From NCBI RefSeq assembly GCF_019931215.1, contig NZ_JAIOUB010000001.1:558001-622000 (forward strand): a DNA stretch of 64,000 bases. The letters are read 5' to 3'. Each line of letters starts with the position of its first letter. Within the stretch, counting starts at the first letter, position 1. The translations under genes and the position numbers were made by a program. This document shows positions 1-64,000 of the stretch, piece by piece. This DNA is from Alcanivorax limicola (GTDB lineage Bacteria; Pseudomonadota; Gammaproteobacteria; Pseudomonadales; Alcanivoracaceae). Below the pieces are notes generated by a model that saw only the letters and a program-made list of their open reading frames with translations, made no database searches and was not told where the DNA came from.

Positions 1-22
1 AGGATTGTCGACAAAGCAGGCC

Positions 23-55
23 CTGCCCCGGGTCGCTCAGGCGATCCCGGGGCAG
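23..55 (-). terminator. Strong stem-loop downstream of the fil-like cluster
   Basis: A 10-bp perfect inverted repeat (CTGCCCCGGG at 23-32, CCCGGGGCAG at 46-55) is extended by a TCGC/GCGA inner stem. It lies 17 bases past the stop of the last gene of the minus-strand cluster. No clear U-tract follows on the minus strand, so it may be a transcript-end stabiliser or a weak terminator rather than a classical intrinsic terminator. Confidence 0.5.
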
Positions 56-72
56 CTAGTCAAAACAACGAC

Positions 73-2220
73 TCAGGGACAGGCCACGCCGTCACGCGTG
101 AAGTTCACCAGCCCCTGAAGATTGGACACCAACTGGCGATTGACCTCCGCTTCCGGATCATTGCCGTCCAGATTGCCATAATCGTGATCATCGTCCAGCT
201 CGGCCTGGATCAGCACCGGCCGGTAATTGTCGATCCAGCGGGCGCGAAGGCCGTTCTCGAGCCCTTCTTCGCTGGGCCGCACCAGCGGCAGACCACACTC
301 CTGCAGCGCAATCGCGCCTTCGATGCGAACGCCATACTGGGCGATATTGTCTTCATCCCCCGTCAACAGCATGAAGACCACAGCACCCAGTGAGTCGCCA
401 TCTTCATCATTGACCACGTTACCCACAAAACCGACCGGGAAGCTGTCACCGGGCCCGTCTATGTCCGGGCAGGCGCCGTTCGCCCCGACATATATGATGC
501 CGTTGTCGTTGGCGTCGCGCTGAATCTCAACACAGGTTTCCAGTGGCCCGGTTTCTCCGCCGCCCACGCTGAATGACCCCGGACGCTCCCGTGCAAAATC
601 AAAGCTGAAGGTTACTTCCAGCTCATCCGGCCCACCGTCGGGGTTGACGATCTGGAACCGCACAGGATAATCCGTCTGCTCTTCCTCTGTGATTTCCTCG
701 AAGCACTCCGGCGACTCGCCCCCGTCACCCGGATCGTCCACCGTACAGCCACGCATGATCGTCAGGGTGTAAATGCCTTCGATCTCGTCCAGCACCGCTG
801 CACTCACCGATGCTGAGCCACGCGACGTCCGTCCGCCACGCACAGGCAGCCCTTCCGGCGTGATCGCCGTATCATCCTCGAGCATATCCACCGTATCGTA
901 ACCCAGTATCTGGCCGTCCAGTCTGCCAAAGTCGGGGTCCAGCGGCTCATAACCGTTCAGCTCAGGGCGCAGGAACAACTCGAAGTCCCGCCGTGCGTCC
1001 GTGTCATCGTCTTCATTGGCGCGTCCAGCCACACCACTGAAAACATAATCAGCAAGCACACGCCCATTGAGGTCCATAGACGTGGTATCCATGGCACCCA
1101 GAAGGTTTTCAAAAACGACATTCGTGAAAACCAGCTCATTATTCAGTTCGCCGTCTACCGCCACCAGACCACGCCGTGTCGTCGTCGATGTGCCGGTAGA
1201 GTCAGCCACCAACACCGTCCCCAGCCCCAGCAGTTTGCCGGTAGGCAAGACAAGAAGGTCTGACGTAAACAGGCCAAGAAGCTCAAGATTCGGCGCCTTG
1301 CCGGAGAACAGGTACTCGGCCGCCCCCACAGAGGTATCGTTGTAGCCCAGGCTCAGATTGCCTGCCCGGGTCTGGTCCATGGCGCGCCGCACCTCGGCAA
1401 TATCCGCGCCCGGGTTAGCCGGAAATGCGTAGCGGACTTCCTCGCCTGGTTCATACTCAGGCGCAAGCTCATCGTTCAGTGCATCCAGCAACGGCTGGAA
1501 GCCTGCCGTAAACGTGTTGTAATCCGACGCATCCAGATCCGCAGTGCCGAGCAGTTCTTCGAAGCGGGTATCCACCAGTTCATGCACCAGAGCAGGAATG
1601 CTGATGGGCCCTTCCGTGCCCGCCACGGGATTAACCAGATCATCCGACGGGCTGCCCAGCGCACGCAGCAGCGCCCAGCGATTGCGTACCGCGTTATTAT
1701 TGGCCTGGGGCACCCTGCGCGGGGAATCCACCATATCGGCCAGCGTGACACGCAGGGTCATGCGGCCCTGCTCACGCACCGGTACGGCGGCAGTCCGCGC
1801 ACCGGTCTGTGTCAGTGTAGAGGGGATCAGCACCCGGCCGAACGGCAGGTCAGTGCCCTCGAAAAAGCGGCTGCCGATGAAGAAATCAACCAACTGTGAA
1901 TTGTTCGGACACACTGCGGTATACGGCGGAATAATACGGCCGCTGGAGACCACTTCGAAAGGCTCGGAACGCAACTGGCTGATGGAGTTACCGCATCGAT
2001 AGCGCAGATTTTCCGGTTTGGGGCCGACGACTTCAATGAAGACCTCGCCGACAATATTCTCCTGACAGAGCGCGCCGAAGGCACAGCCGGGCAACCGGAC
2101 ATCGGAAAAATCCTCGCCGCCATTGCAGGCACTGAGCAACAGCCCGGAAACCAGTAGCGCTGCCACGCTGGCAAGCCGTCGCACTGACAATATCTGAGCC
2201 TCACCGGTCGTTATTCTCAT
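73..2220 (-). CDS. filF: Large outer-membrane lipoprotein, FilF-like
   Basis: A predicted 715-residue secreted lipoprotein. The start at 2220 is chosen because it gives a clean lipoprotein signal (LLVSGLLLSAC, lipidated Cys at about residue 32) behind an AGAAGGG ribosome site; the frame stays open further upstream but encodes an Arg-rich stretch without a signal. The mature part is acidic and Gly/Asp/Asn-rich, with scattered Cys pairs and no enzymatic motif I recognise. It is the last gene of a six-gene envelope cluster, about 150 bp after filE, and a stem-loop lies in that gap. Size, lipoprotein nature and terminal position match the protein called FilF in the Acinetobacter fil locus. That assignment comes from order and protein type; the molecular function is unknown. 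Confidence 0.62.
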   Translation of the reverse strand: MRITTGEAQILSVRRLASVAALLVSGLLLSACNGGEDFSDVRLPGCAFGALCQENIVGEVFIEVVGPKPENLRYRCGNSISQLRSEPFEVVSSGRIIPPYTAVCPNNSQLVDFFIGSRFFEGTDLPFGRVLIPSTLTQTGARTAAVPVREQGRMTLRVTLADMVDSPRRVPQANNNAVRNRWALLRALGSPSDDLVNPVAGTEGPISIPALVHELVDTRFEELLGTADLDASDYNTFTAGFQPLLDALNDELAPEYEPGEEVRYAFPANPGADIAEVRRAMDQTRAGNLSLGYNDTSVGAAEYLFSGKAPNLELLGLFTSDLLVLPTGKLLGLGTVLVADSTGTSTTTRRGLVAVDGELNNELVFTNVVFENLLGAMDTTSMDLNGRVLADYVFSGVAGRANEDDDTDARRDFELFLRPELNGYEPLDPDFGRLDGQILGYDTVDMLEDDTAITPEGLPVRGGRTSRGSASVSAAVLDEIEGIYTLTIMRGCTVDDPGDGGESPECFEEITEEEQTDYPVRFQIVNPDGGPDELEVTFSFDFARERPGSFSVGGGETGPLETCVEIQRDANDNGIIYVGANGACPDIDGPGDSFPVGFVGNVVNDEDGDSLGAVVFMLLTGDEDNIAQYGVRIEGAIALQECGLPLVRPSEEGLENGLRARWIDNYRPVLIQAELDDDHDYGNLDGNDPEAEVNRQLVSNLQGLVNFTRDGVACP

Positions 2221-2247
2221 AAAACCCTTCTCATTTGAAGCGTGCTG

Positions 2248-2282
2248 CCGGCGGCGTCCGCGATGGACAGCCGCGCCGCCGG
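2248..2282 (-). repeat. Intercistronic stem-loop between filE and filF
   Basis: CCGGCGGCG (2248-2256) and CGCCGCCGG (2274-2282) form a perfect 9-bp stem around a 17-base loop. It sits in the roughly 150-bp gap between the filE stop and the filF ribosome site. There is no U-tract, so a role in attenuation or mRNA processing is more likely than full termination. This is inference from position only. Confidence 0.45.
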
Positions 2283-2370
2283 TTGAAATTCGTCGGTCTG
2301 TGCTTCTCACATGGCCCGGCACTTTAAACGATACCACCCTGCCCTGGCCACTTTGAGCACCGTTGATCTG

Positions 2371-3300
2371 TTATTCCGTACCGCCCCGTCGTTCTGGTCG
2401 TTGGCGGCCACGCAGGACCACCTCGCCCCGTTGCGTCAACCTGCTGTCCGTCTCGGGAATGAAGCCGGGCGTCTCGTCCGGGGTGTACCCGATATAGACT
2501 ACCAGATAACGATGACCCGGCTCCCGCGGCAGAGTTCCCGTGATATGGGCATAGCGCGACCAGGTCTCCGGATAGCGCCGCGTGAAGAGGCTGTTGATCT
2601 GCAGCACCGGCACAGCGGCATCATCCAGCACCAGCACCTGTGGATGCACATAGCCCTGCCGCCCCTTGAAGCTGGTCATGTCGACGGCAGCCACGTCATC
2701 AGCCAACCGGACGATGCGGGCCGGATAGCGCGCAGTGCCCACCGGCAGCATCACCTCATCCCCCTCGCCAAAGCGCAGCAGTATCTCGCGCCCCGCAGCC
2801 AGCCGCACGGCGTGCTCGGGCATAGCGAGGCAGCAGTCCGCACTGATGGGCGTAACGGTTTCCAGATATCCCTCTGCCACCTCGGCAGCATCGGCTTCAC
2901 TGCCGTCGGCCATGTCCTCATAACCCTGCCCCCGTGCAGTGGCCGCCTTGCGCGCTGCCACGAAGTCCACTGGCTCGCGGACCAACCGGCCGTCGGCATC
3001 AAACCAGGTGATAAAGCGATCACTGTCGTCAATGCCTTCAGGAGAGGCCTGACCCTCTTTGCCGGGCTCTTCACGCACATCGCCCAGCAGGGCGTCGTCC
3101 GCCTCGAGTCCGGCGGGCGCGTCGGGGCGCGAGCGTGCTTCCTGAGGGATATCTTCCGGACCCTTGCGAGCCATCTCGCCGGAGACCAGATTGCCCTGCT
3201 CATCGACATAGGCATAAAAGCCGCCATCGCCCCGATTGCCGGTGCACGCTGCGAGCAGGGATACCGCCAGCACAAGCCACAGACGCCCGGCGCAGGTCAT
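2371..3300 (-). CDS. filE: Lipoprotein with MalM-like C-terminal region, FilE-like
   Basis: A 309-residue lipoprotein with signal and lipobox LLAAC (Cys19). The N-terminal half is acidic, polar and probably disordered. It contains two short DUF4124-like stretches of the type YAYVDEQGNLV and WFDADGRLV. The C-terminal region (about residues 155-290) starts with a DCC motif. It has an alternating beta pattern around HPQVLVLDD and RYLVVYIGYT that resembles the periplasmic MalM family. Its ATG overlaps the filD stop by one base (TGATG), so translation is probably coupled. The position corresponds to filE of the Acinetobacter fil locus. The MalM resemblance is my pattern reading and needs a profile search. 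Confidence 0.6.
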   Translation of the reverse strand: MTCAGRLWLVLAVSLLAACTGNRGDGGFYAYVDEQGNLVSGEMARKGPEDIPQEARSRPDAPAGLEADDALLGDVREEPGKEGQASPEGIDDSDRFITWFDADGRLVREPVDFVAARKAATARGQGYEDMADGSEADAAEVAEGYLETVTPISADCCLAMPEHAVRLAAGREILLRFGEGDEVMLPVGTARYPARIVRLADDVAAVDMTSFKGRQGYVHPQVLVLDDAAVPVLQINSLFTRRYPETWSRYAHITGTLPREPGHRYLVVYIGYTPDETPGFIPETDSRLTQRGEVVLRGRQRPERRGGTE

Positions 3301-4976
3301 CAGAAGCGCGTCCGGAACGCCAGGCCGACCATATTGATGGTGGCCTTGGTTTCAATATCGAGCCCGGCATAAGGGTTGTAGATCACGTTGTTGATCCCGG
3401 TGCAGTTAGCCGCACAGCTGGTGTTGGCCGGGATACTGTCACGGCTGCGCAGCGTCGCAATGGCCACATCAATTTCCGTGTCCTTGTCCCACCGATACCC
3501 CATACCCAGGCTGTAATAGCGTGCCTCATTGATCGGCACCATTGGCGAACGACGGTCCTCAGGGATGGCGGATGCGCGAGGCTCGTAGCCCGCGCGCAGG
3601 CGCAAACGGTCGGTCATGGTGTACTCCGCCCCGAAGGCCAGATTCCAGGTGGATTCATAGCCCAGGGGGAAACTCAGACTGGTCTGGGTGGATTGGGGTG
3701 AAAACAGTCGCGCCAGCGCCAGTGCCGCGTTAGGGCCATCAAACTCGAAATTGAAGGCATCCCACTGCTTGTAGTCTACCCATACGGCATCCACATTGAA
3801 CTGCCAGCGCTCCGTGGCATTGACCTTGATCCCGGTCTGGAAATGCGCGGGCATGGTCAGATCCATGGAAATCATGCCGGTATCCATTTCACCAATGCGC
3901 GAAGGGATACCCAGCACGGCCAGCGCAATAGCACCGGTGGGGCTGCTGCCGATGCCGTTCACCGTTTCCTGAGCCGCATTGGAGTAGCGAATCGAGTACT
4001 TGCCGCGCATGCTCACGTCCACCGGGGCATGCCATACAGCGCCCCAGGCGAACCAGTCGCGGGGCTCCCAGAGCACACCGAGGTTATAGGAGGGGCTGAA
4101 ACGCTGATCCATCTGCACGTCCAGAGACGCCAGGTTCTTGAAGGGACCAAGCCCTTCATCGGGGTTACAGATACCGAAAAGCACGAAATCCAGTGCGAAG
4201 TTGGATTCGCCCTTGAACGGCGCACACAGGCTCTCGTCAATGATCCGCGCAAAACCCAGCAACTCATTGGGCGCACGCATGTCGGTTTCCAGCGCCACCC
4301 CCTGATAGGAGAAGCCGATGGACGCGCCAATCGCCAGCGTATCGTTGACCTGATAACCGACCGAGGGCGACAGGTAGGTAATCCGGTTCAGCGCCACCCG
4401 CCGGCCCATGAAGTTGCCTGCATCGTTATCATCGCGATAAAAGCCCGCCGCCATCGGCAGATAGACTGCAGTCGCAAAGGTAAACTTGGAGCCCGGCGGC
4501 TTGATGGAAAAGGACGGCACCGGGCCGGCAAGCAAGGGCCCGGGCGGCAGATTCACAACATCATTGATGATCGGCAGATACAGCGAAACGCCCTCAATGG
4601 AGCTCTTGCTGGTCTTGAAATCGTTACACACATCGGAACCATTGTTCGGTGCATCTGCACAGACAATCGGGTCGTCGGAGAAACCGAACACGTTATATCC
4701 CGGCGGCGCGCTGAATTCGGATTCAATGCTGAAATCTGCGCCCAGAAACTGCAGGTTCATCTGCCGGCCTTCCAGGCGCGCCAGGCCTGCCGGATTAAAG
4801 TGAATCGACATGATGCCCGGCGGATCCGCCGTTACCGCATGGCCCATACTCATGGCCCGCACATCGATCGCCAGGTTCGTGGCCAGCTGGGCGTGGGCAC
4901 CAATGGATGTCAGCCCCAGCAACAGTGCTGCGGCTGTGTTACTCAGTACCCGGCTCATCATCTTGTTATTCTTCAT
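3300..4976 (-). CDS. filD: FadL/OmpP1-type outer-membrane channel, FilD-like
   Basis: A predicted 558-residue outer-membrane beta-barrel of the OmpP1/FadL/TodX family. I chose the start at 4976 because it gives a good signal peptide (MKNNKMMSRVL to AHA) and lies behind GGCGAGG; the frame is open to 5045, where an ATG overlaps the filC stop. After the signal come the FadL hallmarks: a small-residue N-terminal region with AVTADPPG and the NPAGLA motif, then alternating amphipathic strands ending in Phe (FRTRF), typical of BAM-inserted barrels. FadL proteins usually move hydrophobic molecules across the outer membrane. Here the neighbours suggest a role in a surface-protein system, but lipid or hydrocarbon uptake cannot be excluded. 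Confidence 0.72.
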   Translation of the reverse strand: MKNNKMMSRVLSNTAAALLLGLTSIGAHAQLATNLAIDVRAMSMGHAVTADPPGIMSIHFNPAGLARLEGRQMNLQFLGADFSIESEFSAPPGYNVFGFSDDPIVCADAPNNGSDVCNDFKTSKSSIEGVSLYLPIINDVVNLPPGPLLAGPVPSFSIKPPGSKFTFATAVYLPMAAGFYRDDNDAGNFMGRRVALNRITYLSPSVGYQVNDTLAIGASIGFSYQGVALETDMRAPNELLGFARIIDESLCAPFKGESNFALDFVLFGICNPDEGLGPFKNLASLDVQMDQRFSPSYNLGVLWEPRDWFAWGAVWHAPVDVSMRGKYSIRYSNAAQETVNGIGSSPTGAIALAVLGIPSRIGEMDTGMISMDLTMPAHFQTGIKVNATERWQFNVDAVWVDYKQWDAFNFEFDGPNAALALARLFSPQSTQTSLSFPLGYESTWNLAFGAEYTMTDRLRLRAGYEPRASAIPEDRRSPMVPINEARYYSLGMGYRWDKDTEIDVAIATLRSRDSIPANTSCAANCTGINNVIYNPYAGLDIETKATINMVGLAFRTRF

Positions 4977-5044
4977 TTGACCTCGCCGCCGACGCAGAGA
5001 ACGCAGGTTCTCGCGCCGATATCCCACTTCTGTTGATACCGGCA

Positions 5045-6079
5045 TCAGGCGCCCGGCTTCAGGCCGCTGATATCGATGGGCAGGGAAATGCCCAGCAACA
5101 CATCCGGAGAATCTTCCGTCAGACCAAAGCCGAAACTGATGTTGATGATCCGATTGCTGGAGGTGCGCAAGCCCAGCGAGGTATTGAGGATGCTGGAAGT
5201 GGAATCCTCTGACTTGGCTGTATAGCCGATGCCGTCTTCATCCTCGAAGCGGAAATGGCTGACAAAGTTATAGGATTGCTGGTAGCTCGCACTGACAGAC
5301 ACTTCATAGGAGAGCGCGTAAGCCAGGCCCATTGAGAAACTGAGGCTATCACCGGGCTCAACGCGGCGCAGCGTTTCCTTGCCACGCTGCTGATCAAGCC
5401 CGGTGGCATCAAAGGCCATGGTGTAACCGACAGACCCGAACAGGACGACCGGATCCACCACCTTGCTCATGCTGACGCCACCGCCCAGAGAGTAATAACC
5501 CTTGCCGCTGGACACATCGTTCCGCGCATCAATGGTGTAGGGGCTGTCGCCGGTGGCGGTAGACAACGTCGTGAACAGGGTCGTATTGATACCACCGGGA
5601 CGGACCGGGAACGGCTGGTAGCGCAAACCGAAGGTGATGTCGCCGAGCGAGGCTTTCTGTGCGTCCTTCTCGGTGTCATATTTGTACTGCACCGGCAGCC
5701 GCGTGTTGAATGTCAGGTTATTCCAGATGCCGTAATCAAATGACAACGAGGCGCCGAATGAATGCTCCGCGTCATTCTCGATGCGGAAACGGCTGATTCC
5801 ACCATTATCACCGATCGCAATGTCGATACGATCGTTGCGAAAGTAGCTGTAGTCACCGGAAAAATTCAGCGCCATACCGCCAGAACGCAACAATGAGTAC
5901 TGCCGCTCAGAGGCCTGGAAGACTTCCTCCAGATTACTCTCTTCGGTGGCATCCCCTTCCTGCTGCTGAAGTGCGGCCCGCGCCTCGTCTGCATCATTGT
6001 CTTCAGCCAGCACCTGCACGGACCAGCCCGCCATCATGCCTGCCAGAGCCAGCCATGCGACACCCCGGGAATAATTCAT
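5045..6079 (-). CDS. filC: Outer-membrane beta-barrel protein, FilC-like
   Basis: A 344-residue exported protein with signal peptide MNYSRGVAWLALAG to VLA. The start at 6079 is preferred because GGAAG lies 5-6 bases upstream; an upstream in-frame ATG at 6091 would cover that site. After a short charged, probably helical segment (EARAALQQQ) the rest is a run of amphipathic beta strands with aromatic girdles. It looks like outer-membrane proteins annotated as 'transporter' or MetA-like barrels. No enzyme motif is visible. It is the third gene of the fil-like cluster, 58 bp after filB, and its stop overlaps an in-frame ATG of filD. The family call is moderate and the function unknown. Confidence 0.6.
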   Translation of the reverse strand: MNYSRGVAWLALAGMMAGWSVQVLAEDNDADEARAALQQQEGDATEESNLEEVFQASERQYSLLRSGGMALNFSGDYSYFRNDRIDIAIGDNGGISRFRIENDAEHSFGASLSFDYGIWNNLTFNTRLPVQYKYDTEKDAQKASLGDITFGLRYQPFPVRPGGINTTLFTTLSTATGDSPYTIDARNDVSSGKGYYSLGGGVSMSKVVDPVVLFGSVGYTMAFDATGLDQQRGKETLRRVEPGDSLSFSMGLAYALSYEVSVSASYQQSYNFVSHFRFEDEDGIGYTAKSEDSTSSILNTSLGLRTSSNRIINISFGFGLTEDSPDVLLGISLPIDISGLKPGA

Positions 6080-6137
6080 ATCAGCTTCCATTTGTTATTA
6101 TCGTTTTCAGATTCTGAATCTATTTTTCGACGACGTT

Positions 6138-6950
6138 CTATTTTCGACGGAAGTAGGTCCGCGTGGGCACATTGATCACGCGCTCCACATCGTCATCATC
6201 GGTAATCAATACGGCGTTCAACGTCCCCGCTTTATCGGCCCACTGCTCCATGGGACGGGTGAAAACCGGAAACTCCCTGAACGCCAGTTGATTGATGGTC
6301 TGTTCATCAATCATGCGCAGATCATAGTCGGTCAGCTCCAGATCCTGCTGCGGCTCGAACCCGTTCGGGAACACGATAAAGAGCACATTCTGTTCCCAGA
6401 CTTCCTCGAACTTGGATTCGGTAAAACTGATATTTCCCAGGGCCGGATCGGCGACATGGATGTGCCCGTCACGGTATTCCCGCAACACCACGAAGTGTTT
6501 GAAACCGCCATAGGAGATCGGCACGATGGCCGGGTGATCCAGTGTCCGGAGATCCTTGATCTCAGCCCGGAAGCCACCGCTGGGGTGCCCCAGCGCGGTC
6601 GCCAGACGGCGCATGTCCAGCAACGAAAAGCCGCGACGCTCGATAATGCGCTCCCGCTCGCCAAAGCGCAGCAGCCCCTCCATGATCTGCCGCTCCTCGA
6701 ACTGGCGTCCCAGGTAGTGGTTCAGAATGGTGGTGAGCGCAGCAGAACCGCAGGAATAGTCGTAGGCCTGACGCACGACGTTCCGATACCGGAACTCGGA
6801 AACAGGTTTGACAAGGATATCGCGCTCGACGACGGGCCCCTGCTGGGTCGGGTGCTCATAGTGCACATACCCGGTCGGGTAGTCCTCGACCACGGTGGCC
6901 TGATTGACCGCGAAAAAGATCAGGGCGACGCCCATTACCGCTACAAGCAT
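6138..6950 (-). CDS. filB: Membrane-anchored C39-type cysteine peptidase, FilB-like
   Basis: A 270-residue protein with an N-terminal hydrophobic helix (residues 1-18) and a C39 double-glycine-peptidase fold. Visible catalytic residues are Gln61 and Cys67 in QAYDYSCGSAAL, His152 in FKHFVVL and Asp168 in HVADPALGN, so the full triad plus oxyanion Gln is present. C39 domains normally sit at the N-terminus of ABC exporters and cut leader peptides after Gly-Gly. Here the domain stands alone, is probably held in the inner membrane facing the periplasm, and no ABC transporter is adjacent. A stop codon just upstream supports the chosen start; the ribosome site is weak. Its position matches FilB of Acinetobacter. 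The substrate is unknown; other fil products are candidates. Confidence 0.72.
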   Translation of the reverse strand: MLVAVMGVALIFFAVNQATVVEDYPTGYVHYEHPTQQGPVVERDILVKPVSEFRYRNVVRQAYDYSCGSAALTTILNHYLGRQFEERQIMEGLLRFGERERIIERRGFSLLDMRRLATALGHPSGGFRAEIKDLRTLDHPAIVPISYGGFKHFVVLREYRDGHIHVADPALGNISFTESKFEEVWEQNVLFIVFPNGFEPQQDLELTDYDLRMIDEQTINQLAFREFPVFTRPMEQWADKAGTLNAVLITDDDDVERVINVPTRTYFRRK

Positions 6951-7278
6951 CCAGGATGCCCTTTTTTATTGTCTTTTATTGTTATGCCTGCCGGTCTGGC
7001 CTGTCGTCGCCGCTGTTACCGCTGCGATCAACCTGCCTGCCTGTCACAGGTTCCTGATATTCGGAGAATATGTGATCTGTATCGTAACCCATCTTTACAC
7101 AGGTTTGCACAGCCCCCGTCAAACGACACCAATTGTTGCCTGTTTGTAGCCCAATCTCAAGCCCCGTGATGCACGGATGCTTTGTCACCGGAGGCCACCA
7201 CGGCATCCGTAGCGGTCAGTACGCAGAAGGCCCGGCATATGCCGGGCCTTCTGCTAAGCACAGACTATCTTCCAGAAC
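6951..7278 (-). other. 328-bp filA-filB intergenic region
   Basis: No gene is seen here. It contains a perfect 14-bp stem-loop near the filA end (7223-7254). Just upstream of filB, a short AT-rich stretch holds two copies of ACAATAAAA (on the minus strand). It could hold a separate filB promoter, or be a long leader that lowers expression of filBCDEF relative to filA. Confidence 0.5.
7223..7254 (-). repeat. Perfect 14-bp stem-loop after filA
   Basis: GCAGAAGGCCCGGC (7223-7236) and GCCGGGCCTTCTGC (7241-7254) are perfect complements around an ATAT loop. It lies 24 bases past the filA stop. No U-tract follows on the minus strand. The likely role is partial termination or 3'-end protection of the filA message; this is inferred from position. 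Confidence 0.65.
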
Positions 7279-8106
7279 TTACTTACCGGAAATGGTAATG
7301 GTCTGGTTGGACATGTTCAGGCCGGTAACGTAAACGTTGCCCAGTGACGCAGAAGCAGCGTCGCCCAGTGTCAGGCCCATCATCGCCAAGTCAATATTGC
7401 CCAGTGCGGCGTTGGTCGAAATCTCCAGGCCGTTGGTGGTGATATTGGCGGTCAGGCCGTCGAGGTCGATGTTACGGATCGCAATCTGGTCGAGGATGAC
7501 AGAACCACCACCGTTGGCGCCCTGGTCGTTGAGCTGGAAGTTATCAGCCGCGTTCCCCAGTTCACCAATATTGATATCAAACGCAGAGGACGTATTGATT
7601 GACAGGAAGTTGTCAGCCCCCTCGCCCAGCTCGATACCCAGGCTCAGATCGTTCAGGGTAATCGACACGTTCTCGATCAGTGCGTCAGCCGGATCAGCCG
7701 CAGCAGCCAGTGCAGCGACGTTGGCCAGACCCGCGTCAACGTCGGTGCCATCAGTACCGGCAACAACGTAGATATCCCCGGTTTCCAGCGTCAGCGTCGG
7801 GATCTCGACGCCAATGCGCAGCACGCTGCCGTTAGCGTTGGTACCGGCATCAATATCCAGATTCACGGTACCGTTGAGGGCGTGGCCAACCAGCAGGATC
7901 ATACCCGCATCCGGCGCGGAGGCATGGCCGTCAGTATCTTCGATACCGACGTTCAGTGTAGCGTCAAGCTGCAGGCCGATACGAATACCGTCCTGACCTG
8001 TTACCCCGGACAACGCTTCGTCATCCATCGCCTGCATGGCAAAGCCGGTCATCGGCATGGCGGCAATAGCTGAAACGAGAGCAAGTTTCCTGAAATTCTT
8101 CATCAT
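7279..8106 (-). CDS. filA: Secreted DUF6160-like surface protein with SGVTGQDG motif, FilA-like
   Basis: About 275 residues with a signal peptide (MKNFRKLALVSAIAAMPMTGFA). The start is one of two adjacent ATGs (8106 or 8103), 6-9 bases after GGAG; the ATG at 8118 would precede that site. Directly after the predicted cleavage site comes DDEALSGVTGQDGI, the signature I associate with DUF6160/FilA-type proteins. The rest is acidic, rich in Asn, Asp, Gly, Leu and Ile, contains no Cys or Trp, and shows repeating short beta-like segments (ISINTSS-, LGNIDLAM-, LGNVYVTGL-type). This suggests a beta-rich secreted or surface protein. It is first in the cluster, separated from filB by a hairpin and 328 bp, as expected for a highly expressed substrate gene. 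Confidence 0.68.
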   Translation of the reverse strand: MMKNFRKLALVSAIAAMPMTGFAMQAMDDEALSGVTGQDGIRIGLQLDATLNVGIEDTDGHASAPDAGMILLVGHALNGTVNLDIDAGTNANGSVLRIGVEIPTLTLETGDIYVVAGTDGTDVDAGLANVAALAAAADPADALIENVSITLNDLSLGIELGEGADNFLSINTSSAFDINIGELGNAADNFQLNDQGANGGGSVILDQIAIRNIDLDGLTANITTNGLEISTNAALGNIDLAMMGLTLGDAASASLGNVYVTGLNMSNQTITISGK

Positions 8107-8442
8107 TATTATCTCCATCGCGTGTGCACAACGCTTATTGTTATGGCTTCATCCCCCCAGCCTCGCTGACGGGCCGAATAAAGTTAACACTTCAGATACA
8201 AAATCGACAGTCCGCCGGCAAATTTTCCAGCATACCCCGAATAAATCCACAACTCTTTGATATATATGAATATAATTACTTTCGCCCGGCAAAATTCCAG
8301 ATATAAAAGACAACCGTTCGTCGGGTCATGCTCCTGCCCGGGTTACATTACGTAACAGGAGACCCCCACGCACGAGCGCACTCGCAGCCAGCTCTTGCCG
8401 GGAGTAGAATGCGCTCTTCCCGACGCCAGGCCCCGCTTTCTG
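8107..8442. promoter_or_regulatory. AT-rich divergent region between filA and pabB
   Basis: There is no convincing gene in these 336 bp. The stretch 8175-8310 is strikingly AT-rich compared with everything around it, with runs such as TTTGATATATATGAATATAA. It must carry the promoter of the fil-like cluster. I could not pick one convincing -35/-10 pair. Such an AT-rich block could bind an H-NS/MvaT-type silencer. Confidence 0.45.
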
Positions 8443-9612
8443 ATGCCACACGTAACACCGGCCCGCACGACACTGCCCAGCGCCGCGTTTCATGACGGTC
8501 AACGCTGGCATGTGTGCCGTACCCCTGTGGCCACCCTGCGTATTACGGCAGATGACGTCGCTGGCCTTCGCACCTTGCCGCAGCAAGTGCAGGCCTTGCT
8601 GGCCCTGCATCCGGAAAGCATGGCCATAGGCCTGATCAGCTATGAAGCCGCCCGGGGCCTGCACGCACCTGACTGCGCGCGCCCTACCCCGCTCCCCACC
8701 GCCGTCGTACATATTTACACCCATACTGACGACGCCCTTGGCGAAACCGGCAGTGATGATTTCCGGTTGGCCCAGCCGTTCCAGGCAGACTGGTCTCGGG
8801 ATCAATACCTGTCCGCGATGGCTCGCATTCAGACCTATCTCGCCGCCGGCGACTGTTACCAGGTGAATCTGGCCCAGCGTTTCCGGGCCCGTTTCACCGG
8901 CTCGCCCTGGGCGGGCTGGCGCCGCTTGCTGGCCGCCCACCCTGCCCCGCACGCCTGCTTTATGGACTATGGCGAGGGGCAGGTTTTCGGGGTATCCCCG
9001 GAGCGTTTTCTGTCCATTCGTCAGGGCAAAATGGTGACCGAGCCCATAAAGGGCAGCCAGCCCCGTGGTGACAGCCCGCATGAAGACGCGGCATTCGGAC
9101 GCACATTGCTGGCCAGCGAGAAGGATCGCGCGGAAAACCTGATGATTGTGGACCTGCTGCGCAATGATCTGGGGCAGGTGGCCGTGCCGGGCAGTGTCAG
9201 GGCTGCGCCTCTGTTCGAGCTGCGCCGCTTCTCCAATGTGCAGCACCTGGTGTCTACCGTGACCGCCGAGCTGCGCCCGGACGTAACGCCACTGGCCGCG
9301 TTGCTGGCCTGCTTCCCCGGCGGGTCCATCACCGGCGCACCGAAACGGCGCGCGATGCAGATCATTACCGAGCTGGAAGGTTCACCGCGCGGCTTCTATT
9401 GCGGCAGCCTGTTCTGGCAGAAAGCCAACGGGGACTTCGACTCCAACATTCTGATCCGCACGCTGCAAAGCCAGGCCGGCGAGATCATCTGCCATGGCGG
9501 CGGCGGCATCGTGCACGACTCGGACCCCGAGCAGGAATACCGGGAGAGTCTGTTCAAGGTTGAAAAACTGATGGCAGCGCTCAGCGCCTCGCCGCCGGCA
9601 CCCGGAGCCTGA
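8443..9612 (+). CDS. pabB: Aminodeoxychorismate synthase component I
   Basis: A chorismate-binding enzyme that with PabA converts chorismate and glutamine to 4-amino-4-deoxychorismate, the branch toward p-aminobenzoate and folate. Visible motifs are PIKGSQPR with the active-site Lys at about residue 203, SEKDRAENLMIVDLLRNDLG, FPGGSITGAPK and a C-terminal GGGIVHDSDPEQEY. From this start the protein has 389 residues, shorter at the N-terminus than typical PabB (about 450). The frame is open back to a TTG at 8395, and neither start has a strong ribosome site. It converges with thrH. The pabB-thrH-cysH-cysB order is the one known in Pseudomonas. Confidence 0.85.
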   Translation: MPHVTPARTTLPSAAFHDGQRWHVCRTPVATLRITADDVAGLRTLPQQVQALLALHPESMAIGLISYEAARGLHAPDCARPTPLPTAVVHIYTHTDDALGETGSDDFRLAQPFQADWSRDQYLSAMARIQTYLAAGDCYQVNLAQRFRARFTGSPWAGWRRLLAAHPAPHACFMDYGEGQVFGVSPERFLSIRQGKMVTEPIKGSQPRGDSPHEDAAFGRTLLASEKDRAENLMIVDLLRNDLGQVAVPGSVRAAPLFELRRFSNVQHLVSTVTAELRPDVTPLAALLACFPGGSITGAPKRRAMQIITELEGSPRGFYCGSLFWQKANGDFDSNILIRTLQSQAGEIICHGGGGIVHDSDPEQEYRESLFKVEKLMAALSASPPAPGA

Positions 9613-9641
9613 GTTCACGGGGCCGCGCGGCAAGGCTCGCG

Positions 9642-10250
9642 TCAGAAGGCGGCAACGGCCTTGAGGATTTCCTGCTTGAGGTCTTCGTAGCTGTGCACCG
9701 CCGGGAACTGCGGGAATTCATCAATCACGTTTTGCGGTGCATGCAGCAGAATACCGGCGTCCGCTTCGGCCAGCATGGTCGTGTCATTGTAGGAATCACC
9801 CGCTGCGATGACCCGATAGTTCAGGCCATGCAGTGCCTTGACCGACATGCGCTTGGGGTCTTTCTGGCGCAATTTGTAGTCGGTGATGCGCCCTTCCGCA
9901 TTCACTTCGAGTTTGTGGCACAACAGCGTCGGCCATCCCAACTGCCGCATCAGCGGCTGGGCGAACTCATAGAAGGTATCGGAAAGGATGATTACCTGGA
10001 ATCGCTCGCGCAACCAGTCAACGAATTCCCGGGCGCCTTCCAGCGGGCCCATCTCGCCAATCACCGCCTGAATATCCGGCAAGCCGTAGCCATGCTCGTC
10101 CAGAATCGCCAGGCGCTGCTTCATCAGCACATCGTAATCCGGGATATCCCGGGTCGTTGCACGCAGGGCGTCGATACCAGTGCGTTCGGCAAAGTTGATC
10201 CAGATTTCCGGTACCAGGACCCCTTCCAGGTCGAGACAGACGATATCCAC
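9642..10250 (-). CDS. thrH: Bifunctional phosphoserine phosphatase/homoserine phosphotransferase ThrH
   Basis: A 202-residue HAD-superfamily enzyme. The nucleophile motif is CLDLEGVLVPE (Glu replaces the second Asp of DxD, as in ThrH), motif II is ILSDTF, and motif III/IV is the Lys region plus GDSYNDTTML. ThrH removes phosphate from phosphoserine and can transfer it to homoserine. The GTG at 10250 is chosen because it follows AGGGGAAG and gives the family's usual N-terminus and length; the frame runs open to 10301. It is divergent from cysH across a 197-bp palindrome-rich region. Confidence 0.9.
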   Translation of the reverse strand: MDIVCLDLEGVLVPEIWINFAERTGIDALRATTRDIPDYDVLMKQRLAILDEHGYGLPDIQAVIGEMGPLEGAREFVDWLRERFQVIILSDTFYEFAQPLMRQLGWPTLLCHKLEVNAEGRITDYKLRQKDPKRMSVKALHGLNYRVIAAGDSYNDTTMLAEADAGILLHAPQNVIDEFPQFPAVHSYEDLKQEILKAVAAF

Positions 10251-10353
10251 GAGCTTCCCCTGACAGTTTGCGTAGCACCACGGCTGTGGTGGCGGCGACA
10301 ATTTAGCCTCAGCACCGCCTGATTACAACCGCTTCGCGTGGCCGTCAGGCCGG

Positions 10354-10387
10354 GTCTGGTTATAACCTTAGAACCAGACAATGGTTC
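10354..10387. promoter_or_regulatory. Nested palindromes between thrH and cysH, candidate operator
   Basis: GTCTGGTT (10354-10361) and AACCAGAC (10372-10379) are perfect inverted arms. Within and around them lie GGTTATAACC (10358-10367, a perfect 10-nt palindrome) and GAACCA/TGGTTC (10371-10376, 10382-10387). It sits 60-95 bp before the cysH ATG, in the divergent thrH-cysH gap. This is a good place for a cysH operator, possibly for CysB, whose gene follows cysH. The regulator is inferred only. Confidence 0.45.
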
Positions 10388-10447
10388 AGACCGCTGCCGC
10401 GCGCTGCTAGACTGCCGGTCCCTGAGCAAAGCCGATATCGTGTTGCC

Positions 10448-11197
10448 ATGACCCAGACCGCACAGCCCCCCCTGACCGACCAGGCCATCGCCGAGTGGAA
10501 TGACGCCCTGCAAAAGGCGTCCCCGCGCCAGTTACTGGAAGAGGCGTTTGAGCGCTTCGAGCGCATCGCCATTTCCTTCAGTGGTGCGGAGGACGTGGTG
10601 TTGATTGATCTTGCCATGCGCCTCAAGCAGGCAGGCAAACAGGTGCAGGTGTTTACGCTGGATACCGGGCGGCTGCACGCACAGACCTACGCCTTTATAG
10701 AGAAAGTGCGCAACCATTACGGTATTGATATCGAGGTCATGTTTCCCGACGCCACCCGGGTAGAACGCCTGGTGCGTGAGAAAGGCCTGTTCAGCTTCTA
10801 CCAGGACGACCATGGCGAGTGCTGCGGTATTCGCAAGGTTGAGCCGCTGAAACGCAAACTGGCAACACTGGATGCCTGGATCACCGGTCAACGCAAGGAC
10901 CAGTCCCCGACCCGCGCCGAAATCCCGCTGGTACAGGCGGATACGGCGCTGGCCGCGCCAGGCCAGCAGTTGATCAAGTTCAACCCGCTGGCCAACTGGT
11001 CTTCACAGCGGGTCTGGGACTATATCCGTGGCAACGAGGTGCCTTACAACCCGCTACACGAACAGGGCTTCGTGTCTATCGGCTGTGAGCCCTGCACCCG
11101 CCCTGTCCTGCCCGGTCAGCACGAACGTGAGGGGCGCTGGTGGTGGGAAGAGGCCACGAAGAAAGAGTGCGGGTTGCACGTTACCAACATCTCCTGA
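10448..11197 (+). CDS. cysH: Assimilatory adenylylsulfate (APS) reductase
   Basis: A 249-residue reductase that converts APS to sulfite with thioredoxin as donor in sulfate assimilation. The N-terminal PP-loop type fold contains [10 protein letters not shown]. The paired cysteines ECCGIRK and CEPCTRPV ligate a [4Fe-4S] cluster. This marks the plant/Pseudomonas APS-using type rather than the enterobacterial PAPS reductase. The C-terminal [10 protein letters not shown] followed by KKECGLH carries the catalytic Cys. It is convergent with cysB (8 bp apart) and is probably regulated from the palindromic region upstream. The downstream partner cysI lies separately at 33.9 kb. Confidence 0.95.
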
Positions 11198-11205
11198 GCC
11201 CCGGG

Positions 11206-12201
<996 letters not shown>

Positions 12202-12231
12202 TTATAAGACAGGTGCCCAGTATGCGTCCGG

Positions 12232-12246
12232 GGTATAAAAGATACC
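12232..12246. promoter_or_regulatory. Short AT-rich palindrome upstream of cysB
   Basis: GGTAT and ATACC flank a five-base AAAAG centre, 52-66 bp upstream of the cysB start and only a few bases past the stop of the 5'-nucleotidase gene. A GGTTATAAG element lies nearby (12200-12208), echoing the GGTTATAACC core before cysH. It is a possible autoregulatory CysB site; the evidence is weak. Confidence 0.28.
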
Positions 12247-12249
12247 AGT

Positions 12250-13170
12250 TCAGCCTTTACCTTCATTGCTCAGTGCTTCATTGCTGACACCGTGGGGCAC
12301 ATGGCCCGCCGCAACATGACGTGCGGCGGAGATACAATGCCCCTGCTGGTCGTCAAAGAACACGTCCGCGCCGAAGTTATCCAGAAACACCCCCTTGTCC
12401 AGTCCGCCGAGGAAGAGGCTTTCGTCGATGCGGACATCCCAGGCCCGTAATGTGCGCACTACCCGTTCATGCGTCGGCGCCGACCGCGCCGTGACCAGCG
12501 CCGTGCGGATAGGGCAGTCGTCCTGGCTGAATTCCTGCTGCAATTTATGCAAGGCATGGAGAAAGCCCTTGAAGGGCCCGCCGGAGAGCGGCTCCCGGGC
12601 GCTGCGTCTTTCATTGGCGGTGAACGCCTCCAGCCCACCGGTCTGGAAGATGCGTTCGGACTCGTCCGAGAACAGCACGGCGTCGCCATCGAAGGCAATG
12701 CGTAACTGATCGCCGTCCCGAGCCTGGGCATTGCCCGAGAGGATCGTGGCGGCGGCGAACCCGGCATCCAGGGCGCCACGCACATCCTCAGCGTGGGTGG
12801 AAAGAAACAGATGCGCGCCGAAGGCTGACACATAGCGGTGCGGGCTGGCCCCGCCAGCAAAGGCCGCCCGGATGATCGGCAACCCGTAATGTTCGATGGA
12901 GTTGAAGACCCTCAGGCCCGTGTCGGAGCTGTTACGGGATAACAGGATGACCTCGACCCGGGGTGTCGCCAGACGGCTGTTGATGGCCAGCAGCTTCTGC
13001 ACCAGCGGAAAGGCATCGCCGGGCGCGAGCACCTCATCCTCATGCGCAACCTGATACTCCTGATAGGCCTCAAGCCCCTGCTCTTCGTAAACGCGGTGGC
13101 TCTCCTGCAGATCGAACAGCGCGCGGGAGCTGGTAGCGATAACCAACTTGCCATCAAAGTTAACCGGCAT
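12250..13170 (-). CDS. 5'-nucleotidase, cN-I-like family (PF06189 type)
   Basis: A 306-residue predicted cytosolic 5'-nucleotidase that would hydrolyse nucleoside monophosphates. Recognisable segments are the LVIATSSRALFDL N-terminus, VEVILLSRNSSDTGLRVFNSIEHYGL, RAAFAGG, IAFDGDAVLFSDESE with HAD-like Asp residues, and DVFFDDQQGHC near the end. I chose ATG 13170, which follows GGTGAGG, over the GTG at 13182 that would place that site inside the gene. It lies upstream of cysB in the same direction, 69 bp away. Role: nucleotide salvage or overflow control; the exact substrate cannot be read from sequence. Confidence 0.85.
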   Translation of the reverse strand: MPVNFDGKLVIATSSRALFDLQESHRVYEEQGLEAYQEYQVAHEDEVLAPGDAFPLVQKLLAINSRLATPRVEVILLSRNSSDTGLRVFNSIEHYGLPIIRAAFAGGASPHRYVSAFGAHLFLSTHAEDVRGALDAGFAAATILSGNAQARDGDQLRIAFDGDAVLFSDESERIFQTGGLEAFTANERRSAREPLSGGPFKGFLHALHKLQQEFSQDDCPIRTALVTARSAPTHERVVRTLRAWDVRIDESLFLGGLDKGVFLDNFGADVFFDDQQGHCISAARHVAAGHVPHGVSNEALSNEGKG

Positions 13171-13255
13171 GGACTTCCTCACCTGGACAGGATGTACGTC
13201 ACAGCAGTCTACCTCAGCGGGTCCGGCTGGAACATCAACACAACAATAGACTGTG

Positions 13256-13284
13256 TTGTCGAGCCTGGATTTGTGGCATAAAGT
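13256..13284 (+). promoter_or_regulatory. Candidate sigma-70 promoter for the AlgP-like gene
   Basis: TTGTCG (13256-13261), a 17-base spacer and TAAAGT (13279-13284) lie about 60 bp before the ribosome site of the downstream gene. Hexamer matches are moderate but the spacing is ideal. Confidence 0.4.
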
Positions 13285-13345
13285 GATTACGACGCGTCCT
13301 CTCCGTGCGCCGCGTCATCCACGTAGATAAGGTAGGGAGTCATCC

Positions 13346-13924
13346 ATGGCTGCAAAGAAGGTTAAAGATCGCGTAGATGAACTGCAGGCGCAGATCCGCA
13401 AGCTCGCAGAGCGTTTCGATCAGGAAAGGGAAAAAAAGGTCTCATCGCTTGAGCAACAGCTGGAAAAGGCACGCGAGCGTGTCAGCCAGGAAATCCAGCG
13501 TCAGCGCGAGAACCTCGGCAACCTGGAGAACATCCAGTCAGAATACCGCGACAAGGCCAACGCCAACCTCAAGAAGCAGCTCGATCGTGCGCGCAAGAGC
13601 GTCGAGGATGCGCGTCACCGGGTCAGCGAATCCGAGACCCGCAAGCGGCTGCTCGAAGCCGAAGTCCGTGTGCTGAAGGCCACAGCCAAGCAAGCTCACA
13701 GCCTGGCCAAGGTCATCAGCCAGTATGAAAAGGACCTGGAGAAACGGGCCCGTGAGATCGAGAAGAAGGCCAAACCGCCAGTGAAAGCCGCAGGTAAAGC
13801 ACCTGCCAAAGCGGCGAAGAAGGCTGCAGCCAAAAAAGCACCCGCAAAGAAAGCAGCAGCAAAGAAAGCCCCTGCAAAGAAAAAGGCAGCCGCACGCAAG
13901 AAAGCAGTAGCGAAAAAGGCATGA
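13346..13924 (+). CDS. AlgP-like coiled-coil protein with histone H1-like Lys/Ala/Pro tail
   Basis: A 192-residue cytoplasmic protein. Residues 1-145 are highly charged and heptad-rich, a continuous predicted coiled coil. Residues about 146-192 are a low-complexity tail of KAPAKKAA-type repeats, like eukaryotic histone H1 and the Pseudomonas AlgP/AlgR3 protein, and would bind DNA non-specifically. GGTAGGGAG precedes the ATG. A 17-bp perfect hairpin follows. Likely role: nucleoid-associated or regulatory; AlgP was linked to alginate transcription in Pseudomonas, but no alginate gene is here. The tail's repeats are prone to length variation. Confidence 0.75.
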   Translation: MAAKKVKDRVDELQAQIRKLAERFDQEREKKVSSLEQQLEKARERVSQEIQRQRENLGNLENIQSEYRDKANANLKKQLDRARKSVEDARHRVSESETRKRLLEAEVRVLKATAKQAHSLAKVISQYEKDLEKRAREIEKKAKPPVKAAGKAPAKAAKKAAAKKAPAKKAAAKKAPAKKKAAARKKAVAKKA

Positions 13925-13932
13925 CTGCCAGC

Positions 13933-13969
13933 CCGATAGTCAGGTCTGGCCGCCAGACCTGACTATCGG
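13933..13969. repeat. Perfect 17-bp stem-loop between convergent genes
   Basis: CCGATAGTCAGGTCTGG (13933-13949) and its exact complement (13953-13969) are separated by a three-base loop, CCG. It lies between the AlgP-like gene and the convergent gene ending at 13986. Neither strand has a U-run after it. It could act as a two-way transcript-end stem, or cruciform in supercoiled DNA. Confidence 0.75.
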
Positions 13970-13985
13970 AGCATCGAGCGCCTGT

Positions 13986-14660
13986 TCAGCCCGCCCCGGA
14001 CAGCATGTTCTGAAAGTGCAGCACCACCGGTTCCTTCTGCTCACGCCCCATCGCGGGCAATCCTTTCTCGATCGCCATATACGCCGCCTTGCGAATCGTA
14101 CCGCGCGCAGTCGCCACCATGCCGCGATTGAAGGCATTCAGCGGTACACAGGCAACCAGTGCGTCCAGAAAATATACCAGCGCCCCGTCACAGACCGCCT
14201 TCAGGCTCTCGACCAGCTTCGGCGTCTGACCTGCCTGGCCTGCCAGAAAATCCCGGAACGTGGTGACCAGTTGATCTCCGGCAGTGCCGTCAAGCGGGAA
14301 TGCCATATACAGCTGACCCTCCTGCTCGCACATCAGGCTGCGAAAATGCGCGGCCAATGCGCCCTGCTCCGCGACGCCGGTCTTGCCCAGCAAGCTGCGC
14401 AGCAACGCTCTGGCGGCCTTGTTGATGACCTTCACCCCCTTGTGAATCATGCTGACCACGCTGCCCTCGGCGCCAACCGCGTCGATAGGCCCGTCAAAAA
14501 AAGCGGCCAGCAGGTCACTGACGAAGTCCTCACCCACGGCTTCCAGCAACGCAAGGTGTGCGGTTTCCGGCTCGGCGTCGGCTTGGCTGATGAAGTGACG
14601 CAGATTCTCTTCGAGGCGCGGGGAGGCAGGGAATGCCATCCGGATAGCATAGTCGGTCAT
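13986..14660 (-). CDS. Conserved-looking protein of unknown function
   Basis: A 224-residue protein I do not recognise. It has no signal peptide and no clear membrane segment. It looks mostly helical, with a Gly/Ala-rich amphipathic stretch in the middle (VSMIHKGVKVINKAARALLRSL). The start at 14660 follows AGGA seven bases upstream; the frame is open to 14762, but that extension is Arg-rich. It is convergent with the AlgP-like gene, with a strong hairpin between, and follows the DUF2489 gene in the same direction. Confidence 0.6.
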   Translation of the reverse strand: MTDYAIRMAFPASPRLEENLRHFISQADAEPETAHLALLEAVGEDFVSDLLAAFFDGPIDAVGAEGSVVSMIHKGVKVINKAARALLRSLLGKTGVAEQGALAAHFRSLMCEQEGQLYMAFPLDGTAGDQLVTTFRDFLAGQAGQTPKLVESLKAVCDGALVYFLDALVACVPLNAFNRGMVATARGTIRKAAYMAIEKGLPAMGREQKEPVVLHFQNMLSGAG

Positions 14661-14791
14661 GCAACAGTCCTGATCTCTTGTCTGGGCGCGCATTGTAAAG
14701 CCATCACGGATGCGCGGCCCAGCGACAAGCCCGCGCGCCGTTGGCCGGAGGATGCGGCCCACCAGTCTGCAGGGTCATAGCAAACGCGGCC

Positions 14792-15250
14792 TCAGGCACC
14801 CAACTGCCTGTGCAGACGCCATTCGGGCAACGCCGCCAACAAGCGAGTGACGGAAGCAACGACCGCCTCTTCCTGTTCTGCTTCCAATGCTTGCCGTGCG
14901 CTGTCCTGCCGCCGCCGCTCCTCCCGGGGCAGTGCGTCACGCTCGGCACCGATGGCAAAGGCAGCTGCGCTGTCCGCCAGTTGATGGATCGGTCCCAGGT
15001 CCAGCGGGTGCGGCGGGCGCTCTCTCAGTTTGTCGAGCAACGATGCCAGGCGTAATGCGCCCTCGGTGAGATTCATCTGCTGCTGGAGCACCGCACGGCA
15101 CATGATCTCCATCTGATCCAGCAACGCGTCCTGCCCGGCATGGCGCCGCTGTTCATCGGCGCGGGCCCGCTGCCAGACCCGTCGCCACAGCCACAGTGCG
15201 TAAGCGGCCAGTGCGAGGATGATAGCGAGGGCAAACAGAATCCAGTGCAT
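14792..15250 (-). CDS. DUF2489-type single-pass membrane protein
   Basis: A 152-residue protein: one N-terminal transmembrane helix (HWILFALAIILALAAYALWLW, residues 2-22), then an Arg-rich cytoplasmic segment and a helical domain with MCRAVLQQQMNLTEGALRLASLLDKL, the pattern of the DUF2489 family. AAGGAG four bases before ATG 15250 decides the start; the frame is open upstream to 15550 without any signal. The function of the family is unknown. It is divergent from the PGPGW-like gene. Confidence 0.75.
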   Translation of the reverse strand: MHWILFALAIILALAAYALWLWRRVWQRARADEQRRHAGQDALLDQMEIMCRAVLQQQMNLTEGALRLASLLDKLRERPPHPLDLGPIHQLADSAAAFAIGAERDALPREERRRQDSARQALEAEQEEAVVASVTRLLAALPEWRLHRQLGA

Positions 15251-15438
15251 CGTGTCTCCTTGTTCCGTGATGGTGTCGGGTTGTTCCGTGATGGCGCCGG
15301 TCATCGAATAATCGCTCGACATCCATACCGTTAACAATGGCTGGGTGCTGTGAAGACGTATTGTTAAGACAGGTACAGCGCTGTCATGATTGCCTCTGCC
15401 CGAGATACGCGGCATTTGACTGGACAGGAGCAACCCTT

Positions 15439-15906
15439 TTGAACACATCACCGCCGGCGGCGTTGCAAGCAGTGCCGCAGGGCCTGTGGGACACAGTCTC
15501 GGCCTGGACGCCCTGGCTGGTCGGTAGCGGCATTGCGCTGGGTCTGGCATCTATGGTGCTGATCCCCTGGCTGATCATCCACATGCCGGCGGATTATTTC
15601 GTGGCGCCGCGCAAACCGCGCCTGCGCAGCACGCTGATGCATTCACTGATCTGGGTGGCGCGCAACCTGCTGGGGCTGACACTCGTGCTGTTGGGGTTGA
15701 TACTGCTGTTCCTGCCGGGGCAAGGCCTGTTGACCATTCTGCTGGGGCTCGGCGTCAGTACATTCCCCGGGAAATACCGTCTGGAACGCGCTATCATCCG
15801 CCGTCGCGCGGTCTATGACAGCATCAACTGGATACGCCGTCGGTATAAGCGTACCCCGCTTGTCTACCCTGCCCCCGAACTTTCTGACGATGAACGCGAA
15901 CGCTGA
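15439..15906 (+). CDS. Small membrane protein, PGPGW-like family
   Basis: A 155-residue protein with two or three transmembrane helices (about residues 18-44 and 66-100). The second region holds [19 protein letters not shown], a variant of the PGPGW motif, followed by a basic [16 protein letters not shown] tail. The TTG at 15439 is chosen because AGGAG lies eight bases upstream; the ATG at 15337 has no such site and would add a Cys-rich leader. It lies 23 bp before mtnA and may be in the same transcript. Function unknown. Confidence 0.68.
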
Positions 15907-15929
15907 CCCACTGCAGCGGGAGAAAACGC

Positions 15930-16970
15930 ATGCCTGACATCACGAGCCCCGCCATCCGCTGGCACGGCAACGCTCTTTCGCTGCTCGATCAGCGCCTGCT
16001 GCCTGGCCAGACCCACTGGATTACGCTGCACACCGCCGCTGAAGTCGCCGAGGCCATTCGCGACATGGTGGTGCGCGGCGCCCCGGCAATCGGGATTGCT
16101 GCCGCCTACGGCGTGGTCCTTGAGGCGCGCCGTCTCGATGCTGCTGCCAGCGCTGCGACCCTGGCCGACGCCTTTGCCGTGCTTGCGGCCAGCCGCCCCA
16201 CGGCCGTCAATCTGTTCTGGGCCCTGCGTCGCATGCAAGAGAACGCCGCAACCCTCCAGGGCCAGCCCCTGATCGCCGCGCTGGAGCAGTGCGCCTGCGA
16301 CATTCATACCGCAGATCAGGCGATGAACCGGCGCCTGGCCGACTTTGGCGTGCCGCTGTTACCGGAAGGGGGCTGCATTTACACCCATTGCAATACCGGC
16401 GCCCTCGCCACCGGCGGTCACGGCACCGCATTGGGAGTGATTCGCTCGGCCTGGGCAGCAGGACGGATCAGTGGCGTCTACGCCGGGGAAACACGCCCCT
16501 GGATGCAAGGCAGCCGCCTGACCAGCTGGGAACTGATGCAGGAACAGATTCCGGTCACCCTGGTCGTGGACAGCGCGGCCGGCCACCTGATGCAACAGGG
16601 GCGCGTTCAGGCGGTGATTGTCGGTGCCGACCGCATCACGGCCAACGGTGATACCGCCAACAAGATCGGCACCTATTCACTGGCCGTACTGGCGCGCCAT
16701 CATGGCCTGCCCTTTATCGTCGCGGCACCCCTGTCAACGATTGATCCCCAGCTGGCATCCGGCGCGGCCATCGAGATCGAGGAACGCCCGGGCAACGAAG
16801 TGCGCGGCCTGCAGGGCAATATCATTGCGCCGGCGGACGTCCACGTTGCCAACCCGGCATTTGATGTCACGCCGGCCGCGCTGATCACCGCCATTGTCAC
16901 CGAACGCGGCGTGATACACCGCCCTGACGCTGATAAAATGGCGGCTCATCTCAATGAGGTTTCTGCATGA
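15930..16970 (+). CDS. mtnA: S-methyl-5-thioribose-1-phosphate isomerase
   Basis: A 346-residue eIF2B-related sugar-phosphate isomerase. It converts methylthioribose-1-P to methylthioribulose-1-P in the methionine salvage pathway. Diagnostic segments are [35 protein letters not shown] with the catalytic Cys, and [19 protein letters not shown] with the catalytic Asp. GGGAGA precedes the ATG. It is the first of four mtn genes that overlap or nearly touch (mtnA-B-D-C). Confidence 0.96.
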
Positions 16971-17635
16971 CAGCCCCCGGCAATCCTCACGGCAGCCCTG
17001 CCCGCCCCTGGTCCTCCAGTGATTTTCGCGCCGCCGCGCGCAGCATCGCGGCCACCGGCGTGCGTATTTACGACCATGGCTGGTCACCGGCTACCAGCAG
17101 CAACTATTCCATGCGCCTCAACGATCGCTTCTGCGCCGTGACCGTTTCCGGGCGCGACAAGGGCCTGTTGACCGAAGCGGACATCATGGTCGTCGGCATG
17201 GATGGCACACCAGCCAGCGAGGGTAAGCCCTCCGCGGAAACCGGGCTGCACACGCAACTTTACCGGCGCTTGCCAGGCGCGGCCGCCGTGCTGCACACGC
17301 ACTCCCCCGCCAGTACGGTGCTGACCATGCACTACCCGCAGGAGGCCACGCTGGTACTGGAAGGCTATGAACTGCTCAAGGCGTTCACCGGCATCACGAC
17401 TCACGAAAGCCGCCTTGAAATCCCGGTGTTCGATAACACCCAGGATATCGATGCACTGGCCGCTGAGGTCGATGCGGCCATGGACGCGGGACGCATCACA
17501 CACGCCTACCTGATCCGCGGGCACGGGGTGTACACCTGGGCGGACTCCATGGCAGCCTGTTATCGTCAACTTGAAGCGCTGGAGTTTCTGTTTTCGGTGA
17601 CCGTCCAGCGACGTATGCTGGGCACCAGAACGTAA
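16967..17635 (+). CDS. mtnB: Methylthioribulose-1-phosphate dehydratase
   Basis: A 222-residue class II aldolase-fold metalloenzyme that dehydrates methylthioribulose-1-P to the diketone intermediate. Zn-binding histidines are visible in [10 protein letters not shown] and in the C-terminal [18 protein letters not shown] and TVSGRDKG mark the phosphate-binding part. Its ATG overlaps the mtnA stop (ATGA), implying translational coupling. Confidence 0.95.
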
Positions 17636-17659
17636 CACACACCAAAGCGAGAATTCTTT

Positions 17660-18205
17660 ATGAGCCGGATACGCGTCTACGCTGACCAGTCCCCCGACAC
17701 ACCGCAGCAGGAAAGCAATGACCATGCGGATATTGCCGGCATTCTGGCCACAGCCGGGGTGCTCTTCGAGCGCTGGAAAACCGATCAGCCGCTCGCGCCC
17801 GGTGCCAGCCAGGACGAGGTTATTGAGGCATATCGTGCTGATATCGACCGCCTGATTTCAGAGCAGGGTTATCAGACCGTCGATGTCATCAGCCTCAATG
17901 CAGACCACCCGGACAAGGCTACCCTGCGGCAGAAGTTTCTGGACGAACATCGGCACAGCGAAGATGAAGTGCGCTTCTTTGTCGCCGGCAGCGGCCTCTT
18001 CAGCCTGCATATCGACGACAAGGTTTACGAGGTGCTGTGCGAACAGGGCGATCTGATTTCCGTACCTGCCAACACGCCCCACTGGTTCGATATGGGCCCC
18101 AACCCCTCTTTCATTGCCATCCGCTTGTTCAATAACCCGGACGGCTGGGTCGCCAACTTTACCGGCAGCGATATCGCCAGCCAGTTTCCGAGGCTGGAAA
18201 ATTGA
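17660..18205 (+). CDS. mtnD: Acireductone dioxygenase
   Basis: A 181-residue cupin. It oxidises acireductone to the 2-keto precursor of methionine plus formate (Fe form). Metal ligands sit in EHRHSEDEVRFFVAGSG (two His and one Glu) and the distal His in NTPHWFDMG. It is the third gene of the mtn operon, 24 bp after mtnB. The order here is B-D-C, with enolase-phosphatase MtnC last. Confidence 0.95.
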   Translation: MSRIRVYADQSPDTPQQESNDHADIAGILATAGVLFERWKTDQPLAPGASQDEVIEAYRADIDRLISEQGYQTVDVISLNADHPDKATLRQKFLDEHRHSEDEVRFFVAGSGLFSLHIDDKVYEVLCEQGDLISVPANTPHWFDMGPNPSFIAIRLFNNPDGWVANFTGSDIASQFPRLEN

Positions 18206-18882
18206 CCATTCGAGCCATCGTCACAGACATCGAAGGGACCACCAGCAGCATCTCCTTCGTCAAGGATGTGCTGTTTCCCTACGCCGCAGACAAACTGCCC
18301 GGCTTTCTCGCTACGCACTGGCAGCACTCAGCGGTGAAAACGCAGATTGATGCGCTGGCCGCCCTGACCAATACGCCGATAGAAAGCCCGGAAGCGGCCA
18401 ACCGCATTCTGCAGCAGTGGATTGTCGAGGATCGCAAGGCCACCCCGCTCAAGGCACTTCAGGGTATGGTCTGGCGACAAGGCTATGAAAACGGTGACTA
18501 TCAGGCCCACGTCTACCCGGACGTGGCTGACGTGTTGCGGCGCTGGCACCAGCAAGGCATCGCCCTGCATGTGTACTCGTCCGGCTCGATTGCCGCGCAG
18601 AAGCTGTTCTTTGGCTACAGCGAGGCTGGCGATCTGACCCCGTTGTTCACGGGCTACTTCGATACCACCACCGGTCCGAAACAGGACGCAGACAGCTACC
18701 GCAAGATTGCCGAAGCCATCGGCATCCCGGCCGAGCTGACGCTGTTCCTGTCAGATATCCCCGCCGAGTTGGACGCAGCGCGCGCTGCCGGCATGCGCAC
18801 CACACTGCTGGATCGCGACAATACCTTGCGCGACCAGAGCGCTCACCCCCGCGTTATCAGCTTCAGCGATATCGCACTCTGA
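18202..18882 (+). CDS. mtnC: Acireductone synthase (2,3-diketo-methylthiopentyl-1-P enolase-phosphatase)
   Basis: A 226-residue HAD enzyme that carries out the enolase and phosphatase steps of methionine salvage. It shows VTDIEGTTSSISFVKDVLFPYA (nucleophile Asp), YSSGSIAAQKLFFGYS and FLSDIPAELDAA. The start is a TTG at 18202 that overlaps the mtnD stop (TTGA); MTIRAIVTDIEG is the expected N-terminus. It is the last gene of the mtn operon. MTA phosphorylase and kinase genes are not in the window. Confidence 0.95.
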   Translation: MTIRAIVTDIEGTTSSISFVKDVLFPYAADKLPGFLATHWQHSAVKTQIDALAALTNTPIESPEAANRILQQWIVEDRKATPLKALQGMVWRQGYENGDYQAHVYPDVADVLRRWHQQGIALHVYSSGSIAAQKLFFGYSEAGDLTPLFTGYFDTTTGPKQDADSYRKIAEAIGIPAELTLFLSDIPAELDAARAAGMRTTLLDRDNTLRDQSAHPRVISFSDIAL

Positions 18883-18883
18883 C

Positions 18884-18917
18884 GTCTGAACCCTGACCTC
18901 TGAACCCTGATTCAGAC
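18884..18917. repeat. 12-bp direct repeat and small hairpin between mtnC and rlmG
   Basis: TCTGAACCCTGA occurs at 18885-18896 and again at 18899-18910. GTCTGAA (18884-18890) can pair with TTCAGAC (18911-18917). It lies at the mtnC 3' end and the convergent rlmG stop. It may be a weak two-way terminator or a local slippage duplication. Confidence 0.4.
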
Positions 18918-20087
18918 AGGCTTCGGATCACTGGCGGCGAGTATCACGAAACGACTATCGCCGCCGATCTGCCGCACTTGCGCGAAATGCCGCTGCAGGA
19001 TGCTGTCGTAACGCAGGTGCCGGTTACCGATCACCTGCAACACCCCACCCGGCAGCAACCGCTGCGCAGCCTGCCGAAACAGCATTCTGGCCACGCGATC
19101 GTCCACCGCATGCCCGCGGTGAAACGGCGGATTCAGCAGGATCAGCGCAAAGCGCTCAGGCCCCTCAGCCAAACCGGACAGCCCGTTACCCAGATGAAAG
19201 TGAGCCGTTTCCTCAGGCAGATATCGCTGCATATTGTCGCGGGCACTTTCCACGGCAAGCCAGGACTCATCACAGAACGTCACGGGCACCCCGGGATTGC
19301 GCTGCGCGGCGGTCATACCAATCACCCCGTTGCCACAGCCCAGGTCCGCAATCGGCCCGGTAACCCCGCGAGGCACCGAGGCCATGAACAACCGGGCTCC
19401 GATATCCAGCTGCTGCTGGGCAAACACCCCGGCATGCACCGTCAACGACCAGTCCTGCTCCCGCACGGCCACACGAGTCGGATACGACGCCTTTGGCACC
19501 GGATGCGCCGGCACTTCGGCACGTAATCCATGCGCCTTGTGGCGACCGCGCAGCAGGGTCAGCGGGCCCAGATAATGCCGCACCCGGTCGACCAGCCCAC
19601 CCGGCAGATGCTTGTCCATCCAGGCCAGTAATACGGGCGTCCCCGGTGCCATACTGCCCAGCCGACTGAGCTGTGCTTCCAATAACGCCATCTGCTTGGG
19701 CACGCGAATCAGGACCACCGATGGGGTCTCCGGCCATGCCTCCAGCGGCCAGCGCCAGCGGTCATCGGGGAGATCCATCTCATTGTCCCTGGCGTTGGCC
19801 TGCAAGGCGGCCCGCGCCAGCCAGGAGTCTCCGCTGCTGTAGACGTCGCCGCCATCCTGCTCCGGTCTCGAGGCAGCGCGCAAAGACAGCGCTAGCGCCC
19901 CGCACTGGTCATTGAGTACCAGCGGCGCGCCTGACGCGGCCGCGCCGAGATTGCTGTACTCGTCCAGCAGGTAGAGGTCGGCGCCGTCCCAGGCGCGCAG
20001 TGTTTCATTGCGCAGGCGCGGGTAGCGGCGCAGCGTGAGGCGGGCCAGCGGGTGTTCGAACCGGGTATCAACGGGGGGCTGTGTCAT
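18912..20087 (-). CDS. rlmG: 23S rRNA (guanine-1835-N2)-methyltransferase RlmG-like
   Basis: A 391-residue two-domain class I methyltransferase of the RsmC/RlmG group. The N-terminal degenerate methyltransferase-like domain (about 1-200) begins with RYPRLRNETLRAWDGADLYLL, close to RlmG proteins. The C-terminal catalytic domain has IADLGCGNGVIGM for SAM and the NPPFHRGHAV motif for amino-group methylation of guanine. RlmG is favoured over RsmC by the N-terminus and length. It is convergent with mtnC and divergent from tRNA-Pro. Confidence 0.85.
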   Translation of the reverse strand: MTQPPVDTRFEHPLARLTLRRYPRLRNETLRAWDGADLYLLDEYSNLGAAASGAPLVLNDQCGALALSLRAASRPEQDGGDVYSSGDSWLARAALQANARDNEMDLPDDRWRWPLEAWPETPSVVLIRVPKQMALLEAQLSRLGSMAPGTPVLLAWMDKHLPGGLVDRVRHYLGPLTLLRGRHKAHGLRAEVPAHPVPKASYPTRVAVREQDWSLTVHAGVFAQQQLDIGARLFMASVPRGVTGPIADLGCGNGVIGMTAAQRNPGVPVTFCDESWLAVESARDNMQRYLPEETAHFHLGNGLSGLAEGPERFALILLNPPFHRGHAVDDRVARMLFRQAAQRLLPGGVLQVIGNRHLRYDSILQRHFAQVRQIGGDSRFVILAASDPKPV

Positions 20088-20109
20088 GGCGGCGGATTAT
20101 ACAGAAAGG

Positions 20110-20138
20110 CTGGCAATCGACGTAAATATTGATAGAAT
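20110..20138 (+). promoter_or_regulatory. Promoter of tRNA-Pro
   Basis: CTGGCA (20110-20115), a 17-base spacer and TAGAAT (20133-20138), with the tRNA starting 12 bases later. Both hexamers match sigma-70 consensus moderately and the position is as expected. Confidence 0.55.
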
Positions 20139-20149
20139 GCCCACCGCTT

Positions 20150-20226
20150 CGGAGTATAGCTCAGCCTGGTAGAGCACTACGTTCGGGACGTAGGGGTCGC
20201 AGGTTCGAATCCTGCTACTCCGACCA
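20150..20226 (+). tRNA. tRNA-Pro (anticodon CGG)
   Basis: A complete 77-nt cloverleaf: acceptor CGGAGTA/TACTCCG, D arm with AGCTCAGCCTGGTAGAGC, anticodon stem CTACG/CGTAG with loop TTCGGGA (CGG), TPsiC loop GGTTCGAATCC, and an encoded ACCA end. It has its own promoter and terminator. Confidence 0.97.
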
Positions 20227-20256
20227 GATATACATCTGCCTTCCCGGGGCAGACAC

Positions 20257-20283
20257 AAAAGGCCGCCTCGTGCGGTCTTTTTT
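20257..20283 (+). terminator. Intrinsic terminator of tRNA-Pro
   Basis: GGCCGC (20261-20266), loop CTCGT, GCGGTC (20272-20277; one G-U pair), then six T. It is flanked by A-run and T-run, as in a classical rho-independent terminator. Confidence 0.85.
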
Positions 20284-20336
20284 GTGCCTGGTTATTCGTT
20301 CGGGCGTTTGCCATTCTGGGTGGGTTTGGTGGTTGT

Positions 20337-20532
20337 GGCCCTCGGGGGGCGGGAAAGGTTTTCAGAACACGCCGTTGCCCCCCCCCCTCCGGGTCCGGCC
20401 CGCCATCACAGATGCCGTGCGTTCGACTGCGCGCGACGCATGCGTCGCAACACGCTTGTCTCACCCCTGGGGGCTTGGTTTCGGCATCCTGCCTCAAACA
20501 GTCCTGAAAACCTTTCCCGCCCCCCGAGGGCC
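20337..20532. repeat. 196-bp element bounded by perfect 29-bp inverted repeats
   Basis: The left arm 20337-20365 (starting GGCCCTCGGGGGGCGGG and ending GGTTTTCAG) is exactly complementary to the right arm 20504-20532. Inside are a ten-C homopolymer and a perfect 16-nt palindrome, GCGACGCATGCGTCGC (20433-20448). It encodes no protein. It looks like a MITE-like or REP-like dispersed element inserted beyond a tRNA terminator. It is the largest perfect repeat I found in the window. Confidence 0.8.
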
Positions 20533-20629
20533 GCCACGCTCAGCCTGACTAATAAACTCGAAGCCAACTGCCGGTTTTGTTCCTACAGAAAGTTGAGGCA
20601 AACCACCGAACTCAGAATTTCCTGCCAGC

Positions 20630-20736
20630 GTTGAGTCGGGGTATGCCCTGGAGGGACCTCTTTGGCCAGGGATGGCCAAAGCGCGAGCGACCAGGGACGG
20701 CTTGAGCGGTCCCGGAAGGGCATACCCCGGCTCAAC
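20630..20736. repeat. 107-bp structured inverted-repeat element
   Basis: The outer arms 20630-20648 and 20718-20736 match at 18 of 19 positions (GTTGAG, one mismatch, then CGGGGTATGCCC). Nested inside are GGGACC/GGTCCC (20653-20658, 20708-20713) and an 8-bp stem TTTGGCCA/TGGCCAAA with a GGGA loop (20661-20680). The nested folding suggests a dispersed extragenic repeat or a structured RNA. Confidence 0.65.
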
Positions 20737-20853
20737 GCGTACTCGCTGGAGGGTGACCCACCTGCAAAAGAGCCCCACACTCAATCCGCGATGAGTTTTT
20801 TAAGACCACAAGAACAGGTGTATGCTCGCACCTGTCCTCAAGGGGGGAACATC

Positions 20854-21864
20854 ATGATTCGATCACTATTGCTACTTGTTGCCACCACCACCACCCTGCT
20901 GAGCGGCTGTGGCAACCTGGCACAGATTGCCTACGATACCGGCCTGCGGGCCGAGACCAGCCGGGCGCAGTTGGCCGGGCATACACTGACCCTGCCGGCC
21001 CGTACCGATGATGCTGCCGTAGACTGGCACTATCTGGCGACCAAGGGCTTTCACAGCAATCGGGATACCGATCAACGTCCGGTGGTGTTGCTGGTGCACG
21101 GCTTCGGCGCCGACAGCAGCAACTGGCTGCGGATGATTATCGAGCTCAAGCACGACTTTCTTTTCGTCGTACCGGATCTGCCCGGGCATGGCGCCAGCAG
21201 CGGTGATACGGACACCGATTACCGCCTTGAGGCACAAGCGCGGCGACTGCTGAGCCTGATGTCCGCATTGGACGTTGAGGCGTTTCATGTGGCCGGCAAC
21301 TCCATGGGCGGCGCCATCAGTCTGGAAATGGCGCGTCTGGCGCCGACGCGTGTGCGCACACTGGGTCTCGTCAATGCGGCGGGGCTCACCCTGCAAACGC
21401 CTGAATTCCTGGCGTTGATATCCGACGGCGGTAATCCGTTGATTCCCCGGGATGTGGCGGATTTCCGGGAGACGCTGAAGTGGGCCATGGCGGAGCCGCC
21501 CTGGCTGCCGGATTTCTTCGTGCGGGTCATGGGTGAGAAGAAAGCGGCCAATGCGGCGCGGATGGACAAGGTCTGGGCGGACCTGGGTGAAGACCCTGCC
21601 ATGGCACGCGGAGAAGACGATGGCGCCGTGCTGGCGAGCATCAACAATCCGGCGCTGGTGATCTGGGGAGATCAGGATCGGTTGCTGAGCAATGAGAATG
21701 CCGACCGCTTTATCGAGTACTTGCCAAACAGCCGGAAAATCATGCTGCCGGGTATCGGCCATGCGCCGATGGTGGAGGCGCCGCGTGATACAGCCATGGC
21801 GCTGGGTGCATTCTGGTTGCAGCAAGAGGGTCTTGCTGAAGAGAGCATGGCAGAGCGTCAGTAA
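20854..21864 (+). CDS. Alpha/beta-hydrolase lipoprotein, lipase/esterase-like
   Basis: A 336-residue hydrolase with a lipoprotein signal (LLLLVATTTTLLSGC). The start follows AGGGGGG six bases upstream; the frame is open to 20662, but that part is the inverted-repeat element. Catalytic features: oxyanion region LVHGFGAD, nucleophile elbow VAGNSMGGA, acid in IWGDQDRL, and His in GIGHAPMVEAP. It resembles single-domain hydrolases that act on acyl esters or related substrates; the substrate is not readable. Convergent with the UbiB-like kinase gene, one base apart. Confidence 0.8.
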   Translation: MIRSLLLLVATTTTLLSGCGNLAQIAYDTGLRAETSRAQLAGHTLTLPARTDDAAVDWHYLATKGFHSNRDTDQRPVVLLVHGFGADSSNWLRMIIELKHDFLFVVPDLPGHGASSGDTDTDYRLEAQARRLLSLMSALDVEAFHVAGNSMGGAISLEMARLAPTRVRTLGLVNAAGLTLQTPEFLALISDGGNPLIPRDVADFRETLKWAMAEPPWLPDFFVRVMGEKKAANAARMDKVWADLGEDPAMARGEDDGAVLASINNPALVIWGDQDRLLSNENADRFIEYLPNSRKIMLPGIGHAPMVEAPRDTAMALGAFWLQQEGLAEESMAERQ

Positions 21865-21865
21865 A

Positions 21866-23131
21866 TCAGCCGACGGCGCGCCGCTCCGGCGGCGTCCAGT
21901 CGAAGGGCACCTTGTAGGCCATCAGGAAGCCGCCCAGTGTGATGAGGACACGGGAAATACCGATATACGAATCCGGTATCTGTATCTTTTCAGCACGTAA
22001 TGCATCCAGCAGGGCCTGCACCGCCTGAACCGGATGCTCGTTCTTGAGCTTGTCGGTCAGGACATACTGCGATAACGCTTGCAGGGTTTGCGCGTTGCCG
22101 CCCACGAACCCGGCCTGGCGAAACAGTTCAGCCGCGTCGACGTCTCCTTCGAACCCCATCAGCCCGTAGAGAAGTCGTGAATAGCGCCGTACTTCATCCG
22201 GTGTCAGCCGACCGATTACGCCGTAATCCAGAATGGTGATACAGCCCGCTTCGTCGACGATAAAGTTGCCGGGATGCGGGTCCGCCTGATAGATGCCGAA
22301 GCGGGTCACTTGTTGCAAGTAGCTGGCGAACAGGCGATTCAGTAGCGGTGCCGCCTGCTCCGGATGCGCGTCAAGGTACTCGCGCAGACGATGCCCGGGC
22401 ACCCAGCCAGTGACGAGGACTTGTTCACCGCTGAGGGCGTCAAACAAAGGCGGCACGGCAATGCCCGGCGGGTGCGGCTGTCGCGCAAACCGGCGCAGGT
22501 TTTCCGCCTCATTGCGAAAATCCAGTTCCGTTGCGGTCATCGTCAACAGCTGTTCGGTAATCTGCACCACATCCAGCTCTCGCACCAGTGGCGCCAGCAG
22601 CCGCGCCAGCAAACGAAATATCCGGCTGTCCTGTTCAAACAGTCTGGCGACATCCGGCATGCGGATCTTCACTGCCACGTCTTCGCCGCTGACCAGCGTG
22701 GCGCGATGGACCTGGGCAATCGAGGCGGTGGCCGCTGGCACCAGATCAAATGCGGTGAAGCGCTGCGTCCAGTCCTTGCCGAATGCGGCAATCAGTACCG
22801 GCTTGAGTTGATCGAAATGCAGTGCAGGGGCTTCGTTCTGGAACGGCGCCAGCGCATCAATGTAAGGCTGCGGCAATATGTCCGGTCGGCAACTGAAAAA
22901 CTGCGCCGCCTTGACCCATGTTGCACCATTATGACGACACAGGCGCGCCACACGTTCAGCGGCGCGGGCATGCTGGTCCATCAGATCGTGAGAGCCTGAG
23001 GCCTTGCCGCGCCCATAGATCGCCAATACTTCAGCCAAGGTGGTCAGCGCACGCACATAGCGGCCACGTCCGGCGAACAGGCTGCTGACTGCCTGCCTGC
23101 CAAGGATGACGTTGTCTCTCAATCCGCCCAA
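21866..23131 (-). CDS. UbiB/ABC1-family atypical kinase with altered KxGQ motif
   Basis: A 421-residue protein of the UbiB (ADCK/ABC1) protein-kinase-like family. Present are the Ala-rich loop AATASIAQVHRA, the ATP Lys in VAVKIRMP, the ExD-type TELDFRNEAENL, and the catalytic and metal loop YQADPHPGNF plus ILDYG. The usual KxGQ motif reads KAAQ (WVKAAQFFSCRPDILP), a Gly-to-Ala change. No C-terminal transmembrane pair is obvious, unlike true UbiB at 28.3 kb. A role in lipid or quinone metabolism is possible by family only. Confidence 0.82.
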   Translation of the reverse strand: MGGLRDNVILGRQAVSSLFAGRGRYVRALTTLAEVLAIYGRGKASGSHDLMDQHARAAERVARLCRHNGATWVKAAQFFSCRPDILPQPYIDALAPFQNEAPALHFDQLKPVLIAAFGKDWTQRFTAFDLVPAATASIAQVHRATLVSGEDVAVKIRMPDVARLFEQDSRIFRLLARLLAPLVRELDVVQITEQLLTMTATELDFRNEAENLRRFARQPHPPGIAVPPLFDALSGEQVLVTGWVPGHRLREYLDAHPEQAAPLLNRLFASYLQQVTRFGIYQADPHPGNFIVDEAGCITILDYGVIGRLTPDEVRRYSRLLYGLMGFEGDVDAAELFRQAGFVGGNAQTLQALSQYVLTDKLKNEHPVQAVQALLDALRAEKIQIPDSYIGISRVLITLGGFLMAYKVPFDWTPPERRAVG

Positions 23132-23284
23132 GTGGTGCTCCCCGCGATGTAAAGCCCGCGCATTATGGCATGCAGGTCAGAAAAACACATTGCACCAGAT
23201 TCCGGTTGAACAATGCCTGTCGAGTTCGTAAGGTTCTCATTTTCATGAACACACTCGTAGTCCACTTCTGACAGGGAGCCCCGC

Positions 23285-23905
23285 ATGGCGGCCAGAAAGA
23301 CCCATGAGATCAAGACCCGGGGCATTACCATTCTGCAGAACGGACACAAGGAAATACGGCGCCTCAAGAAAGCCAGCCATACGCCATCGATTCACGGCCA
23401 CAAGGTGTGGAATTCCAGCTATGTGGTGATGGATTATCTCAAGCGCAAACCGCCGGCAAAGGGCAGCCATCTGATGGATATCGGATGCGGCTGGGGCATT
23501 CTCGGCATCTACGCTGCCAAACGCCTCGATGTGCAGGTCACCGGGGTAGATGCCGATCCCGATGTCCTGCCCTACCTCACCCTGCACGCGGCACTCAACT
23601 GCGTTGACATCACACCGCTACGCTGCCGCTTCGAAAAGCTGACGAGCAGGAAACTCCAGGGCGTGGAGACCATCACGGGCGCCGACATCTGCTTCTGGGA
23701 TGAGTTGACCCCGGTGCTCTTCAAGCTGATTCGCCGGGCGCTCAAGGCGGGTGTGCAGCGCATCATCATTGCCGATCCCGGCCGGGCGCCCTTCTATGCG
23801 CTGGCCGAGCTGTGCCAGGAAAAGCTCAATGCCCGAGTGATCGAGCGGCGTACGGCCAATCCCAAGCCCGCCAGTGCCGATCTGCTGATCATCGAGGCCG
23901 GGTAA
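23285..23905 (+). CDS. Class I SAM-dependent methyltransferase
   Basis: A 206-residue protein with motif I MDIGCGWGILGIYAAKR and the acidic loop VTGVDADPDVLPYL. It has the layout of the METTL21/nicotinamide-N-methyltransferase-like group (protein lysine methyltransferases), with WNSSYVVMDYL before motif I and ICFWDELTPVL after. GGGAG precedes the ATG. The substrate is unknown. It precedes the Lon-like gene by about 100 bp in the same direction. Confidence 0.8.
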   Translation: MAARKTHEIKTRGITILQNGHKEIRRLKKASHTPSIHGHKVWNSSYVVMDYLKRKPPAKGSHLMDIGCGWGILGIYAAKRLDVQVTGVDADPDVLPYLTLHAALNCVDITPLRCRFEKLTSRKLQGVETITGADICFWDELTPVLFKLIRRALKAGVQRIIIADPGRAPFYALAELCQEKLNARVIERRTANPKPASADLLIIEAG

Positions 23906-24004
23906 TCTGTCCTCGTGCAGCAGTTGACTGCGCTGCCCTGCTCTTGAATTCTGTCACGCAATCGCCATCTCTGTCGGTACATATCCCCGGTATGGATAAC
24001 ACGC

Positions 24005-26449
24005 ATGCGCGAAGACGACGAGACTCAGGACAGCAACAACGGTAATGGCAACCATCACACCGACGCCTCCCCATCGCATTCCCTGATCGTGCCGGACCAG
24101 GCACGCCCGCAGCGCATTTACCTGCTGCCGGTCCACCAGCGCCCTTTCATGCCCGGCCTGGTACAGCCTGTGCTGTTTCCGCAGGAGGCCTGGCAGGGCA
24201 CGGTAGAGCGTGTCAGCCAGACACCCCACCATGCGTTGGGGCTGATCTATACCGGTGACGGCGAGCAGGTGTCCGCCGAGCCGGATGACCTTTCCGGGAA
24301 GCTGCCCGACAATCTGCCAGAGTACGGTTGCCTGGTGCGCATCCATAATGCCGCCTCCGAAGACGGCACCCTGCAATTGATGGTGCAAGGCATCTCGCGC
24401 TTCCGCATCACCGGCTGGCTCAGCCGCAAGGCGCCCTACCTGGTGGAGGTGGAATATCCCGAGGCCGACCCGGCGGAGGCCAAGCGGGATGACGTCAAGG
24501 CCTATGCGCTGGCGATCATCAACACCATCAAGGAATTGCTGCCCCTGAATCCGCTGTATAACGAGGGCCTGAAAGCCTACTTGCAGAACTTCAGCCCCCG
24601 GGAGCCCTCGCCGCTGACCGATTTCGCGGCGGCGCTGACCACTGCGAGCGGCGATGAACTGCAAACCGTGCTGGATACCATTCCGCTGCTCAAGCGCATG
24701 GAAAAAGTGCTGGTGCTGCTGAAGAAAGAAGTCGAAGTCGCACGACTGCAGGGCAGCATCAACGAACAGGTCAACGAGAAGATCAGCAACCAGCAGCGCC
24801 AGTTTTTCCTGCGCGAGCAGCTCAAGATCATTCAGAAAGAGCTGGGTCTGGCCAAGGACGACCGCACCGCCGACATTGAAGCCTTTCGGGAACGCACGAA
24901 GCCTCTGACACTCCCCGATGCTGTCGCGACGCGGTTCGAGGATGAACTGCGCAAATTATCCATCCTCGAAACCGGCTCGCCGGAGTATGGCGTCACGCGG
25001 AACTATCTCGACTGGCTGACCCAGATTCCCTGGGGGCACTACACGCCGGACAATCTGGATCTGGGGCACGCCCGCGAGGTGCTGGAAACACATCATGCCG
25101 GCCTGGCGGACATCAAGGACCGCATCATCGAATTTCTCGCCGTCGGTGCCATGCGCGGCGAAGTGCGTGGCGCTATCGTTTTGCTGGTCGGCCCTCCCGG
25201 CGTGGGCAAGACCAGCATCGGCCGCGCCATCGCGGAATCCCTGGGGCGTCAGTTCTACCGCCTGAGCCTGGGTGGCATGCGTGATGAAGCAGAGATCAAG
25301 GGCCACCGGCGCACCTATATCGGCGCCCTGCCCGGCAAACTGGCCCAGGCCTTGAAGGACAGCGGCAGCAGCAATCCGGTGATCATGCTGGACGAAGTCG
25401 ACAAGCTCGGGCAATCCTTCCAGGGCGATCCGGCTTCGGCTCTGCTGGAAGTGCTGGACCCGGAACAGAACCATCAGTTTCTGGATCACTATCTGGATCT
25501 GCGCATGGACCTGTCGCGGGTGCTGTTCATCTGTACCGCCAACACGCTGGATTCCATCCCGGCGCCGTTGCTGGACCGGATGGAAGTCATCCGCCTGGCC
25601 GGGTATATCACCGATGAAAAGGTGCTGATCGCGCGCCAGCATTTGTGGCCCCGTGCGCTGGAGCGCGCCGGTCTCAAGAAGAACCAGCTGAGCATTTCCG
25701 ATGCAGCGCTGCGTCAGGTCATCGAGGGCTATGCCCGGGAGGCGGGTGTGCGCAACCTGGAAAAGCAGCTCAACAAGATCGTGCGCAAGGCCACGGTGAA
25801 ATTGCTGGAAGGCGAGCGCCGCATCGCCATTAGCGGCAAGAACCTGGAGGCCTTTCTCGGCATGCCGCACTTCCGTGCCGAAAAGCCGCAACGTGGCGTC
25901 GGCGTGGTCACCGGCCTCGCCTGGACCTCCATGGGCGGCGCCACCCTGTCGGTGGAAGCCAGCCGGATTCATGATCACAGCCGCGGCTTCCGCCAGACCG
26001 GCCAGCTTGGGGATGTGATGCGGGAATCCAGTGAGATTGCCTACAGCTTCGTCAGCAGCCATATCAGCGACTTCGGCGGTGATCCTGACTGGTTCAAGGA
26101 TGCCTCACTGCATCTGCATGTGCCGGAAGGGGCAACGCCCAAGGATGGCCCCAGCGCCGGTGTCACCATGGCCACTGCCCTGCTGTCGCTGGCCTGTAAC
26201 AAGCCGCTCAAACGCAAGATTGCAATGACCGGCGAGCTGACACTCACCGGGCAAGTCCTCGCGGTGGGCGGCATCCGGGAAAAAGTCATTGCAGCACGGC
26301 GCGTCGGCATTCGGGAACTGGTCCTGCCGGAAGCCAACCGCAGTGATTACAGTGAACTGCCGGATTATTTGCGCGACAAGATTACCGTGCACTTCGCCAG
26401 CCACTACAACGATGTGCATGACGCGGTGTTTGGCAAACATGACGCCTGA
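24005..26449 (+). CDS. Second Lon-family ATP-dependent protease (AsrA-like)
   Basis: An 814-residue Lon protease paralog. The N-terminal substrate domain is at about 35-240, a coiled coil at about 240-300, the AAA+ module has GPPGVGKTS at about 396 and VIMLDEVDKLG, and the protease domain has catalytic Ser in PKDGPSAG (about 716) and Lys in IREKVIAARR (about 760). It differs from the housekeeping Lon at 58.5 kb by a longer, polar N-terminus (DNA/Asp/Asn-rich) and by sequence. It resembles the extra Lon-type protease AsrA that Pseudomonas carries, linked there to stress and aminoglycoside response. rluA-like overlaps its 3' end by 11 bp. Confidence 0.93.
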   Translation: MREDDETQDSNNGNGNHHTDASPSHSLIVPDQARPQRIYLLPVHQRPFMPGLVQPVLFPQEAWQGTVERVSQTPHHALGLIYTGDGEQVSAEPDDLSGKLPDNLPEYGCLVRIHNAASEDGTLQLMVQGISRFRITGWLSRKAPYLVEVEYPEADPAEAKRDDVKAYALAIINTIKELLPLNPLYNEGLKAYLQNFSPREPSPLTDFAAALTTASGDELQTVLDTIPLLKRMEKVLVLLKKEVEVARLQGSINEQVNEKISNQQRQFFLREQLKIIQKELGLAKDDRTADIEAFRERTKPLTLPDAVATRFEDELRKLSILETGSPEYGVTRNYLDWLTQIPWGHYTPDNLDLGHAREVLETHHAGLADIKDRIIEFLAVGAMRGEVRGAIVLLVGPPGVGKTSIGRAIAESLGRQFYRLSLGGMRDEAEIKGHRRTYIGALPGKLAQALKDSGSSNPVIMLDEVDKLGQSFQGDPASALLEVLDPEQNHQFLDHYLDLRMDLSRVLFICTANTLDSIPAPLLDRMEVIRLAGYITDEKVLIARQHLWPRALERAGLKKNQLSISDAALRQVIEGYAREAGVRNLEKQLNKIVRKATVKLLEGERRIAISGKNLEAFLGMPHFRAEKPQRGVGVVTGLAWTSMGGATLSVEASRIHDHSRGFRQTGQLGDVMRESSEIAYSFVSSHISDFGGDPDWFKDASLHLHVPEGATPKDGPSAGVTMATALLSLACNKPLKRKIAMTGELTLTGQVLAVGGIREKVIAARRVGIRELVLPEANRSDYSELPDYLRDKITVHFASHYNDVHDAVFGKHDA

Positions 26450-27128
26450 GGCCCCGCCCCCGGACGCACCGCCCTACTTCATCGTACCGGCGTGTCACGA
26501 GCCCCTGATTGTGCGGCACCGGGATGCGCACTGCATTGTTGTGGAAAAGCCGGCCTTTCTGTTGTCGGTGCCCGGTCGCGGCCCGGAAAATCGGGATTCG
26601 GCGGCCCATCGGCTGTTACAGGATGAACCCGAGACGCGGGTGGTACATCGTCTGGATCTGGATACCTCCGGGCTGATGGTGTTTGCCGTGGGTATTGCAG
26701 CGCAGCGCGTGCTCAACAAAGCGTTCGCGGAGCGACAGGTGGAAAAGGAATATATTGCGGATGTTGACGGCCTGCCGGACGCAGACCAGGGCGAGATTAC
26801 GCTCCCCATCGCGCCGGACTGGGCCAACCGGCCGCGGCAACGTATCTGTCATGAGCGCGGCAAGCAGGCGCTGACGCGCTACACGGTAATCAGCCGCGAT
26901 GCCGGGGAACATCGCAGCCGCCTGTTGTTACGGCCGGTCACCGGCCGCTCGCACCAGTTACGCATTCACCTGAAGGAAATCGGTCACGCCATCCTTGGCT
27001 GCGATCTCTATGCACCGCCGGATGTCCTGGCGCGCAGCCCGCGCCTGCATCTGCATGCCAGCAAGCTCGGCTTTCATCATCCGGCCAGCGGCGAGTGGCT
27101 GCACTTCAGTTCACCGGCGCCGTTCTGA
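26439..27128 (+). CDS. RluA-family pseudouridine synthase
   Basis: A 229-residue pseudouridine synthase. The catalytic Asp is in VVHRLDLDTSGLMVFA; RPVTGRSHQLRIHL is the second signature. There is no S4 domain, and the size matches RluA (23S U746 and tRNA U32). The ATG at 26439 overlaps the lon-like stop by 11 bp, so the two are probably co-translated. The RNA target is inferred from family size only. Confidence 0.87.
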   Translation: MTPEAPPPDAPPYFIVPACHEPLIVRHRDAHCIVVEKPAFLLSVPGRGPENRDSAAHRLLQDEPETRVVHRLDLDTSGLMVFAVGIAAQRVLNKAFAERQVEKEYIADVDGLPDADQGEITLPIAPDWANRPRQRICHERGKQALTRYTVISRDAGEHRSRLLLRPVTGRSHQLRIHLKEIGHAILGCDLYAPPDVLARSPRLHLHASKLGFHHPASGEWLHFSSPAPF

Positions 27129-27143
27129 GCAAGCCTCCTTGCC

Positions 27144-27464
27144 TTACTGCCAGTCGTCACCGTAGTGATGCAACAACTCTTCCCCCGCGCGGATATTACA
27201 CAGGGCTTCCACTGTGAGGTCTTCGTAGTACGCCACATTCGGCTTGAGATCATGGTTGATGTAGCGCAATTCGCAGGTGACCCGCATGGGCTGTTTGCCA
27301 TCGTCAAGCCACAACACATGCGGACCATCCTCGCGTGCCGGTCGCGCACTGCACAGACCCAGCAACGTGCCCTCGGCAATATCCCTTCTGGCAAACAACC
27401 CCTTGCCATGCACCGGTGAGCGACCCACTTCAACCAGGTCGTCACGCACAAACGCCTTGCTCAT
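27144..27464 (-). CDS. Small SET-domain protein
   Basis: A 106-residue stand-alone SET domain, normally a protein lysine methyltransferase fold. Key motifs are [18 protein letters not shown] at the start, [14 protein letters not shown] (NHxxxPN type, SAM pocket) and [13 protein letters not shown] (Tyr). The N-terminal frame extends to 27494, but the ATG at 27464 overlaps the msrA stop (ATGA) and follows AGGTG. Bacterial SET proteins of this size are poorly characterised. Its coupling to msrA is notable. Confidence 0.78.
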
Positions 27465-28093
27465 AAACACACACCTGTTCCGCCAAGACCACAATACCCA
27501 CCGGGGTTGCGGTCCAGATACTGCTGATGAAATGTTTCAGCATAATAAAACGGAGGCGCAGGGATAATCTCCGTGGTGATCTCACCACGCCCTGCCTGGC
27601 TCAGCGCTGCCTGAAACTGTTCACGACTCGCGTCGGCCTGCGCCTGCTGGGCCGCGTCAAAGCAGTAGATGCCGGAACGATACTGCGTACCCACATCATT
27701 GCCCTGGCGCATGCCCTGGGTCGGATCGTGGCTTTCCCAGAAGCACTTGAGCAACTGTTGATAGCTGATCTCATCGGGGTTGAAGACGACCAGCACCACT
27801 TCATTGTGCCCCGTGGCGCCACTGCACACTTCGTCATACACCGGGTGCGGTGTGAAGCCACCGGCATAACCCACGGCCGTGATGCGCACGCCGGGCAACT
27901 GCCAGAAGCGCCGCTCGGCACCCCAGAAACACCCCATACCAAACATTGCCTGCTCGCAGCCTGCTGGCCAGGGCGGCTGCAACGGCAAGCCAGTGATGCG
28001 ATGGTTCTCGGTGACCGGCATCGGTGTCTCGCGCCCGGGCAGCGCTGTGTCTGCTGACGGTAACGTCTGCTTGTCACGCCTGAATCCGAACAT
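27461..28093 (-). CDS. msrA: Peptide-methionine (S)-S-oxide reductase
   Basis: A 210-residue MsrA that repairs oxidised methionine. The catalytic Cys is in [29 protein letters not shown] and GTQYRSGIY are also present. The start at 28093 follows CAGGAG seven bases upstream. The C-terminus ends in [13 protein letters not shown] with two Cys for thiol recycling. Coupled by a 4-base overlap to the SET gene. Confidence 0.95.
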
Positions 28094-28281
28094 GCTCTGT
28101 CTCCTGCTGGTACATCGCTGTCTATGTGCCACTATGTGTGACCTACTATCGCATGATTGGCGAAGAGGGTCATGGCACGCCGCAGGCTAACCCCTTTACA
28201 GGCCGTCACATGTGAACGCTTTGCCTCCTCGTCCGGGATGCTACTATGGAGCAATAATAATCATGCAGCAGGAGTGGATGC

Positions 28282-29943
28282 GTGAGCCTTCTTGACGCAG
28301 GAAAGGATCTGCGCCGTGCCAATACCCTGGCCGGCATTCTGTTCCGCTACGGCTTTGGCGATGTCATTCGCCGTCTCGGTCTGGCCGCACCGCTTGAACA
28401 GGCCGGCAAGCTGGTCCGGCAAGGCATTGATCGCGACCTGTTGACCATGCCGCCCGCCGAGCGACTGCGGCGCGCACTGGAAGAGATGGGGCCGACGTTC
28501 GTGAAGCTCGGGCAGATTCTGGCCACCCGGGTCGATATGTTTCCCCAGGACTGGATTGATGAATTCGGCAAGCTGCAGGACAACGCGCCACCGATTCCCT
28601 ACGACACCCTGTTACCCCTGATCGAAAAAGCACTGGGCAAACCCGTGAACAAGGTTTTCCGGGAAATTGATCCGGTGCCGTTGGGCGTTGCCTCCATCGG
28701 CCAGGTACACAAGGCCACCACCCTGCGCGGTGAGGCGGTGGTGCTCAAGATCCAGAAGCCCGGCATTCGCGCCAAGATCGATTCTGACCTGCGTCTGTTG
28801 CGGCATCTGGCGCGTCTTGCCGTCGACAATTCTGCCGAACTACGCCGCTATCGGCCGCTGGAGCTCATCCGGGAATTCGAGCGCTCCCTGGGCCGGGAAC
28901 TGGATTTCACCACCGAGGCACGCAGCGCCGATCGCATCCGCAAGAATTTGCGGCGCATCACCTGGGTCACCGTGCCGCGTGTCTATTGGCAGTACACCTC
29001 CGCCACGCTGAGCGTGCAGGAATTGATCGAGGGCATCCCCGCCCGGCATCTGGACAAACTCGACGCTGCAGGGATTGATCGGCCACTGATCGCCCGGCGT
29101 GGCGCCACCATCGCCTGGAAGATGGCGCTGGAAGACGGTTTCTTTCACGCCGATCCGCACCCGGGCAACTTTCTGATCATGCCCGGCAACCGCATCGGGA
29201 TGCTCGATTACGGCATGGTCGGCAAACTGTCCCATGGTCGCCGCGAGCAGATGGTGCAGATCATGAAGGCCGTGGTAACGCAGGAGGCCGAGGGTTGTGC
29301 GGCTGTGCTGGCGTCCTGGTCTGACGGACAGCCCGTCAAGTTCGAGGCCCTTGTCGCGGATGTCGAGGATATTGTCACGCTGTACTACGGGGTGCCGCTG
29401 GCAGAACTCGATGTCACGGCATTGCTGGGAGACATCACCAGCCTGCTGCGCAACCATAATCTGGTGCTGCCGTCCGACATCGCCCTGCTGATCAAGGCCA
29501 TCATCACACTGGAAGGCTTCGGGCGCCTCATTCATCCGGGTTTCGATGTGATGAGCGAAGCGGAACCCCTGATCCGGCGTATGATCCGTGCCCGCTACAG
29601 CCCCAACCGCCTGGCCAGAAGCCTGGGCCTGCGCGCGCTGGAAGCCGTGGACAAACTGTACGCACCACCGCCTGCCGTTGGCACGCCGAAACCGGAAGGC
29701 ACCGGCATCGACCCGCGACAGCTGGAACGCCTGGTCGCACGCCTGGAACGCTCCCAGTATCGGCAGGTCCAAACCATGCTCACCGCCAGTGGCGTATTAT
29801 GTGGCAGCCTGCTACTCGGCCATCGTGTCATGCCGGTAGTATGGGACATCTCCCTGCCGGGCCTGCTGATCCTCATGAGCAGCGGCGTGTGGGCAGGTTG
29901 GCTGCTGTTGGTGGCCCGCCGCCATTTGCGCATGTGGGACTGA
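28282..29943 (+). CDS. ubiB: Ubiquinone biosynthesis kinase-like protein UbiB
   Basis: A 553-residue UbiB. It carries canonical KxGQ (FVKLGQILATRVDMFP), the Ala-rich loop GVASIGQVHKAT, VVLKIQKPG, LDFTTEARSADR, and FHADPHPGNF with MLDYG. Two C-terminal transmembrane helices (about 495-545) match UbiB membrane anchoring. UbiB is an atypical ATPase needed for coenzyme Q synthesis. The start is GTG after GGAG. It is not next to ubiE/ubiJ here, unlike in many gammaproteobacteria. Confidence 0.92.
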   Translation: MSLLDAGKDLRRANTLAGILFRYGFGDVIRRLGLAAPLEQAGKLVRQGIDRDLLTMPPAERLRRALEEMGPTFVKLGQILATRVDMFPQDWIDEFGKLQDNAPPIPYDTLLPLIEKALGKPVNKVFREIDPVPLGVASIGQVHKATTLRGEAVVLKIQKPGIRAKIDSDLRLLRHLARLAVDNSAELRRYRPLELIREFERSLGRELDFTTEARSADRIRKNLRRITWVTVPRVYWQYTSATLSVQELIEGIPARHLDKLDAAGIDRPLIARRGATIAWKMALEDGFFHADPHPGNFLIMPGNRIGMLDYGMVGKLSHGRREQMVQIMKAVVTQEAEGCAAVLASWSDGQPVKFEALVADVEDIVTLYYGVPLAELDVTALLGDITSLLRNHNLVLPSDIALLIKAIITLEGFGRLIHPGFDVMSEAEPLIRRMIRARYSPNRLARSLGLRALEAVDKLYAPPPAVGTPKPEGTGIDPRQLERLVARLERSQYRQVQTMLTASGVLCGSLLLGHRVMPVVWDISLPGLLILMSSGVWAGWLLLVARRHLRMWD

Positions 29944-29972
29944 ATTGATCAGAAACTGATGAGACCAGCACT

Positions 29973-31310
29973 ATGAAAAAAAACGCCTCTCCCCTGGGTC
30001 TGGAACAGCAGGTCACCCGCGGCAACTTCACGCGCCGTCAGATGCTGTGGTTAATGGCGATGGCCGGCGGCGGTGTGGTTACCGGCTGTGCCGTCAACCC
30101 GGTGACCGGTCAGCGGCAATTCATGGTCATGAGCCCGGCCGAAGAGCTGGCGCTGGACCGGGAGCACTCACCGCACCAGCTGTCAGCGGACTACGGCACG
30201 GTACGTGACCAGGGCCTGCGGCAATACGTCAGCAGCGTGGGCAAGGTGGTCGGCGACAACTCCCATCGTCCCGAGATGCCCTATAGCTACAATGCCCTGA
30301 ACGCCAATTACATCAACGCCTATGCGTTTCCCGGCGGCACTATCGGCATCACCCGGGGCATCCTGCTGGAAATGGAAAGCGAGGCAGAGCTGGCGGCGCT
30401 GATTGGCCATGAAGTGGCTCATGTCAGCGCCCGTCATACCGCCCAGCGCATGTCCAAATCCACGGTTACCGGGCTGGTAGTGGCGGGTCTGGGTGTGGCG
30501 CTCGCCACGCAGATGGATGACAGCCGTGCGGCGCTGGCCATGGGCCTCGGCGGCATCGCCACCGGCGCACTGCTGGCGCGCTACAGTCGTGTAGATGAAC
30601 GACAAGCGGACAATCTCGGTCTCGAGTACATGACCCGAGCCGGGCACAACCCGCAAGGCATGGTGGATCTCATGGACATGCTGCGGGCCCAGAACAGCCG
30701 GCAACCCTCCATGCTGGAGCAGATGTTTTCCTCCCACCCCATGAGCGAAGAGCGCTATCAGACCACCAAACGTGCGGCAGACAACGAGTACGCCCGCTTT
30801 CGCAATGCGCCCATGCATCGCGAGCGCTACATGGACAACACCGCGCGCCTGCGCCAGCTGCGCCCGGCGATCCAGCAACAGCAGCAGGCGGAAGCTGCCG
30901 CAGGGCAGAAAAACTATGCCGAGGCAGAGCGTCTGCTGAACCAGTCATTGCGCAGCGCGCCGGAGGACTACACCGGCCTCGTGCTGATGGCCAAGGTGCT
31001 GATGGTGCAGGACAAGCATGATCAGGCCAAACCCTTCCTGGACCGCGCCATTGCGGCTTATCCGCAGGAAGCCCAGGCACAGCATCTGGCCGGCATCGTC
31101 GCACTGGAGCAGGGTCAGGCGCAGACGGCACTGACCCGCTTTCAACGCTACGACAGCCTGCTGCCGGGCAATCCGAATACCCAGTTCTTTATCGGTTTGA
31201 GTCATGAAGGGATGGGGCAGACACCGCAAGCGCAAGCGGCCTATCAGCGCTATCTTCAGTCCGGCGCCACCGGGCAATCCGCGGAGTACGCGCGCCAGCG
31301 TCTGCAGTAA
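29973..31310 (+). CDS. M48-family periplasmic metalloprotease lipoprotein with TPR repeats
   Basis: A 445-residue protein. The N-terminus has an RRQM basic segment and a hydrophobic stretch ending in a lipobox-like VVTGC (about residue 39). The zinc protease domain has GHEVAHVSARH (HExxH) and the third ligand region RVDERQADNLGLEYM. Residues about 300-445 form TPR-like helices (NYAEAERLLNQSL, QAQTALTRF). It resembles the BepA/LoiP group that maintains the outer membrane. The twin Arg near the signal could make it a Tat substrate, but the motif is imperfect. Confidence 0.87.
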   Translation: MKKNASPLGLEQQVTRGNFTRRQMLWLMAMAGGGVVTGCAVNPVTGQRQFMVMSPAEELALDREHSPHQLSADYGTVRDQGLRQYVSSVGKVVGDNSHRPEMPYSYNALNANYINAYAFPGGTIGITRGILLEMESEAELAALIGHEVAHVSARHTAQRMSKSTVTGLVVAGLGVALATQMDDSRAALAMGLGGIATGALLARYSRVDERQADNLGLEYMTRAGHNPQGMVDLMDMLRAQNSRQPSMLEQMFSSHPMSEERYQTTKRAADNEYARFRNAPMHRERYMDNTARLRQLRPAIQQQQQAEAAAGQKNYAEAERLLNQSLRSAPEDYTGLVLMAKVLMVQDKHDQAKPFLDRAIAAYPQEAQAQHLAGIVALEQGQAQTALTRFQRYDSLLPGNPNTQFFIGLSHEGMGQTPQAQAAYQRYLQSGATGQSAEYARQRLQ

Positions 31311-31328
31311 CGCTGCAACTGGCTGACA

Positions 31329-31358
31329 CCCCTGCAGCAGATCACCCTGCTGCGGGGG
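31329..31358. terminator. Stem-loop between convergent M48 protease and nfuA genes
   Basis: CCCCTGCAGCAG (31329-31340) and CTGCTGCGGGGG (31347-31358) pair with one mismatch around a six-base loop. It is followed by a short AT-rich stretch on the plus strand, but not by a pure T-run. A likely two-way terminator. Confidence 0.5.
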
Positions 31359-31366
31359 CCTTCAGA

Positions 31367-31960
31367 TTATTTATAGTAGGCGTTGTCCGTTACCGTGTGG
31401 TCAGTCTTGTCGCGCACGGCCGTCAGTTCCGGGATACGCTCTTTCAGGGTGCGCTCGACACCGTCGCGCAAGGTCATGTCGACCGCAGAGCAGCCCTGGC
31501 AACCACCACCGAATTCCAGCACCGCCACATTGTCGTCCGTCAGTTGCAACAGGGCGACATTCCCGCCGTGGGCAGCCAGCCCGGGATTGATTTCGGAATA
31601 AAGAATGTAATTGATGCGCTCTTCCAGTGACGCATCCTCGCTGAGCTCCGGTACTCGGGACTTCGGCGCGCGGAAGGTCAGCTGCCCGCCCATGCTGTCC
31701 TTCTTGTAGTCGATCACTGCATCTTCGAGATAACGCACGCTGTTGCCGTCAATCCAGGCGTGAAACCCTTCGTAGTCGTAACGAACGTCCTTGTCTTCCT
31801 GCTCGCCTTCCGGGCAATAGGCCATGCAGCATTCCGCATGGGGTGTACCGGGGCGTTCCACGAAGATACGGACCCCCATGCCCGGTGTGCTCTGCTTTTC
31901 CAGCAGATCACGCAGGTATTCCTGGGCATTGGCTGTCACGGTAATCAGGTTATCTGTCAC
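31367..31960 (-). CDS. nfuA: Fe-S biogenesis protein NfuA
   Basis: A 197-residue iron-sulfur carrier. The N-terminal part is a degenerate A-type domain ([16 protein letters not shown]). The C-terminal Nfu domain has GGNVALLQL and the Cxx[11 protein letters not shown] that holds a [4Fe-4S] cluster for delivery to apoproteins. The GTG at 31960 is chosen: GGAGAG lies upstream and [13 protein letters not shown] is the typical N-terminus; the frame is open to 31987. Confidence 0.93.
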
Positions 31961-32109
31961 TGGGCTCTCCACATCTGAGCGCGTCAACTCGGCTTCTGTG
32001 TGCCGCCGGAACGGGCATCACGCAATTCCCGAGTATTTTAGTCAAGTATAGCTCAGAAGCAAGCCGCCGGTGCCTCTGGTATCCTTGCCGCCTCGCCAGT
32101 GGAGCCTCC

Positions 32110-33435
32110 ATGCTTGATGCCGTTCGCAGCCGCCGTATCCTTGCCCTCGCCTTGCCGATCATGGGTGCCATGGCCAGCCAGAGCCTGCTCAATCTGGTGG
32201 ACGCGGCCATGGTCGGCAGCCTCGGTGGCGAAGCGCTGGCCGCAGTCGGGCTCGGCGGTTACGCGAATTTTGTCGCCATAGCCCTCGTGCTTGGCCTGGG
32301 CGCGGGGGTGCAGGCCACCGTCGCCCGCCGCAAGGGTGAAGGCGACCCCAGCGTCTATGCCGCGCCACTCAACGCCGGCCTGTTGCTGGGCATTGTCCTC
32401 TCTGTGCCCATCCTGCTGGTATTTCTGCAACTGGCCGCCGACCTGATCGCGGCGCTGACCTCCGACGACGCCGTGCGTGAACTGGCCGAACCCTACCTGT
32501 TGGCGCGCCTGTTCGGTATTTTTGCCGTGGCCATGAATTTCAGCTACCGCGGTTACTGGAACGGCATCAACCGCTCCTGGGTCTATCTGCGCACGCTGGT
32601 CGCCGTCCACATTCTCAATGTGGTCATCAGTTACGGGCTGATCTTCGGTGCTTTCGGGCTGCCCGAACTGGGCAGCACCGGGGCCGGCATTGGTACGACG
32701 CTGGCGCTCTACTTCGGCAGCCTGCTGTATTTCGTGCAGACGTGGCGCGAGGGGCGCATTCATGGCTTCATGACAGCCCGCCCGGCGCGGCAGACGCTGA
32801 CCGCCATTCTGCGGGTCTCCCTGCCACAATCCCTGCAACAGCTGCTGTTCTCCACCGGCCTGCTGGTGCTGTTCTGGATTATCGGTCTGATCGGCACCCG
32901 GGAAGTCGCGGTGGCCCATGTGCTGATCACCCTGGTGCTGTTCCTGATCCTGCCCGCGATTGGTCTGGGACTGTCCGCCACCTCCCTGGTTGGTCAGGCG
33001 CTGGGCCGCAAGGACCCGGACGATGCCTACCGCTGGGGCTGGGACGTGACGCGTCTGGCAGTGGTGCTGTTGTTCGTCATGGCGCTGCCGATGTGGCTGG
33101 TCCCGGATCTGATTCTGGGCATCTTCCTCAAGGAACCAGAGCTCATCGCACTGGGGCGCATTCCGCTGATGATCACCGGCCTCGCCATCTGTCTGGATGG
33201 CGTCGCCATTGTCTTTACCCAGGCGTTGCTGGGTGCGGGCGCGGCGCGCTCGGTCATGTTGGTGACGCTATGCGTACAGTGGTTTCTCTTCCTGCCACTT
33301 GCCTATATCATCGGCCCTGTGGCCGGTGGCGGGCTCCTGGCAGTCTGGATCTTGCAAGCCCTGCAACGCCTGCTGACCTCGGTCTTGCTGGGGCGCCTGT
33401 GGATACGGCGTCACTGGATACACATCAAGCTCTGA
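32110..33435 (+). CDS. MATE-family efflux transporter
   Basis: A 441-residue, 12-helix inner-membrane transporter of the MATE family, DinF-like subgroup by its short loops. Typical segments are LALPIMGAMASQSLLNLVDAAMVGSLGG at the N-terminus (helix 1) and LGLSATSLVGQALGRKDP in the second half. MATE pumps exchange H+ or Na+ for cationic drugs. GGAG precedes the ATG. The DUF2970 gene follows in the same direction. The substrate is unknown. Confidence 0.9.
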   Translation: MLDAVRSRRILALALPIMGAMASQSLLNLVDAAMVGSLGGEALAAVGLGGYANFVAIALVLGLGAGVQATVARRKGEGDPSVYAAPLNAGLLLGIVLSVPILLVFLQLAADLIAALTSDDAVRELAEPYLLARLFGIFAVAMNFSYRGYWNGINRSWVYLRTLVAVHILNVVISYGLIFGAFGLPELGSTGAGIGTTLALYFGSLLYFVQTWREGRIHGFMTARPARQTLTAILRVSLPQSLQQLLFSTGLLVLFWIIGLIGTREVAVAHVLITLVLFLILPAIGLGLSATSLVGQALGRKDPDDAYRWGWDVTRLAVVLLFVMALPMWLVPDLILGIFLKEPELIALGRIPLMITGLAICLDGVAIVFTQALLGAGAARSVMLVTLCVQWFLFLPLAYIIGPVAGGGLLAVWILQALQRLLTSVLLGRLWIRRHWIHIKL

Positions 33436-33459
33436 CGCTCTCAACATAGCCGAGGCACC

Positions 33460-33720
33460 ATGTCTGACCTCAAGCACAGCACCACCAACGATCACGATAG
33501 CGCTCCGGAAGACCGTGAATCCGGCAAACCCAATCTGTTGCAGGTTGTCATGAGCGTCCTGGCGGCCCTGTTCGGGGTGCAAAGTGGCCGCAACCGGGAG
33601 CGCGACTTCAAGAAAGGCAGCCCCGGTGACTACATCCTGGTATACGTGATTCTGGTGGTCGCCATGGTGGTCGGCATGATCGTGACCGTAAACCTCGTTC
33701 TGTCTTCCGCCGGCGGCTGA
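33460..33720 (+). CDS. DUF2970 small membrane protein
   Basis: An 86-residue protein. A polar, charged N-terminus (1-26) is followed by VVMSVLAALFGVQSGRNRERDF, the DUF2970 core, then one transmembrane helix (about 59-82). Function unknown. It follows the MATE gene by 24 bp, so they are probably co-transcribed. Confidence 0.8.
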   Translation: MSDLKHSTTNDHDSAPEDRESGKPNLLQVVMSVLAALFGVQSGRNRERDFKKGSPGDYILVYVILVVAMVVGMIVTVNLVLSSAGG

Positions 33721-33757
33721 GCGCCCGCCCCCGGCCCGTCACAGCGCCTCGTCTGTG

Positions 33758-33810
33758 TGCTTGTATACTTGCTTATATGCTTATAGGCACATATTACTTT
33801 TCTGCATAAG
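33758..33810 (+). promoter_or_regulatory. Repeated TGCTTRTA sites upstream of cysI, candidate CysB-controlled promoter
   Basis: TGCTTGTA (33758), TGCTTATA (33770) and TGCTTATA (33778) are tandem. An inverted GCATAAG is at 33804-33810. This AT-rich block is about 120-170 bp before the cysI start. TTGCTT (33769) with a 17-base spacer and TATTAC (33792-33797) could be the promoter. CysB sites are AT-rich and degenerate, so the regulator is inferred from cysI being a classical target. Confidence 0.4.
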
Positions 33811-33926
33811 CCGGCTTTGTTAAAGTGCAGCCCCTTTGGCCGCAGGCTATCATGTCTGTTGGCCAGACGCGGTCTGCCAGACGTGTGCACTCCGGCACCA
33901 ACGACACAGGGTGATAATCCAACGCC

Positions 33927-35585
33927 ATGTATGTATATCGACCCCACGACCAGCAGCTCCTGAACGAACGGGTGGCCCAGTTCCGGGACCAGACCCGGCG
34001 CTACCTTGACGGTCAGTTGAGCAACGACGAGTTCCTGCCACTGCGCTTGCAGAACGGGCTCTACATCCAGCGATACGCACCCATGCTGCGCGTTTCCGTG
34101 CCTTACGGCATGCTCAGCAGCACCCAGCTGCGCGCGCTGGCCAAGGTCGCCCGGCAGTGGGACAAAGGCTATTGCCATGTCAGCACCCGGCAGAATATCC
34201 AGTACAACTGGCCGGCACTGGAAGATGTGCCCGACATTCTTGCCGCGCTGGCAAACGTGGAGATGCATGCCATCCAGACCAGTGGCAACTGCATCCGCAA
34301 CGTGACCACGGATGAATTCGCCGGCATCAACGGCAAGGAAATCGAAGACCCCCGGCCTTGGTGTGAAATCATCCGCCAGTGGGCGACCTTCAACCCCGAG
34401 TTCGCCTACCTGCCGCGCAAATTCAAGATCGCGGTCAACGCCGTGCCCGACGAAGATCCGGCGCTGATCGGCGTGCATGACATCGGCGTCCAGGTGCTGC
34501 AACGCGACGGCGAAACCGGCTTCCGCGTGCTCGCGGGTGGTGGGCTCGGCCGCACCCCGATGACCGGTGAAGTGATTGGCGAATTCGTGCCCTGGCCGCA
34601 CCTGCTGGCGTACCTGGAAGCAATTCTTCGGGTCTACAACAAGTACGGCAACCGGGACAACAAGTACAAGGCGCGCATCAAGATTCTGGTCAAGGCATTG
34701 GGCGCCGAAAAATTCCGCGCCCTGACCGAAGCCGAATTTGCCGAACTCAAAGACGGCCCGATGACGCTGACTGCCGAAGAAGTCGATGCCATGCGCAGCC
34801 ACTTCTCCGCACCGGCCTACGACGCCATTGACGACCAGCCTGCCGCGCTGCAGGAGGCGCTGGCATCAGACAAGGCCTTCAATCGCTGGTACCACACCAA
34901 TGTCTCGCGTCACCGCCAGGCGGGTTACGCCGCTGTGACACTGACGCTGAAGAAAACCGGGCGTGCACCGGGTGATATCACCGATGAAGAACTGGAAGCC
35001 GTGGCCGATCTGGCAGATCAGTTCAGCTTCGGCGAAGCGCGCACCACCCACCAGCAGAATATGGTGCTGGGCGATGTGCGCCAGGATCAGTTGTTTACCC
35101 TCTGGCAGCGTCTGGACGCGCTGGGCTTTGCTACGCCCAACCTGAAGTTGCTGACGGATCTGGTGGCTTGCCCCGGTGGTGATTTCTGCTCGCTGGCCAA
35201 CGCCAAATCCCTGCCGATTGCCGAAGACATCCAGCGTCACTTCGAAGACATGGACTATCTGCACGACCTCGGCCCGATTGATGTAAACATCTCCGGCTGC
35301 ATGAACGCCTGTGGTCACCACCACATCGGTCACATCGGCATTCTCGGTGTGGACAAGAAAGGCCGCGAGTATTACCAGATCACGCTCGGAGGCCGGGGTG
35401 ACAAGGTGTCCCGCATCGGTGAAAAGCTGGGCCCGTCTTTCGACACCGAACAGGTCGTGCCGATCATCGCGCGCCTGATTGATCTTTATGTAGAACAACG
35501 CCAGCCCGGTGAGCAGTTCATCGACACGTATGAGCGCCTGGGAATCGAGCCTTTCAAGGAGCGGGCCTATGCCACAGATCATTAA
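33927..35585 (+). CDS. cysI: Assimilatory sulfite reductase, hemoprotein subunit
   Basis: A 552-residue siroheme/[4Fe-4S] enzyme that reduces sulfite to sulfide. It has two ferredoxin-like halves. The N-terminal half has STRQNIQYNW and TSGNCIRNVTTD. The cluster and siroheme ligands are in VACPGGDFCSLANAKS and NISGCMNACGHHHIG. It is the type found in Pseudomonas and followed by a DUF934 gene, rather than the enterobacterial CysI paired with CysJ. The DUF934 start lies inside its 3' end. Confidence 0.92.
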   Translation: MYVYRPHDQQLLNERVAQFRDQTRRYLDGQLSNDEFLPLRLQNGLYIQRYAPMLRVSVPYGMLSSTQLRALAKVARQWDKGYCHVSTRQNIQYNWPALEDVPDILAALANVEMHAIQTSGNCIRNVTTDEFAGINGKEIEDPRPWCEIIRQWATFNPEFAYLPRKFKIAVNAVPDEDPALIGVHDIGVQVLQRDGETGFRVLAGGGLGRTPMTGEVIGEFVPWPHLLAYLEAILRVYNKYGNRDNKYKARIKILVKALGAEKFRALTEAEFAELKDGPMTLTAEEVDAMRSHFSAPAYDAIDDQPAALQEALASDKAFNRWYHTNVSRHRQAGYAAVTLTLKKTGRAPGDITDEELEAVADLADQFSFGEARTTHQQNMVLGDVRQDQLFTLWQRLDALGFATPNLKLLTDLVACPGGDFCSLANAKSLPIAEDIQRHFEDMDYLHDLGPIDVNISGCMNACGHHHIGHIGILGVDKKGREYYQITLGGRGDKVSRIGEKLGPSFDTEQVVPIIARLIDLYVEQRQPGEQFIDTYERLGIEPFKERAYATDH

Positions 35586-36063
35586 GGATGGCGTGGTTGT
35601 CGACGACACCTGGGTGCGTCTGAGCAACGAACAGATTGATCAGGATGGCATCCCGGAAGGCGGCGACATCATTGTGCCCTTGTCCGTGTGGCAGGCGCAG
35701 AAAGACGCCCTGCTGAAACGCGATGGCGCCGTGGGCGTCTGCCTGGCACCGGGTGAAGAACCGGCAGCGATTGCCGCTGATCTCGATCAGTTGCCGCTGG
35801 TTGCGGTGGACTTCCCCGCCTTCAAGGATGGCCGTGGCTATTCCTACGCACGCGAGTTGCGTACCCGTTTCGGTTACAAGGGGGAGCTTCGTGCGGTGGG
35901 TGATGTCCTGCGGGATCAGCTGTTCTACATGCATCGCGTTGGCTTCAATGCCTTCGCTGTGCGGGCTGACCGTGACATCCATGATGCCCTGAACGGCCTG
36001 AAGGATTTCTCTGTCACCTACCAGGGTGATGCCAACGACCCCCGCCCGATCTATCGCCGTTAA
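35569..36063 (+). CDS. DUF934 family protein linked to sulfite reductase
   Basis: A 164-residue soluble protein. The ATG at 35569 lies 17 bp inside cysI and gives the family N-terminus MPQIIKDGVVVDDTW; the longer frame to 35509 is shadow coding. FPAFKDGRGYSYARELRTRFGYKGELRAVGDVLRDQ is the DUF934 core. The family almost always follows cysI, so it probably serves sulfite reduction or siroheme loading. Its mechanism is unknown. Confidence 0.87.
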   Translation: MPQIIKDGVVVDDTWVRLSNEQIDQDGIPEGGDIIVPLSVWQAQKDALLKRDGAVGVCLAPGEEPAAIAADLDQLPLVAVDFPAFKDGRGYSYARELRTRFGYKGELRAVGDVLRDQLFYMHRVGFNAFAVRADRDIHDALNGLKDFSVTYQGDANDPRPIYRR

Positions 36064-36070
36064 TCAGACT

Positions 36071-36111
36071 GCGCTCTGTTGCACTGTTGAAAAACAGCGG
36101 CAACAGAGCGC
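36071..36111. repeat. 12-bp perfect stem with inner GAAA-loop hairpin at convergent gene ends
   Basis: GCGCTCTGTTGC (36071-36082) and GCAACAGAGCGC (36100-36111) are perfect complements. Inside, CTGTT (36084-36088) pairs with AACAG (36093-36097) around a GAAA tetraloop. It lies between the DUF934 gene and convergent zntB, without a U-tract on either side. Confidence 0.65.
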
Positions 36112-36137
36112 GGCGGCGCTGCCGTCAGAACCAACCG

Positions 36138-37097
36138 TCACAGCCATCGGTTGCGTTTCAGCACCAGACTGATTCCGGCCACTACCGTCAGCAATATCCC
36201 CACGAACCCGGCAAACGCATAGGGTGATTCGCTGGCGGGAATCCCGGCGAGGTTAACGCCAAGCAAGCCCGTCAAGACGCCCAGCGGCAAAAAGATGATC
36301 GACACTACGGCGAGGATATACATGCGTCGGTTGAGGTCATCCGCCAGGCGATTGCTCAGATCTTCCTGGGCGATGGTGGCGTGCTCCCGAGCGGTATCCA
36401 GATCCTCCAGCAACCGCAACAGGCGATCCAGCACCTCGCGCAGCAATCCCCGCTCGGTATCGCCCAAGGGTCCACTGGCGTCCAGCAAGCGCGACAACGC
36501 ATCACGCTGTGGCGCCAGATAGCGCCGCAACACGCTGACCCGCCGCCGCACCCGGCCGATATCGTTGCGGACGGCGCGGCTCTGGCGCAGCAAGCCAACT
36601 TCCTCGTAGCCACCGATCTGATCTTCCACCTGATCCACCACATCTTCCATATTCCAGGTCAGACGATCGATCAGGCTTACCAGCAAGCCATGGGCATGCG
36701 TTGGCCCTGCCCCCTCGGAAAGATCACTCAGCATATCCGCCACCGCTCGCAGGGGGCGGCGTTGGGTACTGATGATACGCTCTGGCGTTACCCACAGACG
36801 CACCGCAATCATGTCCTCCGGCTGGGCGCCGGGCGTCAAATTGACGCCACGCAGATACACCAGAGTGCCGTCACGCATGAGAGAAGCCCGGGGCCGCGTT
36901 TCCTGCGTGAGCAAGGCCTCGGCAATCAGCGGACTGACGCCGTGATGTGTCAACCAGGATTCCGCATCGGGCAGGGTGTAATCAAGATGCAGCCAGAGCA
37001 CGCCCTGCCCCGGCTGCCAGGCCAGCGCCTGGTCGGCAGTCAGTGTTTGCGCACCACCTTGTCCATCCAGCAGCTGTGCGTGGACGAGTCCTTTCAT
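36138..37097 (-). CDS. zntB: ZntB/CorA-family divalent cation transporter
   Basis: A 319-residue protein. A large N-terminal cytoplasmic alpha/beta and helical domain (1-260) is followed by two transmembrane helices (about 262-285, 294-316). The inter-helix motif is GVNLAGIP, in place of the GMN motif of CorA proper, as in ZntB-type zinc transporters. The last residues (KRNRWL) are basic, as in the family. GGAGACCG precedes the ATG. Zinc versus magnesium cannot be decided from sequence. Confidence 0.84.
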   Translation of the reverse strand: MKGLVHAQLLDGQGGAQTLTADQALAWQPGQGVLWLHLDYTLPDAESWLTHHGVSPLIAEALLTQETRPRASLMRDGTLVYLRGVNLTPGAQPEDMIAVRLWVTPERIISTQRRPLRAVADMLSDLSEGAGPTHAHGLLVSLIDRLTWNMEDVVDQVEDQIGGYEEVGLLRQSRAVRNDIGRVRRRVSVLRRYLAPQRDALSRLLDASGPLGDTERGLLREVLDRLLRLLEDLDTAREHATIAQEDLSNRLADDLNRRMYILAVVSIIFLPLGVLTGLLGVNLAGIPASESPYAFAGFVGILLTVVAGISLVLKRNRWL

Positions 37098-37128
37098 ACG
37101 GTCTCCGACATGATGCGTTCAGGCATCC

Positions 37129-38124
37129 TTACGACAGTCTCACCAGTATGCGCCCTCGCATGCCGCCAGCAAGAATGGTGTCAAACCAGGGCGGCAGGTC
37201 GGCAAGAGTGACTTCTGCCGCCAGGATCTGCTCCAGCACCGGCAGACGCCAGTCCGTTGCCAGACGCTGCCAGATAGCCGCTTTCACAGCGAGCGGCGGC
37301 TCGACGCTGTCCACGCCAAGCAGGCTGACATTGCGCAAAATAAAGGGCAACACCGTCAATGGCAGCGCCGTACTGGCAGCGAGGCCACAGCAGGCGACAC
37401 TGCCGCCATAGACCGTGCTCTTGATCGCGTTCGCCAACGGCTCGCCCCCGACCGTATCCACCACCCCGGCCCAGCGCGGTTTGAGCATCGGCCGCTCGGC
37501 GCCGGCCAGCATCTCTTCCCGGCTCACCCGGGAAATTGCGCCCAGCGCCGTCAGCCAATCAGCGGCCTCGGCTTTGCCGCTACCGGCGACAACCCGAAAA
37601 CCCAGGTGCGCCAACAAGGCCACGGCGAGGCTGCCAACACCGCCGGTCGCGCCGGTGACCAACACTTCACCATCTTCCGGCGTCACGCCATTATCCAGTA
37701 GCGCCTCGACACACAGCCCGGCGGTCAGACCTGCGGTGCCAAACAGCATGGCCGTGCGGGCATCCATCCCTTGCGGCAATCGCGTCACCCAGGCCGCCGG
37801 GACCCGAATGTATTCGCCATAGCCGCCAGCGGTATTCATACCCAGATCGTAGCCGGTCACGATGACACCGGCGCCCTCGGCAAAGGTGCCACTGCTGTCG
37901 CTGACCACTTCACCGGCGGCGTCGATGCCCGGCGTATGCGGATATTGCCGCGTGACACCCTTGTTGCCGGTGGCTGACAGTGCGTCCTTGTAGTTCAGGG
38001 ATGACCACTGCACACGCACCAGCACCTCACCCTCAGGAAGATCATCAAGCTGGCGCTGCACCAGGCTGGTGACGTAGCGTTCCCCGTCTGACCGGGTCTG
38101 AAGCGCGGCGAAGGTCTGTGTCAT
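37129..38124 (-). CDS. acuI: Acrylyl-CoA reductase/YhdH-type oxidoreductase
   Basis: A 331-residue medium-chain dehydrogenase/reductase without catalytic zinc. LNYKDALSATGNKGV and HTPGIDAAGEV are the YhdH/AcuI signatures. The NADPH site is VTGATGGVGSLAVALLAHLGF. AcuI reduces acryloyl-CoA to propionyl-CoA with NADPH and matters for detoxifying acrylate, including that from DMSP in marine bacteria. It lies 34 bp after sohB in the same direction. Confidence 0.87.
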   Translation of the reverse strand: MTQTFAALQTRSDGERYVTSLVQRQLDDLPEGEVLVRVQWSSLNYKDALSATGNKGVTRQYPHTPGIDAAGEVVSDSSGTFAEGAGVIVTGYDLGMNTAGGYGEYIRVPAAWVTRLPQGMDARTAMLFGTAGLTAGLCVEALLDNGVTPEDGEVLVTGATGGVGSLAVALLAHLGFRVVAGSGKAEAADWLTALGAISRVSREEMLAGAERPMLKPRWAGVVDTVGGEPLANAIKSTVYGGSVACCGLAASTALPLTVLPFILRNVSLLGVDSVEPPLAVKAAIWQRLATDWRLPVLEQILAAEVTLADLPPWFDTILAGGMRGRILVRLS

Positions 38125-38158
38125 GCGGTTCTCCGATAAAAGCAGGTCGGACAGCGGT

Positions 38159-39214
38159 TCACCACCAGCGGCGTGCGCCGCGATGGAACCAGTGCTCTAC
38201 CACACGCCCGAGCCCTGTCTCGAAGGCCAGCCCGAGACGCTCCGCCAGCTTCTGCCGGATATTCCAGCTGACTTCATAGACCTCGGCATCCTTGCAGCGC
38301 GCCAACAGGTATTCATCACTGGTCTGCAGCTCGTCTACCAGACCAATGTCCTTGGCGCGGATACCAAACCAGTGCTCGCCGGTGGCGATCTTGTCGATAT
38401 CCAGATTGCGACGGTGCTCACGCACGAAATCCTTGAACAGCACATGAGTGTCTTCCAGCTCTTCCTGGAATTTCTCCCGGTCCTGGTCCGTATTCTCACC
38501 GAACATGGTCAGCGTGCGTTTGTACTCGCCGGCGGTCATCAGCTCGACGTCGATATCATTCTTTTCAAGCAGACGGTGAAAGTTCGGAATCTGCGCCACG
38601 ACGCCGACGGAGCCAACAATAGCGAATGGCGCCGCCACGATGCGATCCGCAATGCACGCCATCATGTAGCCGCCGCTGGCCGCCACCTTGTCGACGCACA
38701 CCGTCAGGCGAATGCCCTGATTACGTACCCGCTTGAGCTGCGAGGATGCCAGCCCGTAGGCATGCACAAGCCCGCCCGGGCTTTCCAGGCGCACCACGAT
38801 TTCATCTTTCTTGTCCGCTGTTTCGAGCACTGCGCTGATTTCCCGGCGCAGGGATTCCACAGCGCTGGCCTGGACATCGCCGTCGAAATCCAGCACAAAC
38901 ACCCGCGGCTTGTGGTCCGCCGCCATGGCGCCGGCCTTTTTGGCGGCTTTCTGTCGCGCCTTTTCTTCCTTGCGTTCGCGTTTGCGTGCAGCCTTGCGCT
39001 CGGCCTCTGGCAGTACGGCGTCCCGCACGCTGTCACGCAGGTCGTCCAGCTCCTCATTCAAATGCCGGACGCGGATATCGCCCGCATCACTGTTCTGGGC
39101 GCCGCGCTGCCGCGCAGCCGCATCCACGATGCCGCCGATAACAAACAGAATAGCGAAGACGAGGGTAGCCACCTTGGCCAGAAACAAACCATATTCGGTC
39201 AACAACTCAATCAC
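38159..39214 (-). CDS. sohB: Inner-membrane serine protease SohB (peptidase S49)
   Basis: A 351-residue S49 peptidase. One N-terminal transmembrane helix (about 10-30), a long Lys/Arg/Glu-rich segment (RKRERKEEKARQKAAKK), then the protease domain: KVAASGGYMMACIADRIVAAP with the Ser nucleophile, GSVGVVAQIPNF, and GEYKRTLTMFGENTD with the Lys base. The start is GTG at 39214 after GGAGTG; the frame is open to 39283. SohB acts in the periplasm, probably on signal peptides or misfolded proteins. Confidence 0.92.
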   Translation of the reverse strand: MIELLTEYGLFLAKVATLVFAILFVIGGIVDAAARQRGAQNSDAGDIRVRHLNEELDDLRDSVRDAVLPEAERKAARKRERKEEKARQKAAKKAGAMAADHKPRVFVLDFDGDVQASAVESLRREISAVLETADKKDEIVVRLESPGGLVHAYGLASSQLKRVRNQGIRLTVCVDKVAASGGYMMACIADRIVAAPFAIVGSVGVVAQIPNFHRLLEKNDIDVELMTAGEYKRTLTMFGENTDQDREKFQEELEDTHVLFKDFVREHRRNLDIDKIATGEHWFGIRAKDIGLVDELQTSDEYLLARCKDAEVYEVSWNIRQKLAERLGLAFETGLGRVVEHWFHRGARRWW

Positions 39215-39335
39215 TGAGCACTCCTGCAGCAGGGGGAGAGACGAATGGACGGCCATCCCTTGCCGGGATGACCGTAACAACATAACACGTCGTACAGGAC
39301 GTCATTATCCACAATCTGCCGACACTGGCCACGCT

Positions 39336-39974
39336 CTACTGCAGCATGGCCTCCTCGGCACTGCGATTGAGAGGGCGGGCCTCAAGACGGCCACGCTGGA
39401 GAACAATCTCGAAGATGGCACCATCGGCCATCGGCAGGAAGGCGGCGCTCAGGGTGCTGGCCGATAACAGCATGCTGCCCTCGCTGGCACCCTGCCAGAT
39501 ATCAAAGAAAACCGGGGGGCTGTAGATCACATGCCGGACGCGCTCACGGGAACGTTCGTCTTCCAGTGCCAGATATCGCCCCTGGATCTGCTCCAGCTGA
39601 TAGCCCGGGCGGGCGCCGAACAGCGCCAGCAGGCCTTTCCAGCGAAGCACTCGGGTATCCAGTTGCCAGAGATCACCGCGCAAGGCGTAATCATGGCTCT
39701 CGGCGCCCGGCACCGCGACCGTGGCGACGAAGCTCTGCGGCGCCAACTCGCGGAAACTGACCGTCGCCAGTGGCGCATCCGGGTTCAGCTCATCATAGCT
39801 GTACAAATTCAGCGCCAGCAGGGACAGGTAGACTGCCGCAACCAGCATCGCAAGCCCGGCCGTACCCTTGAGCCATTGCAACAGCCAGCGCTGTCGCAGC
39901 AGCACCCACGCCCCCAGACCAAGCAGCACCAGGCTGACCAGAATCATCGCTATCGGCACACCGGCAAAACTCAT
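39336..39974 (-). CDS. Two-helix membrane protein of unknown function
   Basis: A 212-residue protein. Two transmembrane helices at about 5-25 and 37-58, then a beta-rich domain with SFRELAPQSFVATVAVPG, LRGDLWQLDTRVLRWKG, ALFGARPGYQLEQIQGRY and a C-terminal FLPMADGAIFEI. Proteins of this type next to nudC are often labelled 'multidrug transporter', but nothing here looks like a pump. It lies 22 bp after nudC in the same direction, so they are probably co-transcribed. Confidence 0.72.
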   Translation of the reverse strand: MSFAGVPIAMILVSLVLLGLGAWVLLRQRWLLQWLKGTAGLAMLVAAVYLSLLALNLYSYDELNPDAPLATVSFRELAPQSFVATVAVPGAESHDYALRGDLWQLDTRVLRWKGLLALFGARPGYQLEQIQGRYLALEDERSRERVRHVIYSPPVFFDIWQGASEGSMLLSASTLSAAFLPMADGAIFEIVLQRGRLEARPLNRSAEEAMLQ

Positions 39975-39996
39975 GCGTGTTGTCTCCTTCCCTGGC

Positions 39997-40827
39997 TCAG
40001 CTGCCGCGTTTACGCTGCTGGGCCCAATCTTCTATCAATGCCCGGGCAATGCTGCCGGTGGGCGGAATCGGCGGCAACTCGCTGTAATGCCACCAGTGTG
40101 CTTCCAGAATTTCATCGCCGTCGACCTGAATCTCGCCGCCTGCGTACTCCGCGTGAAAACCCAGCATCAGTGCATGCGGGAAAGGCCAGGACTGGCTGGC
40201 ATGGTACCGCAGCGTGCCCAGCGTGATACGCGTTTCTTCGTGCACCTCGCGATGCACGGCCTGCTCGGCACTCTCCCCCGCCTCGATAAACCCGGCAAGA
40301 CAGCTGAAAAAACCGGCCGGGAAACGGGCCGCCCGCGCCAGCAGTGCCTCATCGCCACGGGTGACCAGGGCGATGACACAGGGCGAAATGCGGGGATACT
40401 GGGTATAGCCGCAGGCCGGACAGGTCATGGCACGATCGTGGTCATGGCTGTGTGTGCGGGTCCCACAGCGGGAACAGAACTGATGGTTGCGCTGCCAGGT
40501 GAGAACCTGGGAGGCGCGCCCGGCCATGGCAAAGGTCAACTCGTCCATCTGCCCGAGCAGGCGCCGCAACTGCGCAAGATAATACCCGGCCGGTACCCGC
40601 TGCGGATGATCCAGCGCCACGGCGAAGCAATGTTGGCCGCGCAGCCGGCCCAGATACAGCGACGGCAGGTCTTCGAGTCCGAACGGCGTCAGTGAGGGAC
40701 TGTCAGGCAGCAACGGCAGTGCGGGATCCTCGCACACCATCAGCTGCCCGTCGCAGAAAGCGAACCAGAGCACCCGCCCGTCAATGTCGGCCGGCGCGTT
40801 AGCCGAATATTCCAGATCCTGGTACAC
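39997..40827 (-). CDS. nudC: NADH pyrophosphatase / RNA deNADding enzyme NudC
   Basis: A 276-residue Nudix hydrolase. The zinc ribbon is FCSRCGTRTH ... MTCPACGYTQYP. The Nudix box is GFIEAGESAEQAVHREVHEETRI. The NudC-specific SQSWPFPHALMLGF follows. It cleaves NADH and removes NAD caps from RNA. The start is GTG at 40827 after GAGG. It lies 14 bp after the ChpA-like gene. Confidence 0.94.
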   Translation of the reverse strand: MYQDLEYSANAPADIDGRVLWFAFCDGQLMVCEDPALPLLPDSPSLTPFGLEDLPSLYLGRLRGQHCFAVALDHPQRVPAGYYLAQLRRLLGQMDELTFAMAGRASQVLTWQRNHQFCSRCGTRTHSHDHDRAMTCPACGYTQYPRISPCVIALVTRGDEALLARAARFPAGFFSCLAGFIEAGESAEQAVHREVHEETRITLGTLRYHASQSWPFPHALMLGFHAEYAGGEIQVDGDEILEAHWWHYSELPPIPPTGSIARALIEDWAQQRKRGS

Positions 40828-40841
40828 AAAAACCTCGCAGG

Positions 40842-42539
40842 TCAGGCCGATTCCGCCACGGGGCGGCGCACCGTGACGCCCAGTGCGGCCAGACTCTCAT
40901 CGGCAACATCAAGCACCGCATTGCCAATCGGCTTCTGCTCTTCGATGCTCTCCAGGTAGTAATCAATGCTGGTAATGGCATCGGCGAGGGTTTCCATCTG
41001 TTCCCTGCCCGGCACCGGTGCGCCCTCTGCCAACAGCGAACCATCGATATACTCACGGCAGCCATCAACAATGGCTTTGCTATGCAGCAATTCCAGGAAC
41101 GTCAGCCCGCCGGCAACACCGCCGAGCACAGCAGGCACATTGGCCAGGTGCATACGATCGCCACCGTTGTCGATATAAGCACTCAACGAACGCTTGGTCA
41201 GCGACACCCCGGCACGGCACTCAGCCACCACGCTCATTCTCGCTTCATCCAGCTGGTACAGGGAGATGCGCGTGTTGCGCACCTCTCGATTGATATCGTC
41301 TGCTGGCGCGTATCGGCGCTCCAGGGTCGCCACCGCGTTCTCGACGGTCAGCAGGTCATCCACCAGGCTCTGGAATTCATGGCCTTCCATGTCGATGGAC
41401 TCCGGCCGCCAGCGGCGAACCTCGGCCGCGCGGCCGCGCATCAGTTCCGCCTCAGCGCTCTGCCCGACCATCACCAACGAGCCGGAGAGCCGCAACAGGG
41501 TATCGCTGAGCTCGTCATAGTCGGTATCGGCAATGCCCTGGGTAGCCAGATCCAGCGTGGACTGAATGTCTCGCAGCTCCTCTTTCAAGGCCACCGCCAC
41601 ACTGCGTATCACTGAACCGCTGGCGCCGCTCATCAGGGCCATTTCTTCCTGCAGCACCGCATCGGTCAGCGTCTGCTCCACATTGAAGGCCCGCTTGATA
41701 TCGCCCACCAAGCCGTCGCTGTGGCTGCACAGAGACACCACGTATACGCTTTCCTTGATCAGCAGCAGCGGTACATCAGCATCCAGGGCCCGTTCACCTT
41801 CATACACCAGACGCTTGATCTGCCGATCGTACTGGGACAACAGCGCTTTGCGGGCTGCATTGAGGGCCATGTCATCGGTAATCATCGCCTCCACCGCGCC
41901 GCGCGCGACCCACCAGAGGCGGTTGACCGGCGCTGTGCCACAGAGTCGGTCAATGCGCGCCAGTGCCCGGCCAACCAGCTTCAGGCTGACCTTGCTGTCG
42001 CCACGCAACACTCCCAGCAGCCCTACCTGATACATATGGCGTAAACGCCGGCATAACCGGGCCACATCGGCACGCGCACTCTTGTTCGGCATGGCAGGTG
42101 GGACGCGCTCACGGGATACATCAACGCGGAAGAAATGACTTTCATTGATCAATGGCTTGCCTGACGCCTGGCGCAGCTCATTGATGCCGCCGATCAGCAG
42201 CTCCGGCAGGGTCTGGTTCTTGAGCTGCACATATTCCAGATAGCGCCCGAGCAACACGATGGCACCGCCCAGCGCCGTGGTCTGGGCGGCCTTGCGGGTG
42301 CTGCGTGGAATATCTTCAGCCACCAGTTCCATCTCTTCGGCCATCAGCGCCGCTGCCGACAGCTCCAGCATCTGGCAGATACCCCGCACCTGATGAAAAG
42401 CCTCACCACAGACCGTCAGATCCTTGACCCGTGACGGATCTTCCGAGAAAGCCTCCAGTGCTGCCTCGGCCTGCCCCAGTGTGGTATCCAGCTCATCTTT
42501 CAGAAACGTGAGAGAGGTGGTGTTGGTAATGGCGACCAT
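40842..42539 (-). CDS. Stand-alone HPt-like protein resembling the N-terminus of ChpA
   Basis: A 565-residue, all-helical soluble protein with no kinase, CheW or receiver domain. Residues about 10-115 look like an HPt domain: FHQVRGICQMLEL places His49 and a following R-G where HPt domains have HxxKG. Later helical repeats have the composition of the N-terminal part of the pilus chemotaxis kinase ChpA. Related Pseudomonas genes next to nudC carry labels such as 'ferrous iron transporter B', which nothing here supports. GGAGAG precedes the ATG. If His49 is phosphorylated, it could act as a phosphorelay sink or scaffold; this is inference. Confidence 0.7.
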   Translation of the reverse strand: MVAITNTTSLTFLKDELDTTLGQAEAALEAFSEDPSRVKDLTVCGEAFHQVRGICQMLELSAAALMAEEMELVAEDIPRSTRKAAQTTALGGAIVLLGRYLEYVQLKNQTLPELLIGGINELRQASGKPLINESHFFRVDVSRERVPPAMPNKSARADVARLCRRLRHMYQVGLLGVLRGDSKVSLKLVGRALARIDRLCGTAPVNRLWWVARGAVEAMITDDMALNAARKALLSQYDRQIKRLVYEGERALDADVPLLLIKESVYVVSLCSHSDGLVGDIKRAFNVEQTLTDAVLQEEMALMSGASGSVIRSVAVALKEELRDIQSTLDLATQGIADTDYDELSDTLLRLSGSLVMVGQSAEAELMRGRAAEVRRWRPESIDMEGHEFQSLVDDLLTVENAVATLERRYAPADDINREVRNTRISLYQLDEARMSVVAECRAGVSLTKRSLSAYIDNGGDRMHLANVPAVLGGVAGGLTFLELLHSKAIVDGCREYIDGSLLAEGAPVPGREQMETLADAITSIDYYLESIEEQKPIGNAVLDVADESLAALGVTVRRPVAESA

Positions 42540-42563
42540 GGACTCTCCAGCACACCTTGCTAT

Positions 42564-42614
42564 TTGTTATGACCGATTGTTATGACCGGTGGCTATGTGA
42601 CCGGTGGTTATGTG
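42564..42614. repeat. Imperfect tandem repeats upstream of the ChpA-like gene
   Basis: Four consecutive copies: TTGTTATGACCGA, TTGTTATGACCGG, TGGCTATGTGACCGG and partial TGGTTATGTG. They lie in the 168-bp gap between dnaQ and the ChpA-like gene, 25-75 bp upstream of the latter's start. Unit length drifts from 13 to 15 by an extra TG. It may be slippage or clustered regulator sites. Confidence 0.6.
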
Positions 42615-42707
42615 CATCGCAATCTGGCATGAGCTCCTACGATGCGTCAACTTTCCCGTCTAAACAACTGAATTAGCGAGATTTTGTTAACCGGGACACA
42701 TGGCGCA

Positions 42708-43433
42708 TCAGGATCGACCCCAGAGCGCGCCTTCCTCACAGCTTTTCGACAGCATCGCCAACTTGGCTTCATGCGCGTCACGCTCTGCGGCACTGGCCTG
42801 CACCACCTTGAGCGCCGGACGCCCGGCGTCCAGACGCCGCACTGCCTCGGCCTGCGCCTCGCCGCTGGCACCGGCATCCGACGCCCCGAGAGACAAGCGC
42901 GTCTGCCCCCCCGTCATGATCAGATAGACTTCGGCCAGAATCTGGGCATCCAGCAACGCGCCATGCAGCTCCCGGTGGGAGTTATCAATGCCGTAGCGGC
43001 GGCACAGTGCATCCAGGTTGTTCTTCTGGCCAGGATGCTTGTTCCGTGCCAGCGCCAGCGTATCCAGGACCTTGCAGCGGTCCTCGATACGGCCATGACT
43101 CGCCCCGCGACCGGCCGCCAGCATCGCCAGTTCATGATTCAGGAAGCCGACATCAAACGCCGCGTTGTGGATTACCAGTTCGGCCCCGTCGATATAGGCC
43201 AGGAAATCCTGGACTACTTCGCTGAAGACCGGCTTGTCCGCCAGAAACTCCCGGGTGATGCCGTGTACCTCAAGCGCCCCGTCATCAATATCCCGTTCGG
43301 GGTTGATATACAGATGGCAGTTATTGCCGGTCGGACGTCGCCCGATCAGCTCGACGCAGCCGATCTCGATAATGCGATGGCCTTCCGACGGCTCCAGGCC
43401 GGTGGTTTCCGTATCCAGGACTATTTGCCGCAC
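42708..43433 (-). CDS. dnaQ: DNA polymerase III epsilon subunit (3'-5' proofreading exonuclease)
   Basis: A 241-residue DEDDh exonuclease. Exo[12 protein letters not shown], Exo[15 protein letters not shown] and Exo[17 protein letters not shown] are intact. The C-terminus contains a beta-clamp-binding-like QTRLSLG segment after the exonuclease. It overlaps the rnhA stop by 13 bp, in the classical rnhA-dnaQ arrangement (co-directional here; divergent in E. coli). Confidence 0.95.
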
Positions 43434-43858
43434 TGATCAATCCCCCTGTTAGCCAGCTGGTCGGCCCGTTCATTACCCGGATGGCCGCTGTGCCCCTTGA
43501 CCCAGCGCCAATCAATGCTGTGACGCTGAACCGCCTGCTCCAGGCGCTGCCAGAGATCCGCATTCTTGACGGGCTTGCGTGCCGCCGTCAGCCAGTTGCG
43601 GGCCTTCCAGGCCGTCAGCCACTCGGTAATCCCCTTGCGCAGGTACTCCGAATCAGTATGCAACACTATCTTGCAAGGCTCGCGCAATGTTTCCAGGGCC
43701 ATGATAGCCGCCATCAACTCCATGCGATTGTTGGTGGTGTGCGCTTCGCCACCGCATATTTCGCGCTCGTGGGCGCCATGTACCATCCAGGCGCCCCAGC
43801 CACCCGGGCCGGGATTACCCCGGCAGGCGCCATCGGTATAAATTTCGACCTGCTTCAA
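43421..43858 (-). CDS. rnhA: Ribonuclease HI
   Basis: A 145-residue RNase H that removes RNA from RNA-DNA hybrids. Active-site acids are in [34 protein letters not shown] and NERADQLAN. The TTG at 43858 is chosen because GGAGAG lies just upstream and the protein then has standard length; the frame is open to 43912. Confidence 0.95.
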
Positions 43859-43915
43859 CGTCTCTCCAGAATCAGTAATGCGCCTCGACCCTTCAGCCCC
43901 GGCAATCAGCACCCG

Positions 43916-44689
43916 TCAGTCCTGCTCGCTGCGCCGCCACCGCGCCATCGACACCGGAATCACGTTGGGCGCCGCCTGCGGCAGGCTGAAACGCGAGCGC
44001 AGCGGACGTACCATCGCGGCCCGCTTGCGCGCCACAAGGACATAAAATGCGCCATGTTGTGACCAGAAGCGTCCACCCAACCGTTCGAGCCAGCGGCGCC
44101 GGGAGCGCATGCTGCCGCGCCAGGGCCAGGAGTACAAGCTGCTCTCGAAGCCCTCGACTTCACAGGCCAGCACATGCAGCCAGTCGCTGACCCGGTGCGG
44201 ACGGATAAAGCGCCCGATCCAGGGCACCCTGCCCGAGCCGAGCCGGAACAGGCGCGACAAGCCCCACAGGCTCAGCGGCTGAAAGCCCACGACTACCAGC
44301 GCTCCGCCGGGTTGCAGTACGCGCGCGGCTTCGCCCAGCAACAAGTGAGGATCATTCTCGAAATCCAGGCTGTGGTGCAATAGCACCAGATCCAGGGACT
44401 GACGCTGCAACGGCAGTTGCGCTGGCAAGGCTTGCATATCGACGCCAGCATGCTGTCCCAGCGTCCAGCGCAACGGCATGACCGAGCTTTCCAGCAGTCC
44501 CAGAGGCCGCCCTACGGCATACTGCACCGCCCGCAGGCCAGGCAGCCGGGGCAGCACATCCGCCAGTACCGCACGTTCGGCCGCCAGCAACGCTTCACCT
44601 GGCGGGGTCTCCAGCCAGCGATCGAACGCCTCACCGGTGTCCGGAGGTTGCTTGCGAAACGGATTGCGGATCAGCCGGGGAATACCCAT
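43916..44689 (-). CDS. SAM-dependent methyltransferase (YafS-like)
   Basis: A 257-residue class I methyltransferase. Motif I is degenerate (AVQYAVGRPLGLLE) and motifs II-III are clear (LDLVLLHHSLDFENDPHLLLGEAARVLQPGGALVVVGFQPLS). Found upstream of rnhA and divergent from gloB, the order typical of YafS in enterobacteria and its Pseudomonas homologs. The weak motif I is normal for the group. The substrate is unknown. Confidence 0.82.
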   Translation of the reverse strand: MGIPRLIRNPFRKQPPDTGEAFDRWLETPPGEALLAAERAVLADVLPRLPGLRAVQYAVGRPLGLLESSVMPLRWTLGQHAGVDMQALPAQLPLQRQSLDLVLLHHSLDFENDPHLLLGEAARVLQPGGALVVVGFQPLSLWGLSRLFRLGSGRVPWIGRFIRPHRVSDWLHVLACEVEGFESSLYSWPWRGSMRSRRRWLERLGGRFWSQHGAFYVLVARKRAAMVRPLRSRFSLPQAAPNVIPVSMARWRRSEQD

Positions 44690-44808
44690 GCCAGTGAGCC
44701 CTCAGATTTGTGCCATCAAAATCAGTCTAGCAGGTCCCCGGTGAAGCATTAAGCCGAGGCCGTACAGAGATGCTTGGCGATGACCCCAAGCCCCGATAGG
44801 ATACCCGT

Positions 44809-45594
44809 ATGCTGACACTTCATCCTATCCCTGCGTTTCATGACAACTACATCTGGGCCCTTTCCGATGAGCGCGGCAATGCGCTGATTGTTGATCCTGG
44901 CACCGCCGATCCGGTCATCGACTACCTCGACACCCACAACCTGACGCTGACGACCCTGCTGATCACCCACCATCACCCCGATCACACCGGCGGCATCCAG
45001 GCACTGCTGGCCCGCAGCCCGGAAACCCCGATAGCGGTGTATGGCCCGGCGGATGAACAGATTCCCGGGCGCACCCATGCGCTGCATGACGGCGACAGCA
45101 TCACGTTGCCAGCACCGGCCATGCGTTTCGAGGTGATCGGCGTACCGGGCCACACACTGGGGCATATCGCCTTCTTCGCGGACCAACGGGATGTAGATGA
45201 ACCGCCACTGCTGTTTTGTGGCGACACCTTGTTCGCCGGCGGCTGTGGCCGACTGTTCGAGGGCACGCCAGCCCAGATGCTGGCATCACTGGATCGCCTC
45301 CAGGCGCTGCCGGCTGACACACTGGTGTGCTGTGCCCATGAATATACCGTCAGCAACCTGCGTTTCGCGGCAGCGGTGACACCCGACGACGAAGCAGTGA
45401 ACCAACGGCTCACCGAGATGGTCCATCTCCGCGATGCCGGCAAGGTCACGCTGCCGAGCACGCTGGCGGAAGAGCGGCGCAGCAACCCGTTTCTGCGCGC
45501 CGACGACCCGGACGTGCAGGCCAGCGTGCCTGAGGCCCGGGGTGACCGAAACGCCGTATTTGCTGCGCTGAGAGCCTGGAAAGACACCTTCTGA
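44809..45594 (+). CDS. gloB: Hydroxyacylglutathione hydrolase (glyoxalase II)
   Basis: A 261-residue metallo-beta-lactamase-fold enzyme that hydrolyses S-lactoylglutathione in methylglyoxal detoxification. The zinc motif is ITHHHPDHTGG; other ligands are in PGHTLGHIAFF, LFCGDTLFAGGCGRLFEG and CAHEYTVSN. AGGATACCCGT precedes the ATG. The C-terminal glutathione-binding KTF-type end is present (WKDTF). Confidence 0.95.
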   Translation: MLTLHPIPAFHDNYIWALSDERGNALIVDPGTADPVIDYLDTHNLTLTTLLITHHHPDHTGGIQALLARSPETPIAVYGPADEQIPGRTHALHDGDSITLPAPAMRFEVIGVPGHTLGHIAFFADQRDVDEPPLLFCGDTLFAGGCGRLFEGTPAQMLASLDRLQALPADTLVCCAHEYTVSNLRFAAAVTPDDEAVNQRLTEMVHLRDAGKVTLPSTLAEERRSNPFLRADDPDVQASVPEARGDRNAVFAALRAWKDTF

Positions 45595-45874
45595 GCAGCG
45601 CGTCCGGCGCGCAGACCTGCCCGGGATCGGACCCTGCCGCTGCCGGGGCGTCAAAGTGATTTGCATCGACATGGATGGCTACACTAGGCTTTCGCCCAAT
45701 CGCCGGACGAAAGCCGTTTGCGAAGCCGCTGCACGGCATGCCCCTTCATGGCATGCCCCTTGCAGCCTCGGTGATATGCCACAGTGCGCCCGAGCACAAC
45801 AACTCATAATTGGCCCAGCCCGACACCCCACGGCAGGCCAGCCCCCAGAGGGCATTGCGGAGTCAGTTTGTACA

Positions 45875-47521
45875 ATGAGAAGTCTCGCGATAAAGAATCT
45901 CGTAGTGAAAAGTCTCGTAGTGAAAAGCCACGTTCTGGCAGGCCTGGTGGGCCTCAGCGTCATGATGGCAGGTTGCAGCCTGCGTCCCGCTGTGGACGAC
46001 CTGGACCCGATGCCGGCGGCCACGGTGCTGACCCCCGACCCGGTGGATCTCAGTGGCCACCCGGACCCCCCGCCGGAAGCATCCCCGGACAGCGATGCTG
46101 ACCTCTGGGACCGTGTCCGCGCGGGCTTCACACTGGACCTTGACCAGGATAACGCCCGCATTACCGCGCAGCGCAACTGGTACGCCCGCCATCAGAATTA
46201 TATGGACCGCGTGGCGACCCGTGCAGGTCGCTACCTGCACTACATTGTAGAGCAGGCCGAAGAACGCAATATGCCCCTGGAAATGGTGCTGCTGCCCATC
46301 GTGGAAAGCGCTTTCGACCCCTTCGCCTACTCCCATGGCCGCGCCTCCGGGCCGTGGCAGTTCATTCCCTCCACCGGCCGCCACTTCGGCATGGAGCAGG
46401 ACTGGTGGGCCGATGGCCGTCGCGACATCATCGATTCCACGGATGCCGCCCTCACCTACCTGCAGCAACTGGCTGACCGCTTCAACGGCGACTGGCTGCT
46501 GGCGCTGGCCTCCTATAACGCCGGCGGTGGCAACGTGAATCGGGCCATCACCCGCAACCGCAATGCAGGCCGCCCCACTGACTACTGGAGCCTGCGTCTG
46601 CCCCAGGAAACCATGGCCTATGTGCCCAAGCTGCTGGCGCTGGCCCAGATCATTCGTGACCCGGAGGCCTACGGCATCACCCTGCTGCCAATTCCGGATG
46701 CGGCCTATTTCGCCCAGGTCGACATCAAAGGACAAATGGATCTTGCCCAGGCGGCGGACCTGGCCGAGGTCTCACTGGAAGAACTGTACATGCTCAACCC
46801 CGCCTTCAATCGCTGGGCGACCTCCCCCAACGGCCCGCACCGGCTGTTGGTGCCCGTAGACACTGCCGAGCTGTTTGCCGAGCGGGTTGAAGCACTGCCG
46901 CCAGAACAGCGCATGCGCTGGGAGCGCTATACCATCGCGCGGGGTGATAGCCTGATCAGCATCGCCAACCGCCACCAGACCACGCCGGACGTACTCCGCG
47001 AAATCAATCGCTTGCGCGGCAACACCATCGTTGCGGGCAACACCCTGTTGATTCCCCGGCCAGCGCGCGACGCGGACAGTTACAGCCTGAGTGCCGATGC
47101 ACGCCTGGACGCCAGGCAGAACCGCAGCGTCAGTGGCCGGCAGCAGATCACGCACACGGTCCGTAATGGCGACACCCTGTGGGAGCTTTCACGCCGCTAT
47201 CGCGTGGGAGTGCGTGAACTGGCTGCCTGGAATCAGATGGCGCCGGGCGACACACTGCGCATCGGACAGGATCTCTCGATCTGGACGACAGCATCAGCAA
47301 GCCAGGCTGGCACGCAAACAGCTGCTGCGAGCGACGCCCGCAATAATATGGTGCGCCGCATTAACTATTCAGTGCGACGGGGTGACTCCTTGCATGCCAT
47401 TGCCAACCGGTTCAACGTGTCGGTCAATCAGATCAGCAGCTGGAACAGCCTGGACCGCAACCGGTATCTTCAACCCGGTCAGCATCTGACCTTGTACGTG
47501 GACATTCGCGACGCGCCCTGA
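45875..47521 (+). CDS. mltD: Membrane-bound lytic murein transglycosylase D with three LysM domains
   Basis: A 548-residue lipoprotein that cleaves peptidoglycan. The signal (MRSLAIKNLVVKSLVVKSHVLAG) contains a tandem duplication and ends in a lipobox, LSVMMAGC. The SLT domain is at about 140-270 with the catalytic Glu in LPIVESAFDPFAYSHGRASGPWQF. Three LysM repeats follow at about 350-395 (YTIARGDSLISIA), 430-475 (HTVRNGDTLWELS) and 500-543 (YSVRRGDSLHAIA). The start at 45875 is the ATG directly before the signal; the frame is open to 45656. It is divergent from nothing and follows gloB by 280 bp. Confidence 0.93.
   Translation: MRSLAIKNLVVKSLVVKSHVLAGLVGLSVMMAGCSLRPAVDDLDPMPAATVLTPDPVDLSGHPDPPPEASPDSDADLWDRVRAGFTLDLDQDNARITAQRNWYARHQNYMDRVATRAGRYLHYIVEQAEERNMPLEMVLLPIVESAFDPFAYSHGRASGPWQFIPSTGRHFGMEQDWWADGRRDIIDSTDAALTYLQQLADRFNGDWLLALASYNAGGGNVNRAITRNRNAGRPTDYWSLRLPQETMAYVPKLLALAQIIRDPEAYGITLLPIPDAAYFAQVDIKGQMDLAQAADLAEVSLEELYMLNPAFNRWATSPNGPHRLLVPVDTAELFAERVEALPPEQRMRWERYTIARGDSLISIANRHQTTPDVLREINRLRGNTIVAGNTLLIPRPARDADSYSLSADARLDARQNRSVSGRQQITHTVRNGDTLWELSRRYRVGVRELAAWNQMAPGDTLRIGQDLSIWTTASASQAGTQTAAASDARNNMVRRINYSVRRGDSLHAIANRFNVSVNQISSWNSLDRNRYLQPGQHLTLYVDIRDAP
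45883..45927 (+). repeat. 15-bp tandem repeat inside the MltD signal peptide
   Basis: TCTCGTAGTGAAAAG is repeated perfectly at 45898-45912 and 45913-45927. A degenerate third copy is at 45883-45897. It encodes LAIKN-LVVKS-LVVKS in frame. It lengthens the basic/hydrophobic start of the signal and could vary in copy number. Confidence 0.65.
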
Positions 47522-47606
47522 TCCCGGCCTGCGCTGGGCCAGCACCTGGCTGGCACCTGACCAGCACCAGAGAGAGCAACCACCGACGAGCATGGAAAGG
47601 CGGACA

Positions 47607-49490
47607 ATGGTGATGCGGACAGTGTTAGCACAACAGACCCTATTGGCAAAACAGATGGCGCAAGGCCTGACCGGCCTGCTGCTCGGCGCCATGGCACTGA
47701 GCGCCGTCGCCAATGACGACGACCCGGTCACCATCAGCCATGGCTACAGCCCCTTTGGCGAGCTGCGCTACCCGCCAGACTTCACGCACTTCGACTACGT
47801 CAACCCTGACGCGCCCAAGGGCGGCACCCTGCGCCTGTTCGGCTTCGGCACCTTTGACAGCCTCAATCCCTACATCATGACCGGCCGCAGCCCCGCCGGT
47901 ACACCCGGCGCCGCCGTATTCGGTTTCCTCGAGACCACGGACACCCTGCTGATGGGCAGTGGCAGCCACAACCGTGTTGGCGACGAGCCCAGCAGCGCCT
48001 ACGGCCTGATCGCCGAGCGCATCGAATACCCGGCGAGCCTGGACTGGGTGATCTTCCACCTGCGCAAGGAAGCCCGCTTCAACGACGGCCATCCGATTAC
48101 CGCACAGGATGTAGTTTTTTCCCTGGAATTGCTGCGCGAAGAAGGTCATCCGCGTTACGCCCTGACGCTCTCGGACGTCACCGGCGCAGAAGCCCTTGAT
48201 GATCACACCGTGCGCTTTCACCTCACCGGCGACAGCCGCCGGGACTTGCCGCTGGTGCTGGGCGACCTGCCGGTGCTACCCGAGCACTACTGGTCGGAGC
48301 GCTCCTTCAGTTCCACCCTGTCCCCGCCGTTGGTCAGCAGCCCCTATCAGATCACCGCTGTCCGCCCTGGTCGGCAGGTAGTCTTCGAGCGCCTGGAGGG
48401 CTATTGGGGGCGCGATCTTCCCGTCAATCGTGGCCGCTACAACTTCGATCAGGTGGTCATCGACTTCTATCGCGACGCCCAGGTGGGCTTCGAGGCCTTC
48501 AAGAGCGGCGGTTATGATGTGCACCTGGACTACGTCGCCAAGCACTGGGCAACCGCCTACAACTTTCCTGCCGTGCGTCGAGGCGATGTACAGCGTGCGG
48601 AGATCCCGCACATGATTCCCAAAGGGACCCAGGCCTTTTTTCTGAACATGCGCCGCGCCCCGTTCAATGACCGCCGGGTGCGCGAAGCACTCAGCATCCT
48701 GTTTGATTTTGAATGGACCAATCGCACCATCTTCAATGGCGCCTATGCGCGCTCCAACAGCTGGTTCCCGAACAGTCTCAACAGCGCAACCGGCGTGCCT
48801 GAAGGCCAGGAACTTGCGCTGCTGGCGCCCTGGAAGGATCATCTGCCACCCGCACTCTTCACTGAACCCTTTGCCCATCCGGTCAGCGACGGCTCCGGCA
48901 ACATTCGCGACCGCATGCAACGGGCACTGGCCCTGCTGGCGGATGCCGGCTACGTGATCCAGGGGCGTCGCCTGGTGAATGAAAAAACCGGGGAACCTTT
49001 GCGGCTGGAAATTCTCAACTATCAGACACCCGGCATGGTGCGCGTGGTCGAGCCTTATCTGCGCAATCTGGAGCGGGTCGGCATACAGGCCAGCTACCGC
49101 CCACTGGATCCGGCGAGCTACAAGGAGCGGCTTGATCGGTTCGACTATGACGCGACAATATTCGTGCTGCCCCAGCGCGCCTACCCCGGGCCGGAATTGC
49201 GCGACTACTTGCACTCAGACAGCGCCAATCTGGGCGGCAGTCGCAATTATTCCGGGATTGACGACCCGATAGTCGATGCCATGGTGGAAGCGGCGCTCGG
49301 CGCAACGTCGGATGACGACTATCGCGCCGCCATGCGCGCGCTGGACCGCGTGCTACTCTGGCAGCACTACAGCGTGCCGCACTGGTATATCGACAATCAC
49401 CGGCTCGCCTGGTGGGATAAATTCGGTCGACCTGACAAACCCATGCCCTATATTCTTGGCACAGAAACCTGGTGGAAAAAACAACAATGA
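47607..49490 (+). CDS. Peptide-binding protein of a yej-type ABC importer, first paralog
   Basis: A 627-residue periplasmic solute-binding protein (SBP family 5). Signal peptide in the first 36 residues (AQGLTGLLLGAMALSAVA). Binding-protein core with [52 protein letters not shown] and FLNMRRAPFNDRRVREALSILFDFEWTNRTIF. It resembles YejA, the oligopeptide-binding protein of the yejABEF system. GGAAAGGCGG lies before ATGs at 47607 and 47613. It is followed, with ATGA overlap, by a second paralog. Confidence 0.88.
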   Translation: MVMRTVLAQQTLLAKQMAQGLTGLLLGAMALSAVANDDDPVTISHGYSPFGELRYPPDFTHFDYVNPDAPKGGTLRLFGFGTFDSLNPYIMTGRSPAGTPGAAVFGFLETTDTLLMGSGSHNRVGDEPSSAYGLIAERIEYPASLDWVIFHLRKEARFNDGHPITAQDVVFSLELLREEGHPRYALTLSDVTGAEALDDHTVRFHLTGDSRRDLPLVLGDLPVLPEHYWSERSFSSTLSPPLVSSPYQITAVRPGRQVVFERLEGYWGRDLPVNRGRYNFDQVVIDFYRDAQVGFEAFKSGGYDVHLDYVAKHWATAYNFPAVRRGDVQRAEIPHMIPKGTQAFFLNMRRAPFNDRRVREALSILFDFEWTNRTIFNGAYARSNSWFPNSLNSATGVPEGQELALLAPWKDHLPPALFTEPFAHPVSDGSGNIRDRMQRALALLADAGYVIQGRRLVNEKTGEPLRLEILNYQTPGMVRVVEPYLRNLERVGIQASYRPLDPASYKERLDRFDYDATIFVLPQRAYPGPELRDYLHSDSANLGGSRNYSGIDDPIVDAMVEAALGATSDDDYRAAMRALDRVLLWQHYSVPHWYIDNHRLAWWDKFGRPDKPMPYILGTETWWKKQQ

Positions 49491-51268
49491 GACTGTTCTC
49501 TCTGCTTACCGCCCCGCTTCTTCTGCTACTGCTGAGCACCGGCACAGCACATGCCAGCCATGCTATTGCCATGCATGGTGAGCCAAAGTACCCGGCGGAC
49601 TTCAAGCACTTTGACTATGTCAATCCGGACGCCCCCAAAGGCGGCAACCTGCGGCGGCATACCATCGGCACCTTTGACAGTTTCAATCCCTTCATTCCCC
49701 GCGGCAAAGCGGCGGCAGGCCTGGGACAGATCTACGACACACTGACCGTCAGCAGCGCCGATGAGCCCTTTACCCAGTATGGCCTGCTGGCCCGGCGTAT
49801 CGAGACACCGGAGGACCGCAGCTGGGTGATCTATCACCTCCGTGAAGAAGCGCGCTTCGCTGACGGCGAGCCGGTTACCGCAGAAGATGTGGTGTACACC
49901 TTTGGTCTGCTCACCGAGAAAGGCCAGCCGTTCTACAGTTTTTACTATGCTGACGTCGAAAAGGTCGAGGCACTGGACAAGCACCGCGTCAAATTCTCCT
50001 TCAAGCCAGGTGACAACCGTGAGCTGGCGTTGATCGTGGGGCAGATGCTGGTGCTCCCCAAGCATTATTGGGAAGAACGCAACTTTGAACGCGGCACACT
50101 GGAGGCGCCACTGGGCAGCGGCCCCTACCGCATCGCCAGCCGTGACCCCGGCAAGCGCGTGGTCTACGAGCGCCGCGATGATTACTGGGGCAAGGATTTG
50201 CCTGTCAATCGTGGCCGGTACAATTTTGACCGCATCAGCTTCGAGTATTTTCTCGATGACACCGTCGCACTGGAAGCCTTCAAAGGCGGCCGCTATGACC
50301 TGCGGGTTGAAAACGTCGCCGCCAACTGGGCCAACGGCTATCAGGGACCCGCCCTGAGCCGGGGCGACATTGTCATGGACACTTTTGACCACGACCTGCC
50401 GGCTGGCATGCAGGCCTTTACCTACAATCTTCGCCGGCCACTGTTCCAGGACCGGGCCTTGCGCAAGGCCCTGGCCTACGCCTTTGATTTCGAATGGACC
50501 AACCAGAATCTGTTCCACGGCCAGTACCAACGCACCCGCAGCTTCTTCGAGAACTCCGAACTGGCCGCTACCGGCTTGCCGGCGCGCGATGAGCTGAAAC
50601 TGCTGGAACCCCTGCGCGACGCACTGCCTGAGGAGGTTTTCACCTCGGTGTACAACCCGCCTGTCAGCGATGGCAGTGGCCGGCCGCGGGAGAATCTGCT
50701 GCGGGCCCAGACGCTGCTGCGGGAAGCCGGTTACACGCTCCGCGACAATCAGCTTTATACGCCCGACGGCACGCCCGTGCGTTTCGAGATCCTGCTCGAC
50801 AGTGCTCACTGGGAGCGCATTGCACTGCCCTTCTCCAACAACCTGCGCGGCCTGGGTGTCCGTGCCGAAGTGCGCCGCGTAGACCAGACGCAATATACCG
50901 AGCGTCTGCGCCGCTTTGATTTCGACATGGTCGTCAATGTCTTCCCGCAGTCCAACTCGCCAGGCAACGAGCAGCGGGATTTCTGGCATTCCAGCGCGGC
51001 AGACCGGCCCGACTCACGTAATCTCCTCGGACTGCAGGACGACGCCATCGACACCCTGGTAGGACACGTCATCAGCGCCCGGGATCGCGATGCGCTGGTC
51101 ACCGCCACCCGGGCGCTGGACCGGGCGCTGCAATGGGGGCATTACGTGATTCCGAACTGGTACACGGATAGCTACCGCATTGCACACTGGAAGCAGATCG
51201 TTCACCCGGGCAAACCGACGCCGCATGGTCTGCCGCTCGAAACCTGGTGGCACAAGGGCGCCGAATGA
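49487..51268 (+). CDS. yejA: Peptide-binding protein YejA, second paralog
   Basis: A 593-residue periplasmic binding protein, clearly paralogous to the preceding gene ([65 protein letters not shown] in variant form). Signal [23 protein letters not shown]. The ATG overlaps the previous stop (ATGA); the GTG at 49472 is less likely. YejA binds oligopeptides, including antimicrobial peptides such as microcin C in other species. yejB overlaps its end. Confidence 0.9.
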
Positions 51269-52344
51269 GTCGTTACATTGCCCGCCGCCTGCTACTGATC
51301 ATTCCGACGCTGTTCGGCATTCTGTTGCTGAATTTCATTATTGTTCAGGCAGCACCCGGCGGCCCTGTGGAACGCATGGTCGCGCAATTGCAGGGCATCG
51401 AGAGCGACACCGGCAGTCAGTTTGCCGGCAGCAGGGCAGATTTTGTCGGCAGCAGCGAAGGCGGTTATCGCGGCTCCCAGGGCCTGCCCCCGGACCTGCT
51501 GGAACGCATCGAGAAGATGTACGGTTTCGACAAGCCCGCCCATGAGCGCTTCTGGCTGATGTTGCGCAATTACGCCACGCTCGACTTCGGCGAATCCTAC
51601 TATCGTGACCGCAGTGTGCTGGAACTGATTCGTGAACGCCTGCCGGTGTCAATTTCACTCGGCCTGTGGAGCACATTGATCACCTATCTGGTTTCCATCC
51701 CGCTGGGCATACGCAAGGCGGTACGTCACGGCACGCCATTCGATGTCTGGAGCAGCAGCTTCGTCATTGTCGGTTATGCCATCCCCAGCTTCCTGTTCGC
51801 CATTCTGCTGGTGGTGCTGTTTGCCGGCGGCAGCTATCTGGATCTGTTCCCGCTACGCGGCCTGACATCCGACAATTTCGATGACCTCACCCTGGGCGGC
51901 AAGATCCTGGATTACTTCTGGCACATTACGCTGCCGACGATTGCCATTGTCATCGGCAGCTTTGCCACCCTGACCATGCTGACCAAAAACTCTTTTCTGG
52001 ATGAAGTCAGCAAGCTCTATGTGCAAACGGCTCGCGCCAAGGGGCTGTCAGAGAACCAGGTGCTCTACCGCCACGTATTCCGCAACGCCATGTTGATCAT
52101 CATCGCCGGTTTTCCGGCGGCGTTTGTCAGCATGTTCTTTACCGGTGTGCTGTTGATCGAGTATATCTTCTCCCTCGACGGGCTTGGCCTGCTTGGCTTC
52201 GAATCCGTCATAAACCGGGATTACCCCGTCGTTTTCGGCACCTTGTTCATCTTCACGCTTATCGGCCTGCTGATGAAACTGATCAGCGATCTGACCTATG
52301 TGCTGGTTGATCCGCGCATCGATTTCGAACGGAGAAACGTATGA
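51265..52344 (+). CDS. yejB: Peptide ABC transporter permease YejB
   Basis: A 359-residue permease with about six transmembrane helices. The N-terminus [31 protein letters not shown] is typical of the DppB/YejB type. The EAA-loop region [20 protein letters not shown] contacts the ATPase. The ATG overlaps the yejA stop (ATGA). Confidence 0.94.
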
Positions 52345-52365
52345 CGACCTGCCACAGGAGCCGGC

Positions 52366-53403
52366 ATGGCCTTCAGTAATCCCGTTTTCGAGCGCCAGTG
52401 GCAGACCTTCAAGGCCAATCGTCGCGGCTACTGGTCGCTGTGGATTTTTGCCGCCGTCTTCGTGATCTGCATGGCCGCCGAACTGATTGCCAACGACAAA
52501 CCCCTGGTCGTCAGCTACCAGGGGGAGTTGTATGCCCCCGTCTTCAAGGCATATCCGGAAACCACCTTTGGTGGCATGTTCGAGACGGAAACCAATTATC
52601 GCGATCCGTTCGTGCGCGAGCTGATCGAAGAAGAGGGCTGGATGGTCTGGCCGCTGATTCGCTTCAGCTATGCCACCATCAACTATGATCTGGATGTGCC
52701 CTCCCCTGCCCCGCCATCGGGAGAGAACTGGTTGGGCACCGATGATCAGGGCCGGGATGTGCTTGCACGCATCATCTACGGTTTTCGTATTTCTGTGCTG
52801 TTCGGGCTGATGCTGGCGTTTGCCAGCAGCATCATCGGCATCGGCGTCGGTGCGGTGCAAGGCTACTACGGTGGCTGGACGGATCTCGCCGGGCAACGCT
52901 TTATCGAAATCTGGTCGAGCATGCCCACCCTGTATCTGATCATCATCATTTCAAGCTTCGTAGCGCCGAATTTCTGGTGGCTGTTGCTGATCATGCTGTT
53001 GTTCTCGTGGATGGCGCTGGTGGATCTGGTGCGTGCGGAGTTTCTCCGCTGTCGCAACATGGACTATGTCAGAGCGGCAAAGGCCCTGGGTATTTCCACA
53101 CCCGTGATCATGGCGCGTCACATGCTGCCCAACGCCATGGTGGCTACGCTGACCTTTGTCCCCTTCATCCTCAATGGCGCCATCATTACCCTCACCACAC
53201 TGGATTTCATCGGCTTTGGCCTGCCGCCAGGGTCACCGTCCCTGGGCGAGCTGCTGGGCCAGGGCAAGGCCAACCTGCACGCGCCATGGCTGGGCATCAG
53301 TGCCTTTGTATCCCTGGCGTTCCTGCTGACGCTATTGATCTTCATTGGTGAGGCGGTGCGGGATGCGTTCGATCCGAAAAAGTATCTGGGGGCCACGTCA
53401 TGA
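52366..53403 (+). CDS. yejE: Peptide ABC transporter permease YejE
   Basis: A 345-residue permease of the DppC/YejE type. It has one N-terminal helix (about 20-40), a periplasmic insert with YAPVFKAYPETTFGGMF typical of YejE, then five helices. The EAA loop is RAAKALGISTPVIMARHMLPNA. CAGGAG precedes the ATG. yejF starts inside its stop (ATGA). Confidence 0.94.
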   Translation: MAFSNPVFERQWQTFKANRRGYWSLWIFAAVFVICMAAELIANDKPLVVSYQGELYAPVFKAYPETTFGGMFETETNYRDPFVRELIEEEGWMVWPLIRFSYATINYDLDVPSPAPPSGENWLGTDDQGRDVLARIIYGFRISVLFGLMLAFASSIIGIGVGAVQGYYGGWTDLAGQRFIEIWSSMPTLYLIIIISSFVAPNFWWLLLIMLLFSWMALVDLVRAEFLRCRNMDYVRAAKALGISTPVIMARHMLPNAMVATLTFVPFILNGAIITLTTLDFIGFGLPPGSPSLGELLGQGKANLHAPWLGISAFVSLAFLLTLLIFIGEAVRDAFDPKKYLGATS

Positions 53404-55025
53404 GCCAGGCTGACACGAGCCGCCTCAGCATCGAGAACCTCAGCGTACGCTTCGGCAACGACGGGCCCGCCGTGGTCGACAATGTCTCCCTGAGCATTGC
53501 CCCCGGGCGCATGCTGGCCCTGGTGGGTGAATCTGGCTCCGGCAAGTCCGTGACAGCACTCTCGATACTGCGCCTGCTGCCGCCCCAGGCCACGGTGACC
53601 GCCGACGCCATGACCCTGGAACAACAGGATATCTGGCACCTGCCTGAAAACCGTCTGCGCGGTTTGCGCGGCGGGCGCATCAGCATGATCTTCCAGGAGC
53701 CGCTGAGCGCGCTGAATCCCCTGCACACGGTCGCCAAGCAGATTGGTGAAAGCCTGGCCATTCATCAGGGCCTGTCCGGCAAGGCGGCACAGGAGCGCGT
53801 GTTGGCGCTACTGGCCAAGGTCCATCTGCCAGATCCGGAAACCCTGCTGGGCCGTTATCCACATCAGCTCTCCGGCGGGCAACGCCAGCGCGTCATGATC
53901 GCCATGGCACTGGCCAATGACCCGAGCGTACTGATTGCCGATGAGCCCACCACCGCGCTGGACGTCACCGTACAGGCGGGCATCCTCGATCTGCTGAAAT
54001 CCCTGCAGCGAGAGCTCGGCCTCTCGGTGCTGCTGATCACCCATGATCTCGGCATTGTCGGGCGCTATGCCGAAGACGTCGCCGTCATGCATCAGGGCAG
54101 GATCGTCGAGAAAGGCCCTGCCGCCCGGGTGCTGGCCGACCCGCAGGCCGACTACACCCGGCATTTGCTGAAGACCGAGCCCGGCGGCGTGCCGCCGGTT
54201 ACCGATCCTGCCCGCCTGACACATCTGAGTACGCGGGATCTGCGTGTCTGGTTCAGCCAGCGCGGTGGCGGGTTGTTTGCCCCCAAGACCTGGTTCCGCG
54301 CCGTGGACGGTGTCGATATCGCACTGCGCAAGGGCGAAACCCTGGGCATCGTGGGCGAGAGCGGCAGCGGCAAATCCACACTGGCGATGGCGCTGCTGAA
54401 GCTGACGGAGAGCCGCGGCGAGATCACCCTGGACAACACACGCCTGGACCAGCTTGACGCGAAAGCCATGACGCCCTGGCGTGCGCGCATGCAGGTGGTC
54501 TTCCAGGACCCCTGGGGCACCCTGAACCCGCGTATGACCGTCGGACAGATCATCGAAGAAGGCCTGACGGTGCACCAGCGTGGCCTGAGCCGCAGTGACC
54601 GGGAAGCCCAGGTGGTGACCATGCTCACTGAGGTGGGCTTGCCGCCAGAGGTGCGACACCGCTACCCGCATGAGTTTTCCGGAGGCCAACGGCAGCGCAT
54701 TGCCATCGCCCGGGCGCTGATCCTGCGACCGGAAGTGCTGATTCTGGACGAGCCGACCTCGGCTCTGGACCGCAGCGTGCAGCACCAGGTACTTGAACTG
54801 CTGCGCGATCTTCAGGCGCGCCACGGCCTCTCTTATGTCTTCATCAGTCATGACCTGAAGCTGGTGCGCGCCATCAGCCACCAGATGGTGGTCATGCGCG
54901 CTGGCAAGGCGCTGGAACAGGGCCCCACGGAGCAGATTTTCCGTGACCCGGCTCACGACTACACACGGCAGTTGATTGACGCGGCCTTTGCCACTGACAT
55001 TCGGGCGATTTCAGCGAACAACTGA
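53400..55025 (+). CDS. yejF: Peptide ABC transporter ATPase YejF (two fused ATPase domains)
   Basis: A 541-residue double ATPase. Domain 1 has Walker [13 protein letters not shown] (about 40), signature [15 protein letters not shown] and Walker B VLIADEPT. Domain 2 has [14 protein letters not shown] (about 318), [15 protein letters not shown] and [12 protein letters not shown]. It powers the yejB/yejE channel. The whole operon yejA-like/yejA/yejB/yejE/yejF is tightly packed. Confidence 0.95.
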
Positions 55026-55040
55026 TACCCCAATGCTTTG

Positions 55041-55059
55041 TTGCATTTGAACAATGCAA
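55041..55059. promoter_or_regulatory. 7-bp inverted repeat in the yejF-fabI gap
   Basis: TTGCATT (55041-55047) and AATGCAA (55053-55059) flank TGAAC. It lies 53-71 bp before the fabI start and 16 bp after the yejF stop. It could be an operator for fabI or a small yejF end stem. Confidence 0.4.
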
Positions 55060-55111
55060 GAAATCGGACTTTCCGCTACATTGCCTGCACCGCAAATAAA
55101 GAGGACTGCAC

Positions 55112-55903
55112 ATGGGCATTCTGAACGGCAAACGCTATCTGATTGTGGGCATTGCCAGCACCAAATCAATAGCCTGGGGCATCGCCGAGGCCATGCACCG
55201 CGAAGGCGCCGATCTGGCTTTCACTTACCAGAATGACAGGCTCAAATCGCGGATCGAAAAAGCGGCGGAAATGTTCGGCAGCTCGACGGACCTGTGCTTT
55301 CCTTGCGATGTCGCGGATGACGCGCAGATAGATGCCGTATTTGCCGGGCTCGGCAAGCACTGGGATGGCCTGGATGGCATCGTCCATGCCGTCGGCTTTG
55401 CGCCGGCAGAGGAGCTGGATGGCAACTTCATTGACGTTGCCACCCGCGACGGCTTCCGTATTTCCCATGAGATTTCCAGCTACAGCTTCGTGGCACTGGC
55501 CAAGGCCGGGCATGCGATGATGAAAGGCCGCAACGGTAGCCTGCTCACGCTCAGCTATCACGCGTCACGGCAAACCGTTCCCAACTACAATGTCATGGGA
55601 ATGGCCAAGGCCAGCCTTGAAGCCAGCGTGCGTTACCTGGCTGCCAGCCTGGGCAAGGAAGGCATTCGTGTAAACGCCATCTCCGCCGGCCCGATCCGCA
55701 CACTGGCGGCGTCCGGGATCAAGCGCTTCCGGACCATGCTGGATCAGAACGCGGCCAAGGCGCCCCTGCGTCGCAATGTCACCATTGAGGAAGTGGGCAA
55801 CGCAGCAGCGTTCCTGTGTTCTGACATGGCCTCCGGTGTCACCGGCGAGATCATGTACGTTGATGGTGGTGCCAATACGGCGGCCAGCGGTGACGGCGAG
55901 TAA
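55112..55903 (+). CDS. fabI: Enoyl-[acyl-carrier-protein] reductase (NADH), FabI
   Basis: A 263-residue short-chain dehydrogenase of the FabI type, which completes each cycle of fatty-acid elongation. It has the FabI N-terminus [24 protein letters not shown] for NADH and the catalytic pair Tyr...Lys in [13 protein letters not shown]; the first Tyr lies in LSYHASRQ. The intrinsic terminator that follows also serves ppiD. Confidence 0.96.
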
Positions 55904-55954
55904 TACGTTCCCGTGCATGTTCTGCAGACTCTGCAGGCCCAGCAAAGCAACGCA

Positions 55955-55986
55955 TAAAAAAACCGGCCTGATGGCCGGTTTTTTTA
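55955..55986. terminator. Bidirectional intrinsic terminator of fabI and ppiD
   Basis: AACCGGCC (55961-55968), loop TGAT, GGCCGGTT (55973-55980), with an A-run before and a T-run after. Both convergent genes end just outside it. Confidence 0.93.
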
Positions 55987-56014
55987 TTGCTGCGGCAGGT
56001 ATTACTCTTTGCCG

Positions 56015-57928
56015 TTATTCCTCACCGCTACCAAGGCGCTCCGGATAAAGCCGCACTTTGCCGCTCTCCCGCAACCAGGCAATCGCCTGGCGGAAGCTGC
56101 GCTCACCCTCGAACTGGCCAAGTTGTGCCAACGCCTGGGCTTGCTGCGCGTCATCAAGGCCTTCCGGGTCACCATCGCGCACGGCGCGCAATGACAGCGC
56201 CACCAGATCACCGGTGCCCAATCTCACGATCTGCAGGGGCGCCACCTCACCTTCCGTCGGGCGCGGCATACGGAAGGCTTTCTCGACCAGCTCCGCGGCG
56301 GGTTCAGCAGCACCACGCTCGATGTCAGTCGCCACCGACACAGGGCGGTCCCACAGCGATGCCAGCGCGGTGATATCAGCCCCTTCCGAGACGGCTTGCT
56401 CGCCCTGAATCAGCATCTCGTCGATACGATCAAAGGCCTGACGCATCTGCAAGCGCCGCACGATACGATCACGCACTTCTGCAAACGGAATCGGTTCAGC
56501 AGGCTGGCTGTCAGCAACGCGAATGACGACAAAACGCCCTTCATCGAGCTCGACCAGACGACTGTTCTGGCCGCGCTCACGCACGGCCGGATTATTCAGC
56601 TCCGCACGGACGCCCTGATGGGTGGCAATGCCCTCCGGGCTGGACAAGGGGAAATAACCACTGGTTCGCACTGTCGTCGACAGTGTTTCTGCCGGGACCT
56701 GAAGATCCGGATGCTCAAAGGCCAACTGCTCCAGAATCGCCACATCCTCACCCAGGAGCACATCCGCCTGGGCCTGCTTCATATCCCGGGCGATGTTGTC
56801 ACGCATTTCGTCGAAGCCCGGCAGTTCACGGCGCTGAACCCGGACCGCCTTGAGCAGGTGCACCGCGCCGTCATTGGCCACCGGCGCTGACACCGCCCCT
56901 TCTTCCAGCGCAAACAACGCCTCTTCCAGTGCCTCGGGCAAATCACCCCGTGCAACAGTGCCCAGATCACCACCGTTGCCCGCTGTGGCGGCATCGTCGG
57001 AGTGTTCTGCCGCAGCAGCACTGAAATCGCCACCGCCTGCCAAGGTCTCCCGCACCGCCTCAGCGCGGGCTTCCGCGTCATCGCCGGTGAACAGGATATG
57101 CGACACACGCCGACGCTCTGCGCTGGCTGCCGCGGACTCAATCATCTGGCGCCGGGCCTGATACTCCGTCCGAATCTCTTCTTCGCTCAAACTCACCCGA
57201 TCGAGATAAGCATCACGGTCAAGCAGCACATACTCGAGCTGGAACTGTTGCGGCCGTATGAACTCGTCGGTATTGCGCTCATAGAAGGCCTCAGCCTCCT
57301 CGGCACTCACTTCAAATTCGCTACGCAGCGTGTTCGTATCAACCCGGATATAGCTGATATCACGACGCTGCTCACCCAGGCGGCGCAGGTCCGCAAGTTC
57401 ATAAGGCAGGGCGAACTCGGTTTCCTCATACCCGGCGCGCAGCTGATTCAGCAGCATCTGGTCGCCCAGGCCCTGAATGTAGCCACGGGGGCTCTGACCC
57501 ATACTGCGCACAACGCGCTCGAACACCTGCTGGGAGAAACGCCCGGTCTCCGGGTCCTGGAAGTCCGGGGTGCGCGTAATCGCGCGCGCCGCCTGCTCTT
57601 CCGATACGCGCATGCCCGAATCCCGAGCGGTGTGCAGCATCAGCAACTCACTGATCATGCCCTCGAGGATCATGCCCGCATTGATGAAATTGTTCAGCAC
57701 ATCCGGATCGATATCCGGCGACTGCTGACTGACGTTACGACGCACCTGTTGAACACGGCTATCGACCGCATTCCGGGTCACTGAAACGCCTTCCACTTTG
57801 GCAACAACGCTGTCGCCGCCCCCACCCGTGAAATAGCCATAAAACGCGGATACCACGAAGGGCAAGATGATGACCGCCAACAGGACTTTACCTGCCGGTC
57901 CGCGCAAGAATCGCCTGAAGCCCTGCAT
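56015..57928 (-). CDS. ppiD: Periplasmic folding chaperone PpiD
   Basis: A 637-residue inner-membrane-anchored chaperone. One N-terminal transmembrane helix (about 13-33), a SurA-N-like helical domain, one parvulin PpiC domain at about 255-355 (VSHILFTGDDAEARA ... GGDLGTVARGDLPEALEEALF), then a helical C-terminal region. It assists proteins leaving the Sec translocon. ATG 57928 follows CGGAG; the ATG at 57949 would cover it. Confidence 0.95.
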   Translation of the reverse strand: MQGFRRFLRGPAGKVLLAVIILPFVVSAFYGYFTGGGGDSVVAKVEGVSVTRNAVDSRVQQVRRNVSQQSPDIDPDVLNNFINAGMILEGMISELLMLHTARDSGMRVSEEQAARAITRTPDFQDPETGRFSQQVFERVVRSMGQSPRGYIQGLGDQMLLNQLRAGYEETEFALPYELADLRRLGEQRRDISYIRVDTNTLRSEFEVSAEEAEAFYERNTDEFIRPQQFQLEYVLLDRDAYLDRVSLSEEEIRTEYQARRQMIESAAASAERRRVSHILFTGDDAEARAEAVRETLAGGGDFSAAAAEHSDDAATAGNGGDLGTVARGDLPEALEEALFALEEGAVSAPVANDGAVHLLKAVRVQRRELPGFDEMRDNIARDMKQAQADVLLGEDVAILEQLAFEHPDLQVPAETLSTTVRTSGYFPLSSPEGIATHQGVRAELNNPAVRERGQNSRLVELDEGRFVVIRVADSQPAEPIPFAEVRDRIVRRLQMRQAFDRIDEMLIQGEQAVSEGADITALASLWDRPVSVATDIERGAAEPAAELVEKAFRMPRPTEGEVAPLQIVRLGTGDLVALSLRAVRDGDPEGLDDAQQAQALAQLGQFEGERSFRQAIAWLRESGKVRLYPERLGSGEE

Positions 57929-57997
57929 TGTTTTCTCCGTATTATTCAATATGCCTCAAACAAAAAAGCGCATCCCTGTCAGGACACGCTTCTCTGT

Positions 57998-58074
57998 TGG
58001 CGGAGCGGACGGGACTCGAACCCGCGACCCCCGGCGTGACAGGCCGGTATTCTAACCAACTGAACTACCGCTCC
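57998..58074 (-). tRNA. tRNA-Asp (anticodon GTC)
   Basis: A complete 77-nt tRNA on the minus strand. Acceptor GGAGCGG/CCGCTCC, anticodon stem CCGGC/GCCGG with loop CTGTCAC (GTC), GGTTCGAGTCC in the T arm, and an encoded CCA. It starts 10 bases after the hupB stop, so it is probably made from the hupB transcript. Confidence 0.97.
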
Positions 58075-58084
58075 TGTACACGAC

Positions 58085-58357
58085 TCAGTTGACCGCGTCC
58101 TTCAGTGCTTTACCGGCTTTGAAGCCCGGTACGTTTGCTGCTGCGATCTTGATGGTCTGCCCGGTCTGCGGGTTACGGCCTTCGCGCTCTGCACGCTGCT
58201 TCACGGTGAAGGTACCGAAGCCTACCAGTGATACGCTGTCGCCGCCCTTGAGTGCGTTGGTAACCGCCTCAACAGTTGCGTCCAGTGCACGACCGGCATC
58301 GGCCTTGGAAATATCTGCTGCAGCTGCGATAGCATCAATCAGTTCTGATTTGTTCAC
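58085..58357 (-). CDS. hupB: DNA-binding protein HU-beta
   Basis: A 90-residue HU-family nucleoid protein. N-terminus [21 protein letters not shown], arm region [31 protein letters not shown]. The start is GTG at 58357 behind AAGGGGA; the frame is open to 58483. It follows lon by 186 bp and precedes tRNA-Asp by 10 bp, as in Pseudomonas. Confidence 0.96.
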
Positions 58358-58543
58358 GAAAATCCCCTTTTTTGATTTCCCGTTGTTCACTGGAGCGCTC
58401 GCCACGTCCCTGGTGAGGAAGCCGACTTTATACCAACGGGCCGGAAACCCGTCAAGGAAGCGACCTCCAGAGAGCCCGAGCATTTACATTTGCTGATCAA
58501 ACCAGCAAAACATTAACCACCGACAAATACACAGATGCAACTG

Positions 58544-60940
<2,397 letters not shown>

Positions 60941-60967
60941 GTCAGGCCTCGTTTGCCAGGCCCCGGA

Positions 60968-62281
<1,314 letters not shown>

Positions 62282-62434
62282 CAGGGTCGCCTCTCGCTGT
62301 GTTGACTCACGGCAACCGCCGCTTTCAACCTCTCTTTGTCCTCAAGATGCAGGCAACGCAGGGCTTTTTCAAGCCTGCCGCTGCCTGTGCCGCACAGAGA
62401 GCGGCCTGCAGCGCGGGCCACTCTTTCAGGGGCG

Positions 62435-63097
62435 TTATACTGACCGGCTACTAAGTACCTGATCTATAAGACCATACTTGAGGGCATCTGCCGGATCCAT
62501 GAAGTTATCCCGGTCCGTATCGCGCTCGAGTATTTCTATCGACTGGCCGGTGTGGTGCGCCAGCAGATCATTCAGGCGGGCCTTGATCTTCAGGATCTCC
62601 CGGGCGTGGATCTCGATGTCCGACGCCTGCCCCTGGAAGCCGCCCAACGGCTGGTGAATCATGATGCGTGAGTTCGGCAACGCAAAACGCTTGCCCTTCT
62701 CACCGGCCGTGAGCAGGAAAGAGCCCATGCTGGCAGCCTGGCCGATACACATGGTGGACACTGCCGGCTTGATGAACTGCATGGTGTCGTAAATGGCCAT
62801 GCCGGCCGTCACGGAACCGCCCGGGCTATTGATATACAGATGTATATCCTTGTCCGGGTTCTCGGATTCCAGGAAGAGCATCTGCGCCACGATCAGATTG
62901 GCCATCTGATCTTCGACCTGGCCCACCAGAAAGATCACCCGCTCCTTGAGAAGCCGGGAATAGATGTCGAAGGAGCGTTCACCCCGAGCGGTCTGCTCGA
63001 TCACCATCGGCACCAGACCCAGCGCAGAGGGATCCTGACCACCATGGGATGCTGCTTGAGAGGTAAGCTGTGACATGCTGCCGCTGATATCTATCAT
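62435..63097 (-). CDS. clpP: ATP-dependent Clp protease proteolytic subunit
   Basis: A 220-residue serine protease that forms the ClpP barrel. The catalytic Ser is in [12 protein letters not shown], His in [12 protein letters not shown], and Asp in the [10 protein letters not shown] region. [23 protein letters not shown] is the usual N-terminus of the mature enzyme; the first about 30 residues are a propeptide. An in-frame ATG at 63076 is an alternative start. Confidence 0.96.
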
Positions 63098-63236
63098 TCA
63101 CTGGTCCTGTTTAGTGCGGGTATTGTTACCGGGTATTCACAGCATCTTATGACGCACCCGGAACAACGTCTATAAAGCGGGCGTGAATCTCCCTGCGGTT
63201 GCGCAAATCTTGCACAAAGCGGCGATAAAAAACGCA

Positions 63237-63261
63237 AAACGGGGCCCGAAGGCCCCGTTTT
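63237..63261 (-). terminator. Intrinsic terminator of tig
   Basis: ACGGGGCC/GGCCCCGT stem around CGAA (63239-63258), flanked by A-run and T-run, and on the minus strand followed by GTTTTGCGTTTTTT. It lies 21 bp past the tig stop and separates tig from clpP. Confidence 0.9.
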
Positions 63262-63281
63262 CTGTGCGGGTATAGCGCAGA

Positions 63282-64000
63282 TCAGCCCTGCTGACGCGCC
63301 ACCGCTTCCTCATAAGGCAGTACTTTTTCGGTCACTTTGGCCTGCCCGAGCACCAGTTCGACGACCTGCTCTTCCAGCACGGCGCCCTCGATCTGCTGCA
63401 GCTGCTGCGGATTGCTGTAGACCCAGTTCACCACCTCTTCCGGCGACTCGTACTGGGATGCAATTTCCTCAACCTGGGCGCGTACCTTGTCGGCATCCGC
63501 CTTCACTTCATGCTGCTCCAGGATCTGACGCACGATCAGGCCCAGGCGTACGCTGCGCTCCGCCTGCTCCTTGAACAGCTCTTCCGGCAACATGCTGGCA
63601 TCAAACTGCTGGCCGCCACCGAACTGCTGCATCATCTGCTGACGCATCCGCTGGATTTCACCGGTGACCAGGGCTGCGGGTACGTCGAAGCTGTGCGCTT
63701 CCACCAGACCGCCCATGATCTGTTCCTTGACCTTGCCCTTCACGGCGTTGCGCAGTTCGCGCTCCATGTTGCCGCGCACTTCCTTGCGGAAGGCGTCCAT
63801 GCCGCCGTCCTTGACGCCGAACAATGCCATGAACTCGTCATCCACCTCGGGCAGCTTCTGTGCTTCGACCTTGTTGACGGTGATGGCGAACTTGACCGCC
63901 TGACCTTTCAGGTCTTCGGCCTGATAATCTTCCGGGAAAGTCACATCAATGGATTTCTCGTCACCGGCTTTCATGCCGACGATGCCGTCTTCGAAGCCCG
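63282..64000 (-). CDS. tig: Trigger factor, C-terminal part (gene cut by the window edge)
   Basis: About 239 residues of the ribosome-associated chaperone are visible; the N-terminal ribosome-binding domain lies beyond 64000. The fragment begins in the FKBP-like domain (FEDGIVGMKAGDEKSIDVTFPEDYQAEDLKGQAVKF) and continues into the helical C-terminal domain. The frame is open to the edge. The methionine at 63974 is internal, not the start. The order tig-clpP-clpX-lon supports the call. Confidence 0.95.
   Translation of the reverse strand, partial: GFEDGIVGMKAGDEKSIDVTFPEDYQAEDLKGQAVKFAITVNKVEAQKLPEVDDEFMALFGVKDGGMDAFRKEVRGNMERELRNAVKGKVKEQIMGGLVEAHSFDVPAALVTGEIQRMRQQMMQQFGGGQQFDASMLPEELFKEQAERSVRLGLIVRQILEQHEVKADADKVRAQVEEIASQYESPEEVVNWVYSNPQQLQQIEGAVLEEQVVELVLGQAKVTEKVLPYEEAVARQQG

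Follow-up and report, generated by a model that had tools for sequence, protein, structure and literature searches.

A fil gene cluster of Alcanivorax limicola with a C39-like leader on FilA and a proposed route of pilus assembly

The filABCDEF cluster of Acinetobacter is described in NCBIfam as a 'putative pilus system', and a cluster of this kind in Alcanivorax limicola raises the question of what it builds and by which route the product leaves the cell. The window analysed here, a stretch of 64,000 nucleotides, contains six co-directional minus-strand ORFs, filA to filF (Table 1), and their recognition as a fil cluster in an initial annotation was confirmed by the ORF calls and NCBIfam matches. 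The most likely product is a surface fibre with a previously undescribed mode of assembly.

The fil locus and its conservation

Export signals, which were assigned by eye without a signal-peptide program, were found at the N-termini of all six products, as had been expected of exported or membrane proteins: cleavable signal peptides in FilA, FilC, and FilD, a membrane anchor in FilB, and lipoboxes in FilE (LAAC) and FilF (LSAC). In filC, filD, and filF, the start chosen was not the earliest possible one but an ATG further downstream, and an alternative ATG at 8106 is possible for filA. The gap between filA and filB (328 bp) contains a perfect palindrome, possibly a transcript-processing or attenuation hairpin; the terminator scan called no intrinsic terminator there, and in promoter and terminator scans the real sequence did not beat shuffled sequences.

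Table 1. Positions of the fil genes and associated features in the window
Feature	Position	Strand	Description
filA	7279..8103	-	274 aa, DUF6160/FilA family; candidate major subunit: signal peptide, leader, and beta domain
FilA signal peptide	8038..8103	-	residues 1-22 (ending ..TGFA, followed by M), by eye; low confidence in the model
FilA leader	7993..8037	-	residues 23-37, MQAMDDEALSGVTGQ, 15 residues after the signal peptide
Perfect 32-nt palindrome	7223..7254	none	filA-filB gap
filB	6138..6950	-	270 aa, predicted membrane-anchored, periplasm-facing C39 cysteine peptidase
filC	5045..6079	-	344 aa, FapF-type outer-membrane barrel and likely export pore
filD	3300..4976	-	558 aa, FadL/OmpP1-type outer-membrane protein
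filE	2371..3300	-	lipoprotein, C-terminal MalM-like jelly roll
filF	73..2220	-	715 aa, large, lineage-specific lipoprotein, lipobox

Judged by HMM searches, FilA to FilD are members of the fil families, although every NCBIfam score lies below the curated cut-off: FilA against NF050077 (E = 2.2e-39, 135.6 bits, cut-off 220), FilB (E = 1.8e-89, 299.8 bits, cut-off 475), FilC (E = 1.5e-105, 353.6 bits, cut-off 630, the match omitting profile positions 1-72), and FilD (E = 9.2e-237, 786.6 bits, cut-off 970). FilE and FilF of the window gave no direct match to their own NCBIfam models and are assigned to the fil families only through relatives, i.e. 8 of 32 aligned FilE members match pilus_FilE (best E, 1e-82) and one of 15 FilF members matches pilus_FilF (1.8e-59). 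The NCBIfam fil models presumably rest on Acinetobacter. FilA also matches Pfam DUF6160 (E = 1.5e-14), which, in the literature text available, is merely listed in one paper.

The order B-C-D is kept in 78 of 80 related loci (the remaining two run up to the end of a contig) and B-C-D-E is present in 73, so that the core co-occurs widely, as had been suggested. Families A to F agree with the set and order of Acinetobacter claimed in the initial annotation, but the six genes are not a conserved unit, because FilF was found in only 17 of the 80 loci. FilF is lineage-specific, and FilA is often unlinked from the core, a leader-bearing gene (see below) lying inside the fetched flanks in 45 of the 80 loci. 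At least 554 FilB relatives exist, some perhaps of FapD type, and the hosts of the cluster include Alcanivorax, Marinobacter, Pseudomonas, and Moraxellaceae; many of these hosts (Alcanivorax, Marinobacter) are hydrocarbon degraders.

No secretion ATPase was matched among the six products in NCBIfam and Pfam, in line with the initial annotation, and no usher or PapD-like chaperone was matched at E <= 1 in either library. FilC matches the NCBIfam FapF model (E = 7.2e-21, below the cut-off of that model) and the FapF structures 5o65, 5o67, and 5o68 (6e-15 to 1e-14), whereas FilD matches Pfam Toluene_X (E = 1.6e-68) and the PorV/PorQ family (E = 7.6e-11, below its cut-off). Export had been tentatively attributed to the FadL-type protein. 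FilC, which is homologous to FapF, the pore of the Fap amyloid system, is the likelier exit: FilD has relatives in 11 genomes that lack fil and went undetected in one of the 25 genomes with it. A role of FilD as an export channel is possible.

FilD and the COG4313-like character of FilC could instead point to uptake of hydrophobic compounds, with the surface proteins gathering hydrocarbons. FilD does belong to the FadL family, FapF resembles COG4313 uptake channels (PMC6173800), and Alcanivorax and Marinobacter are among the hosts. We nevertheless consider this very unlikely: the hosts extend to Pseudomonas and Moraxellaceae, FilD went undetected in one fil genome, and the C39 peptidase, the leader, and the pilus-subunit match described below are left unexplained.

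In a family scan at E <= 0.1, MalM was matched by 23 and DUF4124 by 14 of 32 FilE members; the DUF4124 domain is N-terminal in some members, and FilE of the window matches MalM only at E = 0.01. The top folds for its model (pLDDT 77.8) are collagenase PPC/collagen-binding jelly rolls, which are generic. FilF has no Pfam match; in the literature text available it is treated mainly as an antigen or adhesin. It is over-expressed in A. baumannii pellicles (PMC3203104) and handled as a vaccine antigen (PMC4751259).

A C39-type peptidase and a C39-like leader

FilB matches Pfam Peptidase_C39 (E = 4.5e-20) and, below the cut-off of that model, NCBIfam FapD (E = 1.1e-32), and its best PDB match (1.3e-5) is the double-glycine motif protease domain 6mpz. 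The Gln/Cys/His/Asp set of peptidase family C39 is present, with Q61, C67, H152, and D168 conserved without exception in all 21 aligned sequences (the window included), and the Q-C (6) and H-D (16) spacings are identical to those of LahT (Gln21/Cys27/His101/Asp117; PMC6363468). Together with the N-terminal anchor, these data agree with the separate periplasmic C39 peptidase proposed earlier. FilB is not the sole C39 fold in the genome, where two further ORFs exceed the Pfam cut-off, and this counts against the model developed below. Secretion of FapC depends on the active-site Cys of the related FapD, a C39 protease of the periplasm, and the target of FapD is described as unclear or still undetermined in the available text of the two sources (PMC5557850, PMC6173800). 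Experiments on cleavage or export by Fil were not found in our literature search.

A candidate substrate is FilA. Its N-terminus behind the signal peptide is spaced like a C39 double-glycine leader, with L/M at -12 and -7, V at -4, G at -2, and Q at -1, and the predicted cut (between GQ and DG) falls between the codon ending at 7993 and the codon starting at 7992. The anchor pattern used to align such segments broadly required residues at -12, -7, -4, and -2, and 2 of 104 profile matches without it were removed before positions were counted. Positions that the pattern left unconstrained are conserved as well in the 85 unique N-terminal segments: L/M at -15 (82/85), D/E at -10 (84/85), and T at -3 (72/85). 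Q occupies -1 in 79 segments, the anchor having favoured Q where a choice existed, and Gly occupies +2 in 80, with I/V at +3 also conserved. The segments have the hydrophobic -12, -7, and -4 residues and the Gly at -2 of C39 substrates but not the Gly, Ala, or Ser at -1 that forms P1 of known sites (PMC6363468); some satellite types carry Ala, Thr, or Glu there. Both the Gln at P1 and the conservation past the cut (Gly at +2), which is unlike typical C39 substrates, speak against cleavage.

Nine proteins with this leader, FilA and eight others, are encoded at three loci of this genome, separated from the next match by a wide gap in E value (3e-14, then 0.13). The leader is portable: the passengers of 69 leader proteins form 12 clusters without detectable blastp similarity. 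The initial annotation had overlooked the leader, the eight further proteins, and the FapD/FapF relationship. As a control, a strict motif scan gave 29 matches in 1257 ORFs of the 80 loci, 23 of them fil-locus leader genes and 6 apparently unrelated; the scan is incompletely sensitive, since the profile finds such genes in 45 of the loci. The same limit makes the result for eight FapD-type loci, in which no credible leader protein was found, weaker than proof of absence. TIGR03898, the model of the mersacidin double-glycine leader, was matched weakly by one of eight peptides (E = 0.17) and by one of eight satellite proteins (E = 0.019), which is no more than suggestive. Among Pfam leader families, none was matched except DUF6160, and the single satellite protein, of eight, that was compared with the PDB had no match at E <= 1.

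The leader also follows the peptidase across genomes. Strong FilB matches and DUF6160 matches above the cut-off occur in an identical set of 25 among 195 genomes of the order (25/25 versus 0/170; 4e-32, a value that ignores shared ancestry); a DUF6160 match below the cut-off, in an ORF of G052 without the leader, was left out of this count. Agreement within genera and families is more telling than that value. Among the matches listed, G017 of genus g21 lacks both proteins and five other genomes of that genus have both, G131 and G190 of genus g51 lack both and G171 has both, and in family f1 four genomes of g2 lack both. Two observations run against the model: in the distant genome G284 a leader gene is present and no FilB was found, and in G386 a stop lies inside the FilB frame.

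It is highly improbable that the conserved segment only caps the beta domain structurally and has no relation to FilB. Conservation of G at +2 and I/V at +3 would suit a cap, but the segment precedes passengers without detectable similarity, tracks FilB across genomes, is of low confidence in the structural model, and is missing from the solved chain considered next.

FilA and the filament 9XFV

PDB entry 9XFV is a 'bacteria pilus (like)' from a karst cave sample. Two profiles of FilA relatives match it, A5 with E = 4.7e-13 (next match, 1.1) and A6 with E = 7.1e-8 (next match, 0.38), and the FilA family of the window aligns to these profiles. The aligned range, 38..210, covers the full 173-residue chain, and chain residue 1 (Asp) is aligned to the residue right after GQ; Asp38 of the window FilA likewise follows GQ. 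The 9XFV chain thus begins at the predicted cut, although its start may reflect the extent of the deposited model and not a proven N-terminus. The profile that includes the window FilA (A2) did not return 9XFV at E <= 10, its sole match arising by chance (E = 1.9), and the literature search found no paper on 9XFV. N-terminal strand exchange is reportedly described for pond fibrils in a CryoSeek paper.

The AF2 model of FilA (pLDDT 84.6) places the leader outside the folded domain: confidence is low to about residue 39, and the beta domain, with pLDDT mostly above 90, is folded from residue 41 (numbering from 8106), just after GQDG. By fold the model resembles 9XFV modestly (E = 0.07 in Foldseek; in VIA, Z = 6.0 and 21% identity, with an rmsd of 2.8 over 95 residues), 9XFV ranks below several unrelated barrels in the VIA list, and Foldseek returned nothing at E <= 0.001. 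Outer-membrane barrels (Z = 5-8, 2-10% identity) make up most of the top of that list and were taken as common beta arrangements. By profile similarity, FilA relatives are homologous to the 9XFV subunit, and the window FilA is tied to it through these relatives and the fold match. Because the relatives match a pilus-like subunit, the cluster does not appear to lack a pilin, contrary to the initial annotation.

These results bear on two other readings. The leader might be an uncut helix for docking at or targeting to FilB or FilC, with FilB a chaperone like some C39-like domains. Gln at P1, unusual for C39, and conservation on both sides of the supposed cut would suit such a helix; we think it improbable given the invariant catalytic residues of FilB, the absence of the leader from the 9XFV chain, and its position outside the folded domain. 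A Fap-type functional amyloid, in which FilA would be secreted unfolded via FilC and form amyloid in the matrix, is suggested by the relationship of FilB and FilC to FapD and FapF and by the pellicle expression of FilF, and is also unlikely. A simple pattern search of mature FilA (11.8% N+Q) found neither the published Fap repeat motif (PMC5557850) nor NQQ, and the model shows FilA folded into a beta domain, with relatives that match a pilus-like filament. Moreover, of whichever Fap models the library contains, only FapD and FapF were matched by the six proteins, and the FapD-type loci yielded no credible leader protein.

A proposed pathway and its relation to known systems

We consider it probable that fil specifies a pathway of pilus assembly whose subunits bear a C39-type leader, are cut by FilB, exit via FilC, and are polymerised. 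FilA would be exported by Sec and lose residues 1-22 to signal peptidase, so that the leader becomes its N-terminus. From its anchor in the inner membrane, FilB would face the periplasm, grip the hydrophobic knobs at -12, -7, and -4 and cut after Gly-Gln. The freed FilA would leave through the barrel FilC, aided by FilD and FilE, and polymerise outside the cell into a fibre, probably with its new N-terminal strand completing a neighbour. FilF and the eight other leader proteins are candidates for anchor, tip, or minor subunits or for other surface cargo. We infer cleavage by FilB, use of the FilC pore, polymerisation, strand exchange, and all roles of FilD, FilE, and FilF.

A broader reading, plausible but put forward tentatively, is that Fil represents a distinct class of pilus biogenesis, in which a post-Sec 'second leader', cut by a periplasmic C39 peptidase, licenses many proteins from several loci for a FapF-type pore and one composite fibre. 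If true, this would tie the 9XFV filament to a gene family and provide a periplasmic C39 peptidase of the FapD type with its first clear substrate. In Fil, a FapD-related peptidase is accompanied by a recognisable leader for which the exact cut can be predicted. A solved filament is also connected to a widespread pilus cluster so far called 'putative', and the leader offers a sequence tag for listing cargo in other genomes, including Pseudomonas and, from the NCBIfam FilA model, probably Acinetobacter, where a Fil appendage may bear on biofilm.

Among known systems, the 9XFV filament shares homologous FilA-family subunits and a chain that begins at the predicted cut. In the type V pili of Bacteroidetes, a protease likewise removes an N-terminal segment before polymerisation, but the protease, the lipoprotein route, and the subunit family differ from those of Fil. 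Acinetobacter filABCDEF has the same families in the order A-F; the leader, the FilB substrate, the satellites, and the mechanism are absent from its description in the literature text available. The Fap system of Pseudomonas (FapA-F) shares the C39 peptidase, the FapF-type barrel, and Sec-dependent export of components (PMC5557850), the last predicted for Fil from the signal peptides. It differs in that Fap proteins are described, in the part of that source available, as being without canonical C39 sequences, whereas FilA has a C39-like leader and no Fap repeat motif, and Fil has additional FadL-type and MalM-type partners. Finally, the peptidase-containing ABC transporters LahT and ComA share the C39 fold and a leader with hydrophobic -12, -7, and -4 residues and Gly at -2 (PMC6363468), but in these the peptidase is fused to an ABC exporter as a cytoplasmic domain, whereas FilB is a separate, probably periplasm-facing protein that would act after Sec on a site with Gln at P1.

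Organization and distribution of the fil cluster

The six genes of the fil cluster encode products whose N-termini were all judged by eye to be a signal peptide, a membrane anchor, or a lipobox. FilA–FilD were assigned to the fil families by NCBIfam, with scores all lying under the curated cut-offs, and FilE and FilF via relatives, not directly. An Alcanivorax MAG, with FilB 96% identical, is the closest named relative in the set of 80 loci kept. The filA–filB gap contains a perfect 32-nt palindrome, with no T run after it, which possibly gives rise to a separate, more abundant filA transcript.

Features of the fil cluster in the window (filC, filD, and filF lengths depend on the start codons that we picked)
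Feature	Position	Strand	Product (aa)	Gap to next gene (bp)
filA to filF	73–8103	minus		
filA		minus	274	328
filB		minus	270	58
filC		minus	344 (start chosen)	68
filD		minus	558 (start chosen)	none
filE		minus	309	150
filF		minus	715 (start chosen)	
Palindrome	7223–7254			

The genes for FilB, FilC, and FilD occur in order in 78 of the 80 loci around FilB, and are followed by that for FilE in 73; four of the other seven run into a contig end, and in L122 FilD and FilE lie within one long ORF. FilF is present in 17 loci. A gene carrying the FilA-type leader (see below) lies inside the fetched flanks in 45, and none was found within 10 kb of the Marinobacter fil loci. Two relatives carry other large lipoproteins at the FilF position (L071 3430–5283 and L076 3870–5780), neither of which was matched by the FilF profile.

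In a set of 195 genomes from the order, the same 25 carry strong FilB (174 bits or more), strong FilC, and DUF6160 (counted only over its cut-off). Of these, 24 also have FilD, which was detected in 11 further genomes, several of them with at least about six copies; genomes of family f26, which lack fil, each have at least about six FilD-like FadL genes. Eight further genomes gave only weaker, FapD-like FilB matches (49–125 bits), without DUF6160. A phylum sample of 299 genomes, which overlaps the order sample, contained strong FilB in nine, i.e. eight already counted and G386, where a stop lies within the FilB frame. Over-cut-off DUF6160 was present in the same nine and in G284, a distant phylum member (90% complete genome) with a leader-type gene near a contig end (L199 6411–6908), in which FilB was not found. 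G014 (L201–L203) encodes divergent FilB and FilC, as well as short leader proteins of 130–159 aa elsewhere in the genome; FilD was not found there, and G014 has a reduced fil system. A plain p value overstates the co-occurrence of FilB and DUF6160, because the genomes are related; among the matches listed, the two nevertheless vary together in presence and absence inside two genera (g21 and g51) and one family (f1).

The FilA leader and its putative peptidase

After its signal peptide, FilA continues with M-Q-A-M-D-D-E-A-L-S-G-V-T-G-Q, then D-G-I. According to passages of PMC6363468, the residues read by C39 peptidases are Leu at -12 and -7 and Val at -4, and cleavage follows Gly-Gly, Gly-Ala, or Gly-Ser; with Gln as -1, the corresponding residues of the FilA leader are Met at -12, Leu at -7, and Val at -4, with Gly at -2. 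Across 85 unique N-terminal segments drawn from many genomes, four positions that the pattern used for alignment left free are conserved: L/M at -15 (82 segments), D/E at -10 (84), Thr at -3 (72), and Gly at +2 past the predicted cut (80). Gln occupies -1 in 79 segments, the pattern having favoured Gln wherever a choice existed. The likely start Met to -1 spans 36–38 residues in 64 of 79 segments, and five further segments were unassignable.

A profile built from nine leader N-termini of the own genome recovered these nine and no tenth (E 1e-19 to 3e-14, then 0.13). Besides filA, the genes form two four-gene operons (L010 5178–10817 and L011 7474–13308) with exported products of about 215, 370–430, 520–585, and 710–775 aa, in which no Pfam family other than DUF6160 was found at E <= 0.1. 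Many of the 20 satellite loci fetched from other genomes contain two to four leader genes; the leader scan found none in satellite locus L187. The passengers of 69 leader proteins fall into 12 clusters (blastp 1e-5), some perhaps distantly related to each other. A control scan matched FilA alone among 56 ORFs of the window and 29 of 1257 ORFs in the 80 loci (23 fil-locus leader genes and six apparently unrelated), its sensitivity being incomplete, as profiles detected leader genes in 45 loci. In eight FapD-type loci, it yielded no credible leader protein; both matches, in L195, are not leader-like. Judged by its distribution, this leader is a portable tag.

FapD, the C39 peptidase of the Fap amyloid system, is the second NCBIfam match of FilB (1.1e-32), and FapF, its outer-membrane pore, that of FilC (7.2e-21). 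FapF is also the sole PDB match of FilC at E <= 10 (about 1e-14), and the best PDB match of FilB is 6mpz, a double-glycine motif protease domain (1.3e-5). FilB residues Q61, C67, H152, and D168 are invariant in 21 aligned sequences and have the spacing of LahT Gln21, Cys27, His101, and Asp117. By homology, FilB and FilC derive from the amyloid-export world. Passages of PMC5557850 and PMC6173800 describe Pseudomonas FapD as periplasmic, its active-site cysteine as needed for FapC secretion, its target as unclear, and canonical C39 sequences as absent from Fap proteins. Two more C39-fold ORFs over the Pfam cut-off are present in the own genome (C1:1114427-1114807 and C4:157705-158079; L210 and L211). 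The FapF-like genes of three family f18 genomes (G054, G082, and G170) each contain one in-frame TAG.

Relationship of FilA to a pilus-like structure

In the AlphaFold model of FilA (pLDDT 84.6; residues numbered from the start at 8106), confidence is low to about residue 39, and the folded part starts at residue 41, directly after GQDG. The second Foldseek match of this model was PDB entry 9XFV, described as 'pilus-like' and obtained from a karst cave sample (E 0.07, weak taken alone), and structural comparison gave Z 6.0 over 95 residues (rmsd 2.8, 21% identity, rank tenth). A single Pseudomonas FilA sequence matches 9XFV at 5e-5. Of two separate profiles, one built from 15 of the 17 Pseudomonas FilA sequences in the loci matches it at 4.7e-13 (next match 1.1), and the other, built from 14 longer relatives belonging to three other families, at 7.1e-8 (next 0.38). 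The window family's own FilA profile gave no match to 9XFV in the PDB search; its profile alignment to the two relative sets reached 99.2 and 99.5% probability, to which the leader and signal peptide contribute. At the family level, homology to 9XFV settles by sequence the assignment of FilA to a predicted pilus-subunit family.

At 173 residues, the 9XFV chain is as long as the aligned range (38..210 in entry numbering). It starts D-G-V-S-I; its residue 1 is aligned with the residue right after G-Q, and the window FilA likewise has Asp there (D38). The Gly had been numbered -2, and hence the cut placed after Gln, before the 9XFV match turned up.

Working scheme and comparison with known systems

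Beyond the gene identities, we infer a working scheme that probably runs as follows. Sec would export all six Fil proteins, and signal peptidase would expose the FilA leader; FilB, held in the inner membrane, would read the leader and cut after G-Q, and the mature subunit would pass the outer membrane via FilC. FilD, whose weaker family matches include PorV/PorQ (7.6e-11), may dock subunits or the pore; PorV has a role in type IX secretion. The assembly may be held by FilE, a lipoprotein. In the model, the new N-terminus of FilA forms a long beta strand (41–57), which would complete a neighbouring subunit; the roles of anchor, tip, or minor subunit would fall to FilF and the remaining leader proteins.

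The fil name and its 'putative pilus' label are already known. Colocated fapD and fapF homologues were reported earlier from five additional phyla in a passage of PMC6173800, and the pair is therefore already known as a module. Literature searches that covered few subscription papers gave no published account of the leader, the likely substrate of FilB, the dispersed tagged proteins, or the 9XFV link. A bolder reading, that fil constitutes a separate pilus class, has in our estimate slightly less than an even chance; we prefer to regard fil as Fap-type export turned to pilus building.
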